Part shown: one piece after another, positions 1 to 64,000 of the stretch
Layout: each line of letters opens with the position of its first letter
Numbering within the stretch: the first letter of the stretch is position 1
Source: Sulfobacillus thermosulfidooxidans
GTDB lineage: Bacteria; Bacillota; Sulfobacillia; Sulfobacillales; Sulfobacillaceae
Length of the DNA stretch: 64,000 bases
NCBI RefSeq assembly: GCF_001280565.1
Contig: NZ_LGRO01000001.1
Coordinates: forward strand, 992,001-1,056,000
Direction: 5' to 3'
Notes under the pieces: model-generated
What the model saw: the letters and a program-made list of their open reading frames with translations, nothing else
The model's database searches: none
What the model was told of the DNA's origin: nothing
Program-made: the position numbers and the translations under genes

Positions 1-1
1 C

Positions 2-1903
2 ATTGTAGGAGAGGAACTCACGGTGGAAGCCGATCTCGTCGCTGATGGACACGACGTCGTTCAAGGACGTCTAGGATGGAGGATATTACCGAATAGACCA
101 TGGTCCTATGTTCCTTTACAATCCTTAGACAATGATCGCTATCGTGCAGTTTTTCCATTAACAGAGATGGGCTTTTATGAATATCGCATTGAAGGGTGGG
201 TTGACGAGTTTCTCACCTGGCGTCACCGGTTGGATAAGAAATGGACTCTAGGACAGGATATCGATGCCGAATTGGTGATGGGTCGCGAACTGATTCAGCA
301 CCGGATTGCGCTCTACGCGAAATTCAAGAAGGCCAAGAGCAACGATTTAGCGCTTGTAGAGGCGTTGCGCCGGTTTTTGAACCAGTTCGATGAGACCTCC
401 GAGAAGGAGCGGCGTGTTTTATTGATGCAAGATCCTCAATTAAAGGAGATTATGCAGCAGTTACCGGATTTATCACATGCTGGTCAATCACGCCGATTTC
501 CCATGCGTGTTGACCGGAAACGAGCAGGTTTTAGCGCCTGGTATGAATTTTTTCCGCGTTCCTGCCCAACCCGGAAAAATGGGCATGGTACGTTGCGCGA
601 CTGCGAACAATTCCTTCCGTATATCGCCGATCTTGGATTCGATGTGGTTTATTTGCCGCCGATTCATCCCATTGGCCTCCAACATCGTAAGGGAGCCAAT
701 AATCAGACAATAGCTTCCTTTGATGATCCGGGAAGTCCCTGGGCGATTGGGAATGAAGAAGGCGGACATATGGCCATTCATCCTCAATTAGGCACACTCG
801 CTGATTTCGATCATTTTCACCAAACGCTTCGGGCCTTGGGGTTGGAACTAGCCATGGATTTAACGTTCCAATGTTCTCCGGATCATCCCTGGGTGAAAGA
901 ACATCCCGAGTGGTTTCGCCATTTTCCGGACGGTAGTATCCAATATGCGGAGAATCCGCCCAAAAAGTATGAAGATGTCTTTCCATTAAATTTTGACACC
1001 CCGGACTGGCAAGCGTTATGGAGAGCCCTCCTTGAAGTTACTCAATTTTGGGCGGAACGTGGTGTGCGGATTTTTCGCGTCGATAATCCCCATACCAAAC
1101 CCTTAGTGTTTTGGGAATGGTTCATCATGGAGATGCAAAATCGTTTTCCGGATACCATATTTTTATCCGAAGCGTTTACCCGTCCTAAGTTGATGGAGGC
1201 GTTGTCAAAAGTAGGATTTACCCAGTCCTATACGTATTTTGCTTGGCGCAATACAGCTCAAGAACTCCGCGATTATGTGAGCGAGCTATTCTATACGGAG
1301 AAAAGCCAATATTTCCGGCCCAATTTTTGGCCTAATACTCCGGATATTCTTCCAGGATATTTACAGACTGGACGGCCCGCAGCCTTTACAGTGCGTTTTA
1401 TTCTCGCTGCGACATTATCACCAAATTATGGGATTTATGGACCCGCATACGAATTATTAGAGCATGAACCTTTGTCTTGGGGAAGTGAAGAATATAACCG
1501 TTCGGAGAAATATGAGATCCGCCAATGGAATCTTTCCCAACAACCTAACATTCAGGAAGTGATAAAAAAGGTTAATGCCATACGTCATCAAGAATTGGCT
1601 TTGCAGCACAATGGTATTTTAACCTTCCACCACGTTGATAATCCACAACTTTTAGTCTACAGCAAGCGAGATCCAGCGTACCAGTCGAGGTTATTGATGG
1701 TCGTCAATCTGGATCCGGTCTATACCCAATCTGGATGGACAGCACTTGATATGAAGCCGTTGGGACTTCATGAGGATGCCCATTACATGGTCCACGATTT
1801 GCTTACAGGGGCACGTTATGCATGGAATGGTCCATATAATTATGTGGAACTACATCCAGATGGTTATAATGCACACATATTGCGAATTGAAGAGGGGATA
1901 TAA
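2..1903 (+). CDS. glgE: Alpha-1,4-glucan:maltose-1-phosphate maltosyltransferase, 5' partial
   Basis: GlgE transfers maltosyl units from maltose-1-phosphate onto growing alpha-1,4-glucan in the cytoplasm. The reading frame is open to the window edge, and the residues before the GTG at 23 (IVGEELTVEADLV) continue the family's N-terminal domain, so the true start lies upstream and GTG 23 is only an internal codon. Counting from that GTG, a GH13_3 barrel follows: Asp354 in FRVDNPH is the expected nucleophile and Glu383 in LSEAF the acid/base. The stop overlaps the ATG of the next gene (TAATG), so translation is probably coupled. Identity is firm; only the N-terminus is missing. Confidence 0.93.
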   Translation: MVGEELTVEADLVADGHDVVQGRLGWRILPNRPWSYVPLQSLDNDRYRAVFPLTEMGFYEYRIEGWVDEFLTWRHRLDKKWTLGQDIDAELVMGRELIQHRIALYAKFKKAKSNDLALVEALRRFLNQFDETSEKERRVLLMQDPQLKEIMQQLPDLSHAGQSRRFPMRVDRKRAGFSAWYEFFPRSCPTRKNGHGTLRDCEQFLPYIADLGFDVVYLPPIHPIGLQHRKGANNQTIASFDDPGSPWAIGNEEGGHMAIHPQLGTLADFDHFHQTLRALGLELAMDLTFQCSPDHPWVKEHPEWFRHFPDGSIQYAENPPKKYEDVFPLNFDTPDWQALWRALLEVTQFWAERGVRIFRVDNPHTKPLVFWEWFIMEMQNRFPDTIFLSEAFTRPKLMEALSKVGFTQSYTYFAWRNTAQELRDYVSELFYTEKSQYFRPNFWPNTPDILPGYLQTGRPAAFTVRFILAATLSPNYGIYGPAYELLEHEPLSWGSEEYNRSEKYEIRQWNLSQQPNIQEVIKKVNAIRHQELALQHNGILTFHHVDNPQLLVYSKRDPAYQSRLLMVVNLDPVYTQSGWTALDMKPLGLHEDAHYMVHDLLTGARYAWNGPYNYVELHPDGYNAHILRIEEGI

Positions 1904-4900
1904 TGCATAACGGTCAGAACCAGGTCGAACGTCCGGATTGGTACAAGGACGCAATTATTTATGAATTGCATGTTCGGACATTTTATGATAGCAATCAGGA
2001 TGGAATTGGCGATTTTGTGGGGTTGACTCAAAAATTAGATTATTTGGCGGATCTAGGGGTTACGGCGCTTTGGTTATTGCCGTTCTATCCATCCCCGTTA
2101 AAAGATGATGGCTACGACATTGCCGATTATATGAATATTAATCCCGATTACGGTACCCTAAGGGACTTCCGCCGATTCTTACGTCGTGCTCATGAACTGG
2201 GCTTAAAAGTTATTACGGAATTAGTTATCAATCACACCTCCGATCAGCATCCCTGGTTTCAACGAGCCCGGCATTCTCCTCCTCATAGCCGATATCGAGA
2301 TTATTATGTGTGGAGCGATACACCCGACAAATATGCGGATGCGCGCATTATATTTCAAGATTTTGAGCGCTCTAATTGGACCTATGACGATGTGGCTCAG
2401 GCTTATTATTGGCATCGGTTTTATTCCCATCAACCTGATCTGAATTTCGACAATCCAGCAGTCAAACGCGAGGTCTTTAAAATTCTTGATTTTTGGCTGG
2501 ATATGGGCGTCGATGGTCTCCGGCTCGATGCCATTCCCTATCTTTTTGAGCGGGAAGGGACTAACTGTGAGAACTTGCCGGAGACGCATCAGTTCTTACG
2601 GGAATTGCGTGCGCATATCGACAAGCATTATCCGAATCGTTTGTTGCTAGCGGAAGCGAATCAATGGCCGGAAGATGCTGCATTATATTTCGGCAATGGC
2701 GATGAATGCCACATGGCCTTTCATTTTCCTTTGATGCCGCGAATGTTCATGGCTCTCTATATGGAAGATCGCTATCCTATTATCGATATTCTGGAGCACA
2801 CGCCTCCGGTTCCTCCTTGCTCGCAATGGGCGATCTTCTTGCGGAATCATGATGAATTGACCTTGGAAATGGTGACCGATGAGGAACGGGACTATATGTA
2901 CCGGGTTTATGCGAAAGAGCCGCAGTTCCGCATTAATGTGGGGATCCGGCGCCGTTTGGCCCCACTCTTAGGCAATAATCGACGCCGCATGGAACTCATG
3001 AATGCATTGCTAATGACTTTGCCGGGAACGCCGGTATTGTATTATGGGAACGAAATTGGAATGGGTGACAACGTCTATTTGGGAGATCGCGATGGAGTCC
3101 GTACACCATTTCAATGGAGTCCAGACCGCAATGCAGGTTTTTCTCGGGCCAATCCTCAGCGCCTATGTTTACCCGTTATCGTGGATCCCGAATATCATTA
3201 CGAATCTGTCAACGTCGAGGCCCAACAAAATAATCCCTCTAGTTTTTTGTGGTGGATGCGCCGGATCATTGCGTTGCGCAAATCATCGCGAGCATTTGGC
3301 CGCGGGACACTGCGCTTTCTTAATGCCGATAATCCAAAAGTCTTGGTTTTCCTGCGAGAATTTGAAGGAGATCGGATTTTAGTGGTAGCTAACCTGTCAC
3401 GATTTGTACAAGCCGTAACCATTGAAACCCAGGACCTTATAGGGCAAACCGTCATTGAATTATTTTCTCAAAGCAATTTTCCACCGATTACACAGCCGTC
3501 AACAGTTTATACATTGGGACCCCACGATTTCTATCTGTTTCGATTGCAAGATGCAGAGGTTCTTGATGAGGTGAATGCACAACTTCCTCCGACGATTGAA
3601 GTGGATGGGCCGAATCCTTTTCCTGATATTCTCGAAGACATGCTCAAACCGTTAGCGGCTTATTTGCCACACCAGCGGTGGTTTGCTGGCAAGGATTCGC
3701 GGATCATGCAAATTGTTAACGAAAGGTGGATTCCGGTATGGGAACAAGGCGGATTTTGGATTGTTCGGGTGCGGTACCAAGGAGGGGCCGAAGAACGCTA
3801 TCTCTTGCCGCTTATCTGGCAATGGGGCACTGATGACAATGCCCTGGTAACTTTTATGATGCAAGAACAGGAGGGCAATATTCGAGAAGCGAGTGATAAT
3901 CCAGTATTTTGGAGCCATCTCGCGCAGCAATGGATTTTTCCTGAACGGGTCACGGGACGGCACATTGAAAGGCGAACGAGTCAAGGATGGAAAGGCCGCA
4001 ATCGGCTTAAATCCGAGGAGCTTGAACCGACGCCTTTGCATGTGGAACAAAGCAATACCTCAGTAGCTTACGGAGAGCAGTGGATTCTGAAGATCTTCCG
4101 GCGGTTGGAAGATGGCGTGAATCCAGACTGGGAAGTCGGGCAATTTATGACAGAGCACCGCGGTGCCGGTATTGCCCCGCAAACTTGGATGGGTTTTGAG
4201 TATCGTCATCAAGGGGTGACCTCCCAGTTGGCGATTTTGCAAGAGTATATTGCTAACCAAGGCGATGGATGGACTTATACCTTAGATCATCTAGGACGGT
4301 ATTTCGAAGCCATTGCGGCTCAAGATCTTGTTGTACAGCCCTCCAGTTGCCGGAATTGGTGGAGCGATACGGAGATTCACCCTGATGAAAATTTGCTGTC
4401 GGTGATGGGAGAATTTAGCGGACAAGCCGCACTCATTGGACGAAAGACGGCCGAAATGCACATGTTATTGGCTTCGGATCCCGACAATCCCGATTTTCGT
4501 CCGGAACCTTTTTCGGCACTGGACCAACGTGCCATGTACCAATCGATGCGTCAAAACGCCGACAGGACCTTAACGGAGTTAGAAAGAGCGTTAGGATTGT
4601 TCCGTGAGGACGTAGCAATCATGGCTCAAGAAATACTCAATAAACGCGAACACATCGAAGAGATTTTTCGACAAGCGGCCCGTAAAACGGTGCAGGGTTC
4701 TAAGATTCGGTGTCACGGTGATTATCATCTTGGCCAGCTCCTTTACACAGGGAGAGATTTTGTGATCGTCGACTTCGAGGGTGAACCATTGGTTCCGTTA
4801 AGCCGTCGCCGGATTAAGCGATCTCCGTTGAAAGATGTGGCAGGGATGATTCGGTCCTTCCACTATGCGGCATTTACTGAAGTTGAGCATGAGCGTCAGT

Positions 4901-5148
4901 TCGGGATGCCGCAAGACAAGCTCAAACGATGGGCTATGGCCTGGTTTCAAATTGCTACCAGCCGATTTCTTGAAGCATACCAGGATCATATGGATGCACG
5001 CCTTTTGCCAGAAAGAGATTCTGAGTGGCTGTCCGCATTTCTCATGGAGAAGGCTTTGTACGAGTTGCATTATGAACTGCACAATCGGCCTAAATGGGTT
5101 CACATCCCTATGGAAGGAATTTTGAACCTGTTGGATTTGGATTCGTAA
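1903..5148 (+). CDS. treS: Trehalose synthase / maltokinase fusion (TreS-Mak)
   Basis: A 1081-residue bifunctional protein. Residues about 10-550 are a GH13_16 trehalose synthase that interconverts trehalose and maltose; Asp209 (GLRLDA), Glu251 (LLAEAN) and Asp317 (RNHDE) match the catalytic triad. Residues about 590-1080 are a maltokinase making maltose-1-phosphate: LPHQRWFAGKDSR opens it, and HGDYHLGQ (Asp940) with DFEGEP (Asp957) are the kinase loop and metal-binding motifs. With glgE upstream and glgB downstream it feeds trehalose-derived maltose-1-phosphate into glucan synthesis. The start codon overlaps the glgE stop by one base. The fusion is well known in many bacteria; assignment is secure. 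Confidence 0.95.
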   Translation: MHNGQNQVERPDWYKDAIIYELHVRTFYDSNQDGIGDFVGLTQKLDYLADLGVTALWLLPFYPSPLKDDGYDIADYMNINPDYGTLRDFRRFLRRAHELGLKVITELVINHTSDQHPWFQRARHSPPHSRYRDYYVWSDTPDKYADARIIFQDFERSNWTYDDVAQAYYWHRFYSHQPDLNFDNPAVKREVFKILDFWLDMGVDGLRLDAIPYLFEREGTNCENLPETHQFLRELRAHIDKHYPNRLLLAEANQWPEDAALYFGNGDECHMAFHFPLMPRMFMALYMEDRYPIIDILEHTPPVPPCSQWAIFLRNHDELTLEMVTDEERDYMYRVYAKEPQFRINVGIRRRLAPLLGNNRRRMELMNALLMTLPGTPVLYYGNEIGMGDNVYLGDRDGVRTPFQWSPDRNAGFSRANPQRLCLPVIVDPEYHYESVNVEAQQNNPSSFLWWMRRIIALRKSSRAFGRGTLRFLNADNPKVLVFLREFEGDRILVVANLSRFVQAVTIETQDLIGQTVIELFSQSNFPPITQPSTVYTLGPHDFYLFRLQDAEVLDEVNAQLPPTIEVDGPNPFPDILEDMLKPLAAYLPHQRWFAGKDSRIMQIVNERWIPVWEQGGFWIVRVRYQGGAEERYLLPLIWQWGTDDNALVTFMMQEQEGNIREASDNPVFWSHLAQQWIFPERVTGRHIERRTSQGWKGRNRLKSEELEPTPLHVEQSNTSVAYGEQWILKIFRRLEDGVNPDWEVGQFMTEHRGAGIAPQTWMGFEYRHQGVTSQLAILQEYIANQGDGWTYTLDHLGRYFEAIAAQDLVVQPSSCRNWWSDTEIHPDENLLSVMGEFSGQAALIGRKTAEMHMLLASDPDNPDFRPEPFSALDQRAMYQSMRQNADRTLTELERALGLFREDVAIMAQEILNKREHIEEIFRQAARKTVQGSKIRCHGDYHLGQLLYTGRDFVIVDFEGEPLVPLSRRRIKRSPLKDVAGMIRSFHYAAFTEVEHERQFGMPQDKLKRWAMAWFQIATSRFLEAYQDHMDARLLPERDSEWLSAFLMEKALYELHYELHNRPKWVHIPMEGILNLLDLDS

Positions 5149-5422
5149 GGCCATGTTGTCATCGTAATACGGCGCTGCAGATACCTCACCTTTAGGCCGG
5201 GATCGTTGCCTTCCAAAGGACAGGTAGGATCCTATCGACGCCCTTTGAATGAAGTTTTAGCCCTATGGGCGGACCGGTCTCCTACTGACTGGTCTGCCCG
5301 TCATGGAGGAAGGAAGAAGGAAGAAGGAAGAAGGTATTTAAGACGGCCTTGTGCACGGGATCATTTGGAGAATACAGGGTCCGTGCCAAGACTTAGTAAT
5401 ATCCGGAAGGTAGGTGACAAGC
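5149..5422. other. Intergenic spacer with IS-end-like sequence, hairpin and heptamer repeat
   Basis: This gap between treS and glgB holds three things. Around 5181-5206 is CCTTTAGGCCGGGATC, shared with the palindromic IS200/IS605-type end at 33464-33495 but with its left arm lost. At 5267-5299 is a 13-bp stem (GGGCGGACCGGTC with GACTGGTCTGCCC, two G-U pairs in RNA) with a 7-nt loop and no T-run. At 5311-5334 are 3.4 copies of AGGAAGA. A short open frame from 5206 has no recognisable product and I do not call it. Confidence 0.5.
5311..5334 (+). repeat. Short tandem repeat (AGGAAGA)3.4 upstream of glgB
   Basis: Three exact copies of AGGAAGA plus AGG, preceded by the related GGAGGA. It lies about 90 bp before the glgB start. 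Purine-rich repeats like this can slip during replication; any effect on glgB expression is inference. Confidence 0.75.
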
Positions 5423-7309
5423 ATGCAGGACAGACTGGACGAACAAACATTGTATTTATTTAATGAGGGCACATTAACCCAGATGTACCGGCATTTTGGC
5501 GCACAGTACTTAGATGAAAATACTGTGCAATTTGCGGTGTGGGCTCCTGCCGCGCAGCGCGTTTCCGTGGTGGGTGATTTCAACGGATGGGATCCTAAAA
5601 AGCATCCAATGAGACCCCTAGGTAATTCGGGAGTGCATGTGGCCATCATAGAGCATATAGAACCGGGAACATTGTACAAGTATTTCATTGAAAATCCTGC
5701 TCAGGGATTTGCCAAGGAAAAAGCGGATCCTCTGGCATTTGCCATGGAAATTCCGCCAAAAACAGCGTCGGTTGTTACCCGTTTAGATTATGCTTGGCAT
5801 GATGATGAGTGGATTAATGCGCGCCAAAAAACCTCATCCATGGAAAAACCCATAAGCATTTATGAAGTGCATGTGGGATCGTGGCGTAAGCATCGTGATG
5901 GCATGTCATTAAGCTACCGAGAACTCGCGGATCAACTTGTTAATTATGTGAAGGACCGGGGATTTACCCACGTTGAATTGTTGCCTATTATGGAGCATCC
6001 CTATTATGGATCGTGGGGCTATCAAACAACCTGTTATTTTTCGCCGTCGTCACGTTTCGGATCGCCGCAAGATTTCATGTATTTCATCGATCAATGTCAT
6101 CAACAAGGTCTCGGGGTTATTTTAGACTGGGTTCCGTCACACTTTGCGACGGATGATTTTGGATTAGCCGAGTTCGATGGCACTCATTTATATGAACATG
6201 CTGATCCACGGCAAGGAATCCACCCGCAATGGCATAGTTATTTATTTAACTACGGACGCAATGAAGTCCGCAGTTTTTTACTATCGAGTGCGATGTTTTG
6301 GCTGGACTATTACCATGCCGACGGATTACGAGTGGACGCGGTAAGTTCCATGCTGTATTTAGACTTTGGTCGGCAAGCTGGTGAATGGATTCCCAATCGT
6401 TATGGCGGGCATGAAAATCTTGAGGCGATTAGCTTTTTGCAGCAACTGAATCAAGCAGTCCACCAACGGTTTCCTGGGGTAGTTATGATTGCAGAGGAAT
6501 CTACGGCGTGGCCTCATGTGACAAGGGGACCGGAAGATGGCGGATTAGGTTTTGATTTTAAGTGGGATATGGGGTGGATGCATGATACGTTAGATTACAT
6601 GAGTAAAGATCCAATTTACCGTCGTTATCATCACGATAAGTTAACGTTTCGCCCCATGTATGCCTTAACTGAGCACTTTATCCTGCCCTTGTCGCATGAT
6701 GAAGTGGTTCATGGGAAGGGCTCATTAATCAATAAAATGCCTGGGGACACGTGGCAGAAAATGGCGAATTTACGACTACTCTTGGCTTATATGTATGCCA
6801 CCCCTGGTAAAAAGTTACTCTTTATGGGAGCCGAACTTGCCCAGTGGCGCGAATGGTCCCATGATCGCGAACTGGATTGGTTTTTACTGGCTGATCCTTA
6901 TCACGAAGGGATATCTCGCTTGGTAAAAGATCTCAACACGCTATATCATCAGAATCATGCTTTATTTTCTTTGGACTATGATGTGGGAGGATTCGAATGG
7001 TGTGATTTCGGTGATCGGGACAGCAGCGTGATTAGTTTCTTCCGGCACGGGGCGTATCAAGACATCTTATGCGTGTTCAATTTTACCCCCGTGCCGCGTT
7101 ATGGGTACCGATTAGGAATTTTCCAACCCGGCCAGTGGCTAGAAATCCTTAATACGGATAGTGTCTATTACGGAGGAAGTAATCTGGGAAATGGGGGATG
7201 GGTGCATAGTGACGGCCAAAGTTGGCAGGGACGGCCGTATTCTCTATCTTTAACTTTGCCGCCCCTGGGGGCTTTGTTTTTGAAGAAAGTTACCGCTGAA
7301 ACGGATTAA
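5423..7309 (+). CDS. glgB: 1,4-alpha-glucan branching enzyme
   Basis: GlgB cuts alpha-1,4 chains and re-attaches them as alpha-1,6 branches, completing the GlgE-type glucan pathway. The N-terminal CBM48 domain (VWAPAAQRVSVVGDFNGW) is followed by a GH13_9 barrel. GLRVDAVSSM carries the nucleophile Asp (about residue 305), IAEEST the acid/base Glu (about 358) and LSHDEVVHGK the third acidic residue. I chose ATG 5423, preceded by AGGTGA five bases upstream; an in-frame GTG at 5414 close behind GGAAGG is the alternative. The last 20 bases overlap the end of the convergent ThyX-like gene. About 628 residues, a normal length for the short-form enzyme. Confidence 0.95.
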   Translation: MQDRLDEQTLYLFNEGTLTQMYRHFGAQYLDENTVQFAVWAPAAQRVSVVGDFNGWDPKKHPMRPLGNSGVHVAIIEHIEPGTLYKYFIENPAQGFAKEKADPLAFAMEIPPKTASVVTRLDYAWHDDEWINARQKTSSMEKPISIYEVHVGSWRKHRDGMSLSYRELADQLVNYVKDRGFTHVELLPIMEHPYYGSWGYQTTCYFSPSSRFGSPQDFMYFIDQCHQQGLGVILDWVPSHFATDDFGLAEFDGTHLYEHADPRQGIHPQWHSYLFNYGRNEVRSFLLSSAMFWLDYYHADGLRVDAVSSMLYLDFGRQAGEWIPNRYGGHENLEAISFLQQLNQAVHQRFPGVVMIAEESTAWPHVTRGPEDGGLGFDFKWDMGWMHDTLDYMSKDPIYRRYHHDKLTFRPMYALTEHFILPLSHDEVVHGKGSLINKMPGDTWQKMANLRLLLAYMYATPGKKLLFMGAELAQWREWSHDRELDWFLLADPYHEGISRLVKDLNTLYHQNHALFSLDYDVGGFEWCDFGDRDSSVISFFRHGAYQDILCVFNFTPVPRYGYRLGIFQPGQWLEILNTDSVYYGGSNLGNGGWVHSDGQSWQGRPYSLSLTLPPLGALFLKKVTAETD

Positions 7310-8687
7310 ATTCGCTAGGGGGTGTTACGCGAATATAACGCGCGAAATCGGGCAATTGCTGTCTCAACGCTTCATACATTTCCCACGCAATTTGGCGGTA
7401 ACTGAAATGGCCTTGGGACCGACTACGGAGTTCAATAATATAGGCTGCTTCGGCAAGATCCATGCTCATCAACACTCTTCTTTTATGCGCTAAGGGCAGT
7501 AAGTACGGCAGTGAGGGAGTATCCGAATAGGTCGAGAGTTCTTCATAATACGCCGAAAGCCTTGTGATGAATTCATAATCAAGGCCGGCCTCGGTTAAAG
7601 GGGATGGGATGGAAAATTGAAGATCAGGATTAAGGGACTGTGCAATTTTGTGAGTTCGGCGGTGCCGATTAAAATCTCGAAAAGCCCCCACATCCATGAT
7701 TAAATCAAATTGCAAGGGGGCTTGGCGCAAAAGACGCAGCCATTCATCATGAGGGCCACGCACTGAAAAAACCAGTGAAATCAATTCTTGTTTCTCTGCA
7801 GTGCTTAAGGTACTAGCGAATTGGAGACAGGATCGATAAGAAGCTTGTCCAAAAGCATAGAGCAATTGCGCAATTTGGGCATCTAAAAGGGGAGCTTGAA
7901 CCGTTAATTCAACGGCTTGCGCAGGCAAAGACGGGACCTGTTTTGCTAAGGGTTCTAGAATTTTCCGCACAGCCATTAAATAGGCATCAGCTTCTGTATA
8001 TTTAACCAATGTTGGTAATACAGGATGGTTGGTTTGATACATTAAATCGACAGCGGGTTGTTCGGCAATGCTCTTTTTGAGTTCCCGTGCAATATCATGG
8101 ACCTCTGAGAAAGGCGATGCGAAAAGTCGCCGAATTTGTTGTTCTAGAACGCGGGCACTGGTGATCTGCCCCAGGCTCGTTAGAGTATTGAGCGGTAAGC
8201 AATAACGCGCAATATCTAAGGCTCTGGCATGAATGGTACGAGCATAGTTTTTTTCTGGCATATCGGACGGTCTAGGATATTGTTCGGTTAACAGGTTTGT
8301 GCCCAGCTCCTGCATCTGATGATATAAGGCCCAAAGCTTGTGTGTGGCCGTATCATAGGAGGAAGGGGCACTTGCTGGACGATAGTAGTCCGAACCATCG
8401 AAATTCTGATACCGTGTTGAACGTTCTTGTCCATCCCATAAAGGTTCATCGACAATTTCCATGGCAGCCAACAACGAAATGTCTTCTATAGCTACGGCGA
8501 CATGGGCTAAATCCGCTATGGAAGCGTGGCCATAATCAAAATAAAAGGTGTTTAGAAATTTCGCGGCCTTATCTTCTGTGAGATCTTTTAAATTATCGGC
8601 TAGTGAACGGTCTGATCGCGAATATTTGGCCATGCCGTAAGCTAGAACTTCGGGCGGAACATTTGTAACAGCATATATATGTGGCAT
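7290..8687 (-). CDS. Duplicated ThyX-like (flavin-dependent thymidylate synthase family) protein
   Basis: 465 residues, about twice a normal ThyX. The C-terminal half has the canonical ThyX signature RHRX7S at residues 341-351 (RHRRTHKIAQS), used for dUMP and FAD binding. The N-terminal half looks like a second ThyX fold (GHASIADLAH near 53, RSTRYQNF near 89, ARYCLPLNTLTSLGQITSAR near 160) but has lost RHR. ThyX makes dTMP using methylene-tetrahydrofolate and FAD; whether this two-domain form is active or does another flavin or pyrimidine reaction is unknown. AAGGGAGAG precedes the ATG. No thyA or other thyX lies in the window. Convergent overlap with glgB at its 3' end. Confidence 0.75.
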   Translation of the reverse strand: MPHIYAVTNVPPEVLAYGMAKYSRSDRSLADNLKDLTEDKAAKFLNTFYFDYGHASIADLAHVAVAIEDISLLAAMEIVDEPLWDGQERSTRYQNFDGSDYYRPASAPSSYDTATHKLWALYHQMQELGTNLLTEQYPRPSDMPEKNYARTIHARALDIARYCLPLNTLTSLGQITSARVLEQQIRRLFASPFSEVHDIARELKKSIAEQPAVDLMYQTNHPVLPTLVKYTEADAYLMAVRKILEPLAKQVPSLPAQAVELTVQAPLLDAQIAQLLYAFGQASYRSCLQFASTLSTAEKQELISLVFSVRGPHDEWLRLLRQAPLQFDLIMDVGAFRDFNRHRRTHKIAQSLNPDLQFSIPSPLTEAGLDYEFITRLSAYYEELSTYSDTPSLPYLLPLAHKRRVLMSMDLAEAAYIIELRSRSQGHFSYRQIAWEMYEALRQQLPDFARYIRVTPPSEFNPFQR

Positions 8688-8797
8688 TGCTCTCTCCCTT
8701 GATACGATTGAAGTCAGGAATGGGCGCTACCGACAGCGCCCTCAATATGGTGACAAAGATATGGTATCACAGTGGCGAGTTAACGAGGTGAACTGAC

Positions 8798-9124
8798 TCA
8801 GCGATACCGGAGACCAATGAGCATAATCGCTGCGGAGCGTCCTGCACTCGATAATTGACCGAGTTCGGACAACTGGCAATCCCCATCTTGATGAAGAGCA
8901 TGAGCGATACGTAACAGGGTTCGTTGTTCGGGTGAGTAGTGAGTAGCCTCACGATGGATGGCTTCCCAATCCACGTAACGGTTGTCAAGATCGACCCATT
9001 GCATCAACCGGGCGCGCTGATTGTCTGTAAACATTGGAAGAGAAAAGGTCTCGATAACCGCGTTCCACTGAGGAGTCTGTTTAACCCAGATATGAGGTCC
9101 GACAAGATACTGGTAAGTCGTCAT
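8798..9124 (-). CDS. Hypothetical protein, 108 aa
   Basis: I do not recognise the family. The start was set at ATG 9124 because AAAGGAGG lies seven bases upstream; the longer open frame upstream of it has no such signal. The product is soluble, begins MTTYQYLVGPHIWV, is rich in Trp, Gln and His, and has a helical C-terminal half (YSPEQRTLLRIAHALHQDG). It has no signal peptide or membrane segment. It follows the ThyX-like gene in opposite reading order (same strand, upstream of it, 110 bp apart), so the two could share a transcript. Confidence 0.65.
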   Translation of the reverse strand: MTTYQYLVGPHIWVKQTPQWNAVIETFSLPMFTDNQRARLMQWVDLDNRYVDWEAIHREATHYSPEQRTLLRIAHALHQDGDCQLSELGQLSSAGRSAAIMLIGLRYR

Positions 9125-9302
9125 AAACTGCCTCCTTTGGGAACATTCTTCATATATATTAACGCAATAGATGTCGAATGTGAAAAGCAAAGATTGGAAT
9201 TTCTCTTTAAAGGTCGAATAGAAAAGCAAAAGCTACTACATTAGCGAATTTTGCCGTGGCGTGATTTGTCTTAAGTGTTATATGATTTATATTTACCGTA
9301 GA

Positions 9303-9390
9303 TTGACATAGACTTTATCTAAAGCATCGGAGCGACGAGGACGCCTGCTAACGCAGGCACTCGGCACACAGAAATGGCCAAAGGGGAACA
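9303..9390 (+). promoter_or_regulatory. Leader with promoter-like box and hairpin before a small membrane gene
   Basis: TTGACA occurs at 9303-9308, without a good -10 at the usual distance. Further down GCCTGC-TAAC-GCAGGC (9342-9357) forms a perfect six-bp hairpin and is bracketed by CGAG and CTCG, which can extend the stem across a small bulge. The structure ends about 25 bases before the ribosome site AAAGGGG of the 45-residue gene. It could be a cis-acting RNA; I do not recognise a known riboswitch class. Confidence 0.35.
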
Positions 9391-9395
9391 ATTTT

Positions 9396-9533
9396 ATGCG
9401 AAATCACCAATCATCACGGGAAAGTTGGGAACCGAGAAGACAATTTGGATGGCAAAAATGGTTTGCTATCCTCACTGCCGTGGTCTTTTTGTCTTTAATG
9501 TTTGGCGGATTTCTGTCACTATTTATCCATTAA
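9396..9533 (+). CDS. Small single-pass membrane protein, 45 aa
   Basis: A short gene starting with ATG 9396 behind AAAGGGG (9380-9386). The product has a hydrophilic, arginine-rich head (MRNHQSSRESWEPRRQ), then one strongly hydrophobic segment (FAILTAVVFLSLMFGGF, about residues 23-39) and a very short tail. This is the layout of a small inner-membrane protein with the basic head inside the cell. A different frame from 9374 is also open but lacks these properties. The function is unknown. It stands alone, about 100 bp before the DUF4351-like gene. Confidence 0.7.
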   Translation: MRNHQSSRESWEPRRQFGWQKWFAILTAVVFLSLMFGGFLSLFIH

Positions 9534-9649
9534 AAGAGCAGGATGCAAAAAAAATGATAAAGGTGGTATGCTAAAAGAGAACTTGCTTACCCTATTGACG
9601 AACCTGATTCGATGATACTCGGGCCAAAGTTTGGAGGGAGGCGATGCGA

Positions 9650-9949
9650 ATGTCTGATGAATTCGACCAGTTCGCGCAAATGGCATTAGATGAAGCGCGT
9701 CAGAGTGGATATTTAGAAGGACATGCTGATGGTTTGCAAGAAGGATTAGAAACCGGATTGCAGGAAGGAACGCTCTTAGCCTTAAGAGCCGCCTTATTGC
9801 GTATGACGAATCATCGCTTCGGATCGACAAGCAACTCCTTTAGACTGCGGGTCGCATCGGAAAATCGGGCAGGACAATTATACGCCTGGATGGATCAAGT
9901 TATGAGTGCCTCGAGAATTGAGGAAATTCAAGATCTTTTGAGTCCATAA
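9650..9949 (+). CDS. DUF4351-like small protein (Rpn/YhgA-type tail without nuclease)
   Basis: 99 residues from ATG 9650, eight bases after GGAGGGAGG; ATG 9644 is too close to that site. The N-half has GLQEGLETGLQEG repeats, and the C-half (LLRMTNHRFG, then YAWMDQVMSASRIEEIQDLL) matches the DUF4351-type tail usually found at the end of Rpn/YhgA-family PD-(D/E)XK nucleases, the recombination-promoting transposase-like proteins. No nuclease domain is present upstream, so it is either a free-standing partner protein or the remnant of a larger gene. The strong ribosome site argues that it is expressed. Its last 22 bases overlap the convergent LysR gene. Confidence 0.7.
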   Translation: MSDEFDQFAQMALDEARQSGYLEGHADGLQEGLETGLQEGTLLALRAALLRMTNHRFGSTSNSFRLRVASENRAGQLYAWMDQVMSASRIEEIQDLLSP

Positions 9950-10851
9950 AGGCGCGCGTTAATGTGGGATGATGATTCCAAAACGAGATGGATAAAAGGA
10001 TTAACGTGCGATGGCAGGACATCGTGATGCGTGATAATGCTAAAATTGCGGAGAATCGTTAAACCTTTTATCTCAAGTTGGTGAAGAACCGCGTCTTCTT
10101 CTGGCGTAATGACTAAAGGAGAAAGAACACTAATCCCAAAACCTTGTTTGACCATGGATTTAATGGCTTGAGTTGTTGCTAAGACTAAGCGGACATTTAA
10201 TTGTTGGATGTCCATGTTTATAATTTTTAATGCTTCTTCCAACGCTGAGCGCGTACCCGAACCTGGTTCCCGGATAAAGAGAGGCTCCTGAACAAATTCC
10301 TCCAGACTGATGTCTTCACGATCAAACCATGCGTGATTTTTTCCTACAATAACCTGGAGGCAATCGGAAAAAAAGGGCTGCACGGCTATCTGGGGATGGT
10401 GCAACGTACTCTCGATTAACCCCACATCACATTGCTTATGAAGAACTTGTTCAAACACGGCACGGGAGTTAGCCATCATTACGGAAAGGCTACACTGGCT
10501 GTGCCTCTTGCAGTATTGCGGCAGAATCTCCGGGAGGAAATATTCTGCGATCGTAAAACTTGCGCCGATGCTCAAACTTTGGGGTCGAGAACTACGGGAA
10601 CGTATAATAGCTTCACGGGATTCATGAGCAATATGCAAGAGATCATTGACATACCGGTATAGAATTTCCCCCGCTTCAGTTAAATGGACTCCTTGCGAAG
10701 TGCGTACAAATAGGGAACACTGATAATATTGTTCGAGTTGATGAATGTGCTGTGTTACTGCTGACTGGGACAGATTTAAGGACCGGGATGCTTGTGACAA
10801 GGATCCGACTTCGGCGACCATTTTGAATGTGGTCCATAATTGCTCGTTCAT
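9928..10851 (-). CDS. LysR-family transcriptional regulator
   Basis: 307 residues from ATG 10851, which has AAGGAG seven bases upstream; open frame further upstream lacks a site. Residues 1-62 are the winged helix-turn-helix (SLSQASRSLNLSQSAVTQHI); the rest is a periplasmic-binding-protein-like effector domain. It resembles the CysL/CbbR branch of the family in general style, but the ligand cannot be told. The next gene on the other strand is a glycosyltransferase, with about 190 bp of AT-rich DNA between them, a typical position for a divergently regulated target. Overlaps the end of the preceding small gene tail-to-tail. Confidence 0.9.
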   Translation of the reverse strand: MNEQLWTTFKMVAEVGSLSQASRSLNLSQSAVTQHIHQLEQYYQCSLFVRTSQGVHLTEAGEILYRYVNDLLHIAHESREAIIRSRSSRPQSLSIGASFTIAEYFLPEILPQYCKRHSQCSLSVMMANSRAVFEQVLHKQCDVGLIESTLHHPQIAVQPFFSDCLQVIVGKNHAWFDREDISLEEFVQEPLFIREPGSGTRSALEEALKIINMDIQQLNVRLVLATTQAIKSMVKQGFGISVLSPLVITPEEDAVLHQLEIKGLTILRNFSIITHHDVLPSHVNPFIHLVLESSSHINARLYGLKRS

Positions 10852-11044
10852 CGTAAACTCCTTGGCCATGCTATTACAAATGATGCTACAGTCCATCGCG
10901 AGATACGGATGCGGATTACGAAATAACTAGATAATATTTAACTATGATATAAATTATACAGTAACTTAAGGTGACTGACTACGTTACCTACAGGTCTTAA
11001 TGAATAACGAGGTCTTGTCACTAGTAGACGCAAGGAGTTTATTC
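10852..11044. promoter_or_regulatory. Divergent intergenic region, likely LysR operator and promoters
   Basis: AT-rich stretch between the LysR start and the glycosyltransferase start. Around 10928-10962 the sequence (AATATTTAACTATGATATAA then ATTATACAG) contains several T-N11-A style half-sites with partial dyad symmetry, as LysR regulators use. No exact operator can be assigned from sequence alone. Confidence 0.35.
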
Positions 11045-11947
11045 ATGGCACGATTCATACGTTTTCATCTAGGTTCTCACCCTACCAGTCTTGATCAAGC
11101 AGTTGTGGAGCGTCTTATGCCGATAATGAAAACCTGGCGGTTAACGATACCGAAACGTTCCTGGATTCCTTCTCGTCCCTTTACCATTGCGGTGGGAGAA
11201 CATGCCCGGGTGGGGGATCTCATCGTGCATCCCTTAGGAGACATTCATACTGAGTGGCCAAATCCTGTTGGATTGGTGTGGGGCCATGAGACGTCCGCAA
11301 CCAAAAATCTTTTACGATTACCAGCGTATGCTCCCAAAGAAATGGGACTGGATGAGAATGTCTTCGCTATTACCCGGGAACTGCGGTTATCGGAAAGACC
11401 ACGAATTTTATATTTAGGGTCTTTTCAGGACGGAGCGGGATTGACGGCATTCCTGGGGGCTATGAAGGATCTTTTGACCGTGCAAGGGGAGGCGATTTTG
11501 ATTGGAGGAATAGCTGTCCGTGACCGATTAGCACCCGTTGTGGCTCGTCTAGGTTTGGCCCAACAGGTCATTTTTGCTCCTCCGTTATCGCCTGGTCAAT
11601 TATCTGGCCTGTATCATTCGGCTGACGTATTGGTGTATCCTGATCGTGATCCTGGTCAATTATACCAGTTGATAGACGTCTATGCGCACGGTCTTCCCGT
11701 AGTATTACGGGATACCCCTGAAACACGAAAGATTTGGGGATATCCCGCGCTATTAGTGTCGAGCGATGATGGTAACCAATGGGGTGAAGCGATTCAAGAA
11801 GTCATTGATAATACGCGTTTACGAGAAGTGCTGATCCGGCGGGGAATGGAATTTGCCCAGATGCATGAAACAGAGATAGTCATCACGGGATGGCGAAGTA
11901 CTATCGAAAAAATTTCGGGACAAAGCGTTGTGCTCGAATCCAATTAG
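11045..11947 (+). CDS. GT4-like glycosyltransferase
   Basis: 300 residues from ATG 11045 with AAGGAG seven bases upstream; an earlier in-frame ATG at 11000 has no ribosome site. The C-terminal half is the nucleotide-sugar-binding Rossmann domain of GT-B enzymes (RILYLGSFQDGAGLTAFLGA, LADVLVYPD-type segment, and LIDVYAHGLPVVL in place of the usual EAMAxGxPV). The N-terminal acceptor domain is short for GT4 (about 120 residues), and the classic EX7E is modified, so activity is uncertain. It probably belongs with the polysaccharide genes downstream. The next gene starts seven bases after its stop. Confidence 0.7.
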   Translation: MARFIRFHLGSHPTSLDQAVVERLMPIMKTWRLTIPKRSWIPSRPFTIAVGEHARVGDLIVHPLGDIHTEWPNPVGLVWGHETSATKNLLRLPAYAPKEMGLDENVFAITRELRLSERPRILYLGSFQDGAGLTAFLGAMKDLLTVQGEAILIGGIAVRDRLAPVVARLGLAQQVIFAPPLSPGQLSGLYHSADVLVYPDRDPGQLYQLIDVYAHGLPVVLRDTPETRKIWGYPALLVSSDDGNQWGEAIQEVIDNTRLREVLIRRGMEFAQMHETEIVITGWRSTIEKISGQSVVLESN

Positions 11948-11954
11948 GAGTGAC

Positions 11955-12551
11955 ATGATGTCGACCCTACCATGGCTGGATAATTTGATGCAACCTGTTC
12001 ATATTATGCAATATGGTCAAGGGAATCCTGCATTTATCCAACAATTTGCGGACAATGAATGGATTTTTTGGGAAATGGTGGACAAGCTTCCCGATATTGT
12101 GTGGCCATGGTTTCCCCAACATTTGCCGGTCTACGGCATTGCCCAAGAGGATTCCGCGGCACATATCTGGTTTGTAGGTGAACCTATTGGTCAGGAAGAA
12201 AGCAGTTGGCGAGATTTAGTCTTAGCCGTGGGCCGTGGGCAAAAACTATTGACGCCGATGACCGAAAACATCGTCGATAGCATTGGAGAAATTGTCCACG
12301 TTGCCGTGTTCACCACGCCAAGTTGACCTAAATGTGCTCAGGCAGTTCGCCTGATTGGTGCCATGAGTTTACGGAATCCACGCATTAACCTATTCGCAAT
12401 TGATTTGGATAAGGCGAAAGATCTCTTAAATATTTTGTCGATCCAGACAGTACCAACCTTTGCTTTTAATGAGAGTCTCATGTCCTTGACCGCTAATGAA
12501 TGGATTTTGGCACAAAAAATTTGGCAAATAGCTACGAAGCACGAGACATGA
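11955..12551 (+). CDS. AhpF-N-like thioredoxin-fold protein with in-frame TGA (candidate selenoprotein)
   Basis: Two open frames in the same phase, 11955-12323 and 12327-12551, are split by a single TGA at 12324-12326. Read through, the product is 198 residues with two tandem thioredoxin folds, as in the N-terminal domain of AhpF or a protein disulfide oxidoreductase. WFVGEPIGQE and DLVLAV match the first fold's end; VHVAVFTTPS-TGA-PKC is the start of the second. AhpF has CHNC at this point, so the TGA sits exactly where the first catalytic cysteine belongs, giving UxxC. After it come LNPRIKH-like SLRNPRINLFAID and the cis-proline IQTVPTF. A six-bp hairpin starts 11 bases after the TGA. Start ATG 11955 has AGGAGTGA upstream. 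A Cys-to-stop mutation is the alternative. Confidence 0.7.
12324..12354 (+). promoter_or_regulatory. Candidate bacterial SECIS element after in-frame UGA
   Basis: Directly after TGA (12324-12326), TCAGGC (12338-12343) pairs perfectly with GCCTGA (12349-12354), leaving the 5-base loop AGTTC. The loop begins 17 bases after the UGA and has G as its second base followed by U, the features recalled for bacterial SelB-binding hairpins (small apical loop with G near the start, short fixed distance from UGA). Whether SelB binds is inference. Confidence 0.6.
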
Positions 12552-12693
12552 ATAATCAAATATGATTTAACAACTGATGATAAATGTTTAATTGTGAAAT
12601 ACGTCGATTAATTTTTCTTGAAGAGTGGTCGTCAAATGACATTATTAAGAGTAAAATAGGGGTCAGAAATATGCAGGGTAGGAGATGTTTTCG

Positions 12694-13473
12694 ATGGTTC
12701 ATGTCACGGCCATACAACAAGTGTTGGCCGTTATTTCGGGAGTGATTGTGGGTTTCAGTTTAGGATTAATTGGCGGCGGCGGGTCTATTATGGCCGTGCC
12801 TTTGTTGCTATATTTCGTCGGCATTCATGATCCTCATTTAGTTATTGGGACCACTGCGTTGGCAGTAGCGGTGAATAGTTACTTGAATCTGATTCCTCAC
12901 TGGCGAAGCGGTAACGTCAAATGGGGGGCGGCTATTGGATTTGCTATTCCGGGTGCCATTGGAGCCTTTATCGGATCAACAATCGGCAAGATGGTAAACG
13001 GCAAAGATTTGTTGTTTTTGTTTGCCATACTCATGATTGTTGTAGCAATATTGATGCTAAAACCCAAGAAAGGTGAAAGTACGACCACCAGTTTTCATTG
13101 GACACATAAAATGTTATTGCGGGTGATTCCAGCGGGATTGCTTGTCGGATTTGTGTCGGGCTTCTTTGGCATTGGTGGGGGTTTCTTAATTGTTCCAGGA
13201 CTCATCATGTCAACCGGAATGCCCATGATTTATGCAATTGGAAGTTCATTATTTTCTGTAGGCACATTCGGGCTAACGACAGCTATCAATTACGCGTTAT
13301 CCGGTTTGGTATTATGGCTTGTGGTTGTTGAATATGTTGGTGGAGGTATAATCGGTGGTGTTTTAGGCACGCGCCTAGCCAACCAACTCAGTAAACAAAA
13401 GCGATTATTGAACTTTGTTTTTTCGGGGGTTGTGATTATCGTCGGTATTTATATGCTGACATTGAACGCCTAA
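12694..13473 (+). CDS. TauE/SafE-family anion exporter
   Basis: A 259-residue integral membrane protein with about eight hydrophobic segments. The two repeats of the TauE/SafE (DUF81) family are visible: LIGGGGSIMAVPLLLYF near residue 25 and FFGIGGGFLIVPGLI near residue 155. Members export sulfite, sulfoacetate or similar anions; the substrate here is unknown, but sulfur oxyanions would suit a sulfur-oxidising acidophile. I use ATG 12694, nine bases behind GGAG; ATG 12685 directly abuts that site. A strong hairpin follows the gene. Confidence 0.85.
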   Translation: MVHVTAIQQVLAVISGVIVGFSLGLIGGGGSIMAVPLLLYFVGIHDPHLVIGTTALAVAVNSYLNLIPHWRSGNVKWGAAIGFAIPGAIGAFIGSTIGKMVNGKDLLFLFAILMIVVAILMLKPKKGESTTTSFHWTHKMLLRVIPAGLLVGFVSGFFGIGGGFLIVPGLIMSTGMPMIYAIGSSLFSVGTFGLTTAINYALSGLVLWLVVVEYVGGGIIGGVLGTRLANQLSKQKRLLNFVFSGVVIIVGIYMLTLNA

Positions 13474-13513
13474 ATCGGGCTGGACTTTTTCACGATTGTA
13501 TAATTCTTTCTAG

Positions 13514-13546
13514 CACGCCACAATCTGTCGGATTGTGGCGTGTTAC
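13514..13546 (+). terminator. Hairpin terminator after TauE-like gene
   Basis: CACGCCACAATC (13514-13525) pairs perfectly with GATTGTGGCGTG (13531-13542) around a 5-base loop. Only a weak T-run (TTAC) follows, so termination may be partial. Confidence 0.6.
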
Positions 13547-13592
13547 AATTGGACAGGAAATTGTCTAACGTCAAAGATATTGAGGTGACAGT

Positions 13593-14888
13593 GTGGCGCT
13601 CGTGATTTGTGCTGTAATCGGGATATTGTTGGGAATGAGTGTATGGATTTATCCCCGGTTATTTATCATGAACCTCTTAGTCACGGCGGTTGGAGTCGAA
13701 ATCATTCACCACTGGTATGCAGGCATTGGTCAATATTTTCCGTGGATCGCCGTCTTTCTCGCGGGAATTCTTCAAGCGGGTCCTAGTGCATGGAAAAAAT
13801 GGTGGCAGTTTATTTTGCATAATAAAGAATGGATGGCGGTTTACGGGCTGTACTTTATTAGCATTGGAATTTCTACACTAATGGGCATTCACGTGTCTAC
13901 CTCACTACGTTATGCCTTAGGCGTTCCTGCGGTCTTATTCATTGCCGTTGTGATCGTTCCCTGGTCTGTTGAAAAGCGCCTTATAGCCTTAAAAAATCTA
14001 TTGCAAGTCATTGCATTGATGGGCGTGGTTCTTACAGTAACGGCTGGGATTGCTGCGATAGCTGATCATTTGGGATTTCCGGTTCCAGTAGGTCATCATA
14101 TTTTGTTAGCATGGCAGTGGCCCTTTGCCAACAAGAATACATTTGGGATGCTTGTAACTTTTGCTCTACCGGCCTCGGTCTATCTCGCGCTTGACTATCG
14201 TGAAGATGGTATTATCCGCATTTTTTGGTTCATGGCCAGTATGCTCTTATTTATCGGCGTAGCCCTCAGTTATTCCCGGTCATCATGGATTGCCAGTATG
14301 ATTGGCGTCATGATGTTTGTAACGTTTTATTATGGCAAACGTGGCGTCTTGGCGATGTTTGGCATCGGTATTGTGCTTCTCGCAGGACTCATTGCGAAAA
14401 CCGGATTACACAAATGGCAACTGCTATGGCATAAAGGCCTTAACGGACGCATTGTTTTGTGGAAAGCGGGACTTGACGCAATGCATCATCATTGGGTCTG
14501 GGGGGTGGGGCCTGGTAACTCGCCACTTGCATTGAAACCATTTGTGCCGGCCATTTACGCGGGCTTGACACCCTCCGATTCAATTTTGCGATCAGCTGTG
14601 GAATTGGGATTGGTGGGCTTAGGCCTTTGGCTTCTTCTTGTGGGGATCGCGATGATTGGGCTACTCATGCGACGACCCTGGCACAACTGGGACGATAACG
14701 CATTGTTTTCAATCATGTTAGCTAGTTTAGCTCAGCAAGTAGTCGAATCTCTGTTTGTTGGCGGTGTGTCATTTGGGGATTTCTTTTTCACGGTATTCTT
14801 AGGACTGGCATGGTATAGAATTTGGGTGGTCCCTAAGAATCGTTCTCTTCGTTCCAACAGACTGTCTCGGCGTGCGCTGTTAGGTTAG
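13593..14888 (+). CDS. O-antigen ligase / Wzy-like membrane polymerase
   Basis: 431 residues with about 11 membrane segments from a GTG start behind GAGGTGACA. The family signature LSYSRSSWIA lies near residue 225, just before the large external loop, which contains GRIVLWKAGLDAMHHHWVWG and GPGNSPLAL, as in Wzy_C/WaaL proteins. Such proteins polymerise or ligate undecaprenyl-linked glycan on the outer face of the membrane. A polyprenyl sugar transferase lies convergent downstream and other glycosyltransferases are nearby, supporting a role in capsule or exopolysaccharide. It cannot be told from sequence whether it acts as ligase or polymerase. Confidence 0.85.
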   Translation: MALVICAVIGILLGMSVWIYPRLFIMNLLVTAVGVEIIHHWYAGIGQYFPWIAVFLAGILQAGPSAWKKWWQFILHNKEWMAVYGLYFISIGISTLMGIHVSTSLRYALGVPAVLFIAVVIVPWSVEKRLIALKNLLQVIALMGVVLTVTAGIAAIADHLGFPVPVGHHILLAWQWPFANKNTFGMLVTFALPASVYLALDYREDGIIRIFWFMASMLLFIGVALSYSRSSWIASMIGVMMFVTFYYGKRGVLAMFGIGIVLLAGLIAKTGLHKWQLLWHKGLNGRIVLWKAGLDAMHHHWVWGVGPGNSPLALKPFVPAIYAGLTPSDSILRSAVELGLVGLGLWLLLVGIAMIGLLMRRPWHNWDDNALFSIMLASLAQQVVESLFVGGVSFGDFFFTVFLGLAWYRIWVVPKNRSLRSNRLSRRALLG

Positions 14889-14919
14889 TTGCAGACGCGG
14901 ATGAACAGGTGCTCAATAG

Positions 14920-16218
14920 TTATTGGTCTTTTTTAAAGGGAATCTGAATGATGGTGCGAATCACAATAGAAAGATCTTTGAGCCACGACCAGGTTTTGGC
15001 GTATGCCAAATCATAAGTGGCTTTTTCTTCTGGCGTTGAGGTATAGCTGCCAGCAACTTGTGCTAAGCCGGTCAACCCTGGTGTACTTAAATGGCGTAAT
15101 TCATAAAAGGCAATATTCCGGCGATGTTGGTCGACAAACACTGGGCGCTCAGGCCGTGGCCCCACTAAAGACATGTCCCCTTTCAGAATATTCCACAGCT
15201 GTGGTAATTCATCTAAATGTGTGGCCCGTAAAAATTTACCGAAGCGCGTAATCCGGGGATCATCGGCCTTTGCCAATACTGGTCCTGTACTCTTTTCTGC
15301 ATCAGGTACCATAGTACGAAATTTGACAAGCATAAAATGTCGTCCTCCGGCGGTAATCCGTTCTTGGCGATAAAGAATAGGACGGCCCGAATCGATAACA
15401 ATAATCAAAGCAATTAGCAGCAAAATCGGGAAAAAGGTGATGATTCCTAAGAAAGATACTGTGATATCGGCTAAGCGTTTTACGGCAGCAGACCCGTGAC
15501 GTGTGCGGATAGAAGCTAAAGAAAACATTGGGGTTTCTCCCAGTGAAGTTAATTCGGAACCAGCCACCAATAAGTCATAGGTATTGGGTTTCCATAAGCA
15601 TGGGATATTCCGTGTCATGCATTCAATGAAATACCGGGATTTTGTTTCTTGATCGACATTGCCCAGAATTACCGCGCCAATGTAAGGCCATAATGCGGAT
15701 GACAGAGAGTCATGGGGTAGGCGGTAGTGGACACGAATTCTCGGTAGATATTTTCCTGCGCGAATCGTCAGTTCAGGCCATTCTTTTTCGGGCCCGACGA
15801 CCATCACATGAACCGAAGGAGCTGTTCGCAGAGATAAAGAGCGGTACATTAATCGCCAAGCGAGAAACAAGATGACTTGCAACATGGCAGAAATGAAGAA
15901 AACCGTCCGGGGAAAGCCGATATTAGCCAATACATAGGACAACATAGTCGCAAAAAATGTATTGACAATAATTGCGGTGACAACAGAACTTATAACTTCT
16001 TGGGATGTTTTCGATGCGGACCGATCGTATAACCCATAAAAGTAGAAAAGAACAAGTAATGATACTGTCTCAAAAGGGAAAAGCCGTATAAATGCGTCAA
16101 AATTATAAGGAGGTAAGCGAAATGCAAACCGAATCAAAAAGGCGAAGATGTTGGCTCCGTTAAATGCCAAAATATCAATTAGCGGTACTAAAAACCAATT
16201 TGATACCCATCGTTTCAT
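14920..16218 (-). CDS. Polyprenyl glycosylphosphotransferase (exopolysaccharide initiating enzyme)
   Basis: 432 residues. Four or five N-terminal membrane segments and a CoA-binding-like middle region are followed by the bacterial sugar transferase domain (residues about 235-430). The motif set is present: YRQERITAGGRHF, VKFRTMVPDAE, RITRFGKFLRATHLDELPQL and GDMSLVGPRPERPVF. These WbaP/CpsE-type enzymes move a sugar-1-phosphate from a nucleotide sugar to undecaprenyl phosphate, the first step of repeat-unit assembly. AGGGGAAACG precedes the ATG. It faces the O-antigen-ligase-like gene tail-to-tail and probably works in the same pathway. Confidence 0.92.
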   Translation of the reverse strand: MKRWVSNWFLVPLIDILAFNGANIFAFLIRFAFRLPPYNFDAFIRLFPFETVSLLVLFYFYGLYDRSASKTSQEVISSVVTAIIVNTFFATMLSYVLANIGFPRTVFFISAMLQVILFLAWRLMYRSLSLRTAPSVHVMVVGPEKEWPELTIRAGKYLPRIRVHYRLPHDSLSSALWPYIGAVILGNVDQETKSRYFIECMTRNIPCLWKPNTYDLLVAGSELTSLGETPMFSLASIRTRHGSAAVKRLADITVSFLGIITFFPILLLIALIIVIDSGRPILYRQERITAGGRHFMLVKFRTMVPDAEKSTGPVLAKADDPRITRFGKFLRATHLDELPQLWNILKGDMSLVGPRPERPVFVDQHRRNIAFYELRHLSTPGLTGLAQVAGSYTSTPEEKATYDLAYAKTWSWLKDLSIVIRTIIQIPFKKDQ

Positions 16219-16370
16219 GAACGTTTCCCCTGGTTAGGCATTATTCGACTTCATTTTCGCGCAAACGACTGAAATGAGCAACAAGCTTGCTGAATCTATG
16301 ATACATTGTTTTACGATGTTTCGCTTAGAGGATATGGAGGGAGATCGTCATCAAACGGGCAATTTGGGTT

Positions 16371-17831
16371 GTGGGCATTATTGCTGTATTGGGAGTGAGC
16401 GTTGGAGTCGTCTGGCATGCTGAGTCAAAAAATCAAATACACTCCTTTGTACCCATGAAACCGCGCGTCTCTGTGACTTCTTTTCCTCACATTTCCCGGA
16501 AAAACTTAATGGCGGGCGTCGTTGAAGGGTTTTATGGACCCCAGTGGTCATTTCACGCGACGGAGCAGATGTTACAATTCATGCATCGTCAGGGATTCAA
16601 TACTTTCGTCTACGCCCCCAAGAATGCGCCCTATTTACGGGCGCAATGGAATGTCTTGTTTCCGGCGCAAGCTTTGAATGCTCTCCATCATTTGGTTGTT
16701 GTAGCTCAAAACAATCACATTCAGTTTGTTTGTTCCATCAGCCCAGGTTTGTCCATAGAGTACTCATCCCGCCGCAACCGGCAACAATTGTTGGCGAAAA
16801 TTAATCAATTATGGTCCATTGGCATTCATTCTTTTATGATAAGTTTTGATGATATTCCGGACCAGTTAAACGGAAAAGATGCGCAAGTGTATCATGACAA
16901 CTTGGCATTGGCACAAAGTAAATTGGTTGACAAGATTTATCAGGATGAATTAAAAGACGGTCATGCTATTCAGTTATTGTTCACGCCAACAGTTTATTGG
17001 GGCGTCCACGATAACCTCTATTGGACGACGTTGAAGACGTATTTAAATGTGCATATCCCTGTAATATGGACGGGTCCATGGGTTTTGTCCAAAGTAATTA
17101 CTGAAACAGAAGCGAAGACAGTGCAGCAGGACCTAGGGCATCCTCTGGTGATTTGGGACAATTATCCTGTCAATGACTATACATATGTTATTAGTCATCA
17201 TCCTCAGTTATTTATGGGACCGGTGATGGGCCGCAGTCCCCACCTTATCTCAGGCGTTCACGGCTATTTGTTTAATCCGATGTTACAACCTTGTGCATCT
17301 GAAGTGGCGCTATCCACTGGCGCCGCGTATTTAGAACATCCCAGTACATACCAGCCGATGAAAGCTTGGTACCAAGCTTTCGCTCAATGGGGCAGACCGG
17401 TTAAAGGGGCATTGCAAAGCTTTGCAGCAGCTAACTCGGTAAGTTTTATGAACACCCGCCCATTGGATCATATTAATCGCCATGTGACAGCGTTTTGGAG
17501 TAGTTACAATCATCATGATAATTTGCTGGATACAGCTTTATACCAACAATTCGTCCGCTGGAATCATAATGCACGGATTCTTCAGGAAAAACTGCCGCGA
17601 TCTTTTTATAGACAAATTGAACCATGGGTAAAGATTTACCAGGTTGAGGCGCAACTCGGAATCACGATGATTCGGATTTTAAATAATCCGTCTGGTGCTA
17701 AGACGGTCACAATCCAATCTATTGTCAGCCGACAGGATAAAATTAACGCATCGGCAGACCGGTTAGGAGTGCATACTATCCTAAGCAATTGGTTTGCCGA
17801 CGCGTTTGCCCATGTACCCTTTACTAATTAA
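16371..17831 (+). CDS. GH84-family beta-N-acetylglucosaminidase, exported
   Basis: A secreted or membrane-anchored glycosidase. From the GTG at 16371 it is 486 residues: a hydrophobic N-terminal segment, then the GH84 barrel with GVVEGFYGPQWS, YAPKNAPYLR, SISPGLSIEYSS and the catalytic pair Asp160-Asp161 in SFDDIP, as in NagJ and O-GlcNAcases. It would remove beta-linked GlcNAc from glycans outside the membrane. The start is uncertain: GGAGGGAG at 16336-16343 is 27 bases before the GTG, but six bases before an in-frame ATC at 16350, and that extension adds IKRAIWVV, giving the signal segment its expected basic head. Confidence 0.85.
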   Translation: MGIIAVLGVSVGVVWHAESKNQIHSFVPMKPRVSVTSFPHISRKNLMAGVVEGFYGPQWSFHATEQMLQFMHRQGFNTFVYAPKNAPYLRAQWNVLFPAQALNALHHLVVVAQNNHIQFVCSISPGLSIEYSSRRNRQQLLAKINQLWSIGIHSFMISFDDIPDQLNGKDAQVYHDNLALAQSKLVDKIYQDELKDGHAIQLLFTPTVYWGVHDNLYWTTLKTYLNVHIPVIWTGPWVLSKVITETEAKTVQQDLGHPLVIWDNYPVNDYTYVISHHPQLFMGPVMGRSPHLISGVHGYLFNPMLQPCASEVALSTGAAYLEHPSTYQPMKAWYQAFAQWGRPVKGALQSFAAANSVSFMNTRPLDHINRHVTAFWSSYNHHDNLLDTALYQQFVRWNHNARILQEKLPRSFYRQIEPWVKIYQVEAQLGITMIRILNNPSGAKTVTIQSIVSRQDKINASADRLGVHTILSNWFADAFAHVPFTN

Positions 17832-17832
17832 T

Positions 17833-18180
17833 TTAATGAACTTCGTTGTTGTGAGGGCTCTTGTCCAATTCAAAGAAACCAATGACCGTAGCCATGAAAA
17901 TAAAGCTGCCTGGTAAGAGCCATAGTGTAAAAGAGCCAATTGCTCCGCCCACCGTGGCGATAAGGCCTATCCATGCGGCCCAACGCGGATTGATGAGGAA
18001 CAAAATTCCTGAAATCAATCCTAATACGCCCATGATCACGGTGATATGCGAAAACGTGAGCCCATAACGGCTCAGATGCTTCAACAAAGCATCATAAACC
18101 CCCGGAATGTGTTCAAAAAGGCCAGCCAAAATGCCGGTAATTCCGCCGAGAATTCCTAAAACAAAGGCCAGATATTTCAT
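17833..18180 (-). CDS. Small four-pass membrane protein (DUF4064-like)
   Basis: 115 residues with four hydrophobic segments: residues 4-22, 44-62, 67-85 and 88-104. Between them lie short polar loops and a charged tail (ELDKSPHNNEVH). The pattern, with LGILGGITGILAGL at the start, resembles DUF4064-type membrane proteins of unknown role found widely in Firmicutes. A GGAGG lies about 15 bases before the ATG, inside the right end of the adjacent iscB-type element, so its translation signal may come from the insertion. It is convergent with the GH84 gene, one base between stops. Confidence 0.65.
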   Translation of the reverse strand: MKYLAFVLGILGGITGILAGLFEHIPGVYDALLKHLSRYGLTFSHITVIMGVLGLISGILFLINPRWAAWIGLIATVGGAIGSFTLWLLPGSFIFMATVIGFFELDKSPHNNEVH

Positions 18181-18241
18181 CAGATTTTCGTCGGTACTCC
18201 TCCCGTTTTACAGCTGAGAGGAGCGCCGCCTTTCTCCCTTC

Positions 18242-18544
18242 TTACGTAATGGATTGTTGACAGTATTGCCACTCGTTTTCGCGTTGGAAAACGCGGTAAT
18301 GACGATAAGAGACTGGCAGATCTCCTTTGAGCGTGATGGCCTTCCCAGTGCTTTTCGCATTGGGATCAAGCTTCAACCGCAGGGGTTGCAAAACCGAATT
18401 GTCTTGATCCCGGTCGACCAAACGAATGGTGAATGGCGATAGTTTGAAAACGTATGTGCGGTCGTGCTCCCGCAACATGCTGGCGCGTTTTTCGGAACAC
18501 GACATGAGCGGCTTGTAGTGGTTACCGAAGACAAATACTGCCAT
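18242..18544 (-). pseudogene. iscB: IscB relic: N-terminus joined in frame to C-terminus
   Basis: IscB is the RNA-guided nuclease ancestral to Cas9, about 400-500 residues. This frame has only 100. Residues 1-30 carry the PLMP domain (MAVFVFGNHYKPLMSCSEKR), then SPFTIRLVDR and LRLKLDPNAKSTG, the RuvC-I motif with its Asp. Right after that the sequence passes to YRHYRVFQRENEWQYCQ, resembling the extreme C-terminus (the YCRLLQRADGY-like tail). The bridge helix, HNH and remaining RuvC parts are gone, so it cannot cut DNA. The start ATG 18544 has AAAGGA nine bases upstream and the frame is clean, so a small protein could still be made. Confidence 0.75.
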
Positions 18545-18554
18545 CTTCACACAT

Positions 18555-18820
18555 CCTTTGCTTACGAGACTGGTAATGCCTCACGTGCCGGGAGTCTCTC
18601 TTCGCCGGGATTATACCGGCTTTTCGGCCTGCCACACGGCTTGCGCTACCCCCAAGCTCGCGGTTTAATAACGGCCGACACATTCCCTGGTGTCCTGAGC
18701 GGCATAAGGGAGGCGTTCGCCTCCGGCCACCTCCGCGAATAGGCGGCACGAGAGTCTATCCAGAAGGTTGTACAAGCTCCGGCCATCGGGCCGGCGTAAT
18801 TAACTCAGAACCTTCTGCCG
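18555..18820 (-). ncRNA. HEARO / omega RNA of the IscB element
   Basis: The 265 bases upstream of the iscB relic, read on the minus strand, are GC-rich and hairpin-dense. An outer repeat (CAGAAGGTT at 18761-18769 against AACCTTCTG at 18809-18817) encloses CCGGCC-ATCG-GGCCGG (18779-18794). Next comes GGAGGCGAACGCCTCC, and toward the gene CCGCGAGCTTGGGGGTAG and GCCGTGTGGCAGGC, which recall the conserved 3' part of HEARO RNAs. In this family the guide comes from sequence just outside the 5' end, here the bases after the ndh-like stop. Boundaries are approximate. Confidence 0.7.
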
Positions 18821-18839
18821 ATCGCCATATTGCGGACCT

Positions 18840-19934
18840 TCATAATGGCCAGGGCCGATCAAAGATCTTCGACAATTTTAACCGGTATTGTTGAAAAGAG
18901 ATATTTTTCAGGGTACGGGCGCTAAATCCTCGCACGGGAATTCCCCCGTGTAGTACCCACCCAACTCCCTGACCTTCATCGAGTGAAATTAGCATGCCTC
19001 GCAGTCGTGGACGAAATTCGGGGCCTGGATTGTTCTTGGTTATCCGATTGACAATCGTATTGCCTACAAAATCACCCGCAAGAGCCGCTAATTGCGCTGT
19101 TGCCGGGATCTCCTGACCATCGACGACCACATGCCAAAGGTCTCCTGCAACAAACACATTGGGGAGAACTTGACCATAAGAATCTGCCCGCGGATACCCA
19201 CGATCATCTAAGGGAAGTTCAGTTTGACGGATCCACCGAGGTGGGGTGATACCCCCTGCCCAAATGAGTACATCATATTCATAATGGTCTTTTTCCAGTT
19301 CAATATGTGGAGGATTGACCCGAACTAACTTTTGACCCATGACCACCGTAACACCCGCCGCAACCAACCGGCGGTATGCATATTGCGATAATCCTAAACC
19401 GAGAGCCGGTAATAATCGGTCAAAGGCTTCTACTAGAATCACATCATGGTCATGAGCTAACATGCCAGCGACCTCGACACCGGTTAAGCCCCCACCAATG
19501 ACCGCAACTCGCTGGTCTTTACCGTACTTCAAAGCATCCTTGATTCCTCGTGCATCTGAGGCATCACGCAAGGTGTGAGCCACGTCACGGAGTCCAGGAA
19601 TAGGAGGCAACGAAGGTTCAGAACCGGGACACAAAATCAGCCAATCATACTTCACATCATCACCGTTGTCTAACAGAACAGTACGGCGTGTTAAATCGAC
19701 ATTGGTTGCATATTGACGAACGTGTTGGACGCGCGTTTCTGTAAAAAGTCTTTCATACGGAACGACATGGTGTTCGATACTATCATGCTTGGCAAGCGCT
19801 TCGGGAAGTTCAGGAATTAATTGATGACCAGTACCTGGCTCAATTAATATAAGCTCAGCCTCTTCCAATCTTTGAAGAGGGCCAATTGCCCCTAATCCGG
19901 CATAGCCGCCCCCTACAACCACAATTTTTTGCAC
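18840..19934 (-). CDS. NDH-2-like FAD-dependent pyridine nucleotide oxidoreductase
   Basis: 364 residues from GTG 19934 (AGGAGG nine bases upstream); the longer frame has no start signal. Two Rossmann folds are visible: VVVGGGYAGLGA at the N-terminus for FAD and VIGGGLTGVEVAG near residue 145 for NAD(P)H. LPNVFVAGDLWH near residue 265 is the second FAD motif. The family includes type II NADH dehydrogenases and sulfide:quinone reductases. The SQR redox cysteines are not evident, so quinone-reducing NADH dehydrogenase is favoured. The C-terminus is short and lacks a clear membrane anchor. The IscB-type element starts 20 bases after its stop, so read-through would transcribe the omega RNA. Confidence 0.85.
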   Translation of the reverse strand: MQKIVVVGGGYAGLGAIGPLQRLEEAELILIEPGTGHQLIPELPEALAKHDSIEHHVVPYERLFTETRVQHVRQYATNVDLTRRTVLLDNGDDVKYDWLILCPGSEPSLPPIPGLRDVAHTLRDASDARGIKDALKYGKDQRVAVIGGGLTGVEVAGMLAHDHDVILVEAFDRLLPALGLGLSQYAYRRLVAAGVTVVMGQKLVRVNPPHIELEKDHYEYDVLIWAGGITPPRWIRQTELPLDDRGYPRADSYGQVLPNVFVAGDLWHVVVDGQEIPATAQLAALAGDFVGNTIVNRITKNNPGPEFRPRLRGMLISLDEGQGVGWVLHGGIPVRGFSARTLKNISFQQYRLKLSKIFDRPWPL

Positions 19935-20154
19935 GACCTTTTGCCTCCTGCATCGGGCGTTTTGCCGACTTCCATATTTATTAATCATGCCACAAGATGT
20001 ATGGCGAATCAATTAGGAGAATCGCTAAGGACTTGTATGTGAAGTGTTTTAGAGGGTCTTCAGCGTTTTGGATGATCCTTGTGATACATATTTAACGAAG
20101 CAGGCCGGAAAATATCAAAACTTAATATCTTTTGTCGGTCCCGACGATTTTGAA

Positions 20155-21126
20155 CTATCCCGAGACAGGATTGGCTACAGGAGGTTTACTGTCGAGCGTT
20201 TGTGCTGTGTTCGGGACGGAATGACGGCCAAATGCAAATTGGTCTTGATAAATGGCTCGATAGCCGTGCGGGCCTTCAGCACTCGCGGCAACCCCATATT
20301 TAAGGTAGAGTTGCTGGAGTTTGTGCCGCAGCTGGGACCGGTAAGAGCTTTTTACGGTGTAATTGGATGGGTGGTAAGCGCGTGAAAATACGGAAAGTCG
20401 AGAAGCCAGGGGACTATGGGCAAGAGTTTGGCAAAAATATGTATACGTGGATGGGGTAAAATGGGCAATGCTGGCCATAAGCCATCGAACTTTAATGGAT
20501 TGCGCCGTCATGAAGATTGAGTCCAAGTCATTATCGTTATCCGTAATGGCAGGAAGAATGGGAGCTAAGAACCAGGCCGTGGGTACACCCGTTTCAATTA
20601 ACTGAGCCATTGTTTCGACCCGTCTCAGGGGATGGGACGTTCCGGGTTCTAAAATTCGCAAATGTATAGGATTGAGGGAAATTAAACTGACGTGCACTTG
20701 TAGTTGGCCCCGACGCGCTAACACTTGCAACAGGTCTAAGTCACGCAAAATGAGTGGTGATTTCGTGGTAATGGTCAATGCATGCCCCGTGTCAAGGAAC
20801 ACCTCTAAAATTGACCGGGTGATCCGATATTTGGCCTCGATGGGTTGATAGGGATCTGTGGCTGTCCCCAGGGTAATAATGTTATCGATAGGAACATGGC
20901 ATAAATTTTGTCGGAGTCTGAGATGGAAGTTGTCTTTGACGAATAGCTTTTTGCTAAAATCCGGGCCGATACTTAAATTGAGATATCGATGGGTATCCCG
21001 GGCATAGCAATAATGACAGGCATGGGAACAACCTCGGTAAGGATTCGCAGACCAATCAAATCCCATAAACTCTGTACGGGTCTTATTTAGTGCTTGGCGG
21101 GAAGCGATATGAAAAATTTCTGCCAT
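20155..21126 (-). CDS. Radical SAM protein of the Rv2578c / spore-photoproduct-lyase-like group
   Basis: 323 residues. NPYRGCSHACHYCYAR near residue 30 has the CxxxCxxC cluster motif that binds the [4Fe-4S] cluster used with S-adenosylmethionine. LGTATDPYQPIE and LTITTKSPLILRDLDLL follow as in the Rv2578c-type family, whose members sit near DNA-repair or unknown genes and have no assigned reaction. AAGGAG lies eight bases before the ATG. The C-terminal 60 residues are variable. Between this gene and the ndh-like gene lie about 220 bp without any recognised gene. The reaction is unknown. Confidence 0.85.
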   Translation of the reverse strand: MAEIFHIASRQALNKTRTEFMGFDWSANPYRGCSHACHYCYARDTHRYLNLSIGPDFSKKLFVKDNFHLRLRQNLCHVPIDNIITLGTATDPYQPIEAKYRITRSILEVFLDTGHALTITTKSPLILRDLDLLQVLARRGQLQVHVSLISLNPIHLRILEPGTSHPLRRVETMAQLIETGVPTAWFLAPILPAITDNDNDLDSIFMTAQSIKVRWLMASIAHFTPSTYTYFCQTLAHSPLASRLSVFSRAYHPSNYTVKSSYRSQLRHKLQQLYLKYGVAASAEGPHGYRAIYQDQFAFGRHSVPNTAQTLDSKPPVANPVSG

Positions 21127-21285
21127 GCCTTCGACTCCTTAAAGAAACATTTGTTCGTATTATAGACTGACGACATAAGAAACACAAGGGAAAGAGAACA
21201 AAGTATTCTGATTTTAGAGATAGGATGATCCGTCTGCTCACGGCAGAGTGATAAATGGTCTGTCAAGTCAAGGACTACATAAATG

Positions 21286-21318
21286 AAAAGCCCCAACCGA
21301 TTGAGGTTAGGGCTTTTT
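21286..21318 (-). terminator. Rho-independent terminator of gltB
   Basis: AAAAGCCC-C-AACC and GGTT-A-GGGCTTTTT form a stem of about 11 pairs around GATTGA. T-runs occur on both sides, so it can serve in both directions. It lies 14 bases after the gltB stop on the minus strand. Confidence 0.85.
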
Positions 21319-21331
21319 CGAACAAAGTGAT

Positions 21332-24300
21332 TCACTCCGTTGAAATGCTCGGATCCATTTGTTCAGAAGCAGGAACGATTTTCAGGAAGCGGGTTAGGGC
21401 CTGGGCTAGTATGTCTCGAAGTCGTGCTACCATCTGATGTTGGTTAGTGGTTACTAAAACACGCAAGGCTGGTTCTAATAGCTCATTAATGTCATGGACA
21501 TCGTGATCATTAATTGGAACGATAGCAACTTTTGCCGAACGTGCGAGCCGACTTTCTAGATATGTGCGTGTTAACCCTTCCTCTGGTTGGTGCAGGAGAT
21601 AAATGACCCCACCAGTCATACCCGACGCCAGCCATGGACCGGGATCTCCTAGAATAAGACCACGTCCGCGAGTCATGTATTCAAACCCAAAGCCTTTGAT
21701 CACCGCACTGTCCCATGAACTAGCAGCGGCTTTAGGTGTGGGAATACCATCACCGAGAATCACAACATCAGCGCCCGCTAAACGGATACCAGCCCGAGCA
21801 TCGGCTCCACCTTGCACAATAAATATCCCTGCTTGCGCTCCATAGGCCATACTTTTTCCGACATGACCTCCATAATAACGTCCTTGTGCATTGGGGGCTT
21901 TGACTACAGCAATAAGTCCTCCTGACGCCCCTTTACCTACGCCATCTTGGGCGCCACCATGAGCAATGAGGTGAACACCCTGACTGAGAAAGGCTCCAAA
22001 TCCTTGACCGGCGACCCGTTCAACAGGGTTTAAAATCGGCGTCTTAATATCTTTGTAACGAATCCGCTGGCCAGATACATTGGTTCCAATGGATCGGCTA
22101 TTGCGAAGACGCATCGAACTACGACGCAGATCACTCTTAGCGACGATTCCTACAGCTTGGTTACCTTCTGCGACTAATTCATCTTGTTGAATTAAGTCAT
22201 TCAGCTCATTTAAGAATGTTTCATAGCCGACGAGGTCCTGCCAGCTTGTTTGTCGTAACAGGTGCATTTGCCCGACTGCTTGTTGAATAGAGGTAAAGCC
22301 AAGAGTCCGTAAATGCATTCGAACGCCTTCGGCAAGACCATTAAATACATTGACAAGTCCTTCCACTGCCGATTCAAAATCCTGGGGGATGAATCGTTTA
22401 AGTCCCTTTTCCTGCGCTTCCTCAAGGGATTCAATTTGCGTTGTAATGCCTACATGACAGGTGTCGAGTTGGCAGCCCCGACAAATTGTACACCCTAAGG
22501 CCATCATACTTAACGTGCCGAAACCGACCCGGTTAGCTCCTAATAATATCATTCGGACTACATCGGCGGCACTACGCAATCCTCCATCGGCCCAAATTTC
22601 GACTCGGTCTCGCAAACCCGCGAGAGTCAATGCGGCATGTGTAAGAGGAACGCCAATATCTGCTGGTAAGCCAACATGCCGTAAAGCATGAACGCGTGCT
22701 GCACCTGTTCCACCTTCAAAACCTGATAAGCTTATGACATCGGCTCCAGCTTTAACAATTCCCACGGCAATTGTTCCAATGTTAGGGACGACAGGAACTT
22801 TCACCGAAACTAGTAATTCCGGATTCGCTTCTTTAAGTTCGTCAATTAATTCTTTAAGGTCTTCAATGGAATACAAGTCGTGATTATTGCTGGGAGAAAT
22901 GAGATCGACGCCGGGTACTGCGTTACGGGCATGAGCTACTTTGACCGATACTTTTTTCCCCGGTAGATGTCCACCTTCGCCAGGTTTGGCTCCTTGGCCG
23001 ATTTTGATTTCCGCATAACGGGCGCCATTTAGCAAATTTGTGTTGACACCAAAACGACCCGAGGCAATCTGATGACCACGCCAGTAATAATACCGGCCAA
23101 TCATGTCTGGGATTTCCCCGCCTTCCCCATTCATTGATAACATGTTCAGGCGTTTACCCGCTTCGGCATAGGCGCGAAATGCCGTTTCCCCTTGGGATCC
23201 GAACGACATCGAAGAAATAACAAATGGTAAGGAATGATCTCCGACCTCTAATGAGACGGGTGCATCCTCATTGAGAGAATGGGTCGCGTCAAAAGTGAGA
23301 GTTTGACGAAGTGCGATAGGATATTTGGTTTCCACATGGCGAAGCTGGTCTTCATATTCCCGGGCTGTCATCGAACGATTGGCCAGTTTTTTCACAGCTT
23401 TGAATACATGATTGGTTGCTCGGGGAATAGGTAACAAACGCGTGGCTTCATCCCGGTAGGACAATCGGGCCGCCAATTGCTGGTTGCGGTGTTCCAACCA
23501 TGATTGATAGGGAGCGGGAGCGAACGTTTTAATTTGTAGAAGTTCGGCGATGGGCTCCGGTAGGCCAATGGCAGAAAAGACACGGCCGTAACCCTGTAAT
23601 TCGTGAATTCCCATGGTGGAAATAATTTTTTCCAGGCCATGATTCATCACGGTTTTAACCGCCTCATATTGATCCGCGGCAATGTCCCAAATGAGATAGG
23701 GATTTAAGGCATTAGCTCCTAACCCCAGCAACACGGCACTATCATGGAGATTACGAATCATGCCAGAACAGACAATAATACTACATTGTCTCCGCAATCC
23801 ATGGTGAATTAATGCTGCATCAATAGCTCCCACCGCGAGTGTCGGATCAAGTCCGGCTGAGTTTTCACCAAAACTCTCGCGATCATCCAAAATGAGAACT
23901 GAGGTGCCGGTTTTGACAACGGAAACAGCTTCCTGGGCTAATTGGTTCACGACTTGGATTTCTTCTTGAAAAGGAGTCATTGCCAGTTTCAATACGGTAA
24001 TGTGCGAACCAAAATATTCCGTTAGGTGCTCTATGTCCTCATCATTGACCCATGGTGATGTGAGTAAGACGGGTTGGGGGACAACAGCTTTGACATTTTG
24101 CCATTGTGGTCTCGCACCCAGCAACGTGGTCAACGAAAAATGTTCTGCCTCCCGTTCGCGATCTAAGGCAGGATTGGTAACCACGGCCACAGTTTCTTGC
24201 AGGTAGTCACTGATATTGACGGGCGTTTCAGAAAATGGTGCTAGTGGCCCATCGAATCCCAATGACCCAATTGGTTCGCGGTGCCCTTCAGCGAAAGTTT

Positions 24301-25618
24301 TAATGAGTTGTTCGTCATCTTTGTTCCAACCATTGGCTCGGTATATGCCCGTTGAATAGGAGTGACCGACGTGGCCACGACGTGAGGCTTCCCATATTTG
24401 AGGTGCTTCCCCCGTGAGTTTATTTGCTAAGCGGGCCATTACTGTGTCATTCTCAATAACATGCACGGGTCCGTCTTCTGTCCACTCAAACGCAACCATT
24501 TGCCCCGGGCCTAGTACACGCGGTTCCTTAATCCAACTATCAGGAGAAGTAATGCCGGGTTCAGATGACAAAATGAAATATTCCTGCGTTTCTAAGACCC
24601 ATAACGGTCGGAGTCCCATCGCGTCCACAGCAGCCACAATACTGTTCCCTAAACGGTGAACGATAGCGGCTGGACCTTGCGCATAGGGTCCCCATACTGC
24701 GCGAATTTGTCGCCATAACGCTTGCAGTGAGGGAGATAATTGTTCGATGACCGCTGGTGAAGGGCTAATGGCGACGCGGACGGCTTCGGCGTGGCCGAGT
24801 TTATCCCGTAAGACCAAGGCAGATAAGAGGCGGTCGAGATTCTGGGAATCACTTCCTTGGGGGATTGGCTTTATCCCATGGGCTGCCATTTCGTGTTGCA
24901 AACGGTCAATCGTGTCAATTTCACCATTGTGGGCCAATCCTAAAAATGGTTGCACGCGTGATAGATCAGTCGCAGTATTAGTAGAAAACCGATTGTGGCC
25001 AATGACCGCCCGTGGTTGAAAATGTGAGCCAAGCTGTTCAGCAAGAAGAGGCTCCAGAGCATCAGGGCCTTCTGTGACTTTTAAAACAATGTGGGAATTG
25101 CTAAACGATGCGATAAGTCCCCCAAAACGCAACTCCAATGCCTCAAGGGCCGCAAAGATGTTTTCTGTCTCATGGAGATTGCCCTCATACCATAATGCAT
25201 GAGAGTCGAGGATTTGGACACTATCGGTCAAATCTATATGTGAGACAAGACGGCGGAAATTTAGGGTAGGGAGCAATTGGTTTAATGTTTGGAGAGATTC
25301 GCGCCGCGATGAAATAGGGATGACCAATTGTAAAATCCAAAATCTAGGATCATGGGCCGAGTATGCAGACACTCCGTGCTCTTTTAACCGTTGCTGCCAA
25401 AGATCTCGAGGAATATCGACTAATAAGCCTGTTCCATCACTCCGGCCATCAATCCATCCGGCTCGATGATCCATTTGGCGTAAAGAGTCAATACCGACAC
25501 GCCATAAGCGTTCGGTTTGTTGTAATGTTACAGGTTCTTTGGCAATCGCCGCATAAATCGCACAAGCATCATGTTCGATGCCAATATGTTTGAGCAATGA
25601 AAAAGAACGCGAATTCAT
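21332..25618 (-). CDS. gltB: Glutamate synthase, large subunit
   Basis: GltB makes two glutamates from glutamine and 2-oxoglutarate. From ATG 25618 it is 1428 residues, the usual length. A 17-residue propeptide ends before Cys18 (GIEHDACAIYA), the glutaminase nucleophile exposed after processing. The amidotransferase domain (to about 420) is followed by a central domain, the FMN-binding synthase domain (about 800-1180) with CTICRGCQLDTCH for the 3Fe-4S cluster, and the C-terminal GXGXG helix domain (GGHVGKSMAYGAQAG). AGAAGGG is the probable ribosome site. No gltD lies beside it, so the reductant must come from a distant small subunit or from ferredoxin. Confidence 0.95.
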   Translation of the reverse strand: MNSRSFSLLKHIGIEHDACAIYAAIAKEPVTLQQTERLWRVGIDSLRQMDHRAGWIDGRSDGTGLLVDIPRDLWQQRLKEHGVSAYSAHDPRFWILQLVIPISSRRESLQTLNQLLPTLNFRRLVSHIDLTDSVQILDSHALWYEGNLHETENIFAALEALELRFGGLIASFSNSHIVLKVTEGPDALEPLLAEQLGSHFQPRAVIGHNRFSTNTATDLSRVQPFLGLAHNGEIDTIDRLQHEMAAHGIKPIPQGSDSQNLDRLLSALVLRDKLGHAEAVRVAISPSPAVIEQLSPSLQALWRQIRAVWGPYAQGPAAIVHRLGNSIVAAVDAMGLRPLWVLETQEYFILSSEPGITSPDSWIKEPRVLGPGQMVAFEWTEDGPVHVIENDTVMARLANKLTGEAPQIWEASRRGHVGHSYSTGIYRANGWNKDDEQLIKTFAEGHREPIGSLGFDGPLAPFSETPVNISDYLQETVAVVTNPALDREREAEHFSLTTLLGARPQWQNVKAVVPQPVLLTSPWVNDEDIEHLTEYFGSHITVLKLAMTPFQEEIQVVNQLAQEAVSVVKTGTSVLILDDRESFGENSAGLDPTLAVGAIDAALIHHGLRRQCSIIVCSGMIRNLHDSAVLLGLGANALNPYLIWDIAADQYEAVKTVMNHGLEKIISTMGIHELQGYGRVFSAIGLPEPIAELLQIKTFAPAPYQSWLEHRNQQLAARLSYRDEATRLLPIPRATNHVFKAVKKLANRSMTAREYEDQLRHVETKYPIALRQTLTFDATHSLNEDAPVSLEVGDHSLPFVISSMSFGSQGETAFRAYAEAGKRLNMLSMNGEGGEIPDMIGRYYYWRGHQIASGRFGVNTNLLNGARYAEIKIGQGAKPGEGGHLPGKKVSVKVAHARNAVPGVDLISPSNNHDLYSIEDLKELIDELKEANPELLVSVKVPVVPNIGTIAVGIVKAGADVISLSGFEGGTGAARVHALRHVGLPADIGVPLTHAALTLAGLRDRVEIWADGGLRSAADVVRMILLGANRVGFGTLSMMALGCTICRGCQLDTCHVGITTQIESLEEAQEKGLKRFIPQDFESAVEGLVNVFNGLAEGVRMHLRTLGFTSIQQAVGQMHLLRQTSWQDLVGYETFLNELNDLIQQDELVAEGNQAVGIVAKSDLRRSSMRLRNSRSIGTNVSGQRIRYKDIKTPILNPVERVAGQGFGAFLSQGVHLIAHGGAQDGVGKGASGGLIAVVKAPNAQGRYYGGHVGKSMAYGAQAGIFIVQGGADARAGIRLAGADVVILGDGIPTPKAAASSWDSAVIKGFGFEYMTRGRGLILGDPGPWLASGMTGGVIYLLHQPEEGLTRTYLESRLARSAKVAIVPINDHDVHDINELLEPALRVLVTTNQHQMVARLRDILAQALTRFLKIVPASEQMDPSISTE

Positions 25619-25654
25619 CAAGGAGACCCTTCTTTCTCTGGAGCGTGATAGCAA

Positions 25655-26044
25655 AACAATAAATAATCATTCATTGCATTGTATGAAAATGCATTAAACA
25701 GCGATAAGTAGCCCTAAAATCCTGTATTTGAACGCAAAGGTAATTACACGCGATGTTTGTGGGCAATTAAACGGCGGTTGCTCAAATCTTCTTACCTTAG
25801 AATATATCGAAAACAAGCTGTCAATGCAATCATTCGAATAAAATTACATCAGAATCAAATCATTCTTAGAATACCACGAATAGACCTGACATTCCAAGAG
25901 GTTTATCCCATGATTTTGTGATATTTTATGAAAATATTTGGGAACATGACTCAATTCTTTGTCATAATTCTCCGCGAGCGGGTATGGCGAATTTGTTTGG
26001 TCTTCGCTACAATGACGGTAGTCTGGATGGGCAGGAGGCGCTCG
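25655..26044. other. AT-rich intergenic region between gltB and a glycosyltransferase
   Basis: About 400 bp separating divergent genes, so both promoters probably lie here. An open frame starting at 25928 continues in phase into the glycosyltransferase, but its first 39 residues have no ribosome site and no family similarity, so I treat it as leader. No convincing promoter pair, operator or RNA structure stood out. Confidence 0.4.
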
Positions 26045-27103
26045 GTGCGTATAGTTGAGGTAATTACGGGAGGAGAGCCGGGCGGAGCTCAGCGTCATGT
26101 TTTTGAACTTGTACAATATTTGGCGATTCAAGGACATCAAGTCGCCGTTGTTCATGGCGGTGGGCATTGGTTAAGTCAGGCCATCAAAAATATCGCTTCC
26201 GTTTATTATCTCCGTCATTTGCAGCGGGATATCTCATGGCATGATATGATGGCGTTTACCGCTTTATTGGGGATTGTAAGGAATCTGCGGCCGGATGTGA
26301 TCCATGCGCATAGCTCCAAGGCAGGAATTTTATCGCGCCTGGTTGGCACAATCCTTCAAGTTCCTGTTGTGTATACATCTCATGGTCTAGTTTTTTTTGA
26401 TACCACGCGTTCACGGCGAAGTCGAAAATTTTATCAACTCTTAGAAACCTGGGCAGCAAAACGAAGTCGGGGAATTATTACCTTAAGCAATATGGATTAT
26501 GAGTTTATGCGCTCAGTGAAAACCCGCGCTATCGTAGAAAAAATTCCCAATGGGGTTCCCGTGCGAGCCTTGTCTGCAAAACAGCTAGGATGTCAGCGTC
26601 GTATTGGGTTTATTGGTCGGTTTTCTCGTGAGAAGGGTCTGGACGTCGTGCTGAAAGCGGCGGAACAGACGATGCCATGGCAATGGATTATTGCCGGGGA
26701 TGGTCCTTTTCGGTCCCAAATCACGCACGCTGCCGAACGCTTACCCAATTTGAAGTGGATGGGGTGGATCGAGAATATTGATGAGTTTTTCAGTGAAATC
26801 GATGTGCTCGTACAGCCGTCATATAAGGAAGGCCTGCCGTATACTGTCCTGGATGCTATGGCGGCAGGAATCCCGGTGGTGGCGACCCCTGTGGGGGCTT
26901 TAAATGAAATTCTCCGGGCAATTGATATTCACCTGCTCTGTCCGGTAGGGAATGTCCAGGCTTTGGTTGAGAGCATTCTCTATGCTTTTGAGCATTATAA
27001 TCAGATTGCGGAATCTTCTTATCGTCTTGTTAAAGATCATTATAATCTTAACAATCAACTTGAACAAACGGCCAGGCTGTTAACAGCGGTGGTGGAATCG
27101 TGA
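26045..27103 (+). CDS. GT4-family glycosyltransferase
   Basis: 352 residues from GTG 26045, six bases after AGGAGG. The N-domain begins VRIVEVITGGEPGGAQRHVF and contains HAHSSKAGILSRL and VYTSHGLVFF; the C-domain has FIGRFSREKGLDV, IAGDGPFR and YKEGLPYTVLDAMAAGIPVV, the EX7E-type donor motif. This is a full GT-B retaining enzyme of the WcaI/PimB style, probably adding a sugar to a lipid-linked glycan at the inner face of the membrane. The next glycosyltransferase starts in a GTGA overlap, so they form one translation unit. Confidence 0.9.
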   Translation: MRIVEVITGGEPGGAQRHVFELVQYLAIQGHQVAVVHGGGHWLSQAIKNIASVYYLRHLQRDISWHDMMAFTALLGIVRNLRPDVIHAHSSKAGILSRLVGTILQVPVVYTSHGLVFFDTTRSRRSRKFYQLLETWAAKRSRGIITLSNMDYEFMRSVKTRAIVEKIPNGVPVRALSAKQLGCQRRIGFIGRFSREKGLDVVLKAAEQTMPWQWIIAGDGPFRSQITHAAERLPNLKWMGWIENIDEFFSEIDVLVQPSYKEGLPYTVLDAMAAGIPVVATPVGALNEILRAIDIHLLCPVGNVQALVESILYAFEHYNQIAESSYRLVKDHYNLNNQLEQTARLLTAVVES

Positions 27104-28122
27104 GAACTCTAATTGTGTCTGCCGTTGATCTCCATGGTCCCCCCCAAGGCGAACGTTTGCGATTGGAAAATATTGTCCGTGGAGCCGGGGCTCTTGGCCC
27201 CACGGAATTATGGCAGCCCCGAATGATTGGCCAACCTCTTACGCGGATCGCCAGATTAGTCAAATTCAGATCCTTGTATATGGCTCGCCATGCTTATTCT
27301 ATAGGAGATTGTCCATCACGGTCTTATGATCTTGTCATTGCTTTTCAACTACGAATGGCTCCCTATGCTTTAAAATGTCGTGCTCCTGTCCACATATTAG
27401 ATTTGACGGACAGCCTGGGATTATTTCGAAGCCGGTTAAAACTGTTTCATACCGGGATATTACGGCAAATCATGCTATGGCGGGTGGACCAACTAGAGAT
27501 TTTTTGGTCAAACCAGTTTTCGGAAGCGTGGGTAAGCGGCTGGCAAGATCAGCAGTGGTTGAACAATCGCGGTATCTCAGCGGTTTTGGTTCCCAACGCG
27601 GTTCGAGAGAAAGTTTTATTGCCCCCCGGCAATGTGCGCGAGCTATTGTTTGTGGCCAATATGGCGTATTTACCGAATCGACTGGGTTTACACCATTTTT
27701 TAGAAAATATATGGCCGGTATTGGTAAATGAGGGATATATCTTACACGTGGCAGGGCCCGGAACAGAGCGAATTAAAGCACCTGGTGTGATAACCCACGG
27801 CTTCGTCAATGATTTGCGGGCTCTTTATGTCCAAGCGGGAATATGCATTAGTCCTGTGGAATTGGGAACGGGCACCCAAAATAAAATTCTTGAAGCTCTC
27901 GGTTATGGGCGCCCAGTAATTACCGGTCCACTAGCATGGGAAGCGCTGCCGACCAGGGTACAATCCGCCGTTGCTGTTGCGACGACTCCTCGCGAATGGC
28001 TGCAGCAAGTAAATCTTTTGCAAGATCCAACGATTTATGGGTTCCGGGCCCACGCCGGATTTAATGCGGTTGATCTCAACGGTTATCCCGTTACTCGTCG
28101 GCTACAGCAGCTTCATTTTTAA
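27100..28122 (+). CDS. GT4-like glycosyltransferase (second of pair)
   Basis: 340 residues, starting at a GTG that overlaps the previous stop (GTGA). LLFVANMAYLPNRLGLHHFL near residue 180 and LHVAGPG mark the C-terminal Rossmann domain; GTGTQNKILEALGYGRPVI matches the donor-binding loop of the GT4 WcaI / Glyco_trans_1_4 type. The gene overlaps convergent thrB by 32 bases at its end. Both glycosyltransferases likely act on the same glycan. Donor and acceptor cannot be told. Confidence 0.85.
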   Translation: MRTLIVSAVDLHGPPQGERLRLENIVRGAGALGPTELWQPRMIGQPLTRIARLVKFRSLYMARHAYSIGDCPSRSYDLVIAFQLRMAPYALKCRAPVHILDLTDSLGLFRSRLKLFHTGILRQIMLWRVDQLEIFWSNQFSEAWVSGWQDQQWLNNRGISAVLVPNAVREKVLLPPGNVRELLFVANMAYLPNRLGLHHFLENIWPVLVNEGYILHVAGPGTERIKAPGVITHGFVNDLRALYVQAGICISPVELGTGTQNKILEALGYGRPVITGPLAWEALPTRVQSAVAVATTPREWLQQVNLLQDPTIYGFRAHAGFNAVDLNGYPVTRRLQQLHF

Positions 28123-29029
28123 TGGTATCGATCCACTGAACGCGAGCACCTTCGGCAATCGGCCGTGCATAACGAATCGTCAGCGGCCAATGATGGTTTG
28201 ACGCTAAATGTTGCCAGGCCTTTTCGATAGCCAGTGCATGTTCGGAATCCGTCAACGCCATCACGGTTGGTCCTGAGCCGGAGAGTGTCGCAGCAAAGGC
28301 TCCCGCGTCATAACTCGCCCGAATTAATTCATCGAGTCCCTCCACTAACACTGTCCGATAGGGTTGATGGAGACGGTCATCGGCGGCATCCCGCAAAACG
28401 CTCCAATCATTTTGTGAAACGGCGTGAATCCATAACGCCACTCTTTGTGCATTAAATATGGCATCGTCACGAGAGACTTGGGGTGGTAAAATCGCACGCG
28501 AATCTTTGGTAGGAACCGGATACGCCGGAATAGCTAAAAGACTGGTGAGTGCGGGCGGTGTATAACGGTTGACACGAATAACACTGTTGCGATCCCGGTA
28601 GACGAGCACAAATCCTCCAAAGAGAGCAGCGGCGACATTATCGGGATGTCCTTCGATTGCTGTGGCTGTGTGTAAGAGGCGGTCCATGCTGAGCGGTTCT
28701 GGCAATAATGCGTTGGCCAATAATAAGCCCGCCACAACCGCTGCGGCACTGGAACCTAAACCCCGGCTTAAGGGAATTTCACTGGATACCGTGATATGTC
28801 CTGGGGGTATGATTGAACCTGTCATCTCCCAATACAATCGGCTTGCTGTTGTCCATATGAGGTTGTCTTCATTACGAGGCAATAGCTCAGCGCCTTCGCC
28901 GAAGGGTTCGATCGTTAACGTGGGTGCCGAACAGTAGGTTAATTTTAAATAGAGTGACAACGCCAAACCCAAACTATCCAAACCCGAGCCGAGATTGGCA
29001 CTGGTCGCAGGCACTTGAATTGCTAACAC
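28091..29029 (-). CDS. thrB: Homoserine kinase
   Basis: 312 residues, GHMP kinase family, phosphorylating L-homoserine for threonine synthesis. VPATSANLGSGLDSLGLAL at the N-terminus and the ATP loop LSRGLGSSAAAVVAG near residue 88 are diagnostic; TLSGSGPTVMAL near residue 247 is motif 3. The start is GTG 29029, 18 bases after the thrC stop, with only GGTGAG upstream, so it may depend on translation from thrC. The 3' end overlaps the convergent glycosyltransferase by 32 bases. Confidence 0.93.
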   Translation of the reverse strand: MLAIQVPATSANLGSGLDSLGLALSLYLKLTYCSAPTLTIEPFGEGAELLPRNEDNLIWTTASRLYWEMTGSIIPPGHITVSSEIPLSRGLGSSAAAVVAGLLLANALLPEPLSMDRLLHTATAIEGHPDNVAAALFGGFVLVYRDRNSVIRVNRYTPPALTSLLAIPAYPVPTKDSRAILPPQVSRDDAIFNAQRVALWIHAVSQNDWSVLRDAADDRLHQPYRTVLVEGLDELIRASYDAGAFAATLSGSGPTVMALTDSEHALAIEKAWQHLASNHHWPLTIRYARPIAEGARVQWIDTIKNEAAVADE

Positions 29030-29047
29030 GCGGTACTCACCATCTTT

Positions 29048-30073
29048 CTAGGAATTCATTAACTCTCCAATGGCATCTAACAAGTTATGACTGTCTACAA
29101 CATGAGGTTCAACGTGCGCCCACATTGTTGGCGTTTGAGAATCTTTGAGACCATTTCCCGTTAAAATGACGACAATATCTCCCTGAGGTAGTCGTCTCTG
29201 ATGGTACAAAGCCTTGAGGCCTGCATAAGCGGCAGCAGAAGCTGGTTCAACAAACACACCACCGTGAGCTAGTTCTTCCTGGGCCTGCAAGATCGCCGAG
29301 TCCGGCACCGAATAAAATAAACCATGAGATTCTTGGACAGCTTCTTTGGCCAAATGGGCACTAGCAGGCCGTCCAATGCGGATGGCTGATGCCACCGTGC
29401 TGACGTTATCGAGTTCATGACCTTGCACCAAAGGATCGGCACCTTGGGCTTGAATGCCAAACATTTGGGGAATTCCTTCATTACGGCGCCGAAATCCGTG
29501 AAAATATGCGGAGATGTTGCCAGCATTGCCGACAGGTAAAACCAAAGCATGGGGACAATGTCCTAAATCATCAAGAATTTCATATGCGCCTGTTTCTTGT
29601 CCTCGAAGACGCCAGGGATTAACGGAATTTACCAAAGCAATCCATGACTCTTGTTCGGCGACTTCTCGCACGGCGTTCAATGCCTGATCGAAGTTGCCTT
29701 CGATGGCCAAAATGGTGGCGCCGTACGCACTTGCTTGAATCATTTTGGGCAAGGCTACTTGGCCGTTGGGAATGACGACGAATGCTTTAAGACCGGCTCT
29801 GCCAGCATAAGCGGCTGCAGATGCTGCGGTGTTTCCGGTGGATGCACAAATTACCGCTTTGGCTCCCGTATATCGTGCCTGACTGACCGCAACTGTCATG
29901 CCGCGATCCTTAAAAGATCCGGTCGGATTACATCCTTCGAGTTTTAACCAGATCCGCGATGCATCCCATGTTGCCCAGTGAACCATTGGCGTATTGCCTT
30001 CTCCGATCGTTACGGGCTCTAAATCTGGTAGTCCTAACCACTCATGATAACGATTAATCAATCCTATATGCAT
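29048..30073 (-). CDS. thrC: Threonine synthase
   Basis: 341 residues from ATG 30073, AGGAG nine bases upstream. A fold type II PLP enzyme converting O-phosphohomoserine to threonine. GEGNTPMVHW near residue 26, the PLP lysine in CNPTGSFKDRGM near residue 58, and STGNTAASAAAYAGRAGLK are clear; the phosphate-binding loop LPVGNAGNISAYFHG lies near residue 180. It is the short bacterial class 2 form. It forms an operon with thrB downstream, the usual thrC-thrB order. Confidence 0.95.
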   Translation of the reverse strand: MHIGLINRYHEWLGLPDLEPVTIGEGNTPMVHWATWDASRIWLKLEGCNPTGSFKDRGMTVAVSQARYTGAKAVICASTGNTAASAAAYAGRAGLKAFVVIPNGQVALPKMIQASAYGATILAIEGNFDQALNAVREVAEQESWIALVNSVNPWRLRGQETGAYEILDDLGHCPHALVLPVGNAGNISAYFHGFRRRNEGIPQMFGIQAQGADPLVQGHELDNVSTVASAIRIGRPASAHLAKEAVQESHGLFYSVPDSAILQAQEELAHGGVFVEPASAAAYAGLKALYHQRRLPQGDIVVILTGNGLKDSQTPTMWAHVEPHVVDSHNLLDAIGELMNS

Positions 30074-30382
30074 AATGGGCACTCTCCTGAGAAAGATTGT
30101 AAACATGCTAGCATAGGTAATGCCTGATGCTCAACCATTTTGAGAATTTGTTCAACTTGATGATATCGTTAGAAACACATCCAAATGAAGAGGCGCAAGG
30201 TGGGCGAGCGAATGAAATTGCGGATTCAGGGGTGTTCTCCTGGCTTTCGGTGGAAAATGATGAAACTTGTTCAGTTATTATGATTAAGAGGAGATGGATT
30301 AAGTTAGAGATGAAAGAAGGCCAATAGCACGGCAGAAAGCTGTTCAAACAAGCGCACGCGCCATTGAGCAGATTATACAGAT

Positions 30383-30430
30383 CCCCATTTTCTGACCTCT
30401 CGAAAATAAAGAGAAATAGAGAAAATGGGG
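30383..30430 (-). terminator. Inverted repeat after hemQ, possible terminator
   Basis: CCCCATTTTCT (30383-30393) and AGAAAATGGGG (30420-30430) are an exact 11-bp inverted repeat around a 26-base AT-rich loop, 12 bases after the hemQ stop. The loop is long and no T-run follows, so this is uncertain. The surrounding 30074-30442 region has no convincing gene. Confidence 0.4.
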
Positions 30431-30442
30431 ACAGTCATCGAT

Positions 30443-31186
30443 CTAACCAAATAAAACCTGAAGCGATTCCTGAGTCAGGCGTTTGCCAACAAGAAACGGG
30501 CCAAAGTCGGCAAAGCGCGCACTCGCTTCATCAAATCGCATTTCATAGATAAGCTTTTTGAAATCTAACATGTCATTGGCATACAGGGTGACACCCCACT
30601 CCCAGTCATCAAGCCCTTGGGAACCGGTAATGATTTGGGTGACACGGTCGGCATATTTGTGACCTAAGATGCCGTGTCCCTTCATTTTTTCCCGGCGTTC
30701 GTCTTTGCTCAGCATATACCAGTTATCCTGACCTACTCGCCGCTTATTCATCGGATAAAAACACACATAATGTGTTTTCGGCAAAATAGGGTAAAGACGC
30801 TCTTTGGTGCCGGGCAATGTCAAGGGATCAACTTGTCCTTTAACCAGATACTTACTTAATTCCACCACGGAGAAATAAGAATAGGGTTTGGTGAAAAAGC
30901 GACTCATGGGCGATTTGTCAATGTCCAACTCAGTTTGAAGTAACTCATCAACCGTGGGACGAAAATTGGCAAACAACAGATCCGCTTTGTGCCCAATAAT
31001 GTGGTAGATGCCTGTGCTGCCATGACCCGCTTCTTCCACAGCTATCCACTGGTTAATGATTTTCAGTAATGATTGAATCGCCTCGTTCCGTTCTGATGAG
31101 GTACAGGAATTCCATAAGGGCCAGTTTATCTGGCGAAAATCGTGCAAGGCATACCAGCCTTCGATTGTTTCGATTGCATCTGCCAT
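30443..31186 (-). CDS. hemQ: Coproheme decarboxylase (HemQ, chlorite-dismutase family)
   Basis: HemQ decarboxylates coproheme III to haem b in the coproporphyrin pathway of Gram-positive bacteria. From ATG 31186 (GGAGG seven bases upstream) it is 247 residues, the normal length. Tyr144 in FYPMNKRR is the catalytic tyrosine and His171 in KMKGHGILGHKY the axial haem ligand; these match Tyr145/His172 numbering known for the Geobacillus enzyme. GSQGLDDWEWGVTLYA and RFDEASARFADFG are family motifs. The Arg that confers chlorite dismutase activity is not in its usual context. No other haem genes are adjacent. Confidence 0.95.
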   Translation of the reverse strand: MADAIETIEGWYALHDFRQINWPLWNSCTSSERNEAIQSLLKIINQWIAVEEAGHGSTGIYHIIGHKADLLFANFRPTVDELLQTELDIDKSPMSRFFTKPYSYFSVVELSKYLVKGQVDPLTLPGTKERLYPILPKTHYVCFYPMNKRRVGQDNWYMLSKDERREKMKGHGILGHKYADRVTQIITGSQGLDDWEWGVTLYANDMLDFKKLIYEMRFDEASARFADFGPFLVGKRLTQESLQVLFG

Positions 31187-31328
31187 GTTCGTCGCCTCCG
31201 CTGTCATATCGCCAGTAGTATACCACACCAATCCCCCCACATTGCTGATTCTAATTTGCTATACTGATTCCAAGAAATTGGAAGGGAGGACGACCTGGAA
31301 GAGCCTTTATAGAACGGGTCAATTAAAA

Positions 31329-32135
31329 ATGGCTGAATATTCCGATCTGCCCCAAGATGCTTTATCGCGATTACAGCAAGAACCTGATCATTTCGTGTTT
31401 ACCAGTGATCTTTCGGTCAACGAGTTCATTTTGGTTGAAGAAGCAGGATTCACCCCTCTTGGCATGGTTATGGGATCATCTATCTACCACATTGGTTATC
31501 AGCAGGCCAATTGGACAAAAAACCAGGAAATGACGGTTTTATCGCAGGCGATGTACAATGCCCGCGAACTCGCGATGACCCGTATGGAGGAAGAGGCTGA
31601 TGCACTCAAGGCGGATGGAATTATTGGTGTGCGTCTACAAGTCAGTCATCGGGAATGGGGACAGCATATTGCAGAATTTGTTGCCATTGGGACGGCTGTC
31701 AAAGCCAAGGATGGGTCAAGCCACCGCACAATTAAAGGCAAACCCTTTACCTCCGATCTTTCAGGACAAGATTTCTATTTATTAATGCAAGCGGGATACC
31801 GGCCCGTCAGCTTAGCGATGGGCTCTTGTGTTTATCATGTTGCCCATCAAGGGACGTTGGCGACAATACGCCAGTTAGGGCAAAACCGCGAGTTACTTCC
31901 ATACACCCAAGGGCTTTACGATGCGAGGGAACGTGCCATGGAGCGCATGCAAACGGAAGCCGCAGAATTGAAAGCGCAAGGCATTGTGGGTGTGCATCTC
32001 CATGAAAACAATCACAGTTGGGATTCGCATATTCTTGAATTTTTTGCTGTGGGTACGGCAGTAGTGAAGTTCCAGGATAGAGTCATGACTCCACCGAGCC
32101 TGGTTCTGCCCCTGAATGATAATACAACGGATTAG
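31329..32135 (+). CDS. Double-domain YbjQ-like (heavy-metal-binding domain family) protein
   Basis: 268 residues made of two copies of a roughly 110-residue YbjQ/UPF0145-like domain: FTSDLSVNEFILVEEAGFTP to AEFVAIGTAV, then FTSDLSGQDFYLLMQAGYRP to LEFFAVGTAV. Both copies have MGSxxYHxxxQ and YNARELAMTRMEEEAD or its equivalent. YbjQ proteins are small pentamer-forming beta-rich proteins annotated as heavy-metal-binding without known function. The upstream frame is open, but I chose ATG 31329; its ribosome site is weak. A strong GGGAGG at 31283-31288 lies earlier without a usable start, so the beginning is uncertain. It is paired with a paralogue 30 bases downstream. Confidence 0.7.
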   Translation: MAEYSDLPQDALSRLQQEPDHFVFTSDLSVNEFILVEEAGFTPLGMVMGSSIYHIGYQQANWTKNQEMTVLSQAMYNARELAMTRMEEEADALKADGIIGVRLQVSHREWGQHIAEFVAIGTAVKAKDGSSHRTIKGKPFTSDLSGQDFYLLMQAGYRPVSLAMGSCVYHVAHQGTLATIRQLGQNRELLPYTQGLYDARERAMERMQTEAAELKAQGIVGVHLHENNHSWDSHILEFFAVGTAVVKFQDRVMTPPSLVLPLNDNTTD

Positions 32136-32167
32136 GGTAGACACCGGAGAAGGGAGATGGTTTTTCT

Positions 32168-33163
32168 ATGCCTTTTTTTCGCAGGCCCTCCAAGCCGCAA
32201 GATGCGCCACGGACGCCTTTGACAGATAAAGTCTATGAAAGCCAACGTCCGGAAGAGGTGCAAGCTGATCTACAGGCACTGGAATCAGGGGATTTACCCA
32301 ATAAAGCCAAAGTGCGTTTACACCGCACTATATCGGGTGAGTTGCCATGGATGAGTACTTATTCGACACCCGATTTTTTCTTGGTAGAGCATCTTCGTAT
32401 TGAACCGTTAGTTCAAGTGAGTGGAGCTTGTTACTTTCATGCCGCGACAGACAGTCAAGGACACATCTTTCTCGATAGCAATTTAGATGCGACAAACCTC
32501 GTACGAGCATATTACCGGGCTAAAGATGAGGCGATTAACCGCTTGCTTCAAGAGGCAACGGCGGTTGGAGCGCATGCCGTACTGAATGCGCGTTACCGCT
32601 TTCAACGTGATGAAACCGTGGTCTCGTTTACTGTACTCGGCACCGCTGTGCGTTTTGTCGGAATGAATCCGCCGGTTAAACCCTTGGTCAGTCCACTAAA
32701 TGGGGAAGACACTTATAAATTACTGCAGCGGGGATGGTTACCGGTCAACATGGCTTTAGGCTATCACTGGCATTGTATGCCCGTAGGATTTTCCACGAAA
32801 TATGGTATTGCGCAAAGCTGGTACAATCAAGAATTTACCGCGATAAGCAAAAAGTTCATGCAAAGCCGGGATCTAGCGCTTCAAAAAATGCGACAAGACG
32901 GGGCGCGTCATCATCCCGTATCGGGTTTTGTGGCGGTCAAGATTGATTATTCGGTAGAGGAAACGGAGATAATTTTTGTGCGGAATGGTTTGTTTGACAA
33001 TGGGCTGACTATCGATGGAACCTTTTATCCCTATGATGATATGGGGCGAGCAGAAGTGCCAGCATTTAATACAGAATTCTTTGCGACGGGGGCAAGTATC
33101 GTTCGCCTTAGCACAGGTCAAGTGACCAAATCAGATATCGCAAATTATTTGTTATTAAATTAG
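32168..33163 (+). CDS. Second double-domain YbjQ-like protein
   Basis: 331 residues, paralogue of the preceding gene. A basic N-terminal tail of about 50 residues leads into two diverged YbjQ-like domains: YSTPDFFLVEHLRIEPLVQV to SFTVLGTAV, and LNGEDTYKLLQRGWLPVNMA to an altered end (NTEFFATGASIV). The second domain has an insertion around residues 270-300 (RNGLFDNGLTIDGTFYPYDD). GAAGGGAGATGG precedes the ATG. The two genes probably form one transcript. The function is unknown; duplication at gene and domain level suggests hetero-oligomers. Confidence 0.7.
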   Translation: MPFFRRPSKPQDAPRTPLTDKVYESQRPEEVQADLQALESGDLPNKAKVRLHRTISGELPWMSTYSTPDFFLVEHLRIEPLVQVSGACYFHAATDSQGHIFLDSNLDATNLVRAYYRAKDEAINRLLQEATAVGAHAVLNARYRFQRDETVVSFTVLGTAVRFVGMNPPVKPLVSPLNGEDTYKLLQRGWLPVNMALGYHWHCMPVGFSTKYGIAQSWYNQEFTAISKKFMQSRDLALQKMRQDGARHHPVSGFVAVKIDYSVEETEIIFVRNGLFDNGLTIDGTFYPYDDMGRAEVPAFNTEFFATGASIVRLSTGQVTKSDIANYLLLN

Positions 33164-33509
33164 TTGGGATGTGGGCGATTGAGATCACCGTGAATAATAT
33201 CGCTGCAGATCCTGCAAATGGCTCCTTAATCGAGGAAGAATATGGAGCACGATGCGTGCAGACGACACGAAAGGGGTCTTCAGAAGTCCAGTCATCGTTA
33301 ATGATGATTGCCTGCGTCCTCGTATGGTATCATCCATGTCCAATGTCTATGGCTTATGAAGATCACCACGCCGATCTGGTTGTGCGAGGGATCACGTCTA
33401 TCTATTCTTTCTATAGGCTGTAGGTTGTTGGGCGGTGAATCCGAGGTTCTGTCCCTGCGAAATACCTGCAAGCCCCGGCCTTTAGGCCGGGATCATTGGC
33501 AGGCGATTT
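33164..33509. other. Intergenic stretch with IS200/IS605-type end hairpin
   Basis: About 345 bp without a convincing gene. At 33474-33491 CCCGGCC-TTTA-GGCCGGG forms a perfect seven-bp hairpin, within AATACCTGCAAGCCCCGG. This kind of palindrome is typical of IS200/IS605 and tnpB element ends. A partial copy lies at 5181-5206. Nothing of tnpA or tnpB could be read upstream of it here. Confidence 0.5.
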
Positions 33510-33818
33510 TTATCGTTCGACAGGGCCCTTCCAGTTATTCATGCCGCCCGACAAGTTGAATACTTTCGTGTATCCGGCTTGTTGTAGCATTTCGCAGGCA
33601 CGCGCAGACCGATTGCCGCTTTGACACACCACAACAACTGTATGCGATTTGCTTACTTCTTTTAACCGGTGAAGTAACTGACTGAGCGGAATATGGCGTG
33701 CCCGGGGGATATGACCCTGTTTGTATTCACTTGATTCGCGCACGTCAACCACAATGGCCTGTCCGTTCCGCGCCATGCTTTCGACCCGTTCGGGTGATAG
33801 ATGGTGAACCAACTTCAT
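33510..33818 (-). CDS. Rhodanese-like sulfurtransferase, single domain
   Basis: 102 residues from ATG 33818. VDVRESSEYKQGHIPRARHI near residue 25 and the active loop CQSGNRSA with its cysteine near residue 65 are typical; SGGMNNWKGP ends the domain. It would transfer sulfane sulfur to cyanide, thiols or proteins in the cytoplasm, fitting sulfur metabolism. GGAGG abuts ATG 33818, so initiation may instead use the TTG two codons later (33812) or the GTG at 33827. Confidence 0.9.
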   Translation of the reverse strand: MKLVHHLSPERVESMARNGQAIVVDVRESSEYKQGHIPRARHIPLSQLLHRLKEVSKSHTVVVVCQSGNRSARACEMLQQAGYTKVFNLSGGMNNWKGPVER

Positions 33819-34023
33819 CCTCCTCACACATCAAAACATTGAACTTGTGTATAACAAAATTGTATCAATGAACAAATTCACTGGCAATAAGCCAAAGCTA
33901 TCTGAAAACGGTTCCGATATAAGCACAAGGCCAGCGATTTCAGTATACTGAGTAGGGGAAAACTAATAAGTCCTATCCCTTGCGTAAATTTTCTCAATTT
34001 TATGATGGAAGAGGAGGATGCAT

Positions 34024-35499
34024 GTGCGCCTATTAAATTTTATTGGCGGGCAATGGTCTGAACCCGTTAATGGCCAATATCATAATGACTATAATCCGGC
34101 AACTGGCGAAGTACTTGTGGAAGTGCCACGGTCTTCGCGAGAGGATGCCAATCGTGCTGTGGCTGCAGCAAAAGAGGCTTTTCAATCGTGGCGACTGGTT
34201 CCAGCGCCCAAACGGGGTGAAATATTATTTCGTGTAGGACAATTATTAATGGAACGCAAGTCAGAACTTGCCAAGAAAATGACGCAAGAAATGGGAAAAG
34301 TCTTAATAGAAGCAGAGGGCGATGTCCAAGAAGGCATTGACATGGCCTTTTACATGGCTGGAGAAGGCCGCCGCTCTTTTGGCTATACCACTCCCTCTGA
34401 ACTTCCTAATAAATTTGCGATGGCTGTCCGTGATCCTATTGGAGTGGCCGCGATTATAACTCCTTGGAATTTTCCTATGGCTATTCCCACGTGGAAAATA
34501 TTTCCCGCGCTAGTGGCCGGTAACACTGTAGTCTTCAAGCCCGCGTCAGAAACTCCGCAACTTGCCTATGAACTGGTAAAAATATTGGAAGAGGCAGGAA
34601 TTCCAGCCGGGGTTGTTAATCTTGTCTTCGGATCGGGAAGTGAAGTCGGGGAAACTTTAATCAGTCACCCTGATGTTGCCTTAATATCATTTACAGGATC
34701 AAATGAGACGGGAAGACATGTGGCGCAAGTGGCTGGATCCCAATTGAAGCGGGTATCCTTAGAATTGGGTGGAAAAAATGCCATTATTGTGCTCGATGAT
34801 GCCGATTTGGATTTAGCTATTGACGGTATTATTTGGAGTGCATTTGGCACGACTGGCCAACGTTGCACGGCTTGTTCCCGACTTATTGTGCAAGAGGGGA
34901 TTTATGATGTCCTGCGGGAGCGTTTAAAGGATCGTATTGCGAAACTCAGCTTGGGGTCAGGATTGGATGGTAGCACCGATGTGGGACCCTTGATAAATCG
35001 CCAGGCTGTCGAAAAAGTTCATAAATATGTTCAGATAGGACAAGAAGAAGGGGCTCGTTTGGAAATCGGAGGAGATGTTCCTCATGACAGTAGTTTATCG
35101 AATGGCAATTTTTATCTTCCGACCCTCTTCACGGGTGTCACCATCGAAATGCGCATAGCACAAGAAGAAATTTTTGGTCCAGTACTATCTATGATCAAAG
35201 TCAAGACTCTTGAAGAAGCTATTGAGGTCAATAACAAAGTCACATATGGACTCAGTTCTTCCATCTTTACGCGCGATGTTAATGCAGCCTTCCAAGCTAT
35301 TCGCGATTTGGCGACTGGCATAGTGTACATTAACGCTGGCACCATTGGCGCAGAAATCCATCTTCCATTTGGCGGAACGCGGGGGACTGGTAATGGTCAC
35401 CGGGAAGCCGGAACGGCCGCTTTAGATTTCTTTTCGGAATGGAAAGCGGTTTATGTGGATTACAGTGGCAAACTTCAACGAGCACAGATAGACGACTAA
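34024..35499 (+). CDS. Aldehyde dehydrogenase, semialdehyde type
   Basis: 491 residues from GTG 34024, six bases after GAGGAGG; ATG 34018 directly abuts that site. NAD(P)-dependent ALDH fold: [18 protein letters not shown] near 150, [12 protein letters not shown] near 225, the general base in [10 protein letters not shown] and catalytic Cys in GQRCTACSR near residue 285. The C-terminus [16 protein letters not shown] followed by VYVDYSG is typical of semialdehyde enzymes (alpha-ketoglutaric, aminoadipic or glutaric). The next genes are a class III aminotransferase and a glutaryl-CoA-dehydrogenase-like gene, so glutarate or 2-aminoadipate semialdehyde from lysine breakdown is the likeliest substrate. 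Confidence 0.9.
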
Positions 35500-35574
35500 A
35501 ATATCTCTCTTCTGTGGCAGAGACAATTTACCGACGACATCTTGAACTCTCTTGATACTCTAAGGAGGATTTTT

Positions 35575-36930
35575 ATGGCAACCGCGACAAAATATATTGA
35601 ACTTAAGACAGAAATTCCGGGTCCTCGGTCGCAATCGGTCCTAGCCCGTATCGATAAGGCGACGCCGCGGGCAACATCGGTATATGCGCCGCTTGTGATT
35701 GATAAAGCACATGGCAGTTTGCTCACAGATATAGACGGCAACACCTTTATTGATTTAACAGGTGGCGTCGGAGTATTAAACGTAGGACATACGCATGATA
35801 AAGTGCGACAAGCCTTGCATGAACAAGTTGACCGGTTCTTACATACAGATTTCACGGTCGTGCCTTATGAAAGTTACGTCCGGTTGGCAGAAAGGCTTAA
35901 TGCGAAGTTTCCAGGTGGTGGTCCTGCCACGACCGTCTTTTTTAATTCCGGGGCCGAAGCCGTAGAAAATGCCATTAAAATTGCCCGGGCTTACACTAAG
36001 CGTAAAGGGATCATTGCATTTGAGCGGGCATTTCATGGCCGCACGTTGATGGCCATGACACTAACGAGTAAAGTTCACCCCTATAAGGCGGGCATGGGAC
36101 CCTTTGCGCCCGAGGTCTATCGTGTTCCCTTTCCCTATCCCTATCGCTGTCCCTATGCCCAGGGTTCCTTGCAACACGAATGTGACGAAACCTGTTACCG
36201 AGCCATTGAACAAGCATTAATCCTTCAAGTTGCTCCCGAAGATGTGGCGGCGGTGATTGTGGAACCGGTTCAGGGAGAAGGCGGTTTTGTGGTACCTCCT
36301 AAAAGCTTTTTACCCTGGTTGCGAGCATTTACTGAACGTCATGGAATTCTCTTAATCGTGGATGAAGTTCAGACCGGATTTGGCCGTACAGGAAAGTTTT
36401 TTGCCACCGAATATGCGAATATCCGCCCAGACTTGTTAACTATGGCAAAATCTATTGCCGATGGTGTGCCATTGTCTGGGGTCATGGGCCGTGCTGAAGT
36501 CATGGATGGACCAGGAGATTCTCAGATTGGCGGAACCTATGTGGGTAATCCGTTAGCTACAGCAGCTGGGAATGCCGTTTTGGATATTTTTGAGCAAGAG
36601 GACCTTCTTTCACAGGCTGAGAAACAAGGAGAATATTTAATGGCGCGTCTTACCGCGATGCAAAAAAAGTATCCAGTGATTGGGGATGTTCGCGGATTAG
36701 GAGCCATGGTTGCTATTGAATTGGTGAAAGATCCACAAACCAAGGAGCCTCATAGTGATTTGACGGCGCGCATATTAAATTACGCATTACATCATGGGGT
36801 AATCATGCTCAAGGCCGGCATTTATGGCAATGTGATTCGGTTCTTAGCACCGTTAAATACACCGTTGGATATGCTAGAAGAGGCGTTAAATATTTTGGAA
36901 AAAGCATTTGAACAAGAGGGCCAGCACTAA
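35575..36930 (+). CDS. Class III aminotransferase (4-aminobutyrate / 5-aminovalerate type)
   Basis: 451 residues from ATG 35575, AAGGAGG upstream. A fold type I PLP enzyme: FFNSGAEAVENAIKIARAYT near 125, AFERAFHGRTLMAMTLTSK near 150, EPVQGEGGF near 225, DEVQTGFGRTGKFFATEY near 260 and the PLP lysine in TMAKSIADGVPLSGV near 295. These are GABA-transaminase traits. With the ALDH upstream and the acyl-CoA dehydrogenase downstream, 5-aminovalerate to glutarate semialdehyde is a good guess; lysine 6-aminotransferase is the other option. A terminator hairpin overlaps its stop codon. Confidence 0.92.
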   Translation: MATATKYIELKTEIPGPRSQSVLARIDKATPRATSVYAPLVIDKAHGSLLTDIDGNTFIDLTGGVGVLNVGHTHDKVRQALHEQVDRFLHTDFTVVPYESYVRLAERLNAKFPGGGPATTVFFNSGAEAVENAIKIARAYTKRKGIIAFERAFHGRTLMAMTLTSKVHPYKAGMGPFAPEVYRVPFPYPYRCPYAQGSLQHECDETCYRAIEQALILQVAPEDVAAVIVEPVQGEGGFVVPPKSFLPWLRAFTERHGILLIVDEVQTGFGRTGKFFATEYANIRPDLLTMAKSIADGVPLSGVMGRAEVMDGPGDSQIGGTYVGNPLATAAGNAVLDIFEQEDLLSQAEKQGEYLMARLTAMQKKYPVIGDVRGLGAMVAIELVKDPQTKEPHSDLTARILNYALHHGVIMLKAGIYGNVIRFLAPLNTPLDMLEEALNILEKAFEQEGQH

Positions 36931-36944
36931 GGCCCTCTTTCTTA
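36914..36944 (+). terminator. Terminator overlapping the aminotransferase stop codon
   Basis: AAGAGGGCC (36914-36922) pairs with GGCCCTCTT (36931-36939), and the loop AGCACTAA contains the TAA stop. TTTCTT follows. The terminating ribosome would cover the hairpin, so termination may depend on translation. Confidence 0.75.
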
Positions 36945-37034
36945 CCTTGAAGAGAATGAGACATGCCCGGAGATCTCGTCATGAAGAAATAGGAATAGCA
37001 ACGATATTGGCCAGGAAAGGATAGTCGCGAACCA

Positions 37035-38225
37035 ATGGTGACAAAAGATATTGACGATATTGTGGCGAAAGTTGAAGATTTCTACCGAATATCTGGACTA
37101 TGGACGGAAGAAGAAAGAGATGTTCAGCGTGCAGTCCGTCATTTTGTTGACGAACAGATTAAACCTTTTGCGGGGCAATGGTGGCAAGCAGGCGAGTTCC
37201 CGGTTTCACTGATACCGGAATTGGGTCGTTTAGGGGTATTGGGGTCTAATTTACCTGAAGAATATGGGGGAAGTGCCTTATCTCCTCTATCTTATGGACT
37301 GATTATGCAAGAATTAGAACGTGGGGATTCCGGCCTCAGGTCTTTTGCCTCTGTTCAAGGAGCGTTGGCGATGTACGCGATTTATCGTTATGGTTCAGAA
37401 GAGCAACGCTGTCAGTATCTTCCGGCTATGGCTTCGGGCCAGATGATCGGGTGTTTCGGCCTGACCGAACCGGATGCGGGTTCTGATCCTGCTTCAATGC
37501 TGACGAAGGCCCGTCAAATAGGGTCTGAGTATGTGCTTTCGGGGACTAAACGCTGGATTACAAACGGTCATTTAGCAGACATTGCCATTGTATGGGCGAA
37601 GGATGATACCGGGACGATTCGTGGGTTTATCGTGCCGACCGACACGCCAGGCTTCTCGGCTCGTCCGATTCACACGAAAGCTTCTATGCGTATGTCGGCT
37701 ACCTCCGAACTCTATTTAGATGATGTACATGTCGACAAGAGCCTACAACTTCCCCATGCCAAGGGTTTAGGAGCACCGCTAAGTTGTTTGACTCAAGCTC
37801 GCTACGGCATTGCCTGGGGAACTATAGGGGCAGCTATGGATTGCCTAGTCGAGGCTGCCACGTATGCCAAAACCCGCGTGGCTTTTGGTCGCTCTATTGC
37901 CGCGACACAACTGGTGCAAGAACGCATTGTGGACATGCAAACGCGGTTAGTTAATATGCAATTAATGGCCCGCCAACTGGGGTGGCTATATCAAAATGGC
38001 CAGCTTGATTATGCGCATGTCTCATTGGCGAAGCGGCATAATGCCCGGGCCGCGTTGGAAATTGCTCGGATGTCTCGCGAATTGCTTGGTGGAAATGGGA
38101 TTAGTACCGATTATGCATCGATTCGTCATATGGCGAATTTAGAAACCGTGGATACATATGAGGGAACTTATGAGATTCACACGTTGATTGTTGGCCGAAA
38201 TCTTCTTGGCGAAGAGGCGTTTTAA
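37035..38225 (+). CDS. Acyl-CoA dehydrogenase, glutaryl-CoA dehydrogenase-like
   Basis: 396 residues, flavoprotein that would oxidise and decarboxylate glutaryl-CoA to crotonyl-CoA. CFGLTEPDAGSDPASM near 145 and KRWITNGHLADIAIVWAK near 180 bind FAD; RVAFGRSIAATQLVQ near 285 and the C-terminal ETVDTYEGTYEIHTLIVGR with its catalytic Glu match GCDH (motif YEGT). The C-terminal NLLGEEAF is close to the family end. The ribosome site AAGGA lies 14 bases from the ATG, unusually far. Together with the aminotransferase and ALDH it completes glutarate-type lysine catabolism except the CoA ligase or transferase, which is not in the window. Confidence 0.88.
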   Translation: MVTKDIDDIVAKVEDFYRISGLWTEEERDVQRAVRHFVDEQIKPFAGQWWQAGEFPVSLIPELGRLGVLGSNLPEEYGGSALSPLSYGLIMQELERGDSGLRSFASVQGALAMYAIYRYGSEEQRCQYLPAMASGQMIGCFGLTEPDAGSDPASMLTKARQIGSEYVLSGTKRWITNGHLADIAIVWAKDDTGTIRGFIVPTDTPGFSARPIHTKASMRMSATSELYLDDVHVDKSLQLPHAKGLGAPLSCLTQARYGIAWGTIGAAMDCLVEAATYAKTRVAFGRSIAATQLVQERIVDMQTRLVNMQLMARQLGWLYQNGQLDYAHVSLAKRHNARAALEIARMSRELLGGNGISTDYASIRHMANLETVDTYEGTYEIHTLIVGRNLLGEEAF

Positions 38226-38299
38226 GTAAATTCCTCGTAGTGGGTCCGAAGAATCATGGCATCAGGTCTCGCTTTTTGTTAAGGTAAGGGGAGAATTCC

Positions 38300-38689
38300 A
38301 TGAAAAAAGAGGGACTTTTGATGCCAAATGCAATGGAGCCAGGGAGACGATATCAAACTGGCAAACACCTTGAAGCATTTATATTACTGTTTATATATCA
38401 ACAACCCATGCATGGGGGTGCCATATTAAAACGTTTACAAGATGAATTGCCCCCAGTATGGATTATCGATAGCGGTGGAGTGTACCGACTATTGCGTGAT
38501 TTAGAAAATCAAGGGGCGGTATCGTCATCATGGATTACCGAGGATCAGGGAGCCCCCAAACGGTTTTACCGGATTACTGACGAGGGAATTGAGCGGTTAA
38601 AACAATGGGCGGCCGAACTACGTGTGCGTCGAAATTCAATGGATTTGTTTTTAACGTGGTGGGAAGAAGCCAATAAATCTGAAGAATAG
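38300..38689 (+). CDS. PadR-family transcriptional regulator
   Basis: 129 residues; winged helix-turn-helix of the PadR family: FILLFIYQQPMHGGAILKRL then SGGVYRLLRDLENQGAV, the recognition helix and wing, then YRITDEGIERLKQWA. The C-terminal dimer helix is short (about 25 residues), the PadR-s2 form. AAGGGGAG precedes the ATG. PadR proteins repress genes in response to phenolics, drugs or acyl compounds. Its position right after the acyl-CoA dehydrogenase, on the same strand, suggests it controls this catabolic cluster. Confidence 0.88.
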   Translation: MKKEGLLMPNAMEPGRRYQTGKHLEAFILLFIYQQPMHGGAILKRLQDELPPVWIIDSGGVYRLLRDLENQGAVSSSWITEDQGAPKRFYRITDEGIERLKQWAAELRVRRNSMDLFLTWWEEANKSEE

Positions 38690-38746
38690 TGGAATGCGCA
38701 CTGGAATTCTAACAAATGATTCCCTTGATCCTTTCGAGCGGCGATA

Positions 38747-38798
38747 CATGCCCCTTCTTGGTTATCACTCAAGAAGGGGCATGTGGTTTTGTTTTCAC
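38747..38798. terminator. Strong bidirectional terminator between padR and aldo/keto reductase
   Basis: ACATGCCCCTTCTTG (38747-38761) and CAAGAAGGGGCATGT (38771-38785) make a perfect 15-bp stem with a nine-base loop, followed by GGTTTTGTTTT on the plus strand. It lies between converging genes. Confidence 0.9.
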
Positions 38799-39646
38799 AA
38801 CCATTTTATGGTTAAATCATGCGAAGAGGGAGGGAACAAGGTATCAAGGCGCTTTTCATCATCGGGCGATAAATCCAGGGTTAAGGCCGAAAGATTGGTT
38901 AATAAATGCTCACGTTGAGAAGCTTTGGGAATGGCGATGACTTGCGGTTGACGGATAACCCATGCTAAAGCGATAACATGTTCAGTAGAGTGATATTTGC
39001 TGGCCAGTTCGCGTAACAGAAGACGTTGAGGACCATGAGGATCTAATGCATTTAAATGTTTGATAGGCGAATAAGCCATAACGGTGATATTGTGGTCTTG
39101 ACAGTACGGGATGACACTGTGTTCCGCCGCCCGGGCTGTGAGTGAGTATTCAACTTGATTGGCGACGAGAGGAATATTCCCTAAGAATTGTTGGGCTTGT
39201 CTTAATAACTCAACATTGAAATTACTCACACCGAGAGATTTTGCCCAACCTTTTTCATACACCGTAACCATTGCGCGCATCGTTTCTTGGAGTGGATATT
39301 GCTTGCTGGGCCAGTGAAGAAGGAATAAATCTACATAGGCGGTGTTCAGACGGTCTAATGAATTTTTTAATGAGGTAATGACACCCTCATAATTGGCGTG
39401 CGTGGGCCATACTTTCGTGACAACAAATACATCATCCCGGCAGGACTGTATTGCTTGGCCGACCACTCGTTCGGCGCCACCATCGGCATACATAGCCGCT
39501 GTATCAATGACGCGCAAGTTGTGCTGAATTCCTTCTTGAAGCATTTTGACCTCATGTGTAAATAAATTGAGATCAACACCCATGCGCCATGTGCCTTGTC
39601 CCAGGGCTGCATAAGTGGTATTTGTGCCAAAACTGACGACTCGCAT
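38795..39646 (-). CDS. Aldo/keto reductase
   Basis: 283 residues from ATG 39646 with GGAGGG upstream; the much longer upstream frame is antisense to the glycerate kinase promoter region and start and is not used. The AKR tetrad is present: Asp in VIDTAAMYADG, Tyr in the same motif, Lys in FVVTKVWPTH and His in LFLLHWPSK. LGVSNFNVELL and the NADPH-binding IAIPKASQREHL complete the family pattern (2,5-diketogluconate reductase-like AKR5). It would reduce small aldehydes or ketones with NADPH. Divergent from the glycerate kinase gene, 190 bp between starts. Confidence 0.9.
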   Translation of the reverse strand: MRVVSFGTNTTYAALGQGTWRMGVDLNLFTHEVKMLQEGIQHNLRVIDTAAMYADGGAERVVGQAIQSCRDDVFVVTKVWPTHANYEGVITSLKNSLDRLNTAYVDLFLLHWPSKQYPLQETMRAMVTVYEKGWAKSLGVSNFNVELLRQAQQFLGNIPLVANQVEYSLTARAAEHSVIPYCQDHNITVMAYSPIKHLNALDPHGPQRLLLRELASKYHSTEHVIALAWVIRQPQVIAIPKASQREHLLTNLSALTLDLSPDDEKRLDTLFPPSSHDLTIKWL

Positions 39647-39836
39647 AATGCCCTCCGTTTCTGATTGCATGGCTTTTGGAGAATCGAAAAATGCATAATG
39701 CATAGAGTATTGTTTACAGTATAGCAAAGGCTTTTGTACATTCTCGTTCTGGGTGCCAAAACCGACCGATAAGTTCCTACGGAAGATGGAAAGCTTCTCT
39801 GTCAATGGTAAAATAGCTACCAGGAGGGGCTTGTAG

Positions 39837-40946
39837 GTGAAAATTTTAGTTGCGGTCGATTCCTTTAAAGGCTCGCTGTCTTCTCTGGACGCTGGTCGTG
39901 CCATTGCCAGCGGGCTCCTAGAAGTCTTTCCATCGTGGGATATTCGTGTTCTTCCTGTTGCCGATGGCGGGGAAGGTACCGCTGCCGTGGCCCAGTTCTT
40001 AGGCGGCAAAATTGTCCCAGCAGAATGTCAGGATATTTATGGTCGATCACATTCAGGATATTGGGTTTTATGGAACGACATGGCGATTATCGAGGTCGCT
40101 GTTGCTTCAGGATTTGTAAACCCGGAGAACCGACTGCGAGATGGTGATGCTACGACCAGTTATGGAACCGGCCAACTGATTCGCGAAGCTCTCAGTCATC
40201 CTGGCGTGACCCGGGTCATTGTGGCCCTAGGCGGAAGTGGCAGTACCGATGGCGGCATTGGGCTCATGGAAGCTCTAGGCTGCGCTTTTTTTGATCAAGA
40301 TCACAATCCTGTCGAGCCCTTAGGTAGTTGTCTTAGCCGTGTTACGGAGGCCAAACTCCAACGCATCACAAAGCCGTTGATGGGATTGACGGATGTTAAT
40401 GTTCCTCTCACGGGAAGCGATGGGGCCGTTATGATGTTCGGTCCACAAAAAGGGGTTCCCTTCGAGCGTCTTCAAGCGTTGGATCACGATATGGCGCATT
40501 TTGCGCAAATGGTTCAGGGTCCCCATCATCATTGGGATGACGTTCCTGGGGCAGGTAGCGCAGGCGGGATGGGATTTGCCATACTGGCCTTGGGAGGGAC
40601 TCTTCAGTCCGGCGCTGAAGTGGTGGCTAAATGGGTTGCGCTGGACGAGTGGATCAATTGGGCTGACTGGGTTATAACGGGTGAGGGTAAACTCGACTCA
40701 CAAACGTTGCAAGGGAAATTAGTCAATATGGTGACCGAACGTAGTCATTTGCAAAAGAAACCCGTGGTGGCCATTGTCGGAAGTCGAGCAGGACGAGTTG
40801 ATGATTTGTACAAAAAAGGCGTCCGTTTAATCTATCCTATAGTTCCGGGTCCTCTGTCGCTAGACGAGGCAATGACCAATGCTCGACATTATATGCGAGA
40901 CGCTGCGATACACGTTGGATTTACTTTGGAACAGTGCCATCCCTAA
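39837..40946 (+). CDS. Glycerate kinase
   Basis: 369 residues of the GarK/GlxK-type (glycerate 2-kinase, GK1) family, from GTG 39837 behind AGGAGGGG. KILVAVDSFKGSLSSLDAG opens the protein; VADGGEGTAA near residue 42, VALGGSGSTDGGIG near 130, GAGSAGGMGFA near 240 and ITGEGKLDSQT near 280 are the family's conserved glycine-rich blocks. It phosphorylates D-glycerate, returning it to glycolysis. With the glycolate oxidase genes 1.3 kb downstream it suggests glycolate salvage through glyoxylate and glycerate, as in carbon-fixing bacteria. Confidence 0.93.
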   Translation: MKILVAVDSFKGSLSSLDAGRAIASGLLEVFPSWDIRVLPVADGGEGTAAVAQFLGGKIVPAECQDIYGRSHSGYWVLWNDMAIIEVAVASGFVNPENRLRDGDATTSYGTGQLIREALSHPGVTRVIVALGGSGSTDGGIGLMEALGCAFFDQDHNPVEPLGSCLSRVTEAKLQRITKPLMGLTDVNVPLTGSDGAVMMFGPQKGVPFERLQALDHDMAHFAQMVQGPHHHWDDVPGAGSAGGMGFAILALGGTLQSGAEVVAKWVALDEWINWADWVITGEGKLDSQTLQGKLVNMVTERSHLQKKPVVAIVGSRAGRVDDLYKKGVRLIYPIVPGPLSLDEAMTNARHYMRDAAIHVGFTLEQCHP

Positions 40947-40990
40947 TTTGATGCAAGACCCGTGACTGTTCCCAAGGAGGTCATTTGCTC

Positions 40991-41323
40991 ATGGCTGATG
41001 AAACGTTTGCGATTATTGTTGAAGGGAAAAATGATCGTTCACGGCTGCAAGCTGTTCTTCCCCCTGAAATTCCCATTATCCCGACATTTGGAATTCCAAA
41101 TCAGGATCGCTTGGAGCGGATTCGCAAAGCGGTCAAACATCATACAGTTGTGATCTTTACGGATGCGGACGCAGCTGGCCGGCGCATTCGCCGGATATTA
41201 CGTGAAGCTTTTCCGGATGCTCTGAACGTTTATACAAAACCTGGTTATAATGGAGTGGAACATACTCCTGTGGATTACATCATGGAGCGGTTTAAGCGTT
41301 TGGGTATCCTCGAATGGGATTAA
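40991..41323 (+). CDS. Small Toprim-domain protein (RNase M5-like)
   Basis: 110 residues from ATG 40991, with AAGGAGGT nine bases upstream. It is almost entirely a Toprim domain: FAIIVEGKNDRSRL supplies the conserved Glu, and VVIFTDADAAGRRIRRIL the DxD motif for metal binding. RNase M5 (RnmV), which matures 5S rRNA in Firmicutes, is about 180 residues; this protein lacks the C-terminal extension, so it may be a shortened M5 or another small Toprim nuclease. It is followed by peptide deformylase. Confidence 0.8.
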   Translation: MADETFAIIVEGKNDRSRLQAVLPPEIPIIPTFGIPNQDRLERIRKAVKHHTVVIFTDADAAGRRIRRILREAFPDALNVYTKPGYNGVEHTPVDYIMERFKRLGILEWD

Positions 41324-41357
41324 AATTTATACGTGCGATCGGATGAGGGAGAGTCTA

Positions 41358-41951
41358 TTGGAACAAGCAATTTGGACGATAAGTACGCAAAATGAGTTTT
41401 TACGAATGAGGACAACACGGGTTAAATCATTTACGGATGAGGTCAGGCAATTATTTACCGATTTGTTTGATACCTGGCCGACGGTAGCGGCCTATGGTAT
41501 TGCGGCGCCACAAATTGGTTCTCCTCGACGTGTTTTTATATGGAAGGGCATAACAATGCAAGATCCCGAGATTATAGTCAATCCCAAAATCATTCGAGCA
41601 CGAGGCGAACTGAAAGATTATGATGGGTGTCTTAGTGTGCCAGGAATTTATGGTCCAACACGGAGAGCAGAATACATTGAACTTTCCGGAACGGATATGA
41701 ATGGCCAGCCATGGCGCCGGGGATTTGAAGGATTTGATGCCCGCATTATTCAACACGAAGTCGATCATTTAGAGGGTGTCTTGTTTATCGACCGAATTGA
41801 TTCCCTTGATGATCTCTATACCTTGGAAGAACTCGCCGAACGGGGTAAAGACGGTCAACCTCAATATGAAAAGAAACCCCTCACTGACGATTTGCGACAT
41901 TTTATTGAAAGCCGGCGGCGGTCCTTGCCAGGCCATGCTTTGATTTGGTAG
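41358..41951 (+). CDS. def: Peptide deformylase
   Basis: 197 residues from TTG 41358, five bases after GAGGGAGAG; an ATG at 41343 in frame overlaps that site. Def removes the formyl group from nascent proteins. The three metal motifs are seen: GIAAPQIG, DGCLSVPGI (usually EGCLS; here Asp replaces Glu) and QHEVDHLEG. The C-terminal 50 residues (LEELAERGKDG and onward) exceed the core enzyme. It is likely co-transcribed with the Toprim gene. Conservative E-to-D change should be tolerated. Confidence 0.92.
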   Translation: MEQAIWTISTQNEFLRMRTTRVKSFTDEVRQLFTDLFDTWPTVAAYGIAAPQIGSPRRVFIWKGITMQDPEIIVNPKIIRARGELKDYDGCLSVPGIYGPTRRAEYIELSGTDMNGQPWRRGFEGFDARIIQHEVDHLEGVLFIDRIDSLDDLYTLEELAERGKDGQPQYEKKPLTDDLRHFIESRRRSLPGHALIW

Positions 41952-42243
41952 TTGCGAAATTTATTATGTAATTTTCTCATTCTGGAGTATAGTCTCAACC
42001 ACATAATGTTATGGCGATGATCGATTCCCATGGCTCACGTATTGGTCTGACACCGTGGCGGGACGAGCAGCGATGATGGGTTTGACCAAAGAAGAGAGCC
42101 TGCTTTTGGTCCAAGGCCATAGAGGATGGATTGATGGCGTGAGAAATTTCTAAAAAGTCAGGGATAACGGTGAATGACACGGAGGGTTGAGGGTTTCAAT
42201 GTGCTGTATTACGGTCAAGAGGTCTGATGTTTAGGAGAATTGT

Positions 42244-44832
42244 ATGGGCCGCAAGTCATTAGCAGGGCAATTGGACCGGCATCATCTAACGGAGCTCTAT
42301 CCTGGTGTCGATGAGCAGGCATTACAAGAATTAATTCACGAACTTGAGCGATTTTTGGAACCACAGCAAATGATAGTGGATTACGACCAGCGCATGGCAT
42401 TTAGTTATGATGCCACTGGTGAACGGTATGTTCCAGATGTGGTGGTATTTGCTAAGACGGCCGACGAAGTCGAACAAGTGATACGAGCATGTGCCCACCA
42501 CCATATTTATGTCATCCCCCGGGGCTCTTCATCCAATTTAAGTGGGGGCACGACTCCTATTTTAGGGGGACTCGTTCTTTCTTTAACGGCGCAACGGGAC
42601 ATCTTAGATATTGATACGGTGAGCCGTGAAGTTAGAATAAAACCGGGTGTGATTAATTGGGACTTGCAGCAGGTCCTAAATTCCATCGGATTTTTCTATC
42701 CCCCCGATCCGGCCAGCCACAAAATTGCCACATTGGGAGGCAATGTCGCGGAAAATTCTGGAGGGCCCCATTGCGTCAAATACGGTGTAACAACCAACCA
42801 CGTGGTTCAACTGCAAGTAGTTTTAGCCGATGGCACGAAGGTGTGGACGCCTACGGCAAGGGATTACCGTACCGATTTAGACTTTACTGGTATTTTGGTC
42901 GGATCAGAAGGTACTATGGCGATCTTTACGGAGATTGTCGTCGGTATTTGGCCTCAGCCGGAAACCATGAAAACGATGTTAGGTGTATTCTCATCGGTGG
43001 AACAAGCCCTAGACACGGTATCGGCATTAATTGCTCAGCAAATTGTTCCTGCGACATTGGAATTATTAGATAAAAAATCTTTGCAGTTGGTGGAGTCGTT
43101 TGTGCATGCGGGCTATCCTGTGGATGCCGGAGCCGTGTTGCTCATCGAAGTGGATGGACCGTTAAATGATGTAACGGAAAAAGTGGCACGCATTCAAGAG
43201 ATTGTCCAGCAACAGGGAGCAACAGATTTTCGCATCGCTGCCACGGATTTAGAAGCGGATGCGTTGTGGCGGGGACGCCGGTCCCACTACGGTGCTGCGG
43301 CCCGGTTGGCGCCGCATCTGTGGATCCAGGATGTTACGGTGCCAAGACCCTTGTTGGCAGCAATGATGCAAGATGTGCTGGAAATTGGCCATCAATATGG
43401 ATTTGATATCTTTTGCTCCGCTCATGCGGGCGACGGGAATCTGCATCCAATCATCACTTATAATCCTGCCAATCCGGAAGAATTACGGCGTTTAAAGGAA
43501 ACCGATCGGGCCATTCTTCAAGCCTGTGTTGCTCGAGGTGGAGCTATTACAGGTGAACATGGGGTAGGAATTGATAAACTGGAAAACCTGGATTTGATGT
43601 ATGGTCCAAAAGAACGGCAGATTATGGCTCATATTAAACGGGCCTTCGATCCTAAAGAATTGCTCAACCCTTTGAAGGTGGTGGTAGCACCAAAAACCGT
43701 TACCGCGGATAGAGCCGCGGTAACGGAAGCAAGAACCAGACCGAGTGTATGGAAACCATCGAGCAATGAGGATCTTCAGGACGCAATAAGAACCGCCATT
43801 GGGAAGCATGTCCGGCTATCTGTTGGAGGGCGTTTTCAAAGGTGGCCGGTGGTTGGGGGAGCTCCTCATACCCACATTGAAATGACCGCATTGAATCAAC
43901 TTGTGGATTTTGACCCGGACAATTTGACTCTCGAGGTCGGAGCGGGATTTGCCGCGTCCGAGCTTTTGGCTTTATTGCATCAACAAGAGTTAGACGTTCC
44001 TCTGTTGCCCTATACCGGGGAAGACACAGTCGGCGGGTTAATCGCCTCGAATGCACGTAATTGGCGTAATAGTTTTCTTTTCGGCTGGCGTGATGTCGTG
44101 CTTGGGGTGGAATGGATTGACGGGCGTGGTGACGTGCTGCGCTTTGGACGGAAGACTATGAAAAACGTCGCAGGATATGATGTCACCAAGTTAGCGATTG
44201 GATCATGGGGAACATTGGGAGCCATCTCCAAAGTCATCTTACGATTACGACCCTATCCCAAACACCGGCTCTTCGGATATGTGTCGCATAGCGATGCTCA
44301 AGCGTTACTGAGGATGAGTCTCGATTTAAGTCGTCATTATGATCGGCCGGAAGGGATGGTTCTCACTCATTGGCTGGATAAAGATCCCTGTCTATGGTTT
44401 TCGCATCAGTCCTCAGGAATTCACGCGACCAAGAGTCTCGTGGAAACCGTCTGTAAGAGATTAGGGTTTCATATCACATGGCGCGAAGAAGAACTATGGG
44501 CGGAATGGGAGGGGAACCGACAAAATCTAATCCAAGTAGCCTTGAACGATGGAATTTATGGTGAGGGAGGCCTGAAACCGTCCCAGCTTGAATCCCTTGT
44601 GAATGTGCTAGAGCGAGACAACAATGTGGTGTCGTGGATTGTCTATCCCGGAAGCGGAGCTTTTGAAATCTATGGCACATCGTCGTTCCGGTCCGATATA
44701 GTCGGCTTACAGCGGGTTGTAGGATCTGGTCAGTACTGGGAACAACCTGTAGAAGCAGCGTGGCAAACAATTCGGAAAAGACTAGAGTATGTATTTGATC
44801 CATATGACATCTTTTCGAAAATTCATGAATAG
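42244..44832 (+). CDS. glcD: Glycolate oxidase GlcD-GlcE fusion
   Basis: An 862-residue fusion of two FAD-binding subunits. Residues about 1-480 are GlcD: PDVVVFAKTADEVEQVIRAC, PRGSSSNLSGGTTPILGG, GGNVAENSGGPHC, CSAHAGDGNLHPI and GEHGVGIDK. Residues about 500-862 are GlcE: LEVGAGFAASELLALLHQQ, GEDTVGGLIASNARNWR and FGRKTMKNVAGYDVTKL. The complex oxidises glycolate to glyoxylate and passes electrons to the Fe-S subunit GlcF, encoded six bases downstream. In E. coli GlcD and GlcE are separate. TAGGAGAATTGT precedes the ATG. D-lactate is a possible alternative substrate. Confidence 0.92.
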   Translation: MGRKSLAGQLDRHHLTELYPGVDEQALQELIHELERFLEPQQMIVDYDQRMAFSYDATGERYVPDVVVFAKTADEVEQVIRACAHHHIYVIPRGSSSNLSGGTTPILGGLVLSLTAQRDILDIDTVSREVRIKPGVINWDLQQVLNSIGFFYPPDPASHKIATLGGNVAENSGGPHCVKYGVTTNHVVQLQVVLADGTKVWTPTARDYRTDLDFTGILVGSEGTMAIFTEIVVGIWPQPETMKTMLGVFSSVEQALDTVSALIAQQIVPATLELLDKKSLQLVESFVHAGYPVDAGAVLLIEVDGPLNDVTEKVARIQEIVQQQGATDFRIAATDLEADALWRGRRSHYGAAARLAPHLWIQDVTVPRPLLAAMMQDVLEIGHQYGFDIFCSAHAGDGNLHPIITYNPANPEELRRLKETDRAILQACVARGGAITGEHGVGIDKLENLDLMYGPKERQIMAHIKRAFDPKELLNPLKVVVAPKTVTADRAAVTEARTRPSVWKPSSNEDLQDAIRTAIGKHVRLSVGGRFQRWPVVGGAPHTHIEMTALNQLVDFDPDNLTLEVGAGFAASELLALLHQQELDVPLLPYTGEDTVGGLIASNARNWRNSFLFGWRDVVLGVEWIDGRGDVLRFGRKTMKNVAGYDVTKLAIGSWGTLGAISKVILRLRPYPKHRLFGYVSHSDAQALLRMSLDLSRHYDRPEGMVLTHWLDKDPCLWFSHQSSGIHATKSLVETVCKRLGFHITWREEELWAEWEGNRQNLIQVALNDGIYGEGGLKPSQLESLVNVLERDNNVVSWIVYPGSGAFEIYGTSSFRSDIVGLQRVVGSGQYWEQPVEAAWQTIRKRLEYVFDPYDIFSKIHE

Positions 44833-44838
44833 GGGGAA

Positions 44839-46116
44839 ATGACAATCAACGTTCAGCCATCGTGGATTATTGCGACCGAGGATATTGAACATTGTAACAA
44901 ATGCGGTTTTTGTCTGCCGGTTTGCCCCACGTATCAATTAACGAGTAACGAACTGCAATCGCCCCGCGGAAGGATTGCCATGATTGAAGCGGCGATTGAG
45001 GGGGAAATTGAAATTGGTGAGGGGCTTGAGGATTCTCTGAGTCATTGTTTGGACTGTCGGGCGTGTGAAACGGCTTGCCCTTCCGGAGTTCGCTATCACA
45101 GAATTTTGGAGGCGGGTCGTGATATGTTGCAATCGCCGTCTTATGGTAAAGGCAGAAAACGATTATCCTTTGCCACCCAACAGATTCTGAAACTGGTGAA
45201 AAAGCCGCATTGGCTGAGGCGTGCGGTACGCGTAGGAAACCGGCTCAACAAGGTTTCTCTGCCTAAACCATTACAGTCGTTGACGCCTTTTTTAGGCTAT
45301 ACTGAACAACAGATCGCAAAGGTTACAATCTCATCGTCCACGGCAACAATGGCGGTCGAATTTTTTAAAGGTTGTATTATGTCGGCACAATTTGCAGATG
45401 CCAACCAGGCGGCGAAAAATTTATTGGCGCGTGGTGGCATCCCAAGTGATAGCCCTATTCACCAAGGTTGTTGTGGGGCGTTACATCTTCATAGTGGATT
45501 CACCGAAGAAGCCAAAGCAATGGCTCGTCAGAACATCAATGCATTTCGGCATAGTGAAAAGCTTATCGTAAATACGGCCGGAGGCTGCGGGGCAATGCTT
45601 ATGCAGTACGGCGAACTGCTTGCTGATGATCCGCAGTACGCTGACGATGCACGCCAGTTTAGCGCACGAGTGCGGGATTGGGCGACAGTTTTTAAACAGG
45701 TGCAACATAAGGTGCCCTTAAGGGGAAGCGGGCAGCGGATTGCCCTTCAGAATTCCTGTCATTTAGTAAACGTTGAACATGCGGGACAGGATACTGTGGA
45801 TCTCCTTAACGTTGTCACAGGGGATATCTTTGTGCCTTACAGTGGTCAAGACAGCTGTTGTGGGTCAGCTGGGACGTACAATATTGAGCAAAGGGAATGG
45901 GCTCTGGGTATTCTTGAACAAAAAATGACAGTTCTTGCGGATAAGCATCCGGACATTATTATTGTTAACAATCCCGGATGTCACTTGCAGATGCGCTGGG
46001 GCATGACGCGCTATCATTTGGATCCCAACAGCGTGCAGCATTTGGCCGTGTATTTGGAGCGGGCTGCACAGCGTGCGGAACGCATGGCAGAGCCAGGAGA
46101 GCGTGCGGATGCCTAG
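44839..46116 (+). CDS. glcF: Glycolate oxidase iron-sulfur subunit
   Basis: 425 residues. Two ferredoxin-type clusters at the N-terminus (CNKCGFCLPVCPTYQ near 20 and CLDCRACETACPSGV near 70) are followed by two CCG domains: CCGALHLHSG near 210 and CCGSAGTYN near 335. This is the GlcF/heterodisulfide-reductase D fold that takes electrons from the GlcDE flavins to the quinone pool. The start ATG follows AGGGGG closely, six bases after the glcDE stop; translation is likely coupled. The 3' end overlaps the Nudix gene by eight bases. Confidence 0.95.
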   Translation: MTINVQPSWIIATEDIEHCNKCGFCLPVCPTYQLTSNELQSPRGRIAMIEAAIEGEIEIGEGLEDSLSHCLDCRACETACPSGVRYHRILEAGRDMLQSPSYGKGRKRLSFATQQILKLVKKPHWLRRAVRVGNRLNKVSLPKPLQSLTPFLGYTEQQIAKVTISSSTATMAVEFFKGCIMSAQFADANQAAKNLLARGGIPSDSPIHQGCCGALHLHSGFTEEAKAMARQNINAFRHSEKLIVNTAGGCGAMLMQYGELLADDPQYADDARQFSARVRDWATVFKQVQHKVPLRGSGQRIALQNSCHLVNVEHAGQDTVDLLNVVTGDIFVPYSGQDSCCGSAGTYNIEQREWALGILEQKMTVLADKHPDIIIVNNPGCHLQMRWGMTRYHLDPNSVQHLAVYLERAAQRAERMAEPGERADA

Positions 46117-46696
46117 ACCCAAACCTCCCTCACGACCCGTCAAAATTCCTGATTTATATGGGCACTTTCATGAATTTTCTCCCCAGAACATTCGCTTTCG
46201 TCCTGCGGCATACGGTGTTCTTGTTCACGATCAGCAGATTTTGTTGTCCCTATCCCGCTTCAGTGGAAAATGGGATTTGCCGGGTGGAGGCATTGAACCA
46301 TGGGAATCGTTAGAGACCGGACTCACACGCGAGTTCTTTGAAGAAACGGGTCTTATGGTGCATGTTCAACAGTTTCTCGGCCTGCGAGAAAGTTTTATTG
46401 CATTTTTTCATTACCCGTTTCATTCCCTGCGTTTTTATTATCAGGTAGAGAAAAATGCTGCTTCGCCGTCTCAGGAATTGAAACCAGAACCCCATGAGCT
46501 GTTAGATTTGAAATGGTGGCCTCTTGACCAAATTCCTCTGAGTCAAATGAATACGGATGATATCAGTATTATCCAACACTATCTTCAAGGGCAAAATCCT
46601 GGCGGACTGGGGAAGAACGGGATCGCGGAGCATGGTGAAATTGTTCCGCGCTGTCAAAACGGAAATGGTGACCCCGAAACAAATGAACAAAATTAA
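46109..46696 (+). CDS. Nudix hydrolase
   Basis: 195 residues from ATG 46109 (AGGAG nine bases upstream), overlapping the glcF stop. The Nudix box is complete: GGGIEPWESLETGLTREFFE followed by ETGL, matching GX5EX7REUXEEXGU. Before it lie AYGVLVHDQQILLSLSRFSG and the WDLPGG entry. Nudix enzymes hydrolyse nucleoside diphosphate derivatives such as ADP-ribose or damaged nucleotides; the substrate is not evident. The C-terminal 30 residues (polar, Gly/Asn-rich) are likely disordered. Confidence 0.9.
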   Translation: MPRPKPPSRPVKIPDLYGHFHEFSPQNIRFRPAAYGVLVHDQQILLSLSRFSGKWDLPGGGIEPWESLETGLTREFFEETGLMVHVQQFLGLRESFIAFFHYPFHSLRFYYQVEKNAASPSQELKPEPHELLDLKWWPLDQIPLSQMNTDDISIIQHYLQGQNPGGLGKNGIAEHGEIVPRCQNGNGDPETNEQN

Positions 46697-46702
46697 AAAA
46701 GC

Positions 46703-46939
46703 CTAGGTATTTGGCGATTTGGCGATGAGTTCCATCTGCCACACAATCGGGCGATCGACGAAAACGAAAAATGGTGTGCTGGGGGAATCGAATTCTTCAG
46801 TTGACTGAGGACAGATTCTATTCCAAACTATCTCGCCTAATTGTGAATCAAGAAAGTAGATAGTAAAGCGGTTAAACCAATCATTGTACCTGGTGAAAAA
46901 CTCTTGAGGATGTTCCTGAAGGGCAAACGGGATTTCCAA
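46703..46939 (-). CDS. Hypothetical short protein, 78 aa (doubtful)
   Basis: A short frame with a TTG start at 46939 and no clear ribosome site. The composition is protein-like (aromatic-rich, EIPFALQEHPQEFFTRYNDW near the start, VDRPIVWQMELIAKS near the end), which is why it is listed. It borders the decayed tnpB on one side and ends seven bases from the convergent Nudix stop. It may be the end of a gene broken by the insertion. I do not recognise it. Confidence 0.3.
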   Translation of the reverse strand: MEIPFALQEHPQEFFTRYNDWFNRFTIYFLDSQLGEIVWNRICPQSTEEFDSPSTPFFVFVDRPIVWQMELIAKSPNT

Positions 46940-46949
46940 ACTTCTAGAA

Positions 46950-47902
46950 AATCAAGAATGACAGTCTATTTTCCAAAGAAGAATAACAGCCCCTGAACAG
47001 ACGGGCGCCATATTATCACAGTCCCTATCGTCGTAGGGATGAAATTAAAAGAATTTGGTTATATTCCCCTTGGTGTAACAGTGACGGGGGGCATTATATC
47101 GCAAAAATCTGATCGATAGGATGTTCGTGTGACAATAAACATACGAGAATCTTTGTCCCCTCTGCCACCGAAACGTCTTGACACCGGGATAGACTGAGGA
47201 CGCAAAAAATTTTGCCATTAGTGATGTGAACACAACTTCCGCTGTTCACAAATGTGAGAAGAAGCTAAAGGGCGAGCAGCGTGCTTTAGCGGGAAAGCTT
47301 GCATATCAACAGAAATGAGGTGAACATCCTGCTACTAAGTGCGGAAGGAACATTGACAAAAACGTGCTGAGAGGACAAAAATTCTACGGTCGCTTAGCCA
47401 ATATGAAACGTAACGTGCTTTTGTGGTGAGCGAATTGGCGAAAATCAAGTCGGCCTTTATCACTATCAAAAACCTCAATATTAAGGGCATGGTGACCACT
47501 CGCGTTTGAGGAGATTGATTGCGAATCAAGGAGTCTAAAGACTTTGGGCCAAAACATAAAAACATCCATGCACAACCCAGCCTGAAGTGGGGGCAAGACT
47601 CCGGGTTCTTTCCTTCCCGCAAATTGTGTTGTTGCTGTGAGCTGAAGAAAGTGTAGCTCTCGCTGGCGGAAAGGATATTTTCCTGTGAATCCTATAGATT
47701 GGCTATAGACGGTGATTTCAATGCCGCCATCTCGAACAAGCGAAAGAATGTCTCGCCCTCAGCTAGCAAGCTAGTGTATGGGACCTGCCTTGGGATTACG
47801 CCTGCGGAATGTCGCATCGACCCGAGGAGTGAGCTTTTTGCGAGGCGGGACACAGTGAAACAGACAAACTCTAGCACCAGATATATACGTCTATGTTTTT
47901 AG
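46950..47902 (+). pseudogene. tnpB: Decayed tnpB (IS605 OrfB-type, RuvC nuclease)
   Basis: No long frame survives, but piecing frames together gives a recognisable TnpB. In order: TDGRHIITVPIVVGMKLKEF with GYIPLGV (about 46990-47080), TGID with the first RuvC Asp (47183-47194) followed by an in-frame stop, KNFAISDVN after a frameshift, CEKKLKGEQRALAGKL, the RuvC-II region NLNIKGM (47471-47491), the zinc-knuckle-like FFPSRKLCCCCEL (about 47604-47642) and DGDFNAAIS with the last RuvC Asp (47708-47734). At least four stops or shifts interrupt it. The N-terminal 80-100 residues are missing. No tnpA is seen; the element is dead. Confidence 0.8.
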
Positions 47903-47915
47903 TAGCAGCGGCTAA

Positions 47916-48668
47916 ATGTCAACAACATCACAGGGCAATCGAATTAAATCGCCTCGATCAGAATTCAAAGGCGAAACATCAAAATATCATTGGAATTTAC
48001 AAGTTTTATTACGAGAAGCGATCTTTGGGGTCAATGACGGGCTGGTTGCGACAATCGGCTTGGTCTCGGGTGAAGCCTTGTCGCATCAATCGCATGGTTC
48101 GATCCTGATTGCCGGTCTCTCATCGGTGGGCGCTGCCATGGTCTCGATGAGTGTCGGTTCCTATCTGGCTACAGTATCTCAAAATGACTGGGTTCGCCAG
48201 CAAATCAAAGAGCAACAGGCGGATATCCAGAATCACCCGCACCAGGAGGCTCAGGAGGTTACGGAACTGTTAGAAGACATCGGGATTCCTGACCGTTCTA
48301 TCGCACAAATTCGCAAGGATATCATTTCAAGCCGGCCGCGGTGGTTAAAATTTATGGTGCGAGAGGCTTTAGGGGTTCATCCAAACCATCAAGAAACCCC
48401 ATTAGCCAATGCCGTGACAATGGCTATCGCGGTCATGGTGGGGTCAAGTCCCCCGATTTTACCATTTCTTTTGCCACTACCGACCTTAACCGCTAGAGAT
48501 TTAGCCTGGGCGTTGTCGCTCATGGCGGCATTAACAGTAGGGGCTATAAAAGGCCGTTTAACCGGCAGTTCCATGGTACGGAGCAGTTTGCAATTTGGGA
48601 TATTAGCTTCACTGTCTGCAGCCGTCGGGGCTGGAATCGGGTGGGCATTGGGACTGTTAGGTGCGTAG
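47916..48668 (+). CDS. VIT1/CCC1-family iron/manganese transporter
   Basis: 250 residues with about five membrane segments. The first, REAIFGVNDGLVATIGLVSG, is the family signature; GLSSVGAAMVSMSVGSYLAT follows, then a charged cytoplasmic metal-binding-type region (residues about 95-165, rich in Glu, Gln and His) and C-terminal segments ending GAGIGWALGLLG. VIT1/CCC1 proteins move Fe2+ or Mn2+ across the membrane, relevant to an iron-rich habitat. The ribosome site before ATG 47916 is poor, and the gene starts only 14 bases after the tnpB relic, so its original leader may have been replaced. Confidence 0.85.
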   Translation: MSTTSQGNRIKSPRSEFKGETSKYHWNLQVLLREAIFGVNDGLVATIGLVSGEALSHQSHGSILIAGLSSVGAAMVSMSVGSYLATVSQNDWVRQQIKEQQADIQNHPHQEAQEVTELLEDIGIPDRSIAQIRKDIISSRPRWLKFMVREALGVHPNHQETPLANAVTMAIAVMVGSSPPILPFLLPLPTLTARDLAWALSLMAALTVGAIKGRLTGSSMVRSSLQFGILASLSAAVGAGIGWALGLLGA

Positions 48669-48730
48669 CTTCCCCACTTAAAGCGTGATACCATTACGGT
48701 ATTAACTGAAACAGGGAGGCCTTTACATCT

Positions 48731-49708
48731 ATGTCCAAACCTGATGCCGTCGTGGTGACGGGTGGACTAGGCTACGTGGGACAATCGTTAGCAGCCGTCC
48801 TAAAAGAGCGTGGTCAAATTCCTATTGTTGTTGACTACCGGGATATCCCGAGCCAAGTGCCGGACGTGCCGGTTTTTTATGGATCGATTGGCGATAAACA
48901 AATCTGGAAACAAATTTATGACCAGTACCGCATCCATGTTGTGTACCATTGCGCCGGACTCATTGTCGTGTCGGAATCCGTACAAGAACCCGCACGTTAT
49001 TTTCAAGAAAATCTTGTGGCTCCTCTGGCGATGTTAAACTATCTTCACGATATGGGAGCTGTTCCCGTGATTTTTTCTTCCTCAGCCGCGGTTTATGGAA
49101 CACCAGAAATAGTCCCTATTCCGGAGGAGGCTCCTAAAGTTCCCATTAGTCCTTATGGCGTGAGCAAATGGCAATTTGAAGAAATATTACAGGCTTATGA
49201 TCAAGCGTATGTGCAGCCCTGGGTTGCTCTTCGATATTTTAATGTGGCGGGCAGCGTGAATAATGTAGTCGAATCCCATGTTCCGGAAACGCACTTATTG
49301 CCTCGTATTGCTAATGCTCTCATTCAAGGCGAACAGCCAGAAATTTATGGCACAGACTATCCGACACCGGATGGTACCGCGATCCGTGATTATATTCATA
49401 TGCATGATTTAGTCGAAGCTCATCTTCAGGCTGCGCAATATTTGAAAGATGGCGGATCTTCTACGGCATTTAACGTTGGATCGGGTCACGGCCATTCAGT
49501 CCAGGAAGTTATGGAAGGTTTTGCACGGGTCACGGGATTGCCTGTGAATCCCAAGCGCTTACCGCGAAGGGCTGGAGACCCGCCGGTATTAGTGGCCGAT
49601 ATTAATAAAGCGCGCACGGAACTGTCTTTCGACCCGCAATATTCCCATGATATTGATCGCATGATTCGGGATACATGGTCATTATTTACCGCGGAGGAAC
49701 GCTATTAA
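48731..49708 (+). CDS. galE: UDP-glucose 4-epimerase
   Basis: 325 residues, extended short-chain dehydrogenase fold. VVTGGLGYVGQSLAAVL is the NAD-binding GxxGxxG; FSSSAAVYGTP and SPYGVSKWQFEEIL carry the Ser-Tyr-Lys catalytic residues; YGTDYPTPDGTAIRDYIH is typical of GalE. It interconverts UDP-glucose and UDP-galactose, supplying sugars for the nearby glycosyltransferases. GGGAGG precedes the ATG by about 10 bases. Overlaps the convergent glycosyltransferase by 23 bases. Confidence 0.92.
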   Translation: MSKPDAVVVTGGLGYVGQSLAAVLKERGQIPIVVDYRDIPSQVPDVPVFYGSIGDKQIWKQIYDQYRIHVVYHCAGLIVVSESVQEPARYFQENLVAPLAMLNYLHDMGAVPVIFSSSAAVYGTPEIVPIPEEAPKVPISPYGVSKWQFEEILQAYDQAYVQPWVALRYFNVAGSVNNVVESHVPETHLLPRIANALIQGEQPEIYGTDYPTPDGTAIRDYIHMHDLVEAHLQAAQYLKDGGSSTAFNVGSGHGHSVQEVMEGFARVTGLPVNPKRLPRRAGDPPVLVADINKARTELSFDPQYSHDIDRMIRDTWSLFTAEERY

Positions 49709-50756
49709 TGGCATTGAGCATGATTCTAAAGACATGAGATGCACTAAAGCGCGACAAAATATCGCGTTGAATTTCTTGGGGAGATAGCAGCCATGGCCAT
49801 TCGCGAGCTAATGCTATGCGAATGGCATCGCGAATGGCTGGTATTGATCCAATCGGAACTAATAACCCATTCTTATGGTTTTCGACAATATCTTCAGGAC
49901 CGGTGGGACAATTTGTTGCGACGACAGGTATTCCCTGGGCAAGGCTTTCGACGAGTACCATTGGAAAGCCTTCAAAGTCAGAAGTCAGGACAAGTGCACG
50001 CGGATTGATAAGACGCCAGGGGTTGGACTGCCACCCGTTAAAATAGATGCGGTTGGCAATACCTAATTCGTGGCTCAGTTCTTTCAGCCAGGAAGAATCA
50101 GGACCATCGCCTATCACGTTCAACTGCCACGGTTCACGAATTTGGGCGAGGGCCTCAAATAGCAAGTCCAAACGCTTTTGGTGATTGTTCAATCGTCCCA
50201 CATACAATAATTGACCAGGAACCATGGATCCCGGGGGGAGAGGCTGGAAGTCATATGGTAAAGGATTATGGACGACAAAAATGGGTGCAGATACTGGAAT
50301 AGCTGCGAGTTGGCGCTGAATCCCTTGAGAAATGGCCAAATGTCCATCGGCGAGTCGGAGGCTTGATATATTTGCTAATTTGTCTAGAGAAAAGTGCACC
50401 CATGATAGAATGCGCAGGGGCCGGCGCACTATCTGGCGAGCCCAATAAGCCGCTTCGACAAAGGTAGGATCCGTAACCAATAAGGTATCGACATCACTTT
50501 CTTTAAGCAGGCGCGTTAATGCCATGATGTACAGGGGTAATTTGGCGCGTAACTGCAACCGGCGCCCTGTACCTTGATCAATATTGACATCGCGATAGGA
50601 AATGTTGTGGAGCCACTGTGTGTCAAGAAGACGGCCCATAGCCCATAGTGATAGGGGAAGACGATCAGTTTCAGCCATTTGTGCGACCGTTTTGATGACG
50701 GTCTCCATGCCACCGCGCCCGGACAATCTGCGGGTAACAATGGCCAAGTTTACCAA
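49686..50756 (-). CDS. GT4-family glycosyltransferase
   Basis: 356 residues from a TTG start, GGGAGG seven bases upstream. A full GT-B enzyme: RLSGRGGMETVIKTVAQMAE at the N-terminus, ILSWVHFSLDKLANI, then LLYVGRLNNHQKRLDLLFEA, NVIGDGPD and SDFEGFPMVLVESLAQGIPV with its EX7E acidic pair. The NHQKRLD motif is typical of WaaG/AmsK-type glucosyl- or galactosyltransferases. With galE convergent beside it, a UDP-galactose or UDP-glucose donor is plausible. It lies 70 bases downstream of a membrane-protein gene on the same strand. Confidence 0.9.
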   Translation of the reverse strand: MVNLAIVTRRLSGRGGMETVIKTVAQMAETDRLPLSLWAMGRLLDTQWLHNISYRDVNIDQGTGRRLQLRAKLPLYIMALTRLLKESDVDTLLVTDPTFVEAAYWARQIVRRPLRILSWVHFSLDKLANISSLRLADGHLAISQGIQRQLAAIPVSAPIFVVHNPLPYDFQPLPPGSMVPGQLLYVGRLNNHQKRLDLLFEALAQIREPWQLNVIGDGPDSSWLKELSHELGIANRIYFNGWQSNPWRLINPRALVLTSDFEGFPMVLVESLAQGIPVVATNCPTGPEDIVENHKNGLLVPIGSIPAIRDAIRIALAREWPWLLSPQEIQRDILSRFSASHVFRIMLNAINSVPPR

Positions 50757-50826
50757 GACTTATCCTCCCTGTTCAATAAATGCGAGCTCGTTGTGATTCA
50801 TGGTCAGACAAGCGGGAAAGAACTAT

Positions 50827-51432
50827 TTAAAGACCAGCAATGCGGTTCAAAACCATGATTAACATCCAAATGGTTGCTGAACCACTTAGCACACTAGCAG
50901 CAGAGCGTAGCCAATTGACACCGTATAAGAAATGGACGGCGCGAATGCCTAATACGGCTATAATAAGCCCGATCCCGATGGACAGAAAAGGGACGGGAAT
51001 CCAAGCGGCTACAACGAGGATGACGAGCCAGCCAGAATAGGCAATAGCTTGTTTGCGCAACGTATCGACTTCGTAACGTTTGTGGGCTGTTTCGGTACGG
51101 TTCAGAATCCACACCACAATCCAGGTTAAAGCATAGTAAAACAGAAACATGTCAAATAACGTATTAATCGCAACGCTTAACATAACAAGGAGGTGAAAGC
51201 CAGCAAAAAGCCAAATCCGCAGGGCCGAAATTAAGCCAGCAAGAATGGCATTGCTCCACAACATCCGTTCTGTCCACGGCCCCCGGTCAGACAGTTGCGC
51301 CGGATTGGGAATAAACAGACGCCAATAGTCGACTAAATCATCCCATTCATGGACCGTTTTACGGGGACGATATTGTTTTTCTAACCGTCGACGTCGACTA
51401 TGACTTTTAAATGAAATCGGCTTTTTGGACAT
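50827..51432 (-). CDS. Multi-pass membrane protein of unknown function
   Basis: 201 residues. A basic N-terminal region (SHSRRRRLEKQYRPRK) and WDDLVDYWRLFIPN segment are followed by about five hydrophobic stretches (residues about 60-80, 83-108, 130-150, 152-170 and 182-198). I do not recognise a family. AGGAGC lies before the ATG. It sits upstream of a glycosyltransferase on the same strand and may be co-transcribed, so a link to glycan or envelope metabolism is possible but unproven. Confidence 0.65.
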   Translation of the reverse strand: MSKKPISFKSHSRRRRLEKQYRPRKTVHEWDDLVDYWRLFIPNPAQLSDRGPWTERMLWSNAILAGLISALRIWLFAGFHLLVMLSVAINTLFDMFLFYYALTWIVVWILNRTETAHKRYEVDTLRKQAIAYSGWLVILVVAAWIPVPFLSIGIGLIIAVLGIRAVHFLYGVNWLRSAASVLSGSATIWMLIMVLNRIAGL

Positions 51433-51649
51433 GTTGTGCTCCTTTCATCGCTTGTACTCCGATGAGGCCATGTTAAGAATTTATACGTTCATGATATCAA
51501 AATCCCTTAAGAAATCCTAATTGTGTTCGGTTAAATGAGCAGGTTACTGTCCGGCAAACGAGAATATTCATAGACTTTGAGTTTTCATGGCAACAAGTTC
51601 CTGTTATTATGGGTTTTAAAATATGGACTGATGAATAGGGGGAATATCT

Positions 51650-52555
51650 GTGCCTTTAGCGTATTTCAAACACGAATTTTTACCCTTGGAACAGGCTACA
51701 GTGTCAATCGCAACCCATGCTTTAAATTACGGCACAGGATGTTTTGAAGGTATACGGGCTTATTATAGTGCGGAAGAAGATACATTGTTTATTTTAAAGC
51801 TTCGCGAGCATTTTGAACGGTTTTGGCGTTCGTGCCTGATCATGCGAATCGATCCTGGGCATAGTGTTGAAGAAATGATGCAACGGACAGTGGAATTATT
51901 GCGCCGGCAAGAGTTTCGTCAAGACGTCTATATTCGTCCGTTGGCTTTTAAAGCAGAACCTGTCATTAAAGTAACCCTGGACGGTATTCGCGATGAATTT
52001 GCTATTTTTGCGATGCCCATGGGAGACTATATACCGACGACCGGCATTCACGTCATGGTATCGGCGTGGCGACGGCTTGAAGATAATGCCATTCCTTCTC
52101 GGGCAAAGGTCACCGGATCTTATGTCAATACCGCTCTGGCCGTTACAGATGCTCACCTAGCCGGTTTTGATGATGCTATCTTTTTAACGGAAAACGGACA
52201 TGTTGCCGAAGGCAGTGCCGCGAATTTATTTATGGTTAGAGAGGGCACATTAATTACCCCCGACGTTAGTGAAAACATTTTGGAAGGCATTACGCGGGAA
52301 ACGATTATGCATCTTGCCCACGATTTAGGGTACCCTGTGACGACGCGGGCCATTGATCGTACTGAACTCTATATAGCCGACGAACTCTTTTTAGTCGGAA
52401 CAGGTGCTCAAATTTCGCCGATTACCCAAATCGATCACCGCCAAGTCGGTACCGGTAAAATCGGGCCCATTACCGAGCGGATTCAATCCCACTACAACCA
52501 AGCTGTTCGTGGCCAAATCCCAGAATACCGTCATTGGTTAACTCCCGTCGAATAA
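51650..52555 (+). CDS. ilvE: Branched-chain amino acid aminotransferase
   Basis: 301 residues from GTG 51650, six bases after AGGGGGA. Fold type IV PLP enzyme acting on Leu, Ile and Val and their 2-oxo acids. THALNYGTGCFEGIRAYY near residue 22, the PLP lysine in SRAKVTGSYVNTAL near 155, GFDDAIFLTENGHVAEGSAA near 175 and VGTGAQISPI near 255 are diagnostic. No other ilv genes are adjacent; the next gene is a CoA-binding protein. Confidence 0.94.
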   Translation: MPLAYFKHEFLPLEQATVSIATHALNYGTGCFEGIRAYYSAEEDTLFILKLREHFERFWRSCLIMRIDPGHSVEEMMQRTVELLRRQEFRQDVYIRPLAFKAEPVIKVTLDGIRDEFAIFAMPMGDYIPTTGIHVMVSAWRRLEDNAIPSRAKVTGSYVNTALAVTDAHLAGFDDAIFLTENGHVAEGSAANLFMVREGTLITPDVSENILEGITRETIMHLAHDLGYPVTTRAIDRTELYIADELFLVGTGAQISPITQIDHRQVGTGKIGPITERIQSHYNQAVRGQIPEYRHWLTPVE

Positions 52556-52599
52556 ACGTGTTTATTAATAGGGAACAGGCACAGGAGGGATTGGACCAG

Positions 52600-53001
52600 G
52601 TGGACGATGAACAAATTCGCCAAATCTTACAGCAATATCGCCATGTAGCTATTGTCGGCTTGTCGCCAAAAGAAGATCGCCCAAGCTTTCAAGTGGCGCA
52701 GTTTCTGAAAGACCATGGATATCATATCGTACCCGTTCATCCTCACGCTGAAACCATATTGGGTGAGAAGGTTTATCCACGTCTTGAAGATATTCCTTTT
52801 TCGATTGACATTGTGGACGTGTTCCGACGCCCGGAGGATACTCCTACTGTAGCCGAGAGTGCTGTGCGCATCGGTGCTAAAGTATTGTGGTTACAACTGG
52901 GTATTCAAAATGAAATCGCACGGTCCATTGCTGAAACAGCGGGTCTGCAAGTGGTTGAAGATCGGTGCATGAAGATCGAATATTGTCGTCTTTTGGATTA
53001 A
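52600..53001 (+). CDS. CoA-binding domain protein (YccU-like)
   Basis: 133 residues from GTG 52600, ten bases after AGGAGGG; the frame is open upstream into ilvE but has no better start. It is a single Rossmann-type CoA-binding domain: HVAIVGLSPKEDRPSFQVAQ at the start, GYHIVPVHPHAETILGEKVY, and VDVFRRPEDTPTVAE, the YccU pattern related to the N-terminus of succinyl-CoA ligase alpha. These small proteins bind CoA or acyl-CoA and have no firm role. Probably transcribed with ilvE, 44 bases away. Confidence 0.88.
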   Translation: MDDEQIRQILQQYRHVAIVGLSPKEDRPSFQVAQFLKDHGYHIVPVHPHAETILGEKVYPRLEDIPFSIDIVDVFRRPEDTPTVAESAVRIGAKVLWLQLGIQNEIARSIAETAGLQVVEDRCMKIEYCRLLD

Positions 53002-53046
53002 TCACGTCTGTTTCCCGGCGTTAATAGGAAGGAGGTCGTCAAGGAA

Positions 53047-53112
53047 GTGGAAAACAGGCCTTACCATGAGAAGGAAGCTGTTTTCTACTTCCCGTTTCGC
53101 AAGGCGAAATGA
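53047..53112 (+). CDS. Possible 21-aa leader peptide
   Basis: GTG 53047 lies ten bases after a strong AGGAAGGAGGT, and the frame (VENRPYHEKEAVFYFPFRKA then K) ends at TGA 53110, 13 bases before the next gene. The same DNA contains an imperfect inverted repeat, GGAAGTGGAAAACAG and CTGTTTTCTACTTCC, within the frame. A translated leader that changes folding is possible; a chance ribosome site is the alternative. Confidence 0.3.
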   Translation: MENRPYHEKEAVFYFPFRKAK

Positions 53113-53124
53113 CAGACGATTAAC

Positions 53125-53784
53125 ATGATGGCATTAAGTGAATCGCATCCAACAGTATTACTGGTTAACAATTTACTCGAACGCAATCAAGTGTCTCCGG
53201 TTTTTATTGAATCCTTATCAGATGCTCATGTAATGCAATGGATGTTCGCACCCCAACCCGTGCACAAGTGTTGGCGTTGCATAAAAGTTGAAATTCTGGA
53301 ACAATCTGATACGCATTCTGTACGGATTCGTCTAGATAAAGGGTTGGGCCGCCAAGCCCGATCCTACAATGTTCCACATTCATTCATTATGTATGATCTG
53401 TGGCCTTATATGCAGGTAACGGGTGATTTGACTCGTCTCAAGCGTATTACGGAGGCGGCACAAAAGATCCCTCTTCATTTGTGGTTACAAGTTACCAATG
53501 GCGTTGTGCCCGGGTTTAATCCCTTGACCAGTCCCTATCACCATCAGTTTCACTGGAGTCTCAATGAAAAAGGCCAATTGACACTAGCCGATCCGGTATT
53601 TGATGTGAGTGAAGTGGGAGAACTTCAGCAAGTCACCCTTATTCATGATCTCGTAAAACGGTTGCAAGCTTTGCGAGAATGGCCATGGTACTGGGTTTCA
53701 CTCTCTTGGGGGATTGTCCAGGAACATATTACAGAATCTAATGTTTTTGCTCTCTTGGAACCCATTTTGGATTTATGGAAATAA
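53125..53784 (+). CDS. Hypothetical protein, 219 aa
   Basis: I do not recognise this protein. It is soluble, with no signal or membrane segment, and rich in Trp, His and Leu. A CWRC motif near residue 48 and the stretch SPYHHQFHWSLNEKGQLTLA near residue 138 stand out. The C-terminal half is hydrophobic and may form a compact helical domain ending LLEPILDLWK. ATG 53125 has no good ribosome site of its own; the strong AGGAAGGAGGT 90 bases upstream serves a possible leader peptide, so coupling is conceivable. Confidence 0.6.
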   Translation: MMALSESHPTVLLVNNLLERNQVSPVFIESLSDAHVMQWMFAPQPVHKCWRCIKVEILEQSDTHSVRIRLDKGLGRQARSYNVPHSFIMYDLWPYMQVTGDLTRLKRITEAAQKIPLHLWLQVTNGVVPGFNPLTSPYHHQFHWSLNEKGQLTLADPVFDVSEVGELQQVTLIHDLVKRLQALREWPWYWVSLSWGIVQEHITESNVFALLEPILDLWK

Positions 53785-53980
53785 TGCCATGGAGCGGACA
53801 CATCCGGATCCCTCGCCATCCGTGAAGAGAGACGCGGCGCTCCTTCCGGTCTGAAGACCCATGTTAATCACGAATATCCGGTGGATCATTAGGAAATTTT
53901 TAGCCGGCAAGTAGTGTTTGATTCCACGTTATAATATGTTCAACATTCTCGGGTTAAATTCTGGGTAAAGGGGGATGCGG

Positions 53981-56620
53981 ATGATTTCATTATCCAAAGA
54001 ACAAAGTTACCGTCATCTTCGTCTTTATCCTGGTTTATTACCGCAATGGTGGGTTTTGATTCCCATTGAAATAGTGGCATTTTTGGCGCGCTTTATTGGT
54101 TTAGGGCGTTATCATGGCCTGATCTATGATGAATATTATTATGTTACAGCAGCCGACGTATTAATTCATCATAAGCCGCCTGTTCTGGTTAAGCCTTTAA
54201 TTTACGGCATTGATCCTAATCTGTTATCCGCACCGCCCTTCGCCAAAGAAGTGATTGCGGCCGCTATTATTACTTTTGGTAACCATCCGTGGGCATGGCG
54301 CTTACCCGGGGCCTTATTGGGAACACTCGTGCCCATCGTCGTTTATGCTTTCGCCCAAGCAATATTTCATAATCGGTACGTGGCACTTATTGCGGCGGGC
54401 TTATCAGCGGTCGACGGTTTAATGGTGAGTACCAGTCGATTAGCGTTGCTCGATTCGATTGCATTTCCATTGGTTGTCTGGAATCTTTTTGTCCTCTGGC
54501 GTTTATACGATGATTTGAATAATAATCGAGCGGTGACACGCAAGACCTTATGGATGTTTGGTATCACATTGGGATTAGGGTTTTCGGCCAAATGGATTGG
54601 TGCCCAAAGTATTCTCATGTCATGGATTATTTTTGTGCTGTCATGGCATCGAATTCGGCATTCATCACGTCGAATATTATATGTTGCGGCTGTGACCGTC
54701 ATCCCTCTTGTCGTTTATTTTTTGACGTATGCCTATGCATTTCCGGGAGGTTTTCACCAATCCTGGCTTCCTCATAACGTATTTATGGCATGGGCTAAAC
54801 TACAGTGGCTGATTTTAAAAAATATGTGGACGCTGCAATTTTATCATCCCTGGACGGCGAACGCCTGGACTTGGTTGGGATTACCCCGACCCACAGCGTA
54901 TTTATGGATTACTGGGGCGCATGACACCATTCGTTTATTAGCTTTTTCTAACCCTCTTGTGATCTGGTTGGGCTTATTGAGCTTATTAATCATGGTCGTG
55001 AGAGATATTAAGACAACCCATAGGTTGCGCCCTCCGACGCTATTTTTTGTGGTATGGTTTTTAGTATTTTACGGGACATGGTTGTTAACCCCACGATCGA
55101 AATTTAATTATTATTTTTTGTCCATGATGCCCATGTTAATTATGAGTATGGCTTATGGCATGGTTCAGCTATTTCATATGACTCAGGGCGGTGGCCGTTG
55201 GCGGTGGCTAGCGATCACTGAGGGATTGGGCGTCGGCATTACGACACTCTATCTGTTTCCTCTCTGGGTGGGATTGCCCATGCCAAATGGTTTCTATCAT
55301 AGTGTTTTTTGGTCTCCGACATGGAATGCGAAACCTAAAACGGTACCCCAAAGTACACAGTCGGTGACGGCACACGTGATGCCTATTGTCACCAAAACCG
55401 CTGCCTCTTTTGATGCCGATCAGCCCGTTCCCCAAAAATGGACTGGATTTGAAACGGGACTTCAACATAATACGGTATTTAATTGGGATAATCCCGTATC
55501 CCTTCAGACAGGCTATATCCTGCACACAGGTCCGGTAGCCGATCAACCGGCTGTAGTGGGTCACGATGGTTATGTTGGGAGCAATAATAACCAATTGATA
55601 GCCTGGAATTTATTGTCAGGACGTCGCTTGTGGACCGATACATTGCCAAATATGGTTATGACGACACCCTTAGTCTGGCATAATGAGGTAATTGTCGGCT
55701 TAGGAAATAAGGCTTTTCGAAGCTATTCGCAGAAACAAGGTTGGTTGAGAGGGACAGGGACCAATGGCCTAATGGCCTTTAACCGCACAACGGGCAAGGA
55801 ATTATGGTTTACGCCGACGATTGGTGAAGATATGCCGACGCCAGCACTTTGGCATGGAATTATCTATGAGGTAACCGGAACGGGAGAGTTCTTAGCCGTG
55901 GACGCTTCCAACGGTCATGTATTATGGTCACGGGTTTTAGCAGGATTCGATAGTATGTCCTCACCCATTATATACGGCAACCAATTATTTGTGGCCACCA
56001 ACGTGTATATGAAATCCTATCCGGCTTCATCATCGACAGTTTGGGACATTAACCTTCTGACTCATAAAATTGTGTGGCACATTGATTTGCCGGTAACTAG
56101 TGGATTATCTGATAATAGTCCTGCTATTGCAGACAATATATTGTATATTGCTGGGGTGCCTCGTATAGTGAATTTAAAGACGGGGCAAACCTGGTTGAAT
56201 AATGAACTGTTTGCGATTTCTACGCAAAATGGACACATATTGTGGCACCGCGAGACAGGAGGAGGCATTCTTCCGCTTGATGAAGAAGAAGAAGGTATTC
56301 CTTTTGTCACGCATCACATTGTGTTTATTGCAAATCCTGCTAATAGAAATTTAAGTGCATTTGACGCAAAAAGTGGTAGGCTGATATGGAGGACGTTATT
56401 ACCATCATCGGCGGTTGCCAATCCGATTTTACAAAATTCCATATTGTGGATCGGCCTTCACAATGGAATGATTGTACAAATCCAAGCGAGTGATGGACAT
56501 ATTCAGGAGACAACCCAAGAAGGTCTAGGTGGTTTTGGTCCGGCAGCTTTAATTCTTTTTCCGCACGCGTTGTTGGCGGCTAGTAAAACCGGTAATGTGG
56601 CCATGATTCCAGTACGGTGA
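53981..56620 (+). CDS. GT39-like membrane glycosyltransferase fused to a PQQ-type beta-propeller
   Basis: 879 residues from ATG 53981 (AAAGGGGG six bases upstream; ATG 53975 abuts it). Residues about 25-440 hold ten or so membrane segments with the GT39/PMT motif LIYDEYYYVTAADVL in the first outer loop and FAKEVIAAAIITFGNHPWAW, as in protein O-mannosyltransferases that use polyprenyl-phosphate sugars. Residues about 490-875, outside the membrane, repeat the PQQ-propeller pattern: IAWNLLSGRRLW, AFNRTTGKELW, AVDASNGHVLW, AISTQNGHILW and AFDAKSGRLIW. The propeller may bind the acceptor protein or glycan. The fusion is unusual; the glycosyltransferase half is confident, the acceptor unknown. Confidence 0.85.
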   Translation: MISLSKEQSYRHLRLYPGLLPQWWVLIPIEIVAFLARFIGLGRYHGLIYDEYYYVTAADVLIHHKPPVLVKPLIYGIDPNLLSAPPFAKEVIAAAIITFGNHPWAWRLPGALLGTLVPIVVYAFAQAIFHNRYVALIAAGLSAVDGLMVSTSRLALLDSIAFPLVVWNLFVLWRLYDDLNNNRAVTRKTLWMFGITLGLGFSAKWIGAQSILMSWIIFVLSWHRIRHSSRRILYVAAVTVIPLVVYFLTYAYAFPGGFHQSWLPHNVFMAWAKLQWLILKNMWTLQFYHPWTANAWTWLGLPRPTAYLWITGAHDTIRLLAFSNPLVIWLGLLSLLIMVVRDIKTTHRLRPPTLFFVVWFLVFYGTWLLTPRSKFNYYFLSMMPMLIMSMAYGMVQLFHMTQGGGRWRWLAITEGLGVGITTLYLFPLWVGLPMPNGFYHSVFWSPTWNAKPKTVPQSTQSVTAHVMPIVTKTAASFDADQPVPQKWTGFETGLQHNTVFNWDNPVSLQTGYILHTGPVADQPAVVGHDGYVGSNNNQLIAWNLLSGRRLWTDTLPNMVMTTPLVWHNEVIVGLGNKAFRSYSQKQGWLRGTGTNGLMAFNRTTGKELWFTPTIGEDMPTPALWHGIIYEVTGTGEFLAVDASNGHVLWSRVLAGFDSMSSPIIYGNQLFVATNVYMKSYPASSSTVWDINLLTHKIVWHIDLPVTSGLSDNSPAIADNILYIAGVPRIVNLKTGQTWLNNELFAISTQNGHILWHRETGGGILPLDEEEEGIPFVTHHIVFIANPANRNLSAFDAKSGRLIWRTLLPSSAVANPILQNSILWIGLHNGMIVQIQASDGHIQETTQEGLGGFGPAALILFPHALLAASKTGNVAMIPVR

Positions 56621-56672
56621 ATCGTGGGAGATTCATTAAAATGAATCCATTTTTGTTGAGGAGGGTATCAAG

Positions 56673-56864
56673 ATGCTTACGAAACGATGGGCAACACTAG
56701 AACGGCAACGTCCCCAATTAAAATGGGTTAAATGGGGAGAGCTTGCGGGAGCATTCTTCACGGGCGGGGGACTTGTGGGAATGGGCACGTTTTGGCTTGG
56801 AATCCTTCTCATCATAGGATTTGGGATTTATGGTTATAGTATCTTGTCAAAACCTCATGATTAA
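56673..56864 (+). CDS. Small membrane protein, 63 aa
   Basis: From ATG 56673 with GAGGAGGG nine bases upstream. A basic, amphipathic head (TKRWATLERQRPQLKWVKW) is followed by a glycine-rich hydrophobic region (residues about 23-57) that could cross the membrane once or twice, and a short tail. It follows the GT39 fusion by 52 bases and may belong to its transcript, perhaps as a subunit. Function unknown. Confidence 0.65.
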   Translation: MLTKRWATLERQRPQLKWVKWGELAGAFFTGGGLVGMGTFWLGILLIIGFGIYGYSILSKPHD

Positions 56865-56929
56865 TTGCGGATACCATCGTTATTTGCATTTCTGGTTATG
56901 AAACTGATTGACAAGGATGATATCGAAAT

Positions 56930-57871
56930 ATGGTAACGCCATCAACGCGGCTGGTGGATCTATCCCATCGCCGTATGCAGTGGCAAGGCTTTACGATGGC
57001 TTTGTTAGCAGCAATATTCTGGGGTTTGTCTGGAGTATCGGCTCAACGTCTTTTTATGACTTATCATGCTTCCGCGGGATGGCTTGTTACGGTGCGTATG
57101 GGGATCTCCGGAGTTTTAATATTGTTGGTGACGGCATGGAGACAGGGAATTGATGTCGTCTGGCAACCTTGGCGATCCCGCCACTGGCGTCTTCAACTAA
57201 TAATTTTCGGAATCCTCGGATTGTTCGCAGTTCAATATTCCTATTTAGCAGCCATACAGGATGGGAATGCAGCATCAGCAACATTACTTCAATATACGGG
57301 TCCAGCACTTATCACGCTTTACCTTATTGTTCGCAAACGGGCACGTCCCAGTTTTCGTCAGTTCGCGGCAGTGGGACTTTCTTTGCTTGGTACGTGGCTT
57401 TTAGTTTCCAATGGTCACTTAAACAGTTTACATATTCCCCTGGGTGGACTGATTTGGGGATTATTATCGGCAGTGACCTTGGCGTTTTATACCCTTTATC
57501 CCGGGCAGTTGCTTCAGCGTTGGGGGTCGAGTGTGATTGTGGGCTGGGGGATGGTTATTGGATCGTGTTCCTCGCAATTTATTTTCCCGATTTGGCAAGG
57601 CCCGCGGACCTGGTGGCCGTGGACCGCATGGATTTTTGTGGCGTTTGTGGTACTGGTTGGAACTCTCCTAGCGTTTTGGCTGTACTTAGCGAGTTTAAAT
57701 TATATTGAACCGGGACCGGCCAGTGTAATAACCAGCGCCGAACCCCTAGTCGCGACCGCAGCATCCATGATGTGGCTCGGAGTGCATCTTGACAACATAC
57801 AGGCAGTGGGGGGCTTAGCGATTGTGAGCGCGGTGGTCATCCTTGCCCTGCGGCAGCCCTCACGCAAGTAA
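56930..57871 (+). CDS. EamA-family (DMT superfamily) transporter
   Basis: 313 residues with ten hydrophobic segments in two EamA repeats. Typical features are ALLAAIFWGLSGVSAQRLF near residue 25, LQYTGPALITLYLIVRKR ending the first repeat, and LNYIEPGPASVITSAEPLVA near residue 265 before the final segments. Such proteins export amino acids or metabolites; the substrate is unknown. AAGGAT lies eleven bases before the ATG, so the start is acceptable but weak. Confidence 0.9.
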   Translation: MVTPSTRLVDLSHRRMQWQGFTMALLAAIFWGLSGVSAQRLFMTYHASAGWLVTVRMGISGVLILLVTAWRQGIDVVWQPWRSRHWRLQLIIFGILGLFAVQYSYLAAIQDGNAASATLLQYTGPALITLYLIVRKRARPSFRQFAAVGLSLLGTWLLVSNGHLNSLHIPLGGLIWGLLSAVTLAFYTLYPGQLLQRWGSSVIVGWGMVIGSCSSQFIFPIWQGPRTWWPWTAWIFVAFVVLVGTLLAFWLYLASLNYIEPGPASVITSAEPLVATAASMMWLGVHLDNIQAVGGLAIVSAVVILALRQPSRK

Positions 57872-57882
57872 ATAGGGATACA

Positions 57883-58050
57883 ATGAGCGACGAGGAAAAG
57901 TCATCGTTTCTTTTATCTTTTTCAAAAATTACATCTTCAGTGCTAAACATTGTTCTTGTGATGGGTTCATGGATTTTGGCAATCGTCAAGATCTTGCAGA
58001 GTCTAAGATGGGGAGATAAATTGGGAAGGCACACGTTATTGGGTTACTAA
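57883..58050 (+). CDS. Possible small membrane protein, 55 aa
   Basis: A short frame right after the EamA gene (12-base gap). The product has an acidic head (MSDEEKSS), a hydrophobic helix (VLNIVLVMGSWILAIVKIL, about residues 20-38) and a basic tail (RWGDKLGRH), consistent with a single-pass membrane protein. The ribosome site is weak (AGGGA six bases upstream). A frame on the other strand is less protein-like. Confidence 0.45.
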   Translation: MSDEEKSSFLLSFSKITSSVLNIVLVMGSWILAIVKILQSLRWGDKLGRHTLLGY

Positions 58051-58080
58051 CCAAAATTTATTCAATGGGCCTCTATTTGC

Positions 58081-58109
58081 TCGACATCAATATATTGGGG
58101 TTCTATAAT
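58081..58109 (+). promoter_or_regulatory. nrdR-nrdJ promoter with NrdR box
   Basis: TCGACA (58081-58086) and TATAAT (58104-58109) are separated by 17 bases, a sigma-A-type promoter. Inside the spacer CAATATATTG (58088-58097) is a perfect palindrome matching the NrdR box core CWATATATWG. NrdR bound here would block RNA polymerase, giving autoregulation of nrdR-nrdJ. A second box, usually paired, was not clear. Confidence 0.7.
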
Positions 58110-58140
58110 TAATGATGTACTACATAAAGGGGTATGAATC

Positions 58141-58611
58141 ATGCGGTGTCCGATTTGCAATTATCATGACAGCAAGGTCTTGGACTCCCGGCCGGCCCGT
58201 GAGGGTCGTGAAATACGCCGCCGCCGGGAATGTTTACAATGTCATCAACGATTTACATCTTATGAGCGTGTAGAAGAAATACCTATCTGGGTTATTAAAA
58301 AAGATGGTCGGCGAGAATCATTTGATCGGACTAAAATCCTTCGTGGTCTTCTCACGGCTTGTGAAAAGCGTCCTATTGGATTAAGCGAGCTCGAAATGAT
58401 CGCTGATGCCGTGGAGCGAGAAATTCGTGACCATCATTTAGGCGAAGTCTCCTCGCGGTGGATCGGCGAACTTGTTATGAACCAGCTAAAAGATGTCGAT
58501 CAAGTGGCATACGTTCGCTTTGCATCCGTGTATCGTCAATTTACAGACATTGAAGGATTTCGCCAAGAGCTAGAAAAATTACTTCATCCGCATGTTCATC
58601 AGGAGGGCTAA
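58141..58611 (+). CDS. nrdR: Ribonucleotide reductase repressor NrdR
   Basis: 156 residues, standard length. The N-terminal zinc ribbon (CPICNYHDSKVLDSRP and CLQCHQRFTSYERVEE, four cysteines) binds DNA; the ATP-cone domain (residues about 49-139, starting VIKKDGRRESFDRTKILRGL) senses ATP and dATP. It represses reductase genes when dATP is high. TAAAGGGGTATGAATC gives AAAGGGG eight bases before this ATG. nrdJ follows three bases after its stop, so the two are one operon. Confidence 0.96.
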   Translation: MRCPICNYHDSKVLDSRPAREGREIRRRRECLQCHQRFTSYERVEEIPIWVIKKDGRRESFDRTKILRGLLTACEKRPIGLSELEMIADAVEREIRDHHLGEVSSRWIGELVMNQLKDVDQVAYVRFASVYRQFTDIEGFRQELEKLLHPHVHQEG

Positions 58612-58614
58612 GGA

Positions 58615-61137
58615 TTGGAATTGTCTACAGGATTTTCATCAGAACTGAGTTGGAAGATATTTCTCGATCGCTACACATTGAAAGATCCTGATCGGAATTT
58701 TCAAGTGGGGGATCTTGCAATTGCATTGGTCGAGCCTCATCCCAAATGGCCTAAAAAGGACGTGGGTATTGTCCGGGACATTCTTCCCGATGGACATTTG
58801 TCCATTGAACTTCTAACCGGTCCTCAAAAAGGGGATCTCATCGAGCGCCGGGTGGTTGATTGTGATCGGCCCATCGAAAAGACCATCGATGAAGTGGCCC
58901 GCCGAATTGCACGCGGGGTGGCTAAAGTTGAAAAAGCTAAAGTACGGCAAGACGTTGAAGATAGCTTTGCCAAGGAGATTGCGGCGTTGCATTTTGTGCC
59001 AGGAGGCCGAATCTGGGCAGGAGCAGGAACCGACCAAAAACTAACGTATTTTAATTGTTACGTGATACCGAGTCCCCGCGATAGTCGAGAGGGGATTGTG
59101 GAAACTCTCGGGCAGATGATTGAAATTATGAGCCGGGGAGGCGGGGTGGGAATTAATATTTCCTCGTTACGTCCGGCACGTGCAGCAGTTCGGGGAGTTA
59201 ACGGACGGTCTTCTGGGGCGGTATCCTGGATGGATCTGTATTCCCGGGCTACAGGACTGGTCGAGCAAGGTGGCTCACGCCGCGGTGCATTAATGTTACA
59301 AATTGAAGATTGGCATCCTGATATATGGCGATTTATAGATGTCAAGAAAACGCCAGGAATGGTGGAAAATGCGAATATTAGCGTTCGAATTTCCGATAGT
59401 TTTATGCAAGCCGTCAAAAATGACGATGATTGGGATTTGGTCTTTCCTGATACGACGGATCCCGATTACGATACGCTATGGGATGGAAATCTAGAGAATT
59501 GGAAAAAAGCGGACAAGCCCATTATTGTTTACGAAACGGTTAAAGCCAGAAAAATCTGGAACGAAATCATTAAGGGAGCATGGCAGGCTGCTGAACCTGG
59601 TATCGTGTTTGATGAACGCCACGAAAAGGATTCCAACAGTTGGTATTTCAATCCTTTAATCAGTACCAATCCTTGTGCCGAACAGCCTTTGCCAGCGTGG
59701 GGAGTTTGTACCTTAGGTCATATCAACCTTTCCGCCTTTTATGATCGAGAAACCAACGATGTGAATTGGGATGGATTACGGACAACGATTCGGATGGGCG
59801 TTCGGTTTCTTGATGATATTGTGGACGCCACACCATACTTCTTTCAACAAAATTATGACAATCAACAGAAAGAGCGTCGTATTGGTCTTGGAACCATGGG
59901 GCTTGGGGAGTTACTAATTCGGCTGGGATTGCGTTATGGTAGTCCCGAATCATTGGATTTTATCGATAAGTTGTATAAGTTTATTGCGGTAGAAAGTTAT
60001 TTATATGATGTTGAACTGGCGAAGGAAAAAGGCCCATTTCCTGCGTTTAATGCGGAATTATATCTTCAAAGCGGTTTTATCAAACGATTGCCGGAATCTG
60101 TGAGGCAAGCCATTAGAGAACATGGTGTTCGCAATGTCACCATTTTGACGCAAGCTCCAACCGGAACCGTTGGGACCATGGTCGGAACTAGCACGGGAAT
60201 TGAACCGTATTATGCTTTAACCTATTTCCGTCAGTCGCGTTTAGGCTATGACGAACAATATGTGCCGGTGGCCGCTGAGTGGAAAGAAGCCCATCCGGGT
60301 ATGGAACTTCCATCATATTTCGTAGGTGCTATGAATCTAACCCCTGAAGAACATGTCTACGTGCAAGCGGCGATCCAGCGTTGGACGGATTCGAGCATTT
60401 CCAAGACGGCCAATGCCCCGAGCACGTATACGGTTGAAGATACAGCCAGGCTATATGAATTAGCCTATGACCTGGGATGTAAGGGTGTGACAATTTACCG
60501 AGATCAGAGTCGGACTGAACAGGTTCTTCATTTGAGTGAGGAGTCTTCGAGTAATAATGATGCTGCCAACGCTACGACTTCCGAAAAGATGCCGTCAATG
60601 TCTGATGATGTTGAAGTCTATCCGGTGCCCCAATTGATTAATGGGCGGACTTATCGAAAGGAAACACCGGCCGGGACGGCGCGGGTGGTTATTAACGAAG
60701 TGGATGGCAATCCCTTTGAAGTGTTCATGTTGTTAGGGCGAGCGGGATCCGAGGTTCAGTCCTTTATGGAATCTTTAGGGCGCGTAATTAGTCTTTATCT
60801 CCGATCAAACGGCAATCTCACGCCAAGACGCCGACTTGAACTGGTAGCGGAACAACTAAAAGGTATCGGTGGGGCAAACCAAATGGGATTTGGACCAGGA
60901 CGCGTACTCAGCGTTGTTGACGCTATTGGACAACTCTTGGAATCCCACCTGCGCCAACGTCCGGGAGAAGAGGCCGCAACGACCACGTCTCCCATGCCTG
61001 TCACGGCAAAAGCCCAGGAACATGATACCCGTCATACCTCACTTCACTTAGACCTGTGCCCGCAATGCGACGCACCTACCCTGGTTTACGAAGAAGGATG
61101 TCAGCATTGTCAGTCATGTGGCTATTCCAAGTGCTAG
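58615..61137 (+). CDS. nrdJ: Adenosylcobalamin-dependent (class II) ribonucleotide reductase
   Basis: 840 residues from TTG 58615, eight bases after AGGAGG. It reduces ribonucleotides using B12-generated radicals, so it works with or without oxygen. FVPGGRIWAGAGTDQKLTYF with FNCY near 140 provides one redox cysteine, STNPCAEQPLPAWGVCTLGH near 350 the active-site Cys and Glu, and APTGTVGTMVGTSTGIEPYY near 510 the phosphate region. A TSCPD-type C-terminal domain starts about residue 680, and CPQCDAPTLVYEEGCQHCQS with CGYSKC ends the protein as a zinc ribbon with redox cysteines. There is no ATP cone; allostery is likely limited to the specificity site. Confidence 0.96.
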   Translation: MELSTGFSSELSWKIFLDRYTLKDPDRNFQVGDLAIALVEPHPKWPKKDVGIVRDILPDGHLSIELLTGPQKGDLIERRVVDCDRPIEKTIDEVARRIARGVAKVEKAKVRQDVEDSFAKEIAALHFVPGGRIWAGAGTDQKLTYFNCYVIPSPRDSREGIVETLGQMIEIMSRGGGVGINISSLRPARAAVRGVNGRSSGAVSWMDLYSRATGLVEQGGSRRGALMLQIEDWHPDIWRFIDVKKTPGMVENANISVRISDSFMQAVKNDDDWDLVFPDTTDPDYDTLWDGNLENWKKADKPIIVYETVKARKIWNEIIKGAWQAAEPGIVFDERHEKDSNSWYFNPLISTNPCAEQPLPAWGVCTLGHINLSAFYDRETNDVNWDGLRTTIRMGVRFLDDIVDATPYFFQQNYDNQQKERRIGLGTMGLGELLIRLGLRYGSPESLDFIDKLYKFIAVESYLYDVELAKEKGPFPAFNAELYLQSGFIKRLPESVRQAIREHGVRNVTILTQAPTGTVGTMVGTSTGIEPYYALTYFRQSRLGYDEQYVPVAAEWKEAHPGMELPSYFVGAMNLTPEEHVYVQAAIQRWTDSSISKTANAPSTYTVEDTARLYELAYDLGCKGVTIYRDQSRTEQVLHLSEESSSNNDAANATTSEKMPSMSDDVEVYPVPQLINGRTYRKETPAGTARVVINEVDGNPFEVFMLLGRAGSEVQSFMESLGRVISLYLRSNGNLTPRRRLELVAEQLKGIGGANQMGFGPGRVLSVVDAIGQLLESHLRQRPGEEAATTTSPMPVTAKAQEHDTRHTSLHLDLCPQCDAPTLVYEEGCQHCQSCGYSKC

Positions 61138-61188
61138 AGTCAGTGTGAGAATGAGTCGTGGCTAACTAACGGACGGAAACAAACCTAA

Positions 61189-61236
61189 GGATTCGGGATA
61201 TGACCTCGGTTGTCTCCCGAATCCCTAATTTTTTAT
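61189..61236 (+). terminator. Terminator after nrdJ
   Basis: GGATTCGGGA (61189-61198) pairs perfectly with TCCCGAATCC (61215-61224) around a 16-base loop, followed by CTAATTTTTTAT. A standard Rho-independent terminator. Confidence 0.88.
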
Positions 61237-61871
61237 GTGTATGAGGCAAAGTAATTTTCTTGAAATGGTATATCATGAAGTGAGGGAACAGGAAGAAATT
61301 CTTTCAATTGCAATAGGTAAGCAATAGGCAAGCAATCGGCAAGACGGCTCAGCGTTTAACGGTTTTCCCTCAAGTTGCCTGACGACGGCAGAAGGCAGGG
61401 TAATTCAAGAACTCTGGCCGCGGACAAGTCGTTCGTGGTATAGTATTTGCGATATCCAGCAGTTTTGTCAGAAAGCAAAAAATCTAGGAATGAAATGAAA
61501 GACGGCAAACTCCCTGGCTCTTGTTAAATAAAAGGCCAGGTCATTGAGGAAAGTCTCCACATGTCATCATCGTTCGGGGCAAATGTCGATACTACGAATA
61601 GATCTCCTTGGTTATGAATTCCGTACACTTCCTTTTTCACATAAGTAAGCAATATTGGTCGATTTCGACAGAGACAATACGTTATTGATAAAGTTGCCGA
61701 TTGGGAAATTACCGGAACTGTCGTTTGAGAAAATAGATTTGACTTGTTCACTGCGGCTTTCCTGCGGCTTAAGGTAGGATAAAGATATCTCCTTAACTCC
61801 ATACAGGGCACAAGAGTACAAGATCCTGGAGCACATTGTCGCCTCGCCCTATTACCGGAGGTCTCAGACAT
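61237..61871. other. Degenerate stretch without an intact gene
   Basis: About 630 bp. From ATG 61241 a protein-like frame (MRQSNFLEMVYHEVREQEEI) runs 28 codons to TAG 61325, then coding-like sequence continues in other phases to a TGA near 61497, next to a short direct repeat (GCAATAGG/GGCAAGCAATCGGC, 61311-61340). This looks like a decayed gene, not identified. On the minus strand 61524-61800 two overlapping frames are open but unconvincing. No RNA gene was seen. Confidence 0.35.
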
Positions 61872-63065
61872 TTGCGCAAGGTTGGATGGGTTCTTTACGG
61901 GTTGGGTTTTTCGACGTTGACGAGTGGTGCATGGATCGCTGGTCTGAGCATTGAAATCTATGAGCTGTCACAGTCGCTTGCGCTGTTAAGTGCGATATGG
62001 ATCATTCGCATCATGGTGCGGCTGTTTCTTCAGCCCATTGCCGGCACCATCATCGACCGCTCCCCATCATTACGGGCGGTGTGGATGGCTTATTTTTTGT
62101 CCGGATGGTTTGGGCTCACTGGTGCCATCTGGATCGGTGCAAGGGGTCCGTCAGTTTTCGCGCTGCTCGCCCTCGTGATGATTTTTCAGATATTCGAATT
62201 GGTTAGTTCCCCCGGATTGCAAAAGCTTATTCAAGGGGAGCTTTCTCGGTCCGATCTTAATCACTTTCATGGACTACGTCTTGCTGTCACCCGAAGTGCT
62301 GCGATTGCCGGTCCGGCACTCGGCGCGGGACTACTTACTAAGGCGGGAAGCATTGTTCCCTTAATCGTTGCCTTTTCGGCCGCCCAGTTTTTCTTAGGAT
62401 GGGGTTCCCTTCGAAGTCGCGTGATCCTCCCATGTGTTTCCGCTCATCACCACACGGTGTACACGGTGCTCAAAGAAGGTTGGCAATATGCCCGGACGCG
62501 AAAAGATCTGCTCGCGATCTTTGTATTGGCTGCGACCGCTTCCGGGGGGTGGCGCATGGTGGAAATTTTGGTTCCCGCTTTGTCTCACGCCACCGTCTTC
62601 GGAACGGGTCTTACGGGTCCTGCCTACAGTGTAAGTGCCGTGGGTTCCATTGCGATGGGATTGGTGCTGTCTCACTATCGCCGTGATTATCCCCTTCGGT
62701 GGATTTTATTATCGCAGCTCGTCAATCTGATCCCCTTTGCCCTGTTTATATGGATTCCTAGCCCAACGGGCATTATTATCGCCGTCCTCATGACCGGCAT
62801 GAATGCGGATTTTCATGATGTGGTTGTGAGCACGTATTTACAAAAAACGGTACCGCCCGAGTATTACGGCAGAACATCAAGCACCTATCGCACCGTGCTA
62901 GCCATCGGAGCGTTACCAGTAGTCATGGCTACGTGGATACACATGATTTCTACGGTCGCTGTGGCTTCCTATGTGAGCCTTGTTTTATTAAGCCTTGGGG
63001 GTATTGTGGTATGGTGGATGCTCCGCTCAGTGGACCGGCATCATTCCCTAACTATACCGGAGTAG
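61872..63065 (+). CDS. MFS transporter (DHA3-like)
   Basis: 397 residues from TTG 61872, nine bases after GGAGGT; the frame is open upstream to 61836 without a better site. Twelve hydrophobic segments; the first loop is LRKVGWVLYGLGFSTLTSGA, and RLFLQPIAGTIIDRS corresponds to the motif A region between segments 2 and 3. The LRLAVTRSAAIAGPALGAGL segment resembles MFS_3-type proteins of the multidrug or macrolide exporter group. The substrate is unknown. GC content seems higher than nearby genes, which could indicate transfer, but that is only an eye estimate. Confidence 0.85.
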   Translation: MRKVGWVLYGLGFSTLTSGAWIAGLSIEIYELSQSLALLSAIWIIRIMVRLFLQPIAGTIIDRSPSLRAVWMAYFLSGWFGLTGAIWIGARGPSVFALLALVMIFQIFELVSSPGLQKLIQGELSRSDLNHFHGLRLAVTRSAAIAGPALGAGLLTKAGSIVPLIVAFSAAQFFLGWGSLRSRVILPCVSAHHHTVYTVLKEGWQYARTRKDLLAIFVLAATASGGWRMVEILVPALSHATVFGTGLTGPAYSVSAVGSIAMGLVLSHYRRDYPLRWILLSQLVNLIPFALFIWIPSPTGIIIAVLMTGMNADFHDVVVSTYLQKTVPPEYYGRTSSTYRTVLAIGALPVVMATWIHMISTVAVASYVSLVLLSLGGIVVWWMLRSVDRHHSLTIPE

Positions 63066-63080
63066 CACATTGCCATTTTG

Positions 63081-63108
63081 TACCACAATCTCCACACAAT
63101 TTGTGGTA
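63081..63108 (+). terminator. Hairpin after MFS gene
   Basis: TACCACAA (63081-63088) pairs with TTGTGGTA (63101-63108), an eight-bp stem, 13 bases after the stop. No T-run follows, so its role as terminator is uncertain. Confidence 0.4.
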
Positions 63109-63199
63109 GATTCGAGGGGGAAAGTTTCGTAGACAGAATGAAGACATTATAACCACTCTGTTCTAGTCTTGGGTAACGATGGTGCTCGTCTTCATAGTG

Positions 63200-63391
63200 C
63201 TATACCGATTTACGCGTATTACGCTTGGCTTTGGTTCGTGATGGTTGATTTGATTGAGGAAAGATATCGATGGACACGATAAATTCGTTATCGGGATAGG
63301 TTTCTACGAAATCGGATAATCCACGTAAAAGATCCGCGGTTTCTTGACGAGTTAAACTTCTTTGCGAAATGGGCAATAAAGGCGCAGTCAT
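63200..63391 (-). CDS. Hypothetical small protein, 63 aa
   Basis: From ATG 63391 with AAGGAGG about six bases upstream, a strong start; the longer upstream frame has none. The product has a polar N-terminus (TAPLLPISQRSLTRQETADL), an acidic stretch (LSDFVETYPDNEFIVSIDIF) and a very basic tail (RTKAKRNTRKS). It is soluble and likely binds nucleic acid or a partner through the tail. No family recognised. Confidence 0.6.
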   Translation of the reverse strand: MTAPLLPISQRSLTRQETADLLRGLSDFVETYPDNEFIVSIDIFPQSNQPSRTKAKRNTRKSV

Positions 63392-63602
63392 GATAGCCTC
63401 CTTAGAGCTATGATAAAAATTTTTCGATTCATTGTAGTGTAGCACACTTTGATTACCGGTTATGCGCTTCATCATCGTGGATTAGGCATTTCAGTCCGGT
63501 ATGAGGATCTGTGAGAGACAATGAGGAACATAGGCTTTATCGTAGTCATGAGCTTGGTGTATTCTGGTTTCTCTTAGACTGTCTTAAAAGCTCCATATCT
63601 CT

Positions 63603-63624
63603 CCCAATGATTATAATGAATGGG
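63603..63624 (+). promoter_or_regulatory. Dyad overlapping a -10 box upstream of MFS gene
   Basis: CCCAATGATTATAATGAATGGG has imperfect twofold symmetry (CCCA...TGGG) and contains TATAAT at 63612-63617. It lies about 80 bp before the downstream DHA2 start, a likely operator position for a local repressor. The -35 element is poor. Confidence 0.4.
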
Positions 63625-63694
63625 AAAGGACGAGGTGAGGTACCACTTGAAGGTGCCGTAAGCGAGAGCGGGTAAGAAGGAGGATTGCGCTTTC

Positions 63695-64000
63695 ATGGCA
63701 AGTCGCATGAACGAAACTGAACTCACTGCTAATTGGGGACCAGCCCTATTTGTGTTAGTTATTGGGGGATTTATGGCGATTTTGGATACATCGATTGTCA
63801 ATATTGCCATTCCCAAATTGGAAAGCGTCTTCTCCGTCAATACGCAACAAGTGCAATGGGTTGTGACAATTTATCTTCTGACATTGGGAGCGGTCGTTCC
63901 GCTTGCCGGATGGTTAGGCGAACGATTTGGATATCGCCGAATCTATATGACATCCTTAGCGGTTTTCACAGTGGGCTCAGCGCTTTCCGGATTGTCATGG
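63695..64000 (+). CDS. DHA2-family MFS transporter (EmrB-like), 3' partial
   Basis: Starts at ATG 63695, about ten bases after AAGGAGGA, and runs open to the window end (102 codons seen). FVLVIGGFMAILDTSIVNIA near residue 18 is the first membrane segment with the DHA2 motif D1 (LDxTIVNVAxP), followed by QWVVTIYLLTLGAVVPLAGW and the motif A loop GERFGYRRIYM. These 14-segment proteins export drugs or toxic compounds with protons. The remainder lies outside the window. Confidence 0.9.
   Translation, partial: MASRMNETELTANWGPALFVLVIGGFMAILDTSIVNIAIPKLESVFSVNTQQVQWVVTIYLLTLGAVVPLAGWLGERFGYRRIYMTSLAVFTVGSALSGLSW

What the first reader, a model, noticed from the sequence alone, without database searches (positions are those of the whole stretch)
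11955..12551. In-frame TGA replaces the first catalytic cysteine of an AhpF-N-like redox protein: candidate selenoprotein
Two frames in identical phase are separated by one TGA only. Joined, they give a 198-residue two-fold thioredoxin protein that follows the AhpF N-terminal domain along its whole length. The TGA falls exactly on the first Cys of the CxxC motif (AhpF CHNC; here TTPS-TGA-PKC), giving UxxC. Similarity resumes at once (SLRNPRINLFAID, then the cis-Pro VPTF), with no frameshift or other stop. A selenocysteine at an active cysteine is the classical pattern; a simple nonsense mutation is less expected at that one position. The free-standing AhpF-N/PDO form with Sec would be new to me.
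Basis: partly seen in the sequence, partly recalled or inferred. Interest (0 to 1): 0.92.

Follow-up and report, generated by a model that had tools for sequence, protein, structure and literature searches.

The report
Selenium-containing AhpF-N-like thiol-redox protein gene
An apparent premature stop in a Sulfobacillus gene is almost certainly a selenocysteine codon, so the gene makes a selenium-containing redox protein; its broad family has been on lists of known selenoproteins for about twenty years, but this divergent branch appears not to have been described.

Summary
One gene, 11955-12551, carries a single in-frame TGA at 12324-12326 (residue 124), exactly at the first position of a CxxC motif (UPKC). 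The selenocysteine reading is strongly supported. The genome encodes selA, selB, selD (itself a selenoprotein) and tRNA-Sec(UCA). Among 28 genomes with an orthologue, 23 have TGA at this codon and 5 have Cys; no other stop occurs within the matched frames. A hairpin 17 nt after the TGA meets the published bacterial SECIS model. Its stem is kept by compensatory changes, far beyond synonymous-codon shuffles (33 of 38 sequences with all five pairs; shuffle mean 5.1, maximum 13). Two genomes that lack selA, selB and tRNA-Sec have only Cys members. dN/dS is low on both sides of the TGA. The predicted structure (pLDDT 91) matches the AhpF N-terminal domain over its whole length.

The kind is not new: 'homolog of AhpF N-terminal domain (TIGR02187, UxxC)' is a listed selenoprotein family. 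This clade is a divergent subfamily (48-80 bits against TIGR02187's 185 cut-off) with one redox site, a shortened N-terminal unit and, in Sulfobacillus, conserved synteny with a glycosyltransferase and a TauE-type exporter. Likely function: Sec-dependent disulfide reductase; partner unknown.

The parts
11955..12551 (+). Complete selenoprotein CDS: 198 residues with Sec at 124 (start ATG 11955 or the adjoining ATG 11958; terminal TGA 12549-12551)
   Evidence: homologues aligned across the TGA; dN/dS 0.12 upstream and 0.18 downstream of the TGA against an 86% identical relative
12324..12326 (+). In-frame TGA = selenocysteine codon, first position of the UxxC motif (U124-P-K-C127)
   Evidence: TGA in 23 and Cys in 5 of 28 orthologue-bearing genomes; aligned to the AhpF CHNC motif and PDO CPYC
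12338..12354 (+). Bacterial SECIS hairpin: 6-bp stem UCAGGC/GCCUGA closing a 5-nt loop AGUUC, 17 nt after the UGA
   Evidence: Fold -10.1 kcal/mol; compensatory changes in 4 of 5 core pairs and 5 of 6 pairs; 33/38 TGA sequences keep all five core pairs against a mean of 5.1 in synonymous shuffles
11946..11950 (+). Shine-Dalgarno-like AGGAG overlapping the stop codon of the upstream gene; suggests translational coupling
   Evidence: Read directly from the sequence; inference
11000..11947 (+). Glycosyltransferase group 1 gene directly upstream, 7 nt from the selenoprotein start
   Evidence: Pfam Glyco_trans_1_4, 7e-13; directly upstream of the homologue in every Sulfobacillus locus and in four genus-g11 loci
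12685..13473 (+). TauE/SafE-family sulfite/organosulfonate exporter-like gene downstream
   Evidence: Pfam TauE 2.6e-50; downstream of the homologue in Sulfobacillus, in two g11 loci and, with the Cys form, in G035 of another family

Best explanation
The gene encodes a selenoprotein. The ribosome reads UGA 12324-12326 as selenocysteine because the hairpin at 12338-12354 recruits SelB with Sec-tRNA-Sec (the standard bacterial mechanism; shown here by genes and sequence, not by experiment). The product is a free-standing homologue of the AhpF N-terminal domain / protein disulfide oxidoreductase. It has two fused thioredoxin-fold units. The first has no redox motif and the second carries the only redox pair, Sec124-Cys127, with the conserved Pro167. 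It most likely works as a thiol-disulfide reductase: Sec attacks a disulfide or persulfidated thiol of a partner, Cys127 resolves the mixed selenenylsulfide, and a flavin disulfide reductase re-reduces the pair (inferred from AhpF/PDO biochemistry). The partner is unknown; a peroxiredoxin or a sulfur-metabolism enzyme are the leading candidates.
For: Sec machinery: selA 557 bits, selB 361 bits, selD 362 bits, all over their cut-offs; tRNA-Sec 64.5 bits, confirmed by ARAGORN as anticodon UCA; SelD itself has TGA in the motif U-G-C-K. Sec/Cys pairs: same codon TGA or TGC/TGT across relatives, no other stops in the matched frames. SECIS: meets the published constraints quoted in PMC13188914 (loop 3-9 nt, stem 4-16 bp, G in the first two loop positions, spacing 16-37 nt, energy at most -7.5). 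Covariation score 0.429 against 0.167 +/- 0.027 shuffled, and slid structures fall to 0.073 or less; synonymous shuffles never exceed 13 of 38 where 33 is observed. Trait linkage: genomes with a TGA member carry selA in 39 of 43 cases against 8 of 18 others, Fisher p 2.6e-4, not corrected for kinship; three of the four exceptions have selB and one of them tRNA-Sec; G010 and G019 lack selA, selB and tRNA-Sec and have only Cys members. Selection: dN/dS 0.12 and 0.18 on the two sides of the TGA. Fold: pLDDT 91.1; AhpF N-terminal domain 1zyn Z 22.6, rmsd 2.1 over 180 residues; PDO structures Z about 22. Function hint: in L037 the gene lies between a double rhodanese and a pyridine-nucleotide-disulfide oxidoreductase, behind a metallo-beta-lactamase-fold gene.
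Against: No experiment shows Sec insertion. Folded singly, the hairpin is not exceptional (z -0.7 to -1.9) and in a 48-nt stretch a competing fold is slightly better. Five of the 38 SECIS sequences miss one or two pairs. The redox partner, direction of electron flow and physiological substrate are inferred. In the window the neighbours are polysaccharide genes and an exporter, not a reductase or peroxiredoxin, so context there does not support a peroxide role.
Confidence: 0.93

Rival explanations
1. Pseudogene: the TGA is a true nonsense mutation and the downstream part is decaying.
For: The TGA would end translation in a genome without Sec decoding; open reading-frame pairs split by TGA are common in the window (14).
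Against: The TGA is kept in 23 of 28 orthologue-bearing genomes across several genera, with no second stop in the matched frames; dN/dS downstream of the TGA is 0.18; Sec machinery is complete; a covarying hairpin follows.
Confidence: 0.02
2. UGA is read as another residue (Trp or Cys), or the TGA is a sequencing error for TGC/TGT.
For: Cys is the alternative at this position in relatives.
Against: The terminal codon of the gene itself is TGA, so UGA still stops translation; many independent assemblies share the TGA; the hairpin is conserved with the TGA and degenerate in most Cys forms.
Confidence: 0.02
3. The TGA is a regulated stop with a purpose: a short form without Sec and a long form with Sec are both functional, in proportions set by selenium supply.
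For: Partial termination at Sec codons is general (established knowledge); residues 1-123 include the whole first unit.
Against: The short form would lack both redox residues and has no evident use; no evidence for it was found.
Confidence: 0.05
4. It is a selenoprotein, but it works in sulfur/persulfide or sulfite chemistry linked to the TauE-type exporter or to rhodanese and persulfide-dioxygenase-like enzymes, not as a general disulfide reductase or peroxiredoxin reductant.
For: TauE gene downstream in Sulfobacillus, g11 and G035; metallo-beta-lactamase-fold, rhodanese and flavin disulfide reductase genes around L037, and the first two around L042.
Against: The clusters differ between genera (most other loci show neither), the TauE-family substrate is unknown, and a polysaccharide locus surrounds the gene in the window.
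Confidence: 0.25

Closest known systems
'Homolog of AhpF N-terminal domain (Grx-like domain protein)', TIGR02187 / PDO_seleno_TRX, UxxC selenoproteins (Carboxydothermus hydrogenoformans; Symbiobacterium thermophilum; table entry ABB15282.1)
   Same: Free-standing two-unit thioredoxin-fold protein, Sec at the first position of the C-terminal CxxC, with Cys homologues
   Different: The window clade scores only 48-80 bits against the 185-bit TIGR02187 cut-off and the window protein matches the model only from position 73; its N-terminal unit is about 20 residues shorter than in the paralogue L054 (U124 against U144)
AhpF N-terminal domain (Salmonella 1zyn; E. coli 4o5q)
   Same: Best structural match, Z 22.6; single redox motif, in the second unit, aligned with UPKC
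   Different: No fused flavin reductase domain; Sec replaces the first Cys
Archaeal/Aquifex protein disulfide oxidoreductase (Pyrococcus 1a8l, 1j08; Aquifex 2ayt)
   Same: Same fold and size class, free-standing, best sequence match among solved structures
   Different: Pyrococcus PDO has a CxxC in each unit (alignment); here only the second unit has one, with Sec
Own-genome paralogues at C2:67613 (UPYC) and C1:1467299 (UPHC)
   Same: Sec UxxC, same SECIS position and loop pattern
   Different: They pass TIGR02187 (202 and 208 bits) and fall on another side of the tree

Membership tests
Bacterial selenoprotein | Genome encodes SelA, SelB, SelD and tRNA-Sec | tested here: met
Bacterial selenoprotein | In-frame TGA aligned with Cys in homologues, conserved across species | tested here: met
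   23 TGA and 5 Cys among 28 orthologue-bearing genomes
Bacterial selenoprotein | SECIS hairpin meeting the published model (loop 3-9 nt, stem 4-16 bp, G in first two loop positions, spacing 16-37 nt, energy at most -7.5 kcal/mol) | tested here: met
Bacterial selenoprotein | Selenium found in the purified protein at the UGA position | not testable with these tools
   Needs 75Se labelling or mass spectrometry
TIGR02187 PDO_seleno_TRX (AhpF N-terminal domain homologue) | Score over the curated cut-off of 185 bits | tested here: not met
   65.1 bits; orthologues 48-80 bits
TIGR02187 PDO_seleno_TRX (AhpF N-terminal domain homologue) | Two fused thioredoxin-fold units with the catalytic UxxC/CxxC in the second | tested here: met
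   Model pLDDT 91, Z about 22 to PDO and AhpF N-terminal domain
Archaeal-type PDO | CxxC motif in both units | tested here: not met
   The translated product has a single Cys (127) and Sec124, none in residues 1-123
AhpF (alkyl hydroperoxide reductase F) | Fused NADH/FAD thioredoxin-reductase-like domain | tested here: not met
   The gene ends after the N-terminal-domain equivalent; a TauE gene follows
AhpF N-terminal domain function (AhpC reductase) | Reduces AhpC or another peroxiredoxin | not testable with these tools
   No peroxiredoxin gene adjoins it in the window; biochemical assay needed

The most novel reading that the evidence does not exclude
The clade is a distinct selenoprotein family of Sulfobacillaceae and near relatives, with a redox-inert N-terminal unit and a dedicated partner in sulfur or persulfide metabolism (TauE-type exporter; rhodanese, metallo-beta-lactamase-fold and flavin reductase cluster in a sister genus), which would put selenocysteine into acidophile sulfur chemistry.
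Probability: 0.25. Interest if true: 0.6.

Novelty: new variant of a known kind. Interest (0 to 1): 0.42.

Why it matters
The gene would probably be split or truncated by ordinary gene calling, because its clade lies well under the cut-off of the NCBI model that covers its Sec-containing relatives (inference). Recognising it adds a divergent Sec-redoxin subfamily in acidophilic bioleaching bacteria. It also gives a clean case of Sec/Cys exchange with loss of the decoding trait (genus g4), in a protein whose only redox residues are Sec124 and Cys127.

Tried and rejected
A search of genome contigs with the single window protein found nothing and the broad alignment A1 had no stretch conserved enough; the genus-level alignment A3 gave five named loci. 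An early script read minus-strand loci in the wrong direction and is superseded; DNA alignment one search used a wrong coordinate for L025 and is superseded. The second tRNA-Sec candidate in the own genome (C1:2157494) is a tRNA-Cys. Pseudogene and reassigned-UGA readings were considered and rejected (see rivals). Papers on a Sulfobacillus selenoproteome: searches found only formate dehydrogenase (PMC4378227) and PrxU (PMC7409299); the library holds open-licence papers only.

Full report
1. Observation. Window 11955-12551 reads as one frame of 198 codons with a single internal TGA at 12324-12326 and a terminal TGA. The mechanical ORF list shows it as two ORFs of 132 and 62 aa. The product contains one cysteine, Cys127, so the motif is U124-P-K-C127. 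An AGGAG sequence overlaps the stop of the upstream gene and lies 4 nt before ATG 11955. Same-phase pairs split by TGA are not rare in themselves: 14 in the window. The case rests on homology and on the RNA element.

2. Organism and machinery. The window lies in a 3.83-Mb genome (G000). G000 encodes selA (557 bits), selB (361 bits) and selD (362 bits), each over its curated cut-off, and a tRNA-Sec with anticodon UCA. selD itself carries TGA in the motif S-G-U-G-C-K. Selenocysteine formate dehydrogenase has been reported in all Sulfobacillus genomes examined in PMC4378227.

3. Sec/Cys pairs. Searching 61 genomes with the read-through protein and 154 genomes of the class with the family alignment gives 28 genomes with a close orthologue (E below 1e-50; the next match is 1.5e-31, although the profile was made from these sequences). 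In 23 of them the codon is TGA; in 5 (G001, G004, G010, G019, G035) it is TGC or TGT. No other stop occurs within the matched frames. In the 45-sequence tree the fewest Sec/Cys changes are 4, and well supported branches force at least 3. Against the 86% identical orthologue L025, dN/dS is 0.12 upstream and 0.18 downstream of the TGA.

4. Trait linkage. Of 43 genomes with any TGA-bearing member, 39 have selA; of the other 18, 8 do (Fisher p 2.6e-4, not corrected for kinship). Of the four exceptions, G023, G028 and G036 have selB and G023 also tRNA-Sec, so a gap in the assembly is likely; only G030 (63% complete) shows neither. Conversely G010 and G019, of one genus, lack selA, selB and tRNA-Sec, and all their members of the family are Cys forms.

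5. SECIS. After the UGA lies 5'-CCUAAAUGUGCUCAGGCAGUUCGCCUGAUUGG. The stem UCAGGC/GCCUGA (12338-12354) closes the loop AGUUC, 17 nt after the UGA; the 38-nt stretch folds at -10.1 kcal/mol. The published bacterial model asks for a loop of 3-9 nt, a stem of 4-16 bp, a G in the first two loop positions, a spacing of 16-37 nt and at most -7.5 kcal/mol (PMC13188914); all are met. One sequence alone is weak evidence (z -0.7 to -1.9). Across 28 distinct TGA sequences 95.7% of cells pair, 4 of 5 core pairs show compensatory changes, the covariation score is 0.429 against 0.167 +/- 0.027 in shuffles, and sliding the partner by 1-3 columns destroys it. To exclude the coding constraint, synonymous codons were redrawn 5000 times: all five pairs are present in 33 of 38 TGA sequences, against a mean of 5.1 and a maximum of 13. 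Six Cys homologues show no such excess (22 of 30 pairs, mean 20.8). One Cys form, L028, keeps an intact hairpin, as expected for a recent Sec-to-Cys change. A covariance model of the element finds, in the whole own genome, the four TGA paralogues at E 2e-5 or better, the next match being at E 0.25; these four are among the sequences it was built from.

6. Protein. The best NCBIfam match is TIGR02187 PDO_seleno_TRX, 65.1 bits against a cut-off of 185; the orthologues scanned score 48-80 bits, while two own-genome Sec paralogues pass (202, 208 bits). phmmer aligns 'tpscpkc' with the AhpF 'lschnc' motif and with the second CPYC of PDO. The AlphaFold2 model (six sequences) has mean pLDDT 91.1. Its best matches are the AhpF N-terminal domain (1zyn Z 22.6, rmsd 2.1 over 180 residues) and PDO (Z about 22). 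The first unit has no redox residue; the UxxC lies at the start of the second unit's first helix, and Pro167 is invariant.

7. Context. Upstream is a glycosyltransferase gene 7 nt away and downstream a TauE/SafE-family gene. Where the flanks allow, this order holds in Sulfobacillus; the glycosyltransferase also adjoins the homologue in four genus-g11 loci whose motif is UGHC, with TauE in two of them; TauE follows the Cys homologue in G035, of another family. Around L037 the gene lies behind metallo-beta-lactamase-fold and double-rhodanese genes and before a pyridine-nucleotide-disulfide oxidoreductase; L042 shares the first two. These point to thiol/persulfide redox chemistry without fixing a substrate.

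8. Mechanism. Shown by sequence: a conserved Sec codon, a SECIS element, the machinery, the fold and the position of Sec in UxxC. Inferred: Sec124 as attacking nucleophile, Cys127 as resolving residue, recycling by a flavin disulfide reductase, as established for AhpF (general knowledge) and, in archaea, for the thioredoxin reductase-PDO-peroxiredoxin relay (PMC7278568). The partner is open.

9. Known or new. The family 'homolog of AhpF N-terminal domain' is listed among selenoproteins in PMC1794560 (2006; Carboxydothermus, Symbiobacterium), and as UxxC, TIGR02187, in PMC9312934 and PMC13188914, the reviews citing an earlier survey as source. The kind is therefore known. The window clade is a divergent subfamily below the model's cut-off and I found no paper describing it (open-licence papers only), hence 'new variant of a known kind', with moderate interest.

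Noticed in passing
G000 C2:67613, C1:1467299(-), C1:1247112 (loci L054, L056, L057): Three further AhpF-N/PDO-like paralogues in the same genome have in-frame TGA at UPYC, UPHC and UTRC with the same SECIS hairpin; a fifth paralogue (L055) has Cys (CRWC).
   Followed up: yes
L048, L049, L052, L053 (genus g11): A side branch has UGHC in place of UPxC, next to the same glycosyltransferase (and, in two loci, TauE) genes.
   Followed up: partly
L037 and L042: The homologue lies in a cluster with a metallo-beta-lactamase-fold hydrolase and a double rhodanese, plus a flavin disulfide oxidoreductase in L037; possible persulfide metabolism.
   Followed up: partly
G010 and G019 (genus g4): Two genomes without selA, selB and tRNA-Sec carry only Cys forms of the family: apparent loss of the Sec trait.
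   Followed up: yes
L009:1501-2436: selD of this genome is itself a selenoprotein (TGA in the motif U-G-C-K).
   Followed up: yes
window 7290-8687 (-): A 465-residue protein with two matches to the ThyX (Thy1) family, conserved in synteny in Sulfobacillus; looks like a tandem ThyX-like protein.
   Followed up: no
G011 and G035: Each has two tRNA-Sec-like matches over the Rfam cut-off; the second may be a tRNA-Cys look-alike, as in G000, or a true second copy.
   Followed up: no

What the first reader, a model, noticed from the sequence alone, without database searches (positions are those of the whole stretch)
12338..12354. SECIS-like stem-loop at the correct distance after the UGA
TCAGGC/GCCTGA closes a five-base AGTTC loop 17 bases after the UGA. 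The G-U in the loop and the short spacing agree with the bacterial SECIS model, where SelB reads a small apical loop with a G near its start. The hairpin also has to encode protein (CAQAVRLIG), so its perfect pairing is not trivially expected.
Basis: partly seen in the sequence, partly recalled or inferred. Interest (0 to 1): 0.7.

Follow-up and report, generated by a model that had tools for sequence, protein, structure and literature searches.

The report
SECIS hairpin of a selenium redox protein
The small hairpin is very probably the signal that makes this acid-loving bacterium read a UGA 'stop' as selenocysteine in a thioredoxin-like redox protein; the principle is well known, but this gene is a divergent, easily mis-annotated example with unusually clear evolutionary evidence.

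Summary
The hairpin is real: UCAGGC-AGUUC-GCCUGA, window 12338-12354, loop 17 nt after an in-frame UGA (12324-12326), -8.6 kcal/mol. Read through, the gene (11955-12551) gives a 198-aa two-thioredoxin-unit protein with a UxxC active site, modelled at pLDDT 94.9 and matching protein disulfide oxidoreductases and the AhpF N-terminal domain. The genome has SelA, SelB, a UCA tRNA-Sec and a SelD. All six stem pairs form in 81 of 95 distinct TGA sites but in 2 of 40 distinct Cys sites. TGA sites pair far better than synonymous-codon shuffles (5.80 against 4.06 of 6; 0 of 1000 reach it), and five of six pairs show double compensatory changes. On the tree, Sec/Cys switches track loss of the stem. The two genomes of the order whose listed homologues are all Cys lack SelA and SelB. 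I conclude it is a bacterial SECIS. Not a new kind: Sec forms of this family (TIGR02187) are in print. This copy is divergent, 65 bits against a cut-off of 185, one of four Sec copies found in the genome.

The parts
11955..12551 (+). selenoprotein gene, PDO/AhpF-N-terminal-like; 198 aa from ATG 11955 (or 197 from ATG 11958, 7 nt after AGGAG 11946-11950), final stop TGA 12549-12551
   Evidence: read-through translation; homology; model pLDDT 94.9
12324..12326 (+). in-frame UGA read as selenocysteine, residue 124, first position of the UxxC active site
   Evidence: aligned with TGA, TGC or TGT in homologues
12333..12335 (+). codon TGT of resolving Cys127, the only Cys in the protein
   Evidence: translation; invariant column
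12338..12354 (+). bSECIS hairpin: stem 12338-12343 with 12349-12354, loop 12344-12348 with G at 12345
   Evidence: covariation; covariance model hit 37.5 bits (the window's own sequence was among the 30 the model was built from)
11000..11947 (+). upstream gene, glycosyltransferase group 1 domain, ends 7 nt before ATG 11955; found beside the gene in relatives
   Evidence: Pfam PF13692/PF00534; matched in 16 of 45 loci searched, own locus included and some genomes present twice
12685..13473 (+). downstream gene, TauE/SafE permease, syntenic in relatives
   Evidence: PF01925 171.7 bits; matched in 15 of 45 loci searched, own locus included and some genomes present twice

Best explanation
The hairpin is a bacterial SECIS element. 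In the mRNA it lies 11 nt behind the UGA, where SelB carrying GTP and Sec-tRNA(Sec) binds it and delivers selenocysteine to the ribosome when the UGA reaches the A site (step inferred from established knowledge of SelB). The product is a stand-alone protein of two thioredoxin units, the first without cysteine, the second with Sec124-Pro-Lys-Cys127; it probably works as a selenol/thiol-disulfide oxidoreductase (inferred). Shown here: hairpin, TGA/Cys alternation at the catalytic position, stem conservation and covariation tied to TGA, presence of SelA, SelB, tRNA-Sec and SelD, predicted fold. Not shown: Sec in the protein, SelB binding, substrate.
For: Homologous codon is TGA, TGC or TGT at one position. 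All six pairs in 81 of 95 distinct TGA sites and 2 of 40 Cys sites; TGA mean 5.80 pairs against 4.06 for synonymous-codon shuffles, 0 of 1000 reaching it. Five of six pairs have double changes; 31 cells with double changes against 7.8 in shuffles; slid registers 22-39% paired against 94.4% (30 of the 95 TGA sequences). Twelve independent Sec/Cys pairs on well-supported branches: the full stem goes with Sec in 9.6 and against in 0.0 on average, median p 0.002. SelB 361 bits, tRNA-Sec with TCA anticodon, SelA 557 bits, SelD 362 bits. In the order, 40 of 42 genomes have a TGA copy and 38 of those 40 have SelB over the cut-off; the two whose listed copies are all Cys (G010, G019) lack SelB and SelA over cut-off. 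Read-through model pLDDT 94.9, best PDB matches PDO and AhpF N-terminal domain.
Against: No expression or selenium data. 14 of 95 TGA sites miss at least one pair; L029 forms only three, L034, L093 and L132 four. G006 has TGA copies and SelA but neither SelB nor tRNA-Sec over cut-off, and G030 has TGA copies without SelB, SelA or tRNA-Sec over cut-off; G006 is a draft in about 120 contigs and G030 is 63% complete. Many Cys rows are distant paralogues, so the raw 81/95 against 2/40 contrast is partly phylogeny; with at least five pairs as threshold the independent-pair test is weaker (median p 0.031). No Rfam family matched.
Confidence: 0.96

Rival explanations
1. The TGA is an ordinary stop: the gene is a decaying pseudogene or encodes a truncated 123-aa protein, and the hairpin is chance.
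For: About 0.6% of TGAs in the window have an equally good hairpin downstream; standard ORF listing ends at 12326.
Against: The TGA is kept across genera with open frame on both sides and only TGC/TGT as alternatives at the aligned second-unit active sites; the C-terminal part is conserved and folds confidently; the stem covaries.
Confidence: 0.02
2. The stem pairs only because the conserved peptide (Q/R)AVRL happens to be encoded by complementary codons.
For: Synonymous shuffles of the TGA sites already give 4.06 of 6 pairs, and Cys homologues pair 3.90 of 6.
Against: TGA sites pair 5.80 of 6 and no shuffle of 1000 reaches that; subfamilies with other peptides (QMVHL, HVVNM, HAVRM, ETVRL) keep the pairing with other letters.
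Confidence: 0.01
3. UGA is read as another amino acid (for example Trp) or by leaky read-through without SelB.
For: The sequence alone cannot tell the residue.
Against: Homologues replace TGA by Cys codons only at this catalytic position; the genome has a TCA tRNA-Sec, SelA, SelB and SelD; the two genomes whose listed copies are all Cys lack SelA and SelB over cut-off.
Confidence: 0.01

Closest known systems
Bacterial SECIS consensus (bSECIS; constraints as printed in PMC13188914, passages read)
   Same: apical loop 5 nt (3-9), stem 6 bp (4-16), G in the first two loop bases followed by U, spacing 17 nt (16-37), -8.6 kcal/mol (limit -7.5)
   Different: loop AGUUC lacks the N1-N2 pair that most loops have; the E. 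coli fdhF element was not compared here
Sec-containing 'homolog of AhpF N-terminal domain (Grx-like)', TIGR02187 (PDO_seleno_TRX), listed in PMC1794560, PMC9312934 and PMC13188914 (passages read)
   Same: UxxC in the second thioredoxin unit, homology (E 5.4e-18), SECIS behind the UGA
   Different: scores 65.1 bits against a cut-off of 185; motif UPKCAQ; no cysteine in the first unit; its clade is on one side of a starred branch in the tree
Protein disulfide oxidoreductase of Pyrococcus furiosus (1a8l) and P. horikoshii (1j08)
   Same: two-unit fold, active site at the equivalent place in unit 2
   Different: the archaeal protein has another cysteine pair in unit 1 (seen in the alignment); here unit 1 has none, and Sec replaces the first Cys of unit 2
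AhpF N-terminal domain (1zyn, Salmonella)
   Same: low rmsd (2.6 A, TM 0.78/0.79); one active site, in the second unit (recalled for AhpF)
   Different: stand-alone, not fused to a flavin reductase domain; Sec

Membership tests
bacterial SECIS (bSECIS model) | apical loop 3-9 nt and upper stem 4-16 bp | tested here: met
   5-nt loop, 6 bp
bacterial SECIS (bSECIS model) | G in the first two loop positions | tested here: met
   G at 12345; G at this place in 95 of 95 TGA sites, partly because a Val (GTN) codon begins there
bacterial SECIS (bSECIS model) | N1-G-(G/U)-N-N2 with N1 pairing N2 (usual, not obligatory) | tested here: not met
   A and C at the loop ends do not pair; the source says 'mostly'
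bacterial SECIS (bSECIS model) | 16-37 nt from UGA to loop | tested here: met
   17 nt
bacterial SECIS (bSECIS model) | minimum free energy at or below -7.5 kcal/mol | tested here: met
   -8.6 hairpin, -11.3 for 40 nt
bacterial SECIS (bSECIS model) | bound by the cognate SelB and needed for Sec insertion | not testable with these tools
   needs experiment; SelB gene present
selenoprotein gene of a Sec-decoding bacterium | SelA, SelB, tRNA-Sec, SelD in the genome | tested here: met
TIGR02187 PDO_seleno_TRX equivalog | score over curated cut-off 185 | tested here: not met
   65.1 bits; therefore filed as a divergent relative, not as the equivalog
TIGR02187 PDO_seleno_TRX equivalog | C/UxxC in the second thioredoxin unit | tested here: met
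   U124-P-K-C127
protein disulfide oxidoreductase with two redox sites (recalled definition) | CxxC in both units | tested here: not met
   no Cys before residue 124

The most novel reading that the evidence does not exclude
The clade around the window's gene (28 rows in the tree, 23 Sec) is a distinct, so far unnamed selenoprotein subfamily of the Sulfobacillus order: a single-site PDO whose only redox residues in the window copy are one Sec and one Cys, kept in the genus beside a TauE/SafE exporter and a glycosyltransferase, possibly working on sulfur compounds outside ordinary disulfide exchange, and overlooked because it falls below the annotation cut-off and is cut at the UGA.
Probability: 0.4. 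Interest if true: 0.45.

Novelty: new member of a known kind. Interest (0 to 1): 0.3.

Why it matters
It shows that a raw-sequence reading of a SECIS was right, and gives a family in which one RNA element can be followed through many Sec/Cys switches: 14 changes on the tree and 30 distinct pairs of stem arms among the TGA sites. That is good material for learning which bases a Sulfobacillus-type SelB needs. It also points to genes that standard annotation is likely to truncate.

Tried and rejected
Rfam at gathering and at lax threshold gave no SECIS hit; short bSECIS hairpins may not be covered. tblastn of the protein against plasmids and phages found nothing. A single-sequence scan of genome contigs found no relative; the alignment scan found 15. 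Folding the 55-nt region against shuffles was uninformative. The covariance model R1 found the four Sec-PDO genes of the own genome and nothing convincing beyond (next hit E 0.34); a look at seven further hits gave no clear additional selenoprotein. One search aligned three stretches, one out of register because my L017 coordinates were off; not used. Rejected: ordinary stop, codon-composition artefact, Trp-UGA.

Full report
Observation. The sequence TCAGGC AGTTC GCCTGA stands at window 12338-12354, in frame behind TGA 12324-12326. Eleven bases separate UGA and stem, seventeen UGA and loop. The hairpin alone folds at -8.6 kcal/mol and 40 nt behind the UGA at -11.3; a 55-nt stretch is not more stable than shuffles. 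Of 2285 TGAs in the window on both strands, 14 have as good a hairpin at an allowed distance, so a single hairpin proves little; but only this TGA combines a stem of at least 5 WC pairs with 60 open codons on each side.

Gene. With TGA read through, 11955-12551 encodes 198 aa whose only redox residues are U124 and C127. Pfam gives weak thioredoxin and glutaredoxin matches below the cut-offs, NCBIfam TIGR02187 'PDO_seleno_TRX' at 5.4e-18 but 65.1 bits against a cut-off of 185, PDB sequences Pyrococcus PDO and AhpF. AlphaFold2 on the window protein plus 15 relatives gives mean pLDDT 94.9, pTM 0.91, and Foldseek puts PDOs and AhpF N-terminal domains on top, AhpF 1zyn with the lowest rmsd of the first five (2.6 A). 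The upstream glycosyltransferase-like gene and the downstream TauE/SafE permease keep their place in relatives (matched in 16 and 15 of the 45 loci searched, own locus included and some genomes present twice), also in genus g11, where the motif has changed to UGHCGHAVRM and the stem to CATGC/GCATG.

Machinery. The own genome has SelB (361 bits, over cut-off), tRNA-Sec with anticodon TCA (64.5 bits), SelA (557 bits) and SelD (362 bits, with one TGA inside). Named relatives include Sulfobacillus thermotolerans Kr1, S. benefaciens and S. harzensis. Two papers report other Sec proteins in Sulfobacillus: formate dehydrogenase (PMC4378227, passage) and a peroxiredoxin PrxU (PMC7409299, passage).

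Relatives. 48 of 61 genomes have a match to the protein, all 42 genomes of the order one to TIGR02187. From these I fetched loci (not every listed place, and one search did not list all) and located the active-site codon in 179 places: 116 TGA, 37 TGC, 14 TGT, 12 others. By pattern I set aside 17 distinct sites of first-unit matches (the non-Cys codons among them) and 17 of a small neighbouring glutaredoxin-like gene, leaving 95 distinct TGA and 40 distinct Cys sites.

Stem test. All six pairs form in 81 of 95 TGA sites and 2 of 40 Cys sites; at least five in 91 and 14; the inner five in 88 and 8. Holding each peptide and drawing synonymous codons by usage gives 4.06 pairs on average for TGA sites against 5.80 observed (0 of 1000 draws reach it), and 3.53 against 3.90 for Cys sites (8 of 1000): a small excess that fits remnants of lost SECIS elements. 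Slid registers lose the pairing. On 30 chosen TGA sequences five of six pairs show double changes, 31 such cells against 7.8 in shuffles, covariation score 0.620 against 0.260. Examples: CAGATG..CATCTG, CCATGT..ACATGG, GAGAC..GTCTC. Against: in the window's own clade 13 of 23 distinct TGA sites form all six pairs and 21 at least five; L029 forms three. The loop G is the first base of a Val codon in 93 of 95 TGA sites, so protein conservation alone could hold it.

Phylogeny. On a tree of 144 second-unit sequences (115 columns, many forks weak) the Sec/Cys label needs 14 changes. In 12 independent Sec/Cys pairs on starred branches the full stem follows Sec in 9.6 on average and opposes in 0.0; median p 0.002; with five pairs as threshold 6.2 to 0.1, p 0.031. 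In the order, 40 of 42 genomes have a TGA copy; 38 of the 40 have SelB over cut-off; the other two TGA genomes are G006 (draft; SelA 539 bits) and G030 (63% complete). The two genomes without a listed TGA copy, G010 and G019, lack SelB over cut-off, and SelA is absent or far below its cut-off (20 bits).

Own genome. A covariance model of the element finds four places at E 1e-7 to 6e-6, exactly the four Sec-PDO genes (the window's own and those of other copies were in the training set), then nothing under E 0.3. A fifth PDO copy has TGC (L047).

Known or new. The Sec form of this family is in print: 'homolog of AhpF N-terminal domain', TIGR02187, UxxC, in Carboxydothermus and Symbiobacterium (PMC1794560, passages; PMC13188914, passages; PMC9312934, passage). 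Searches for Sulfobacillus with selenocysteine (4 papers) or selenoprotein (2 papers) listed no paper whose title or abstract start concerns this gene; I read passages of two of these six and nothing of the other four. So: a new, divergent member of a known kind, with a SECIS that meets the published constraints except the optional loop pair.

Mechanism. Inferred from known SelB biology: the hairpin recruits SelB and Sec-tRNA and the UGA is decoded as Sec; the protein then uses a selenolate at the place of the first active-site Cys. The substrate is unknown; the TauE/SafE neighbour is a hint, not evidence, of a sulfur-related task.

Noticed in passing
L046 (also L051, L052, L056, L059, L066, L067, L071-L073, L078, L093): Beside a Sec-PDO gene lies a small glutaredoxin-like gene with its own TGA at the active site (for example TTPTU-VHC-RNAKRFLQER in the own genome); its hairpin does not lie in the PDO register (0 of 17 sites of this class, Cys copies included, form all six pairs). 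Cys versions occur in L081, L083, L086, L089, L090.
   Followed up: partly
L204: The own genome's SelD match has one TGA inside, so SelD is probably a selenoprotein too.
   Followed up: no
L047, L050: A Cys copy (CRWCPRAVRL) nested among Sec copies in the tree, with a decayed stem (4 of 6 pairs): a likely Sec-to-Cys change.
   Followed up: partly
L061, L100-L103, L105, L107, L110-L114, L117: Cys-only homologues that have Ser in place of the second active-site Cys (such as CPHSP): monothiol variants of the family.
   Followed up: no
window 13593-14888: O-antigen ligase-like (Wzy_C) gene downstream, with a glycosyltransferase upstream of the selenoprotein gene; why they flank a redox gene is unclear.
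   Followed up: no
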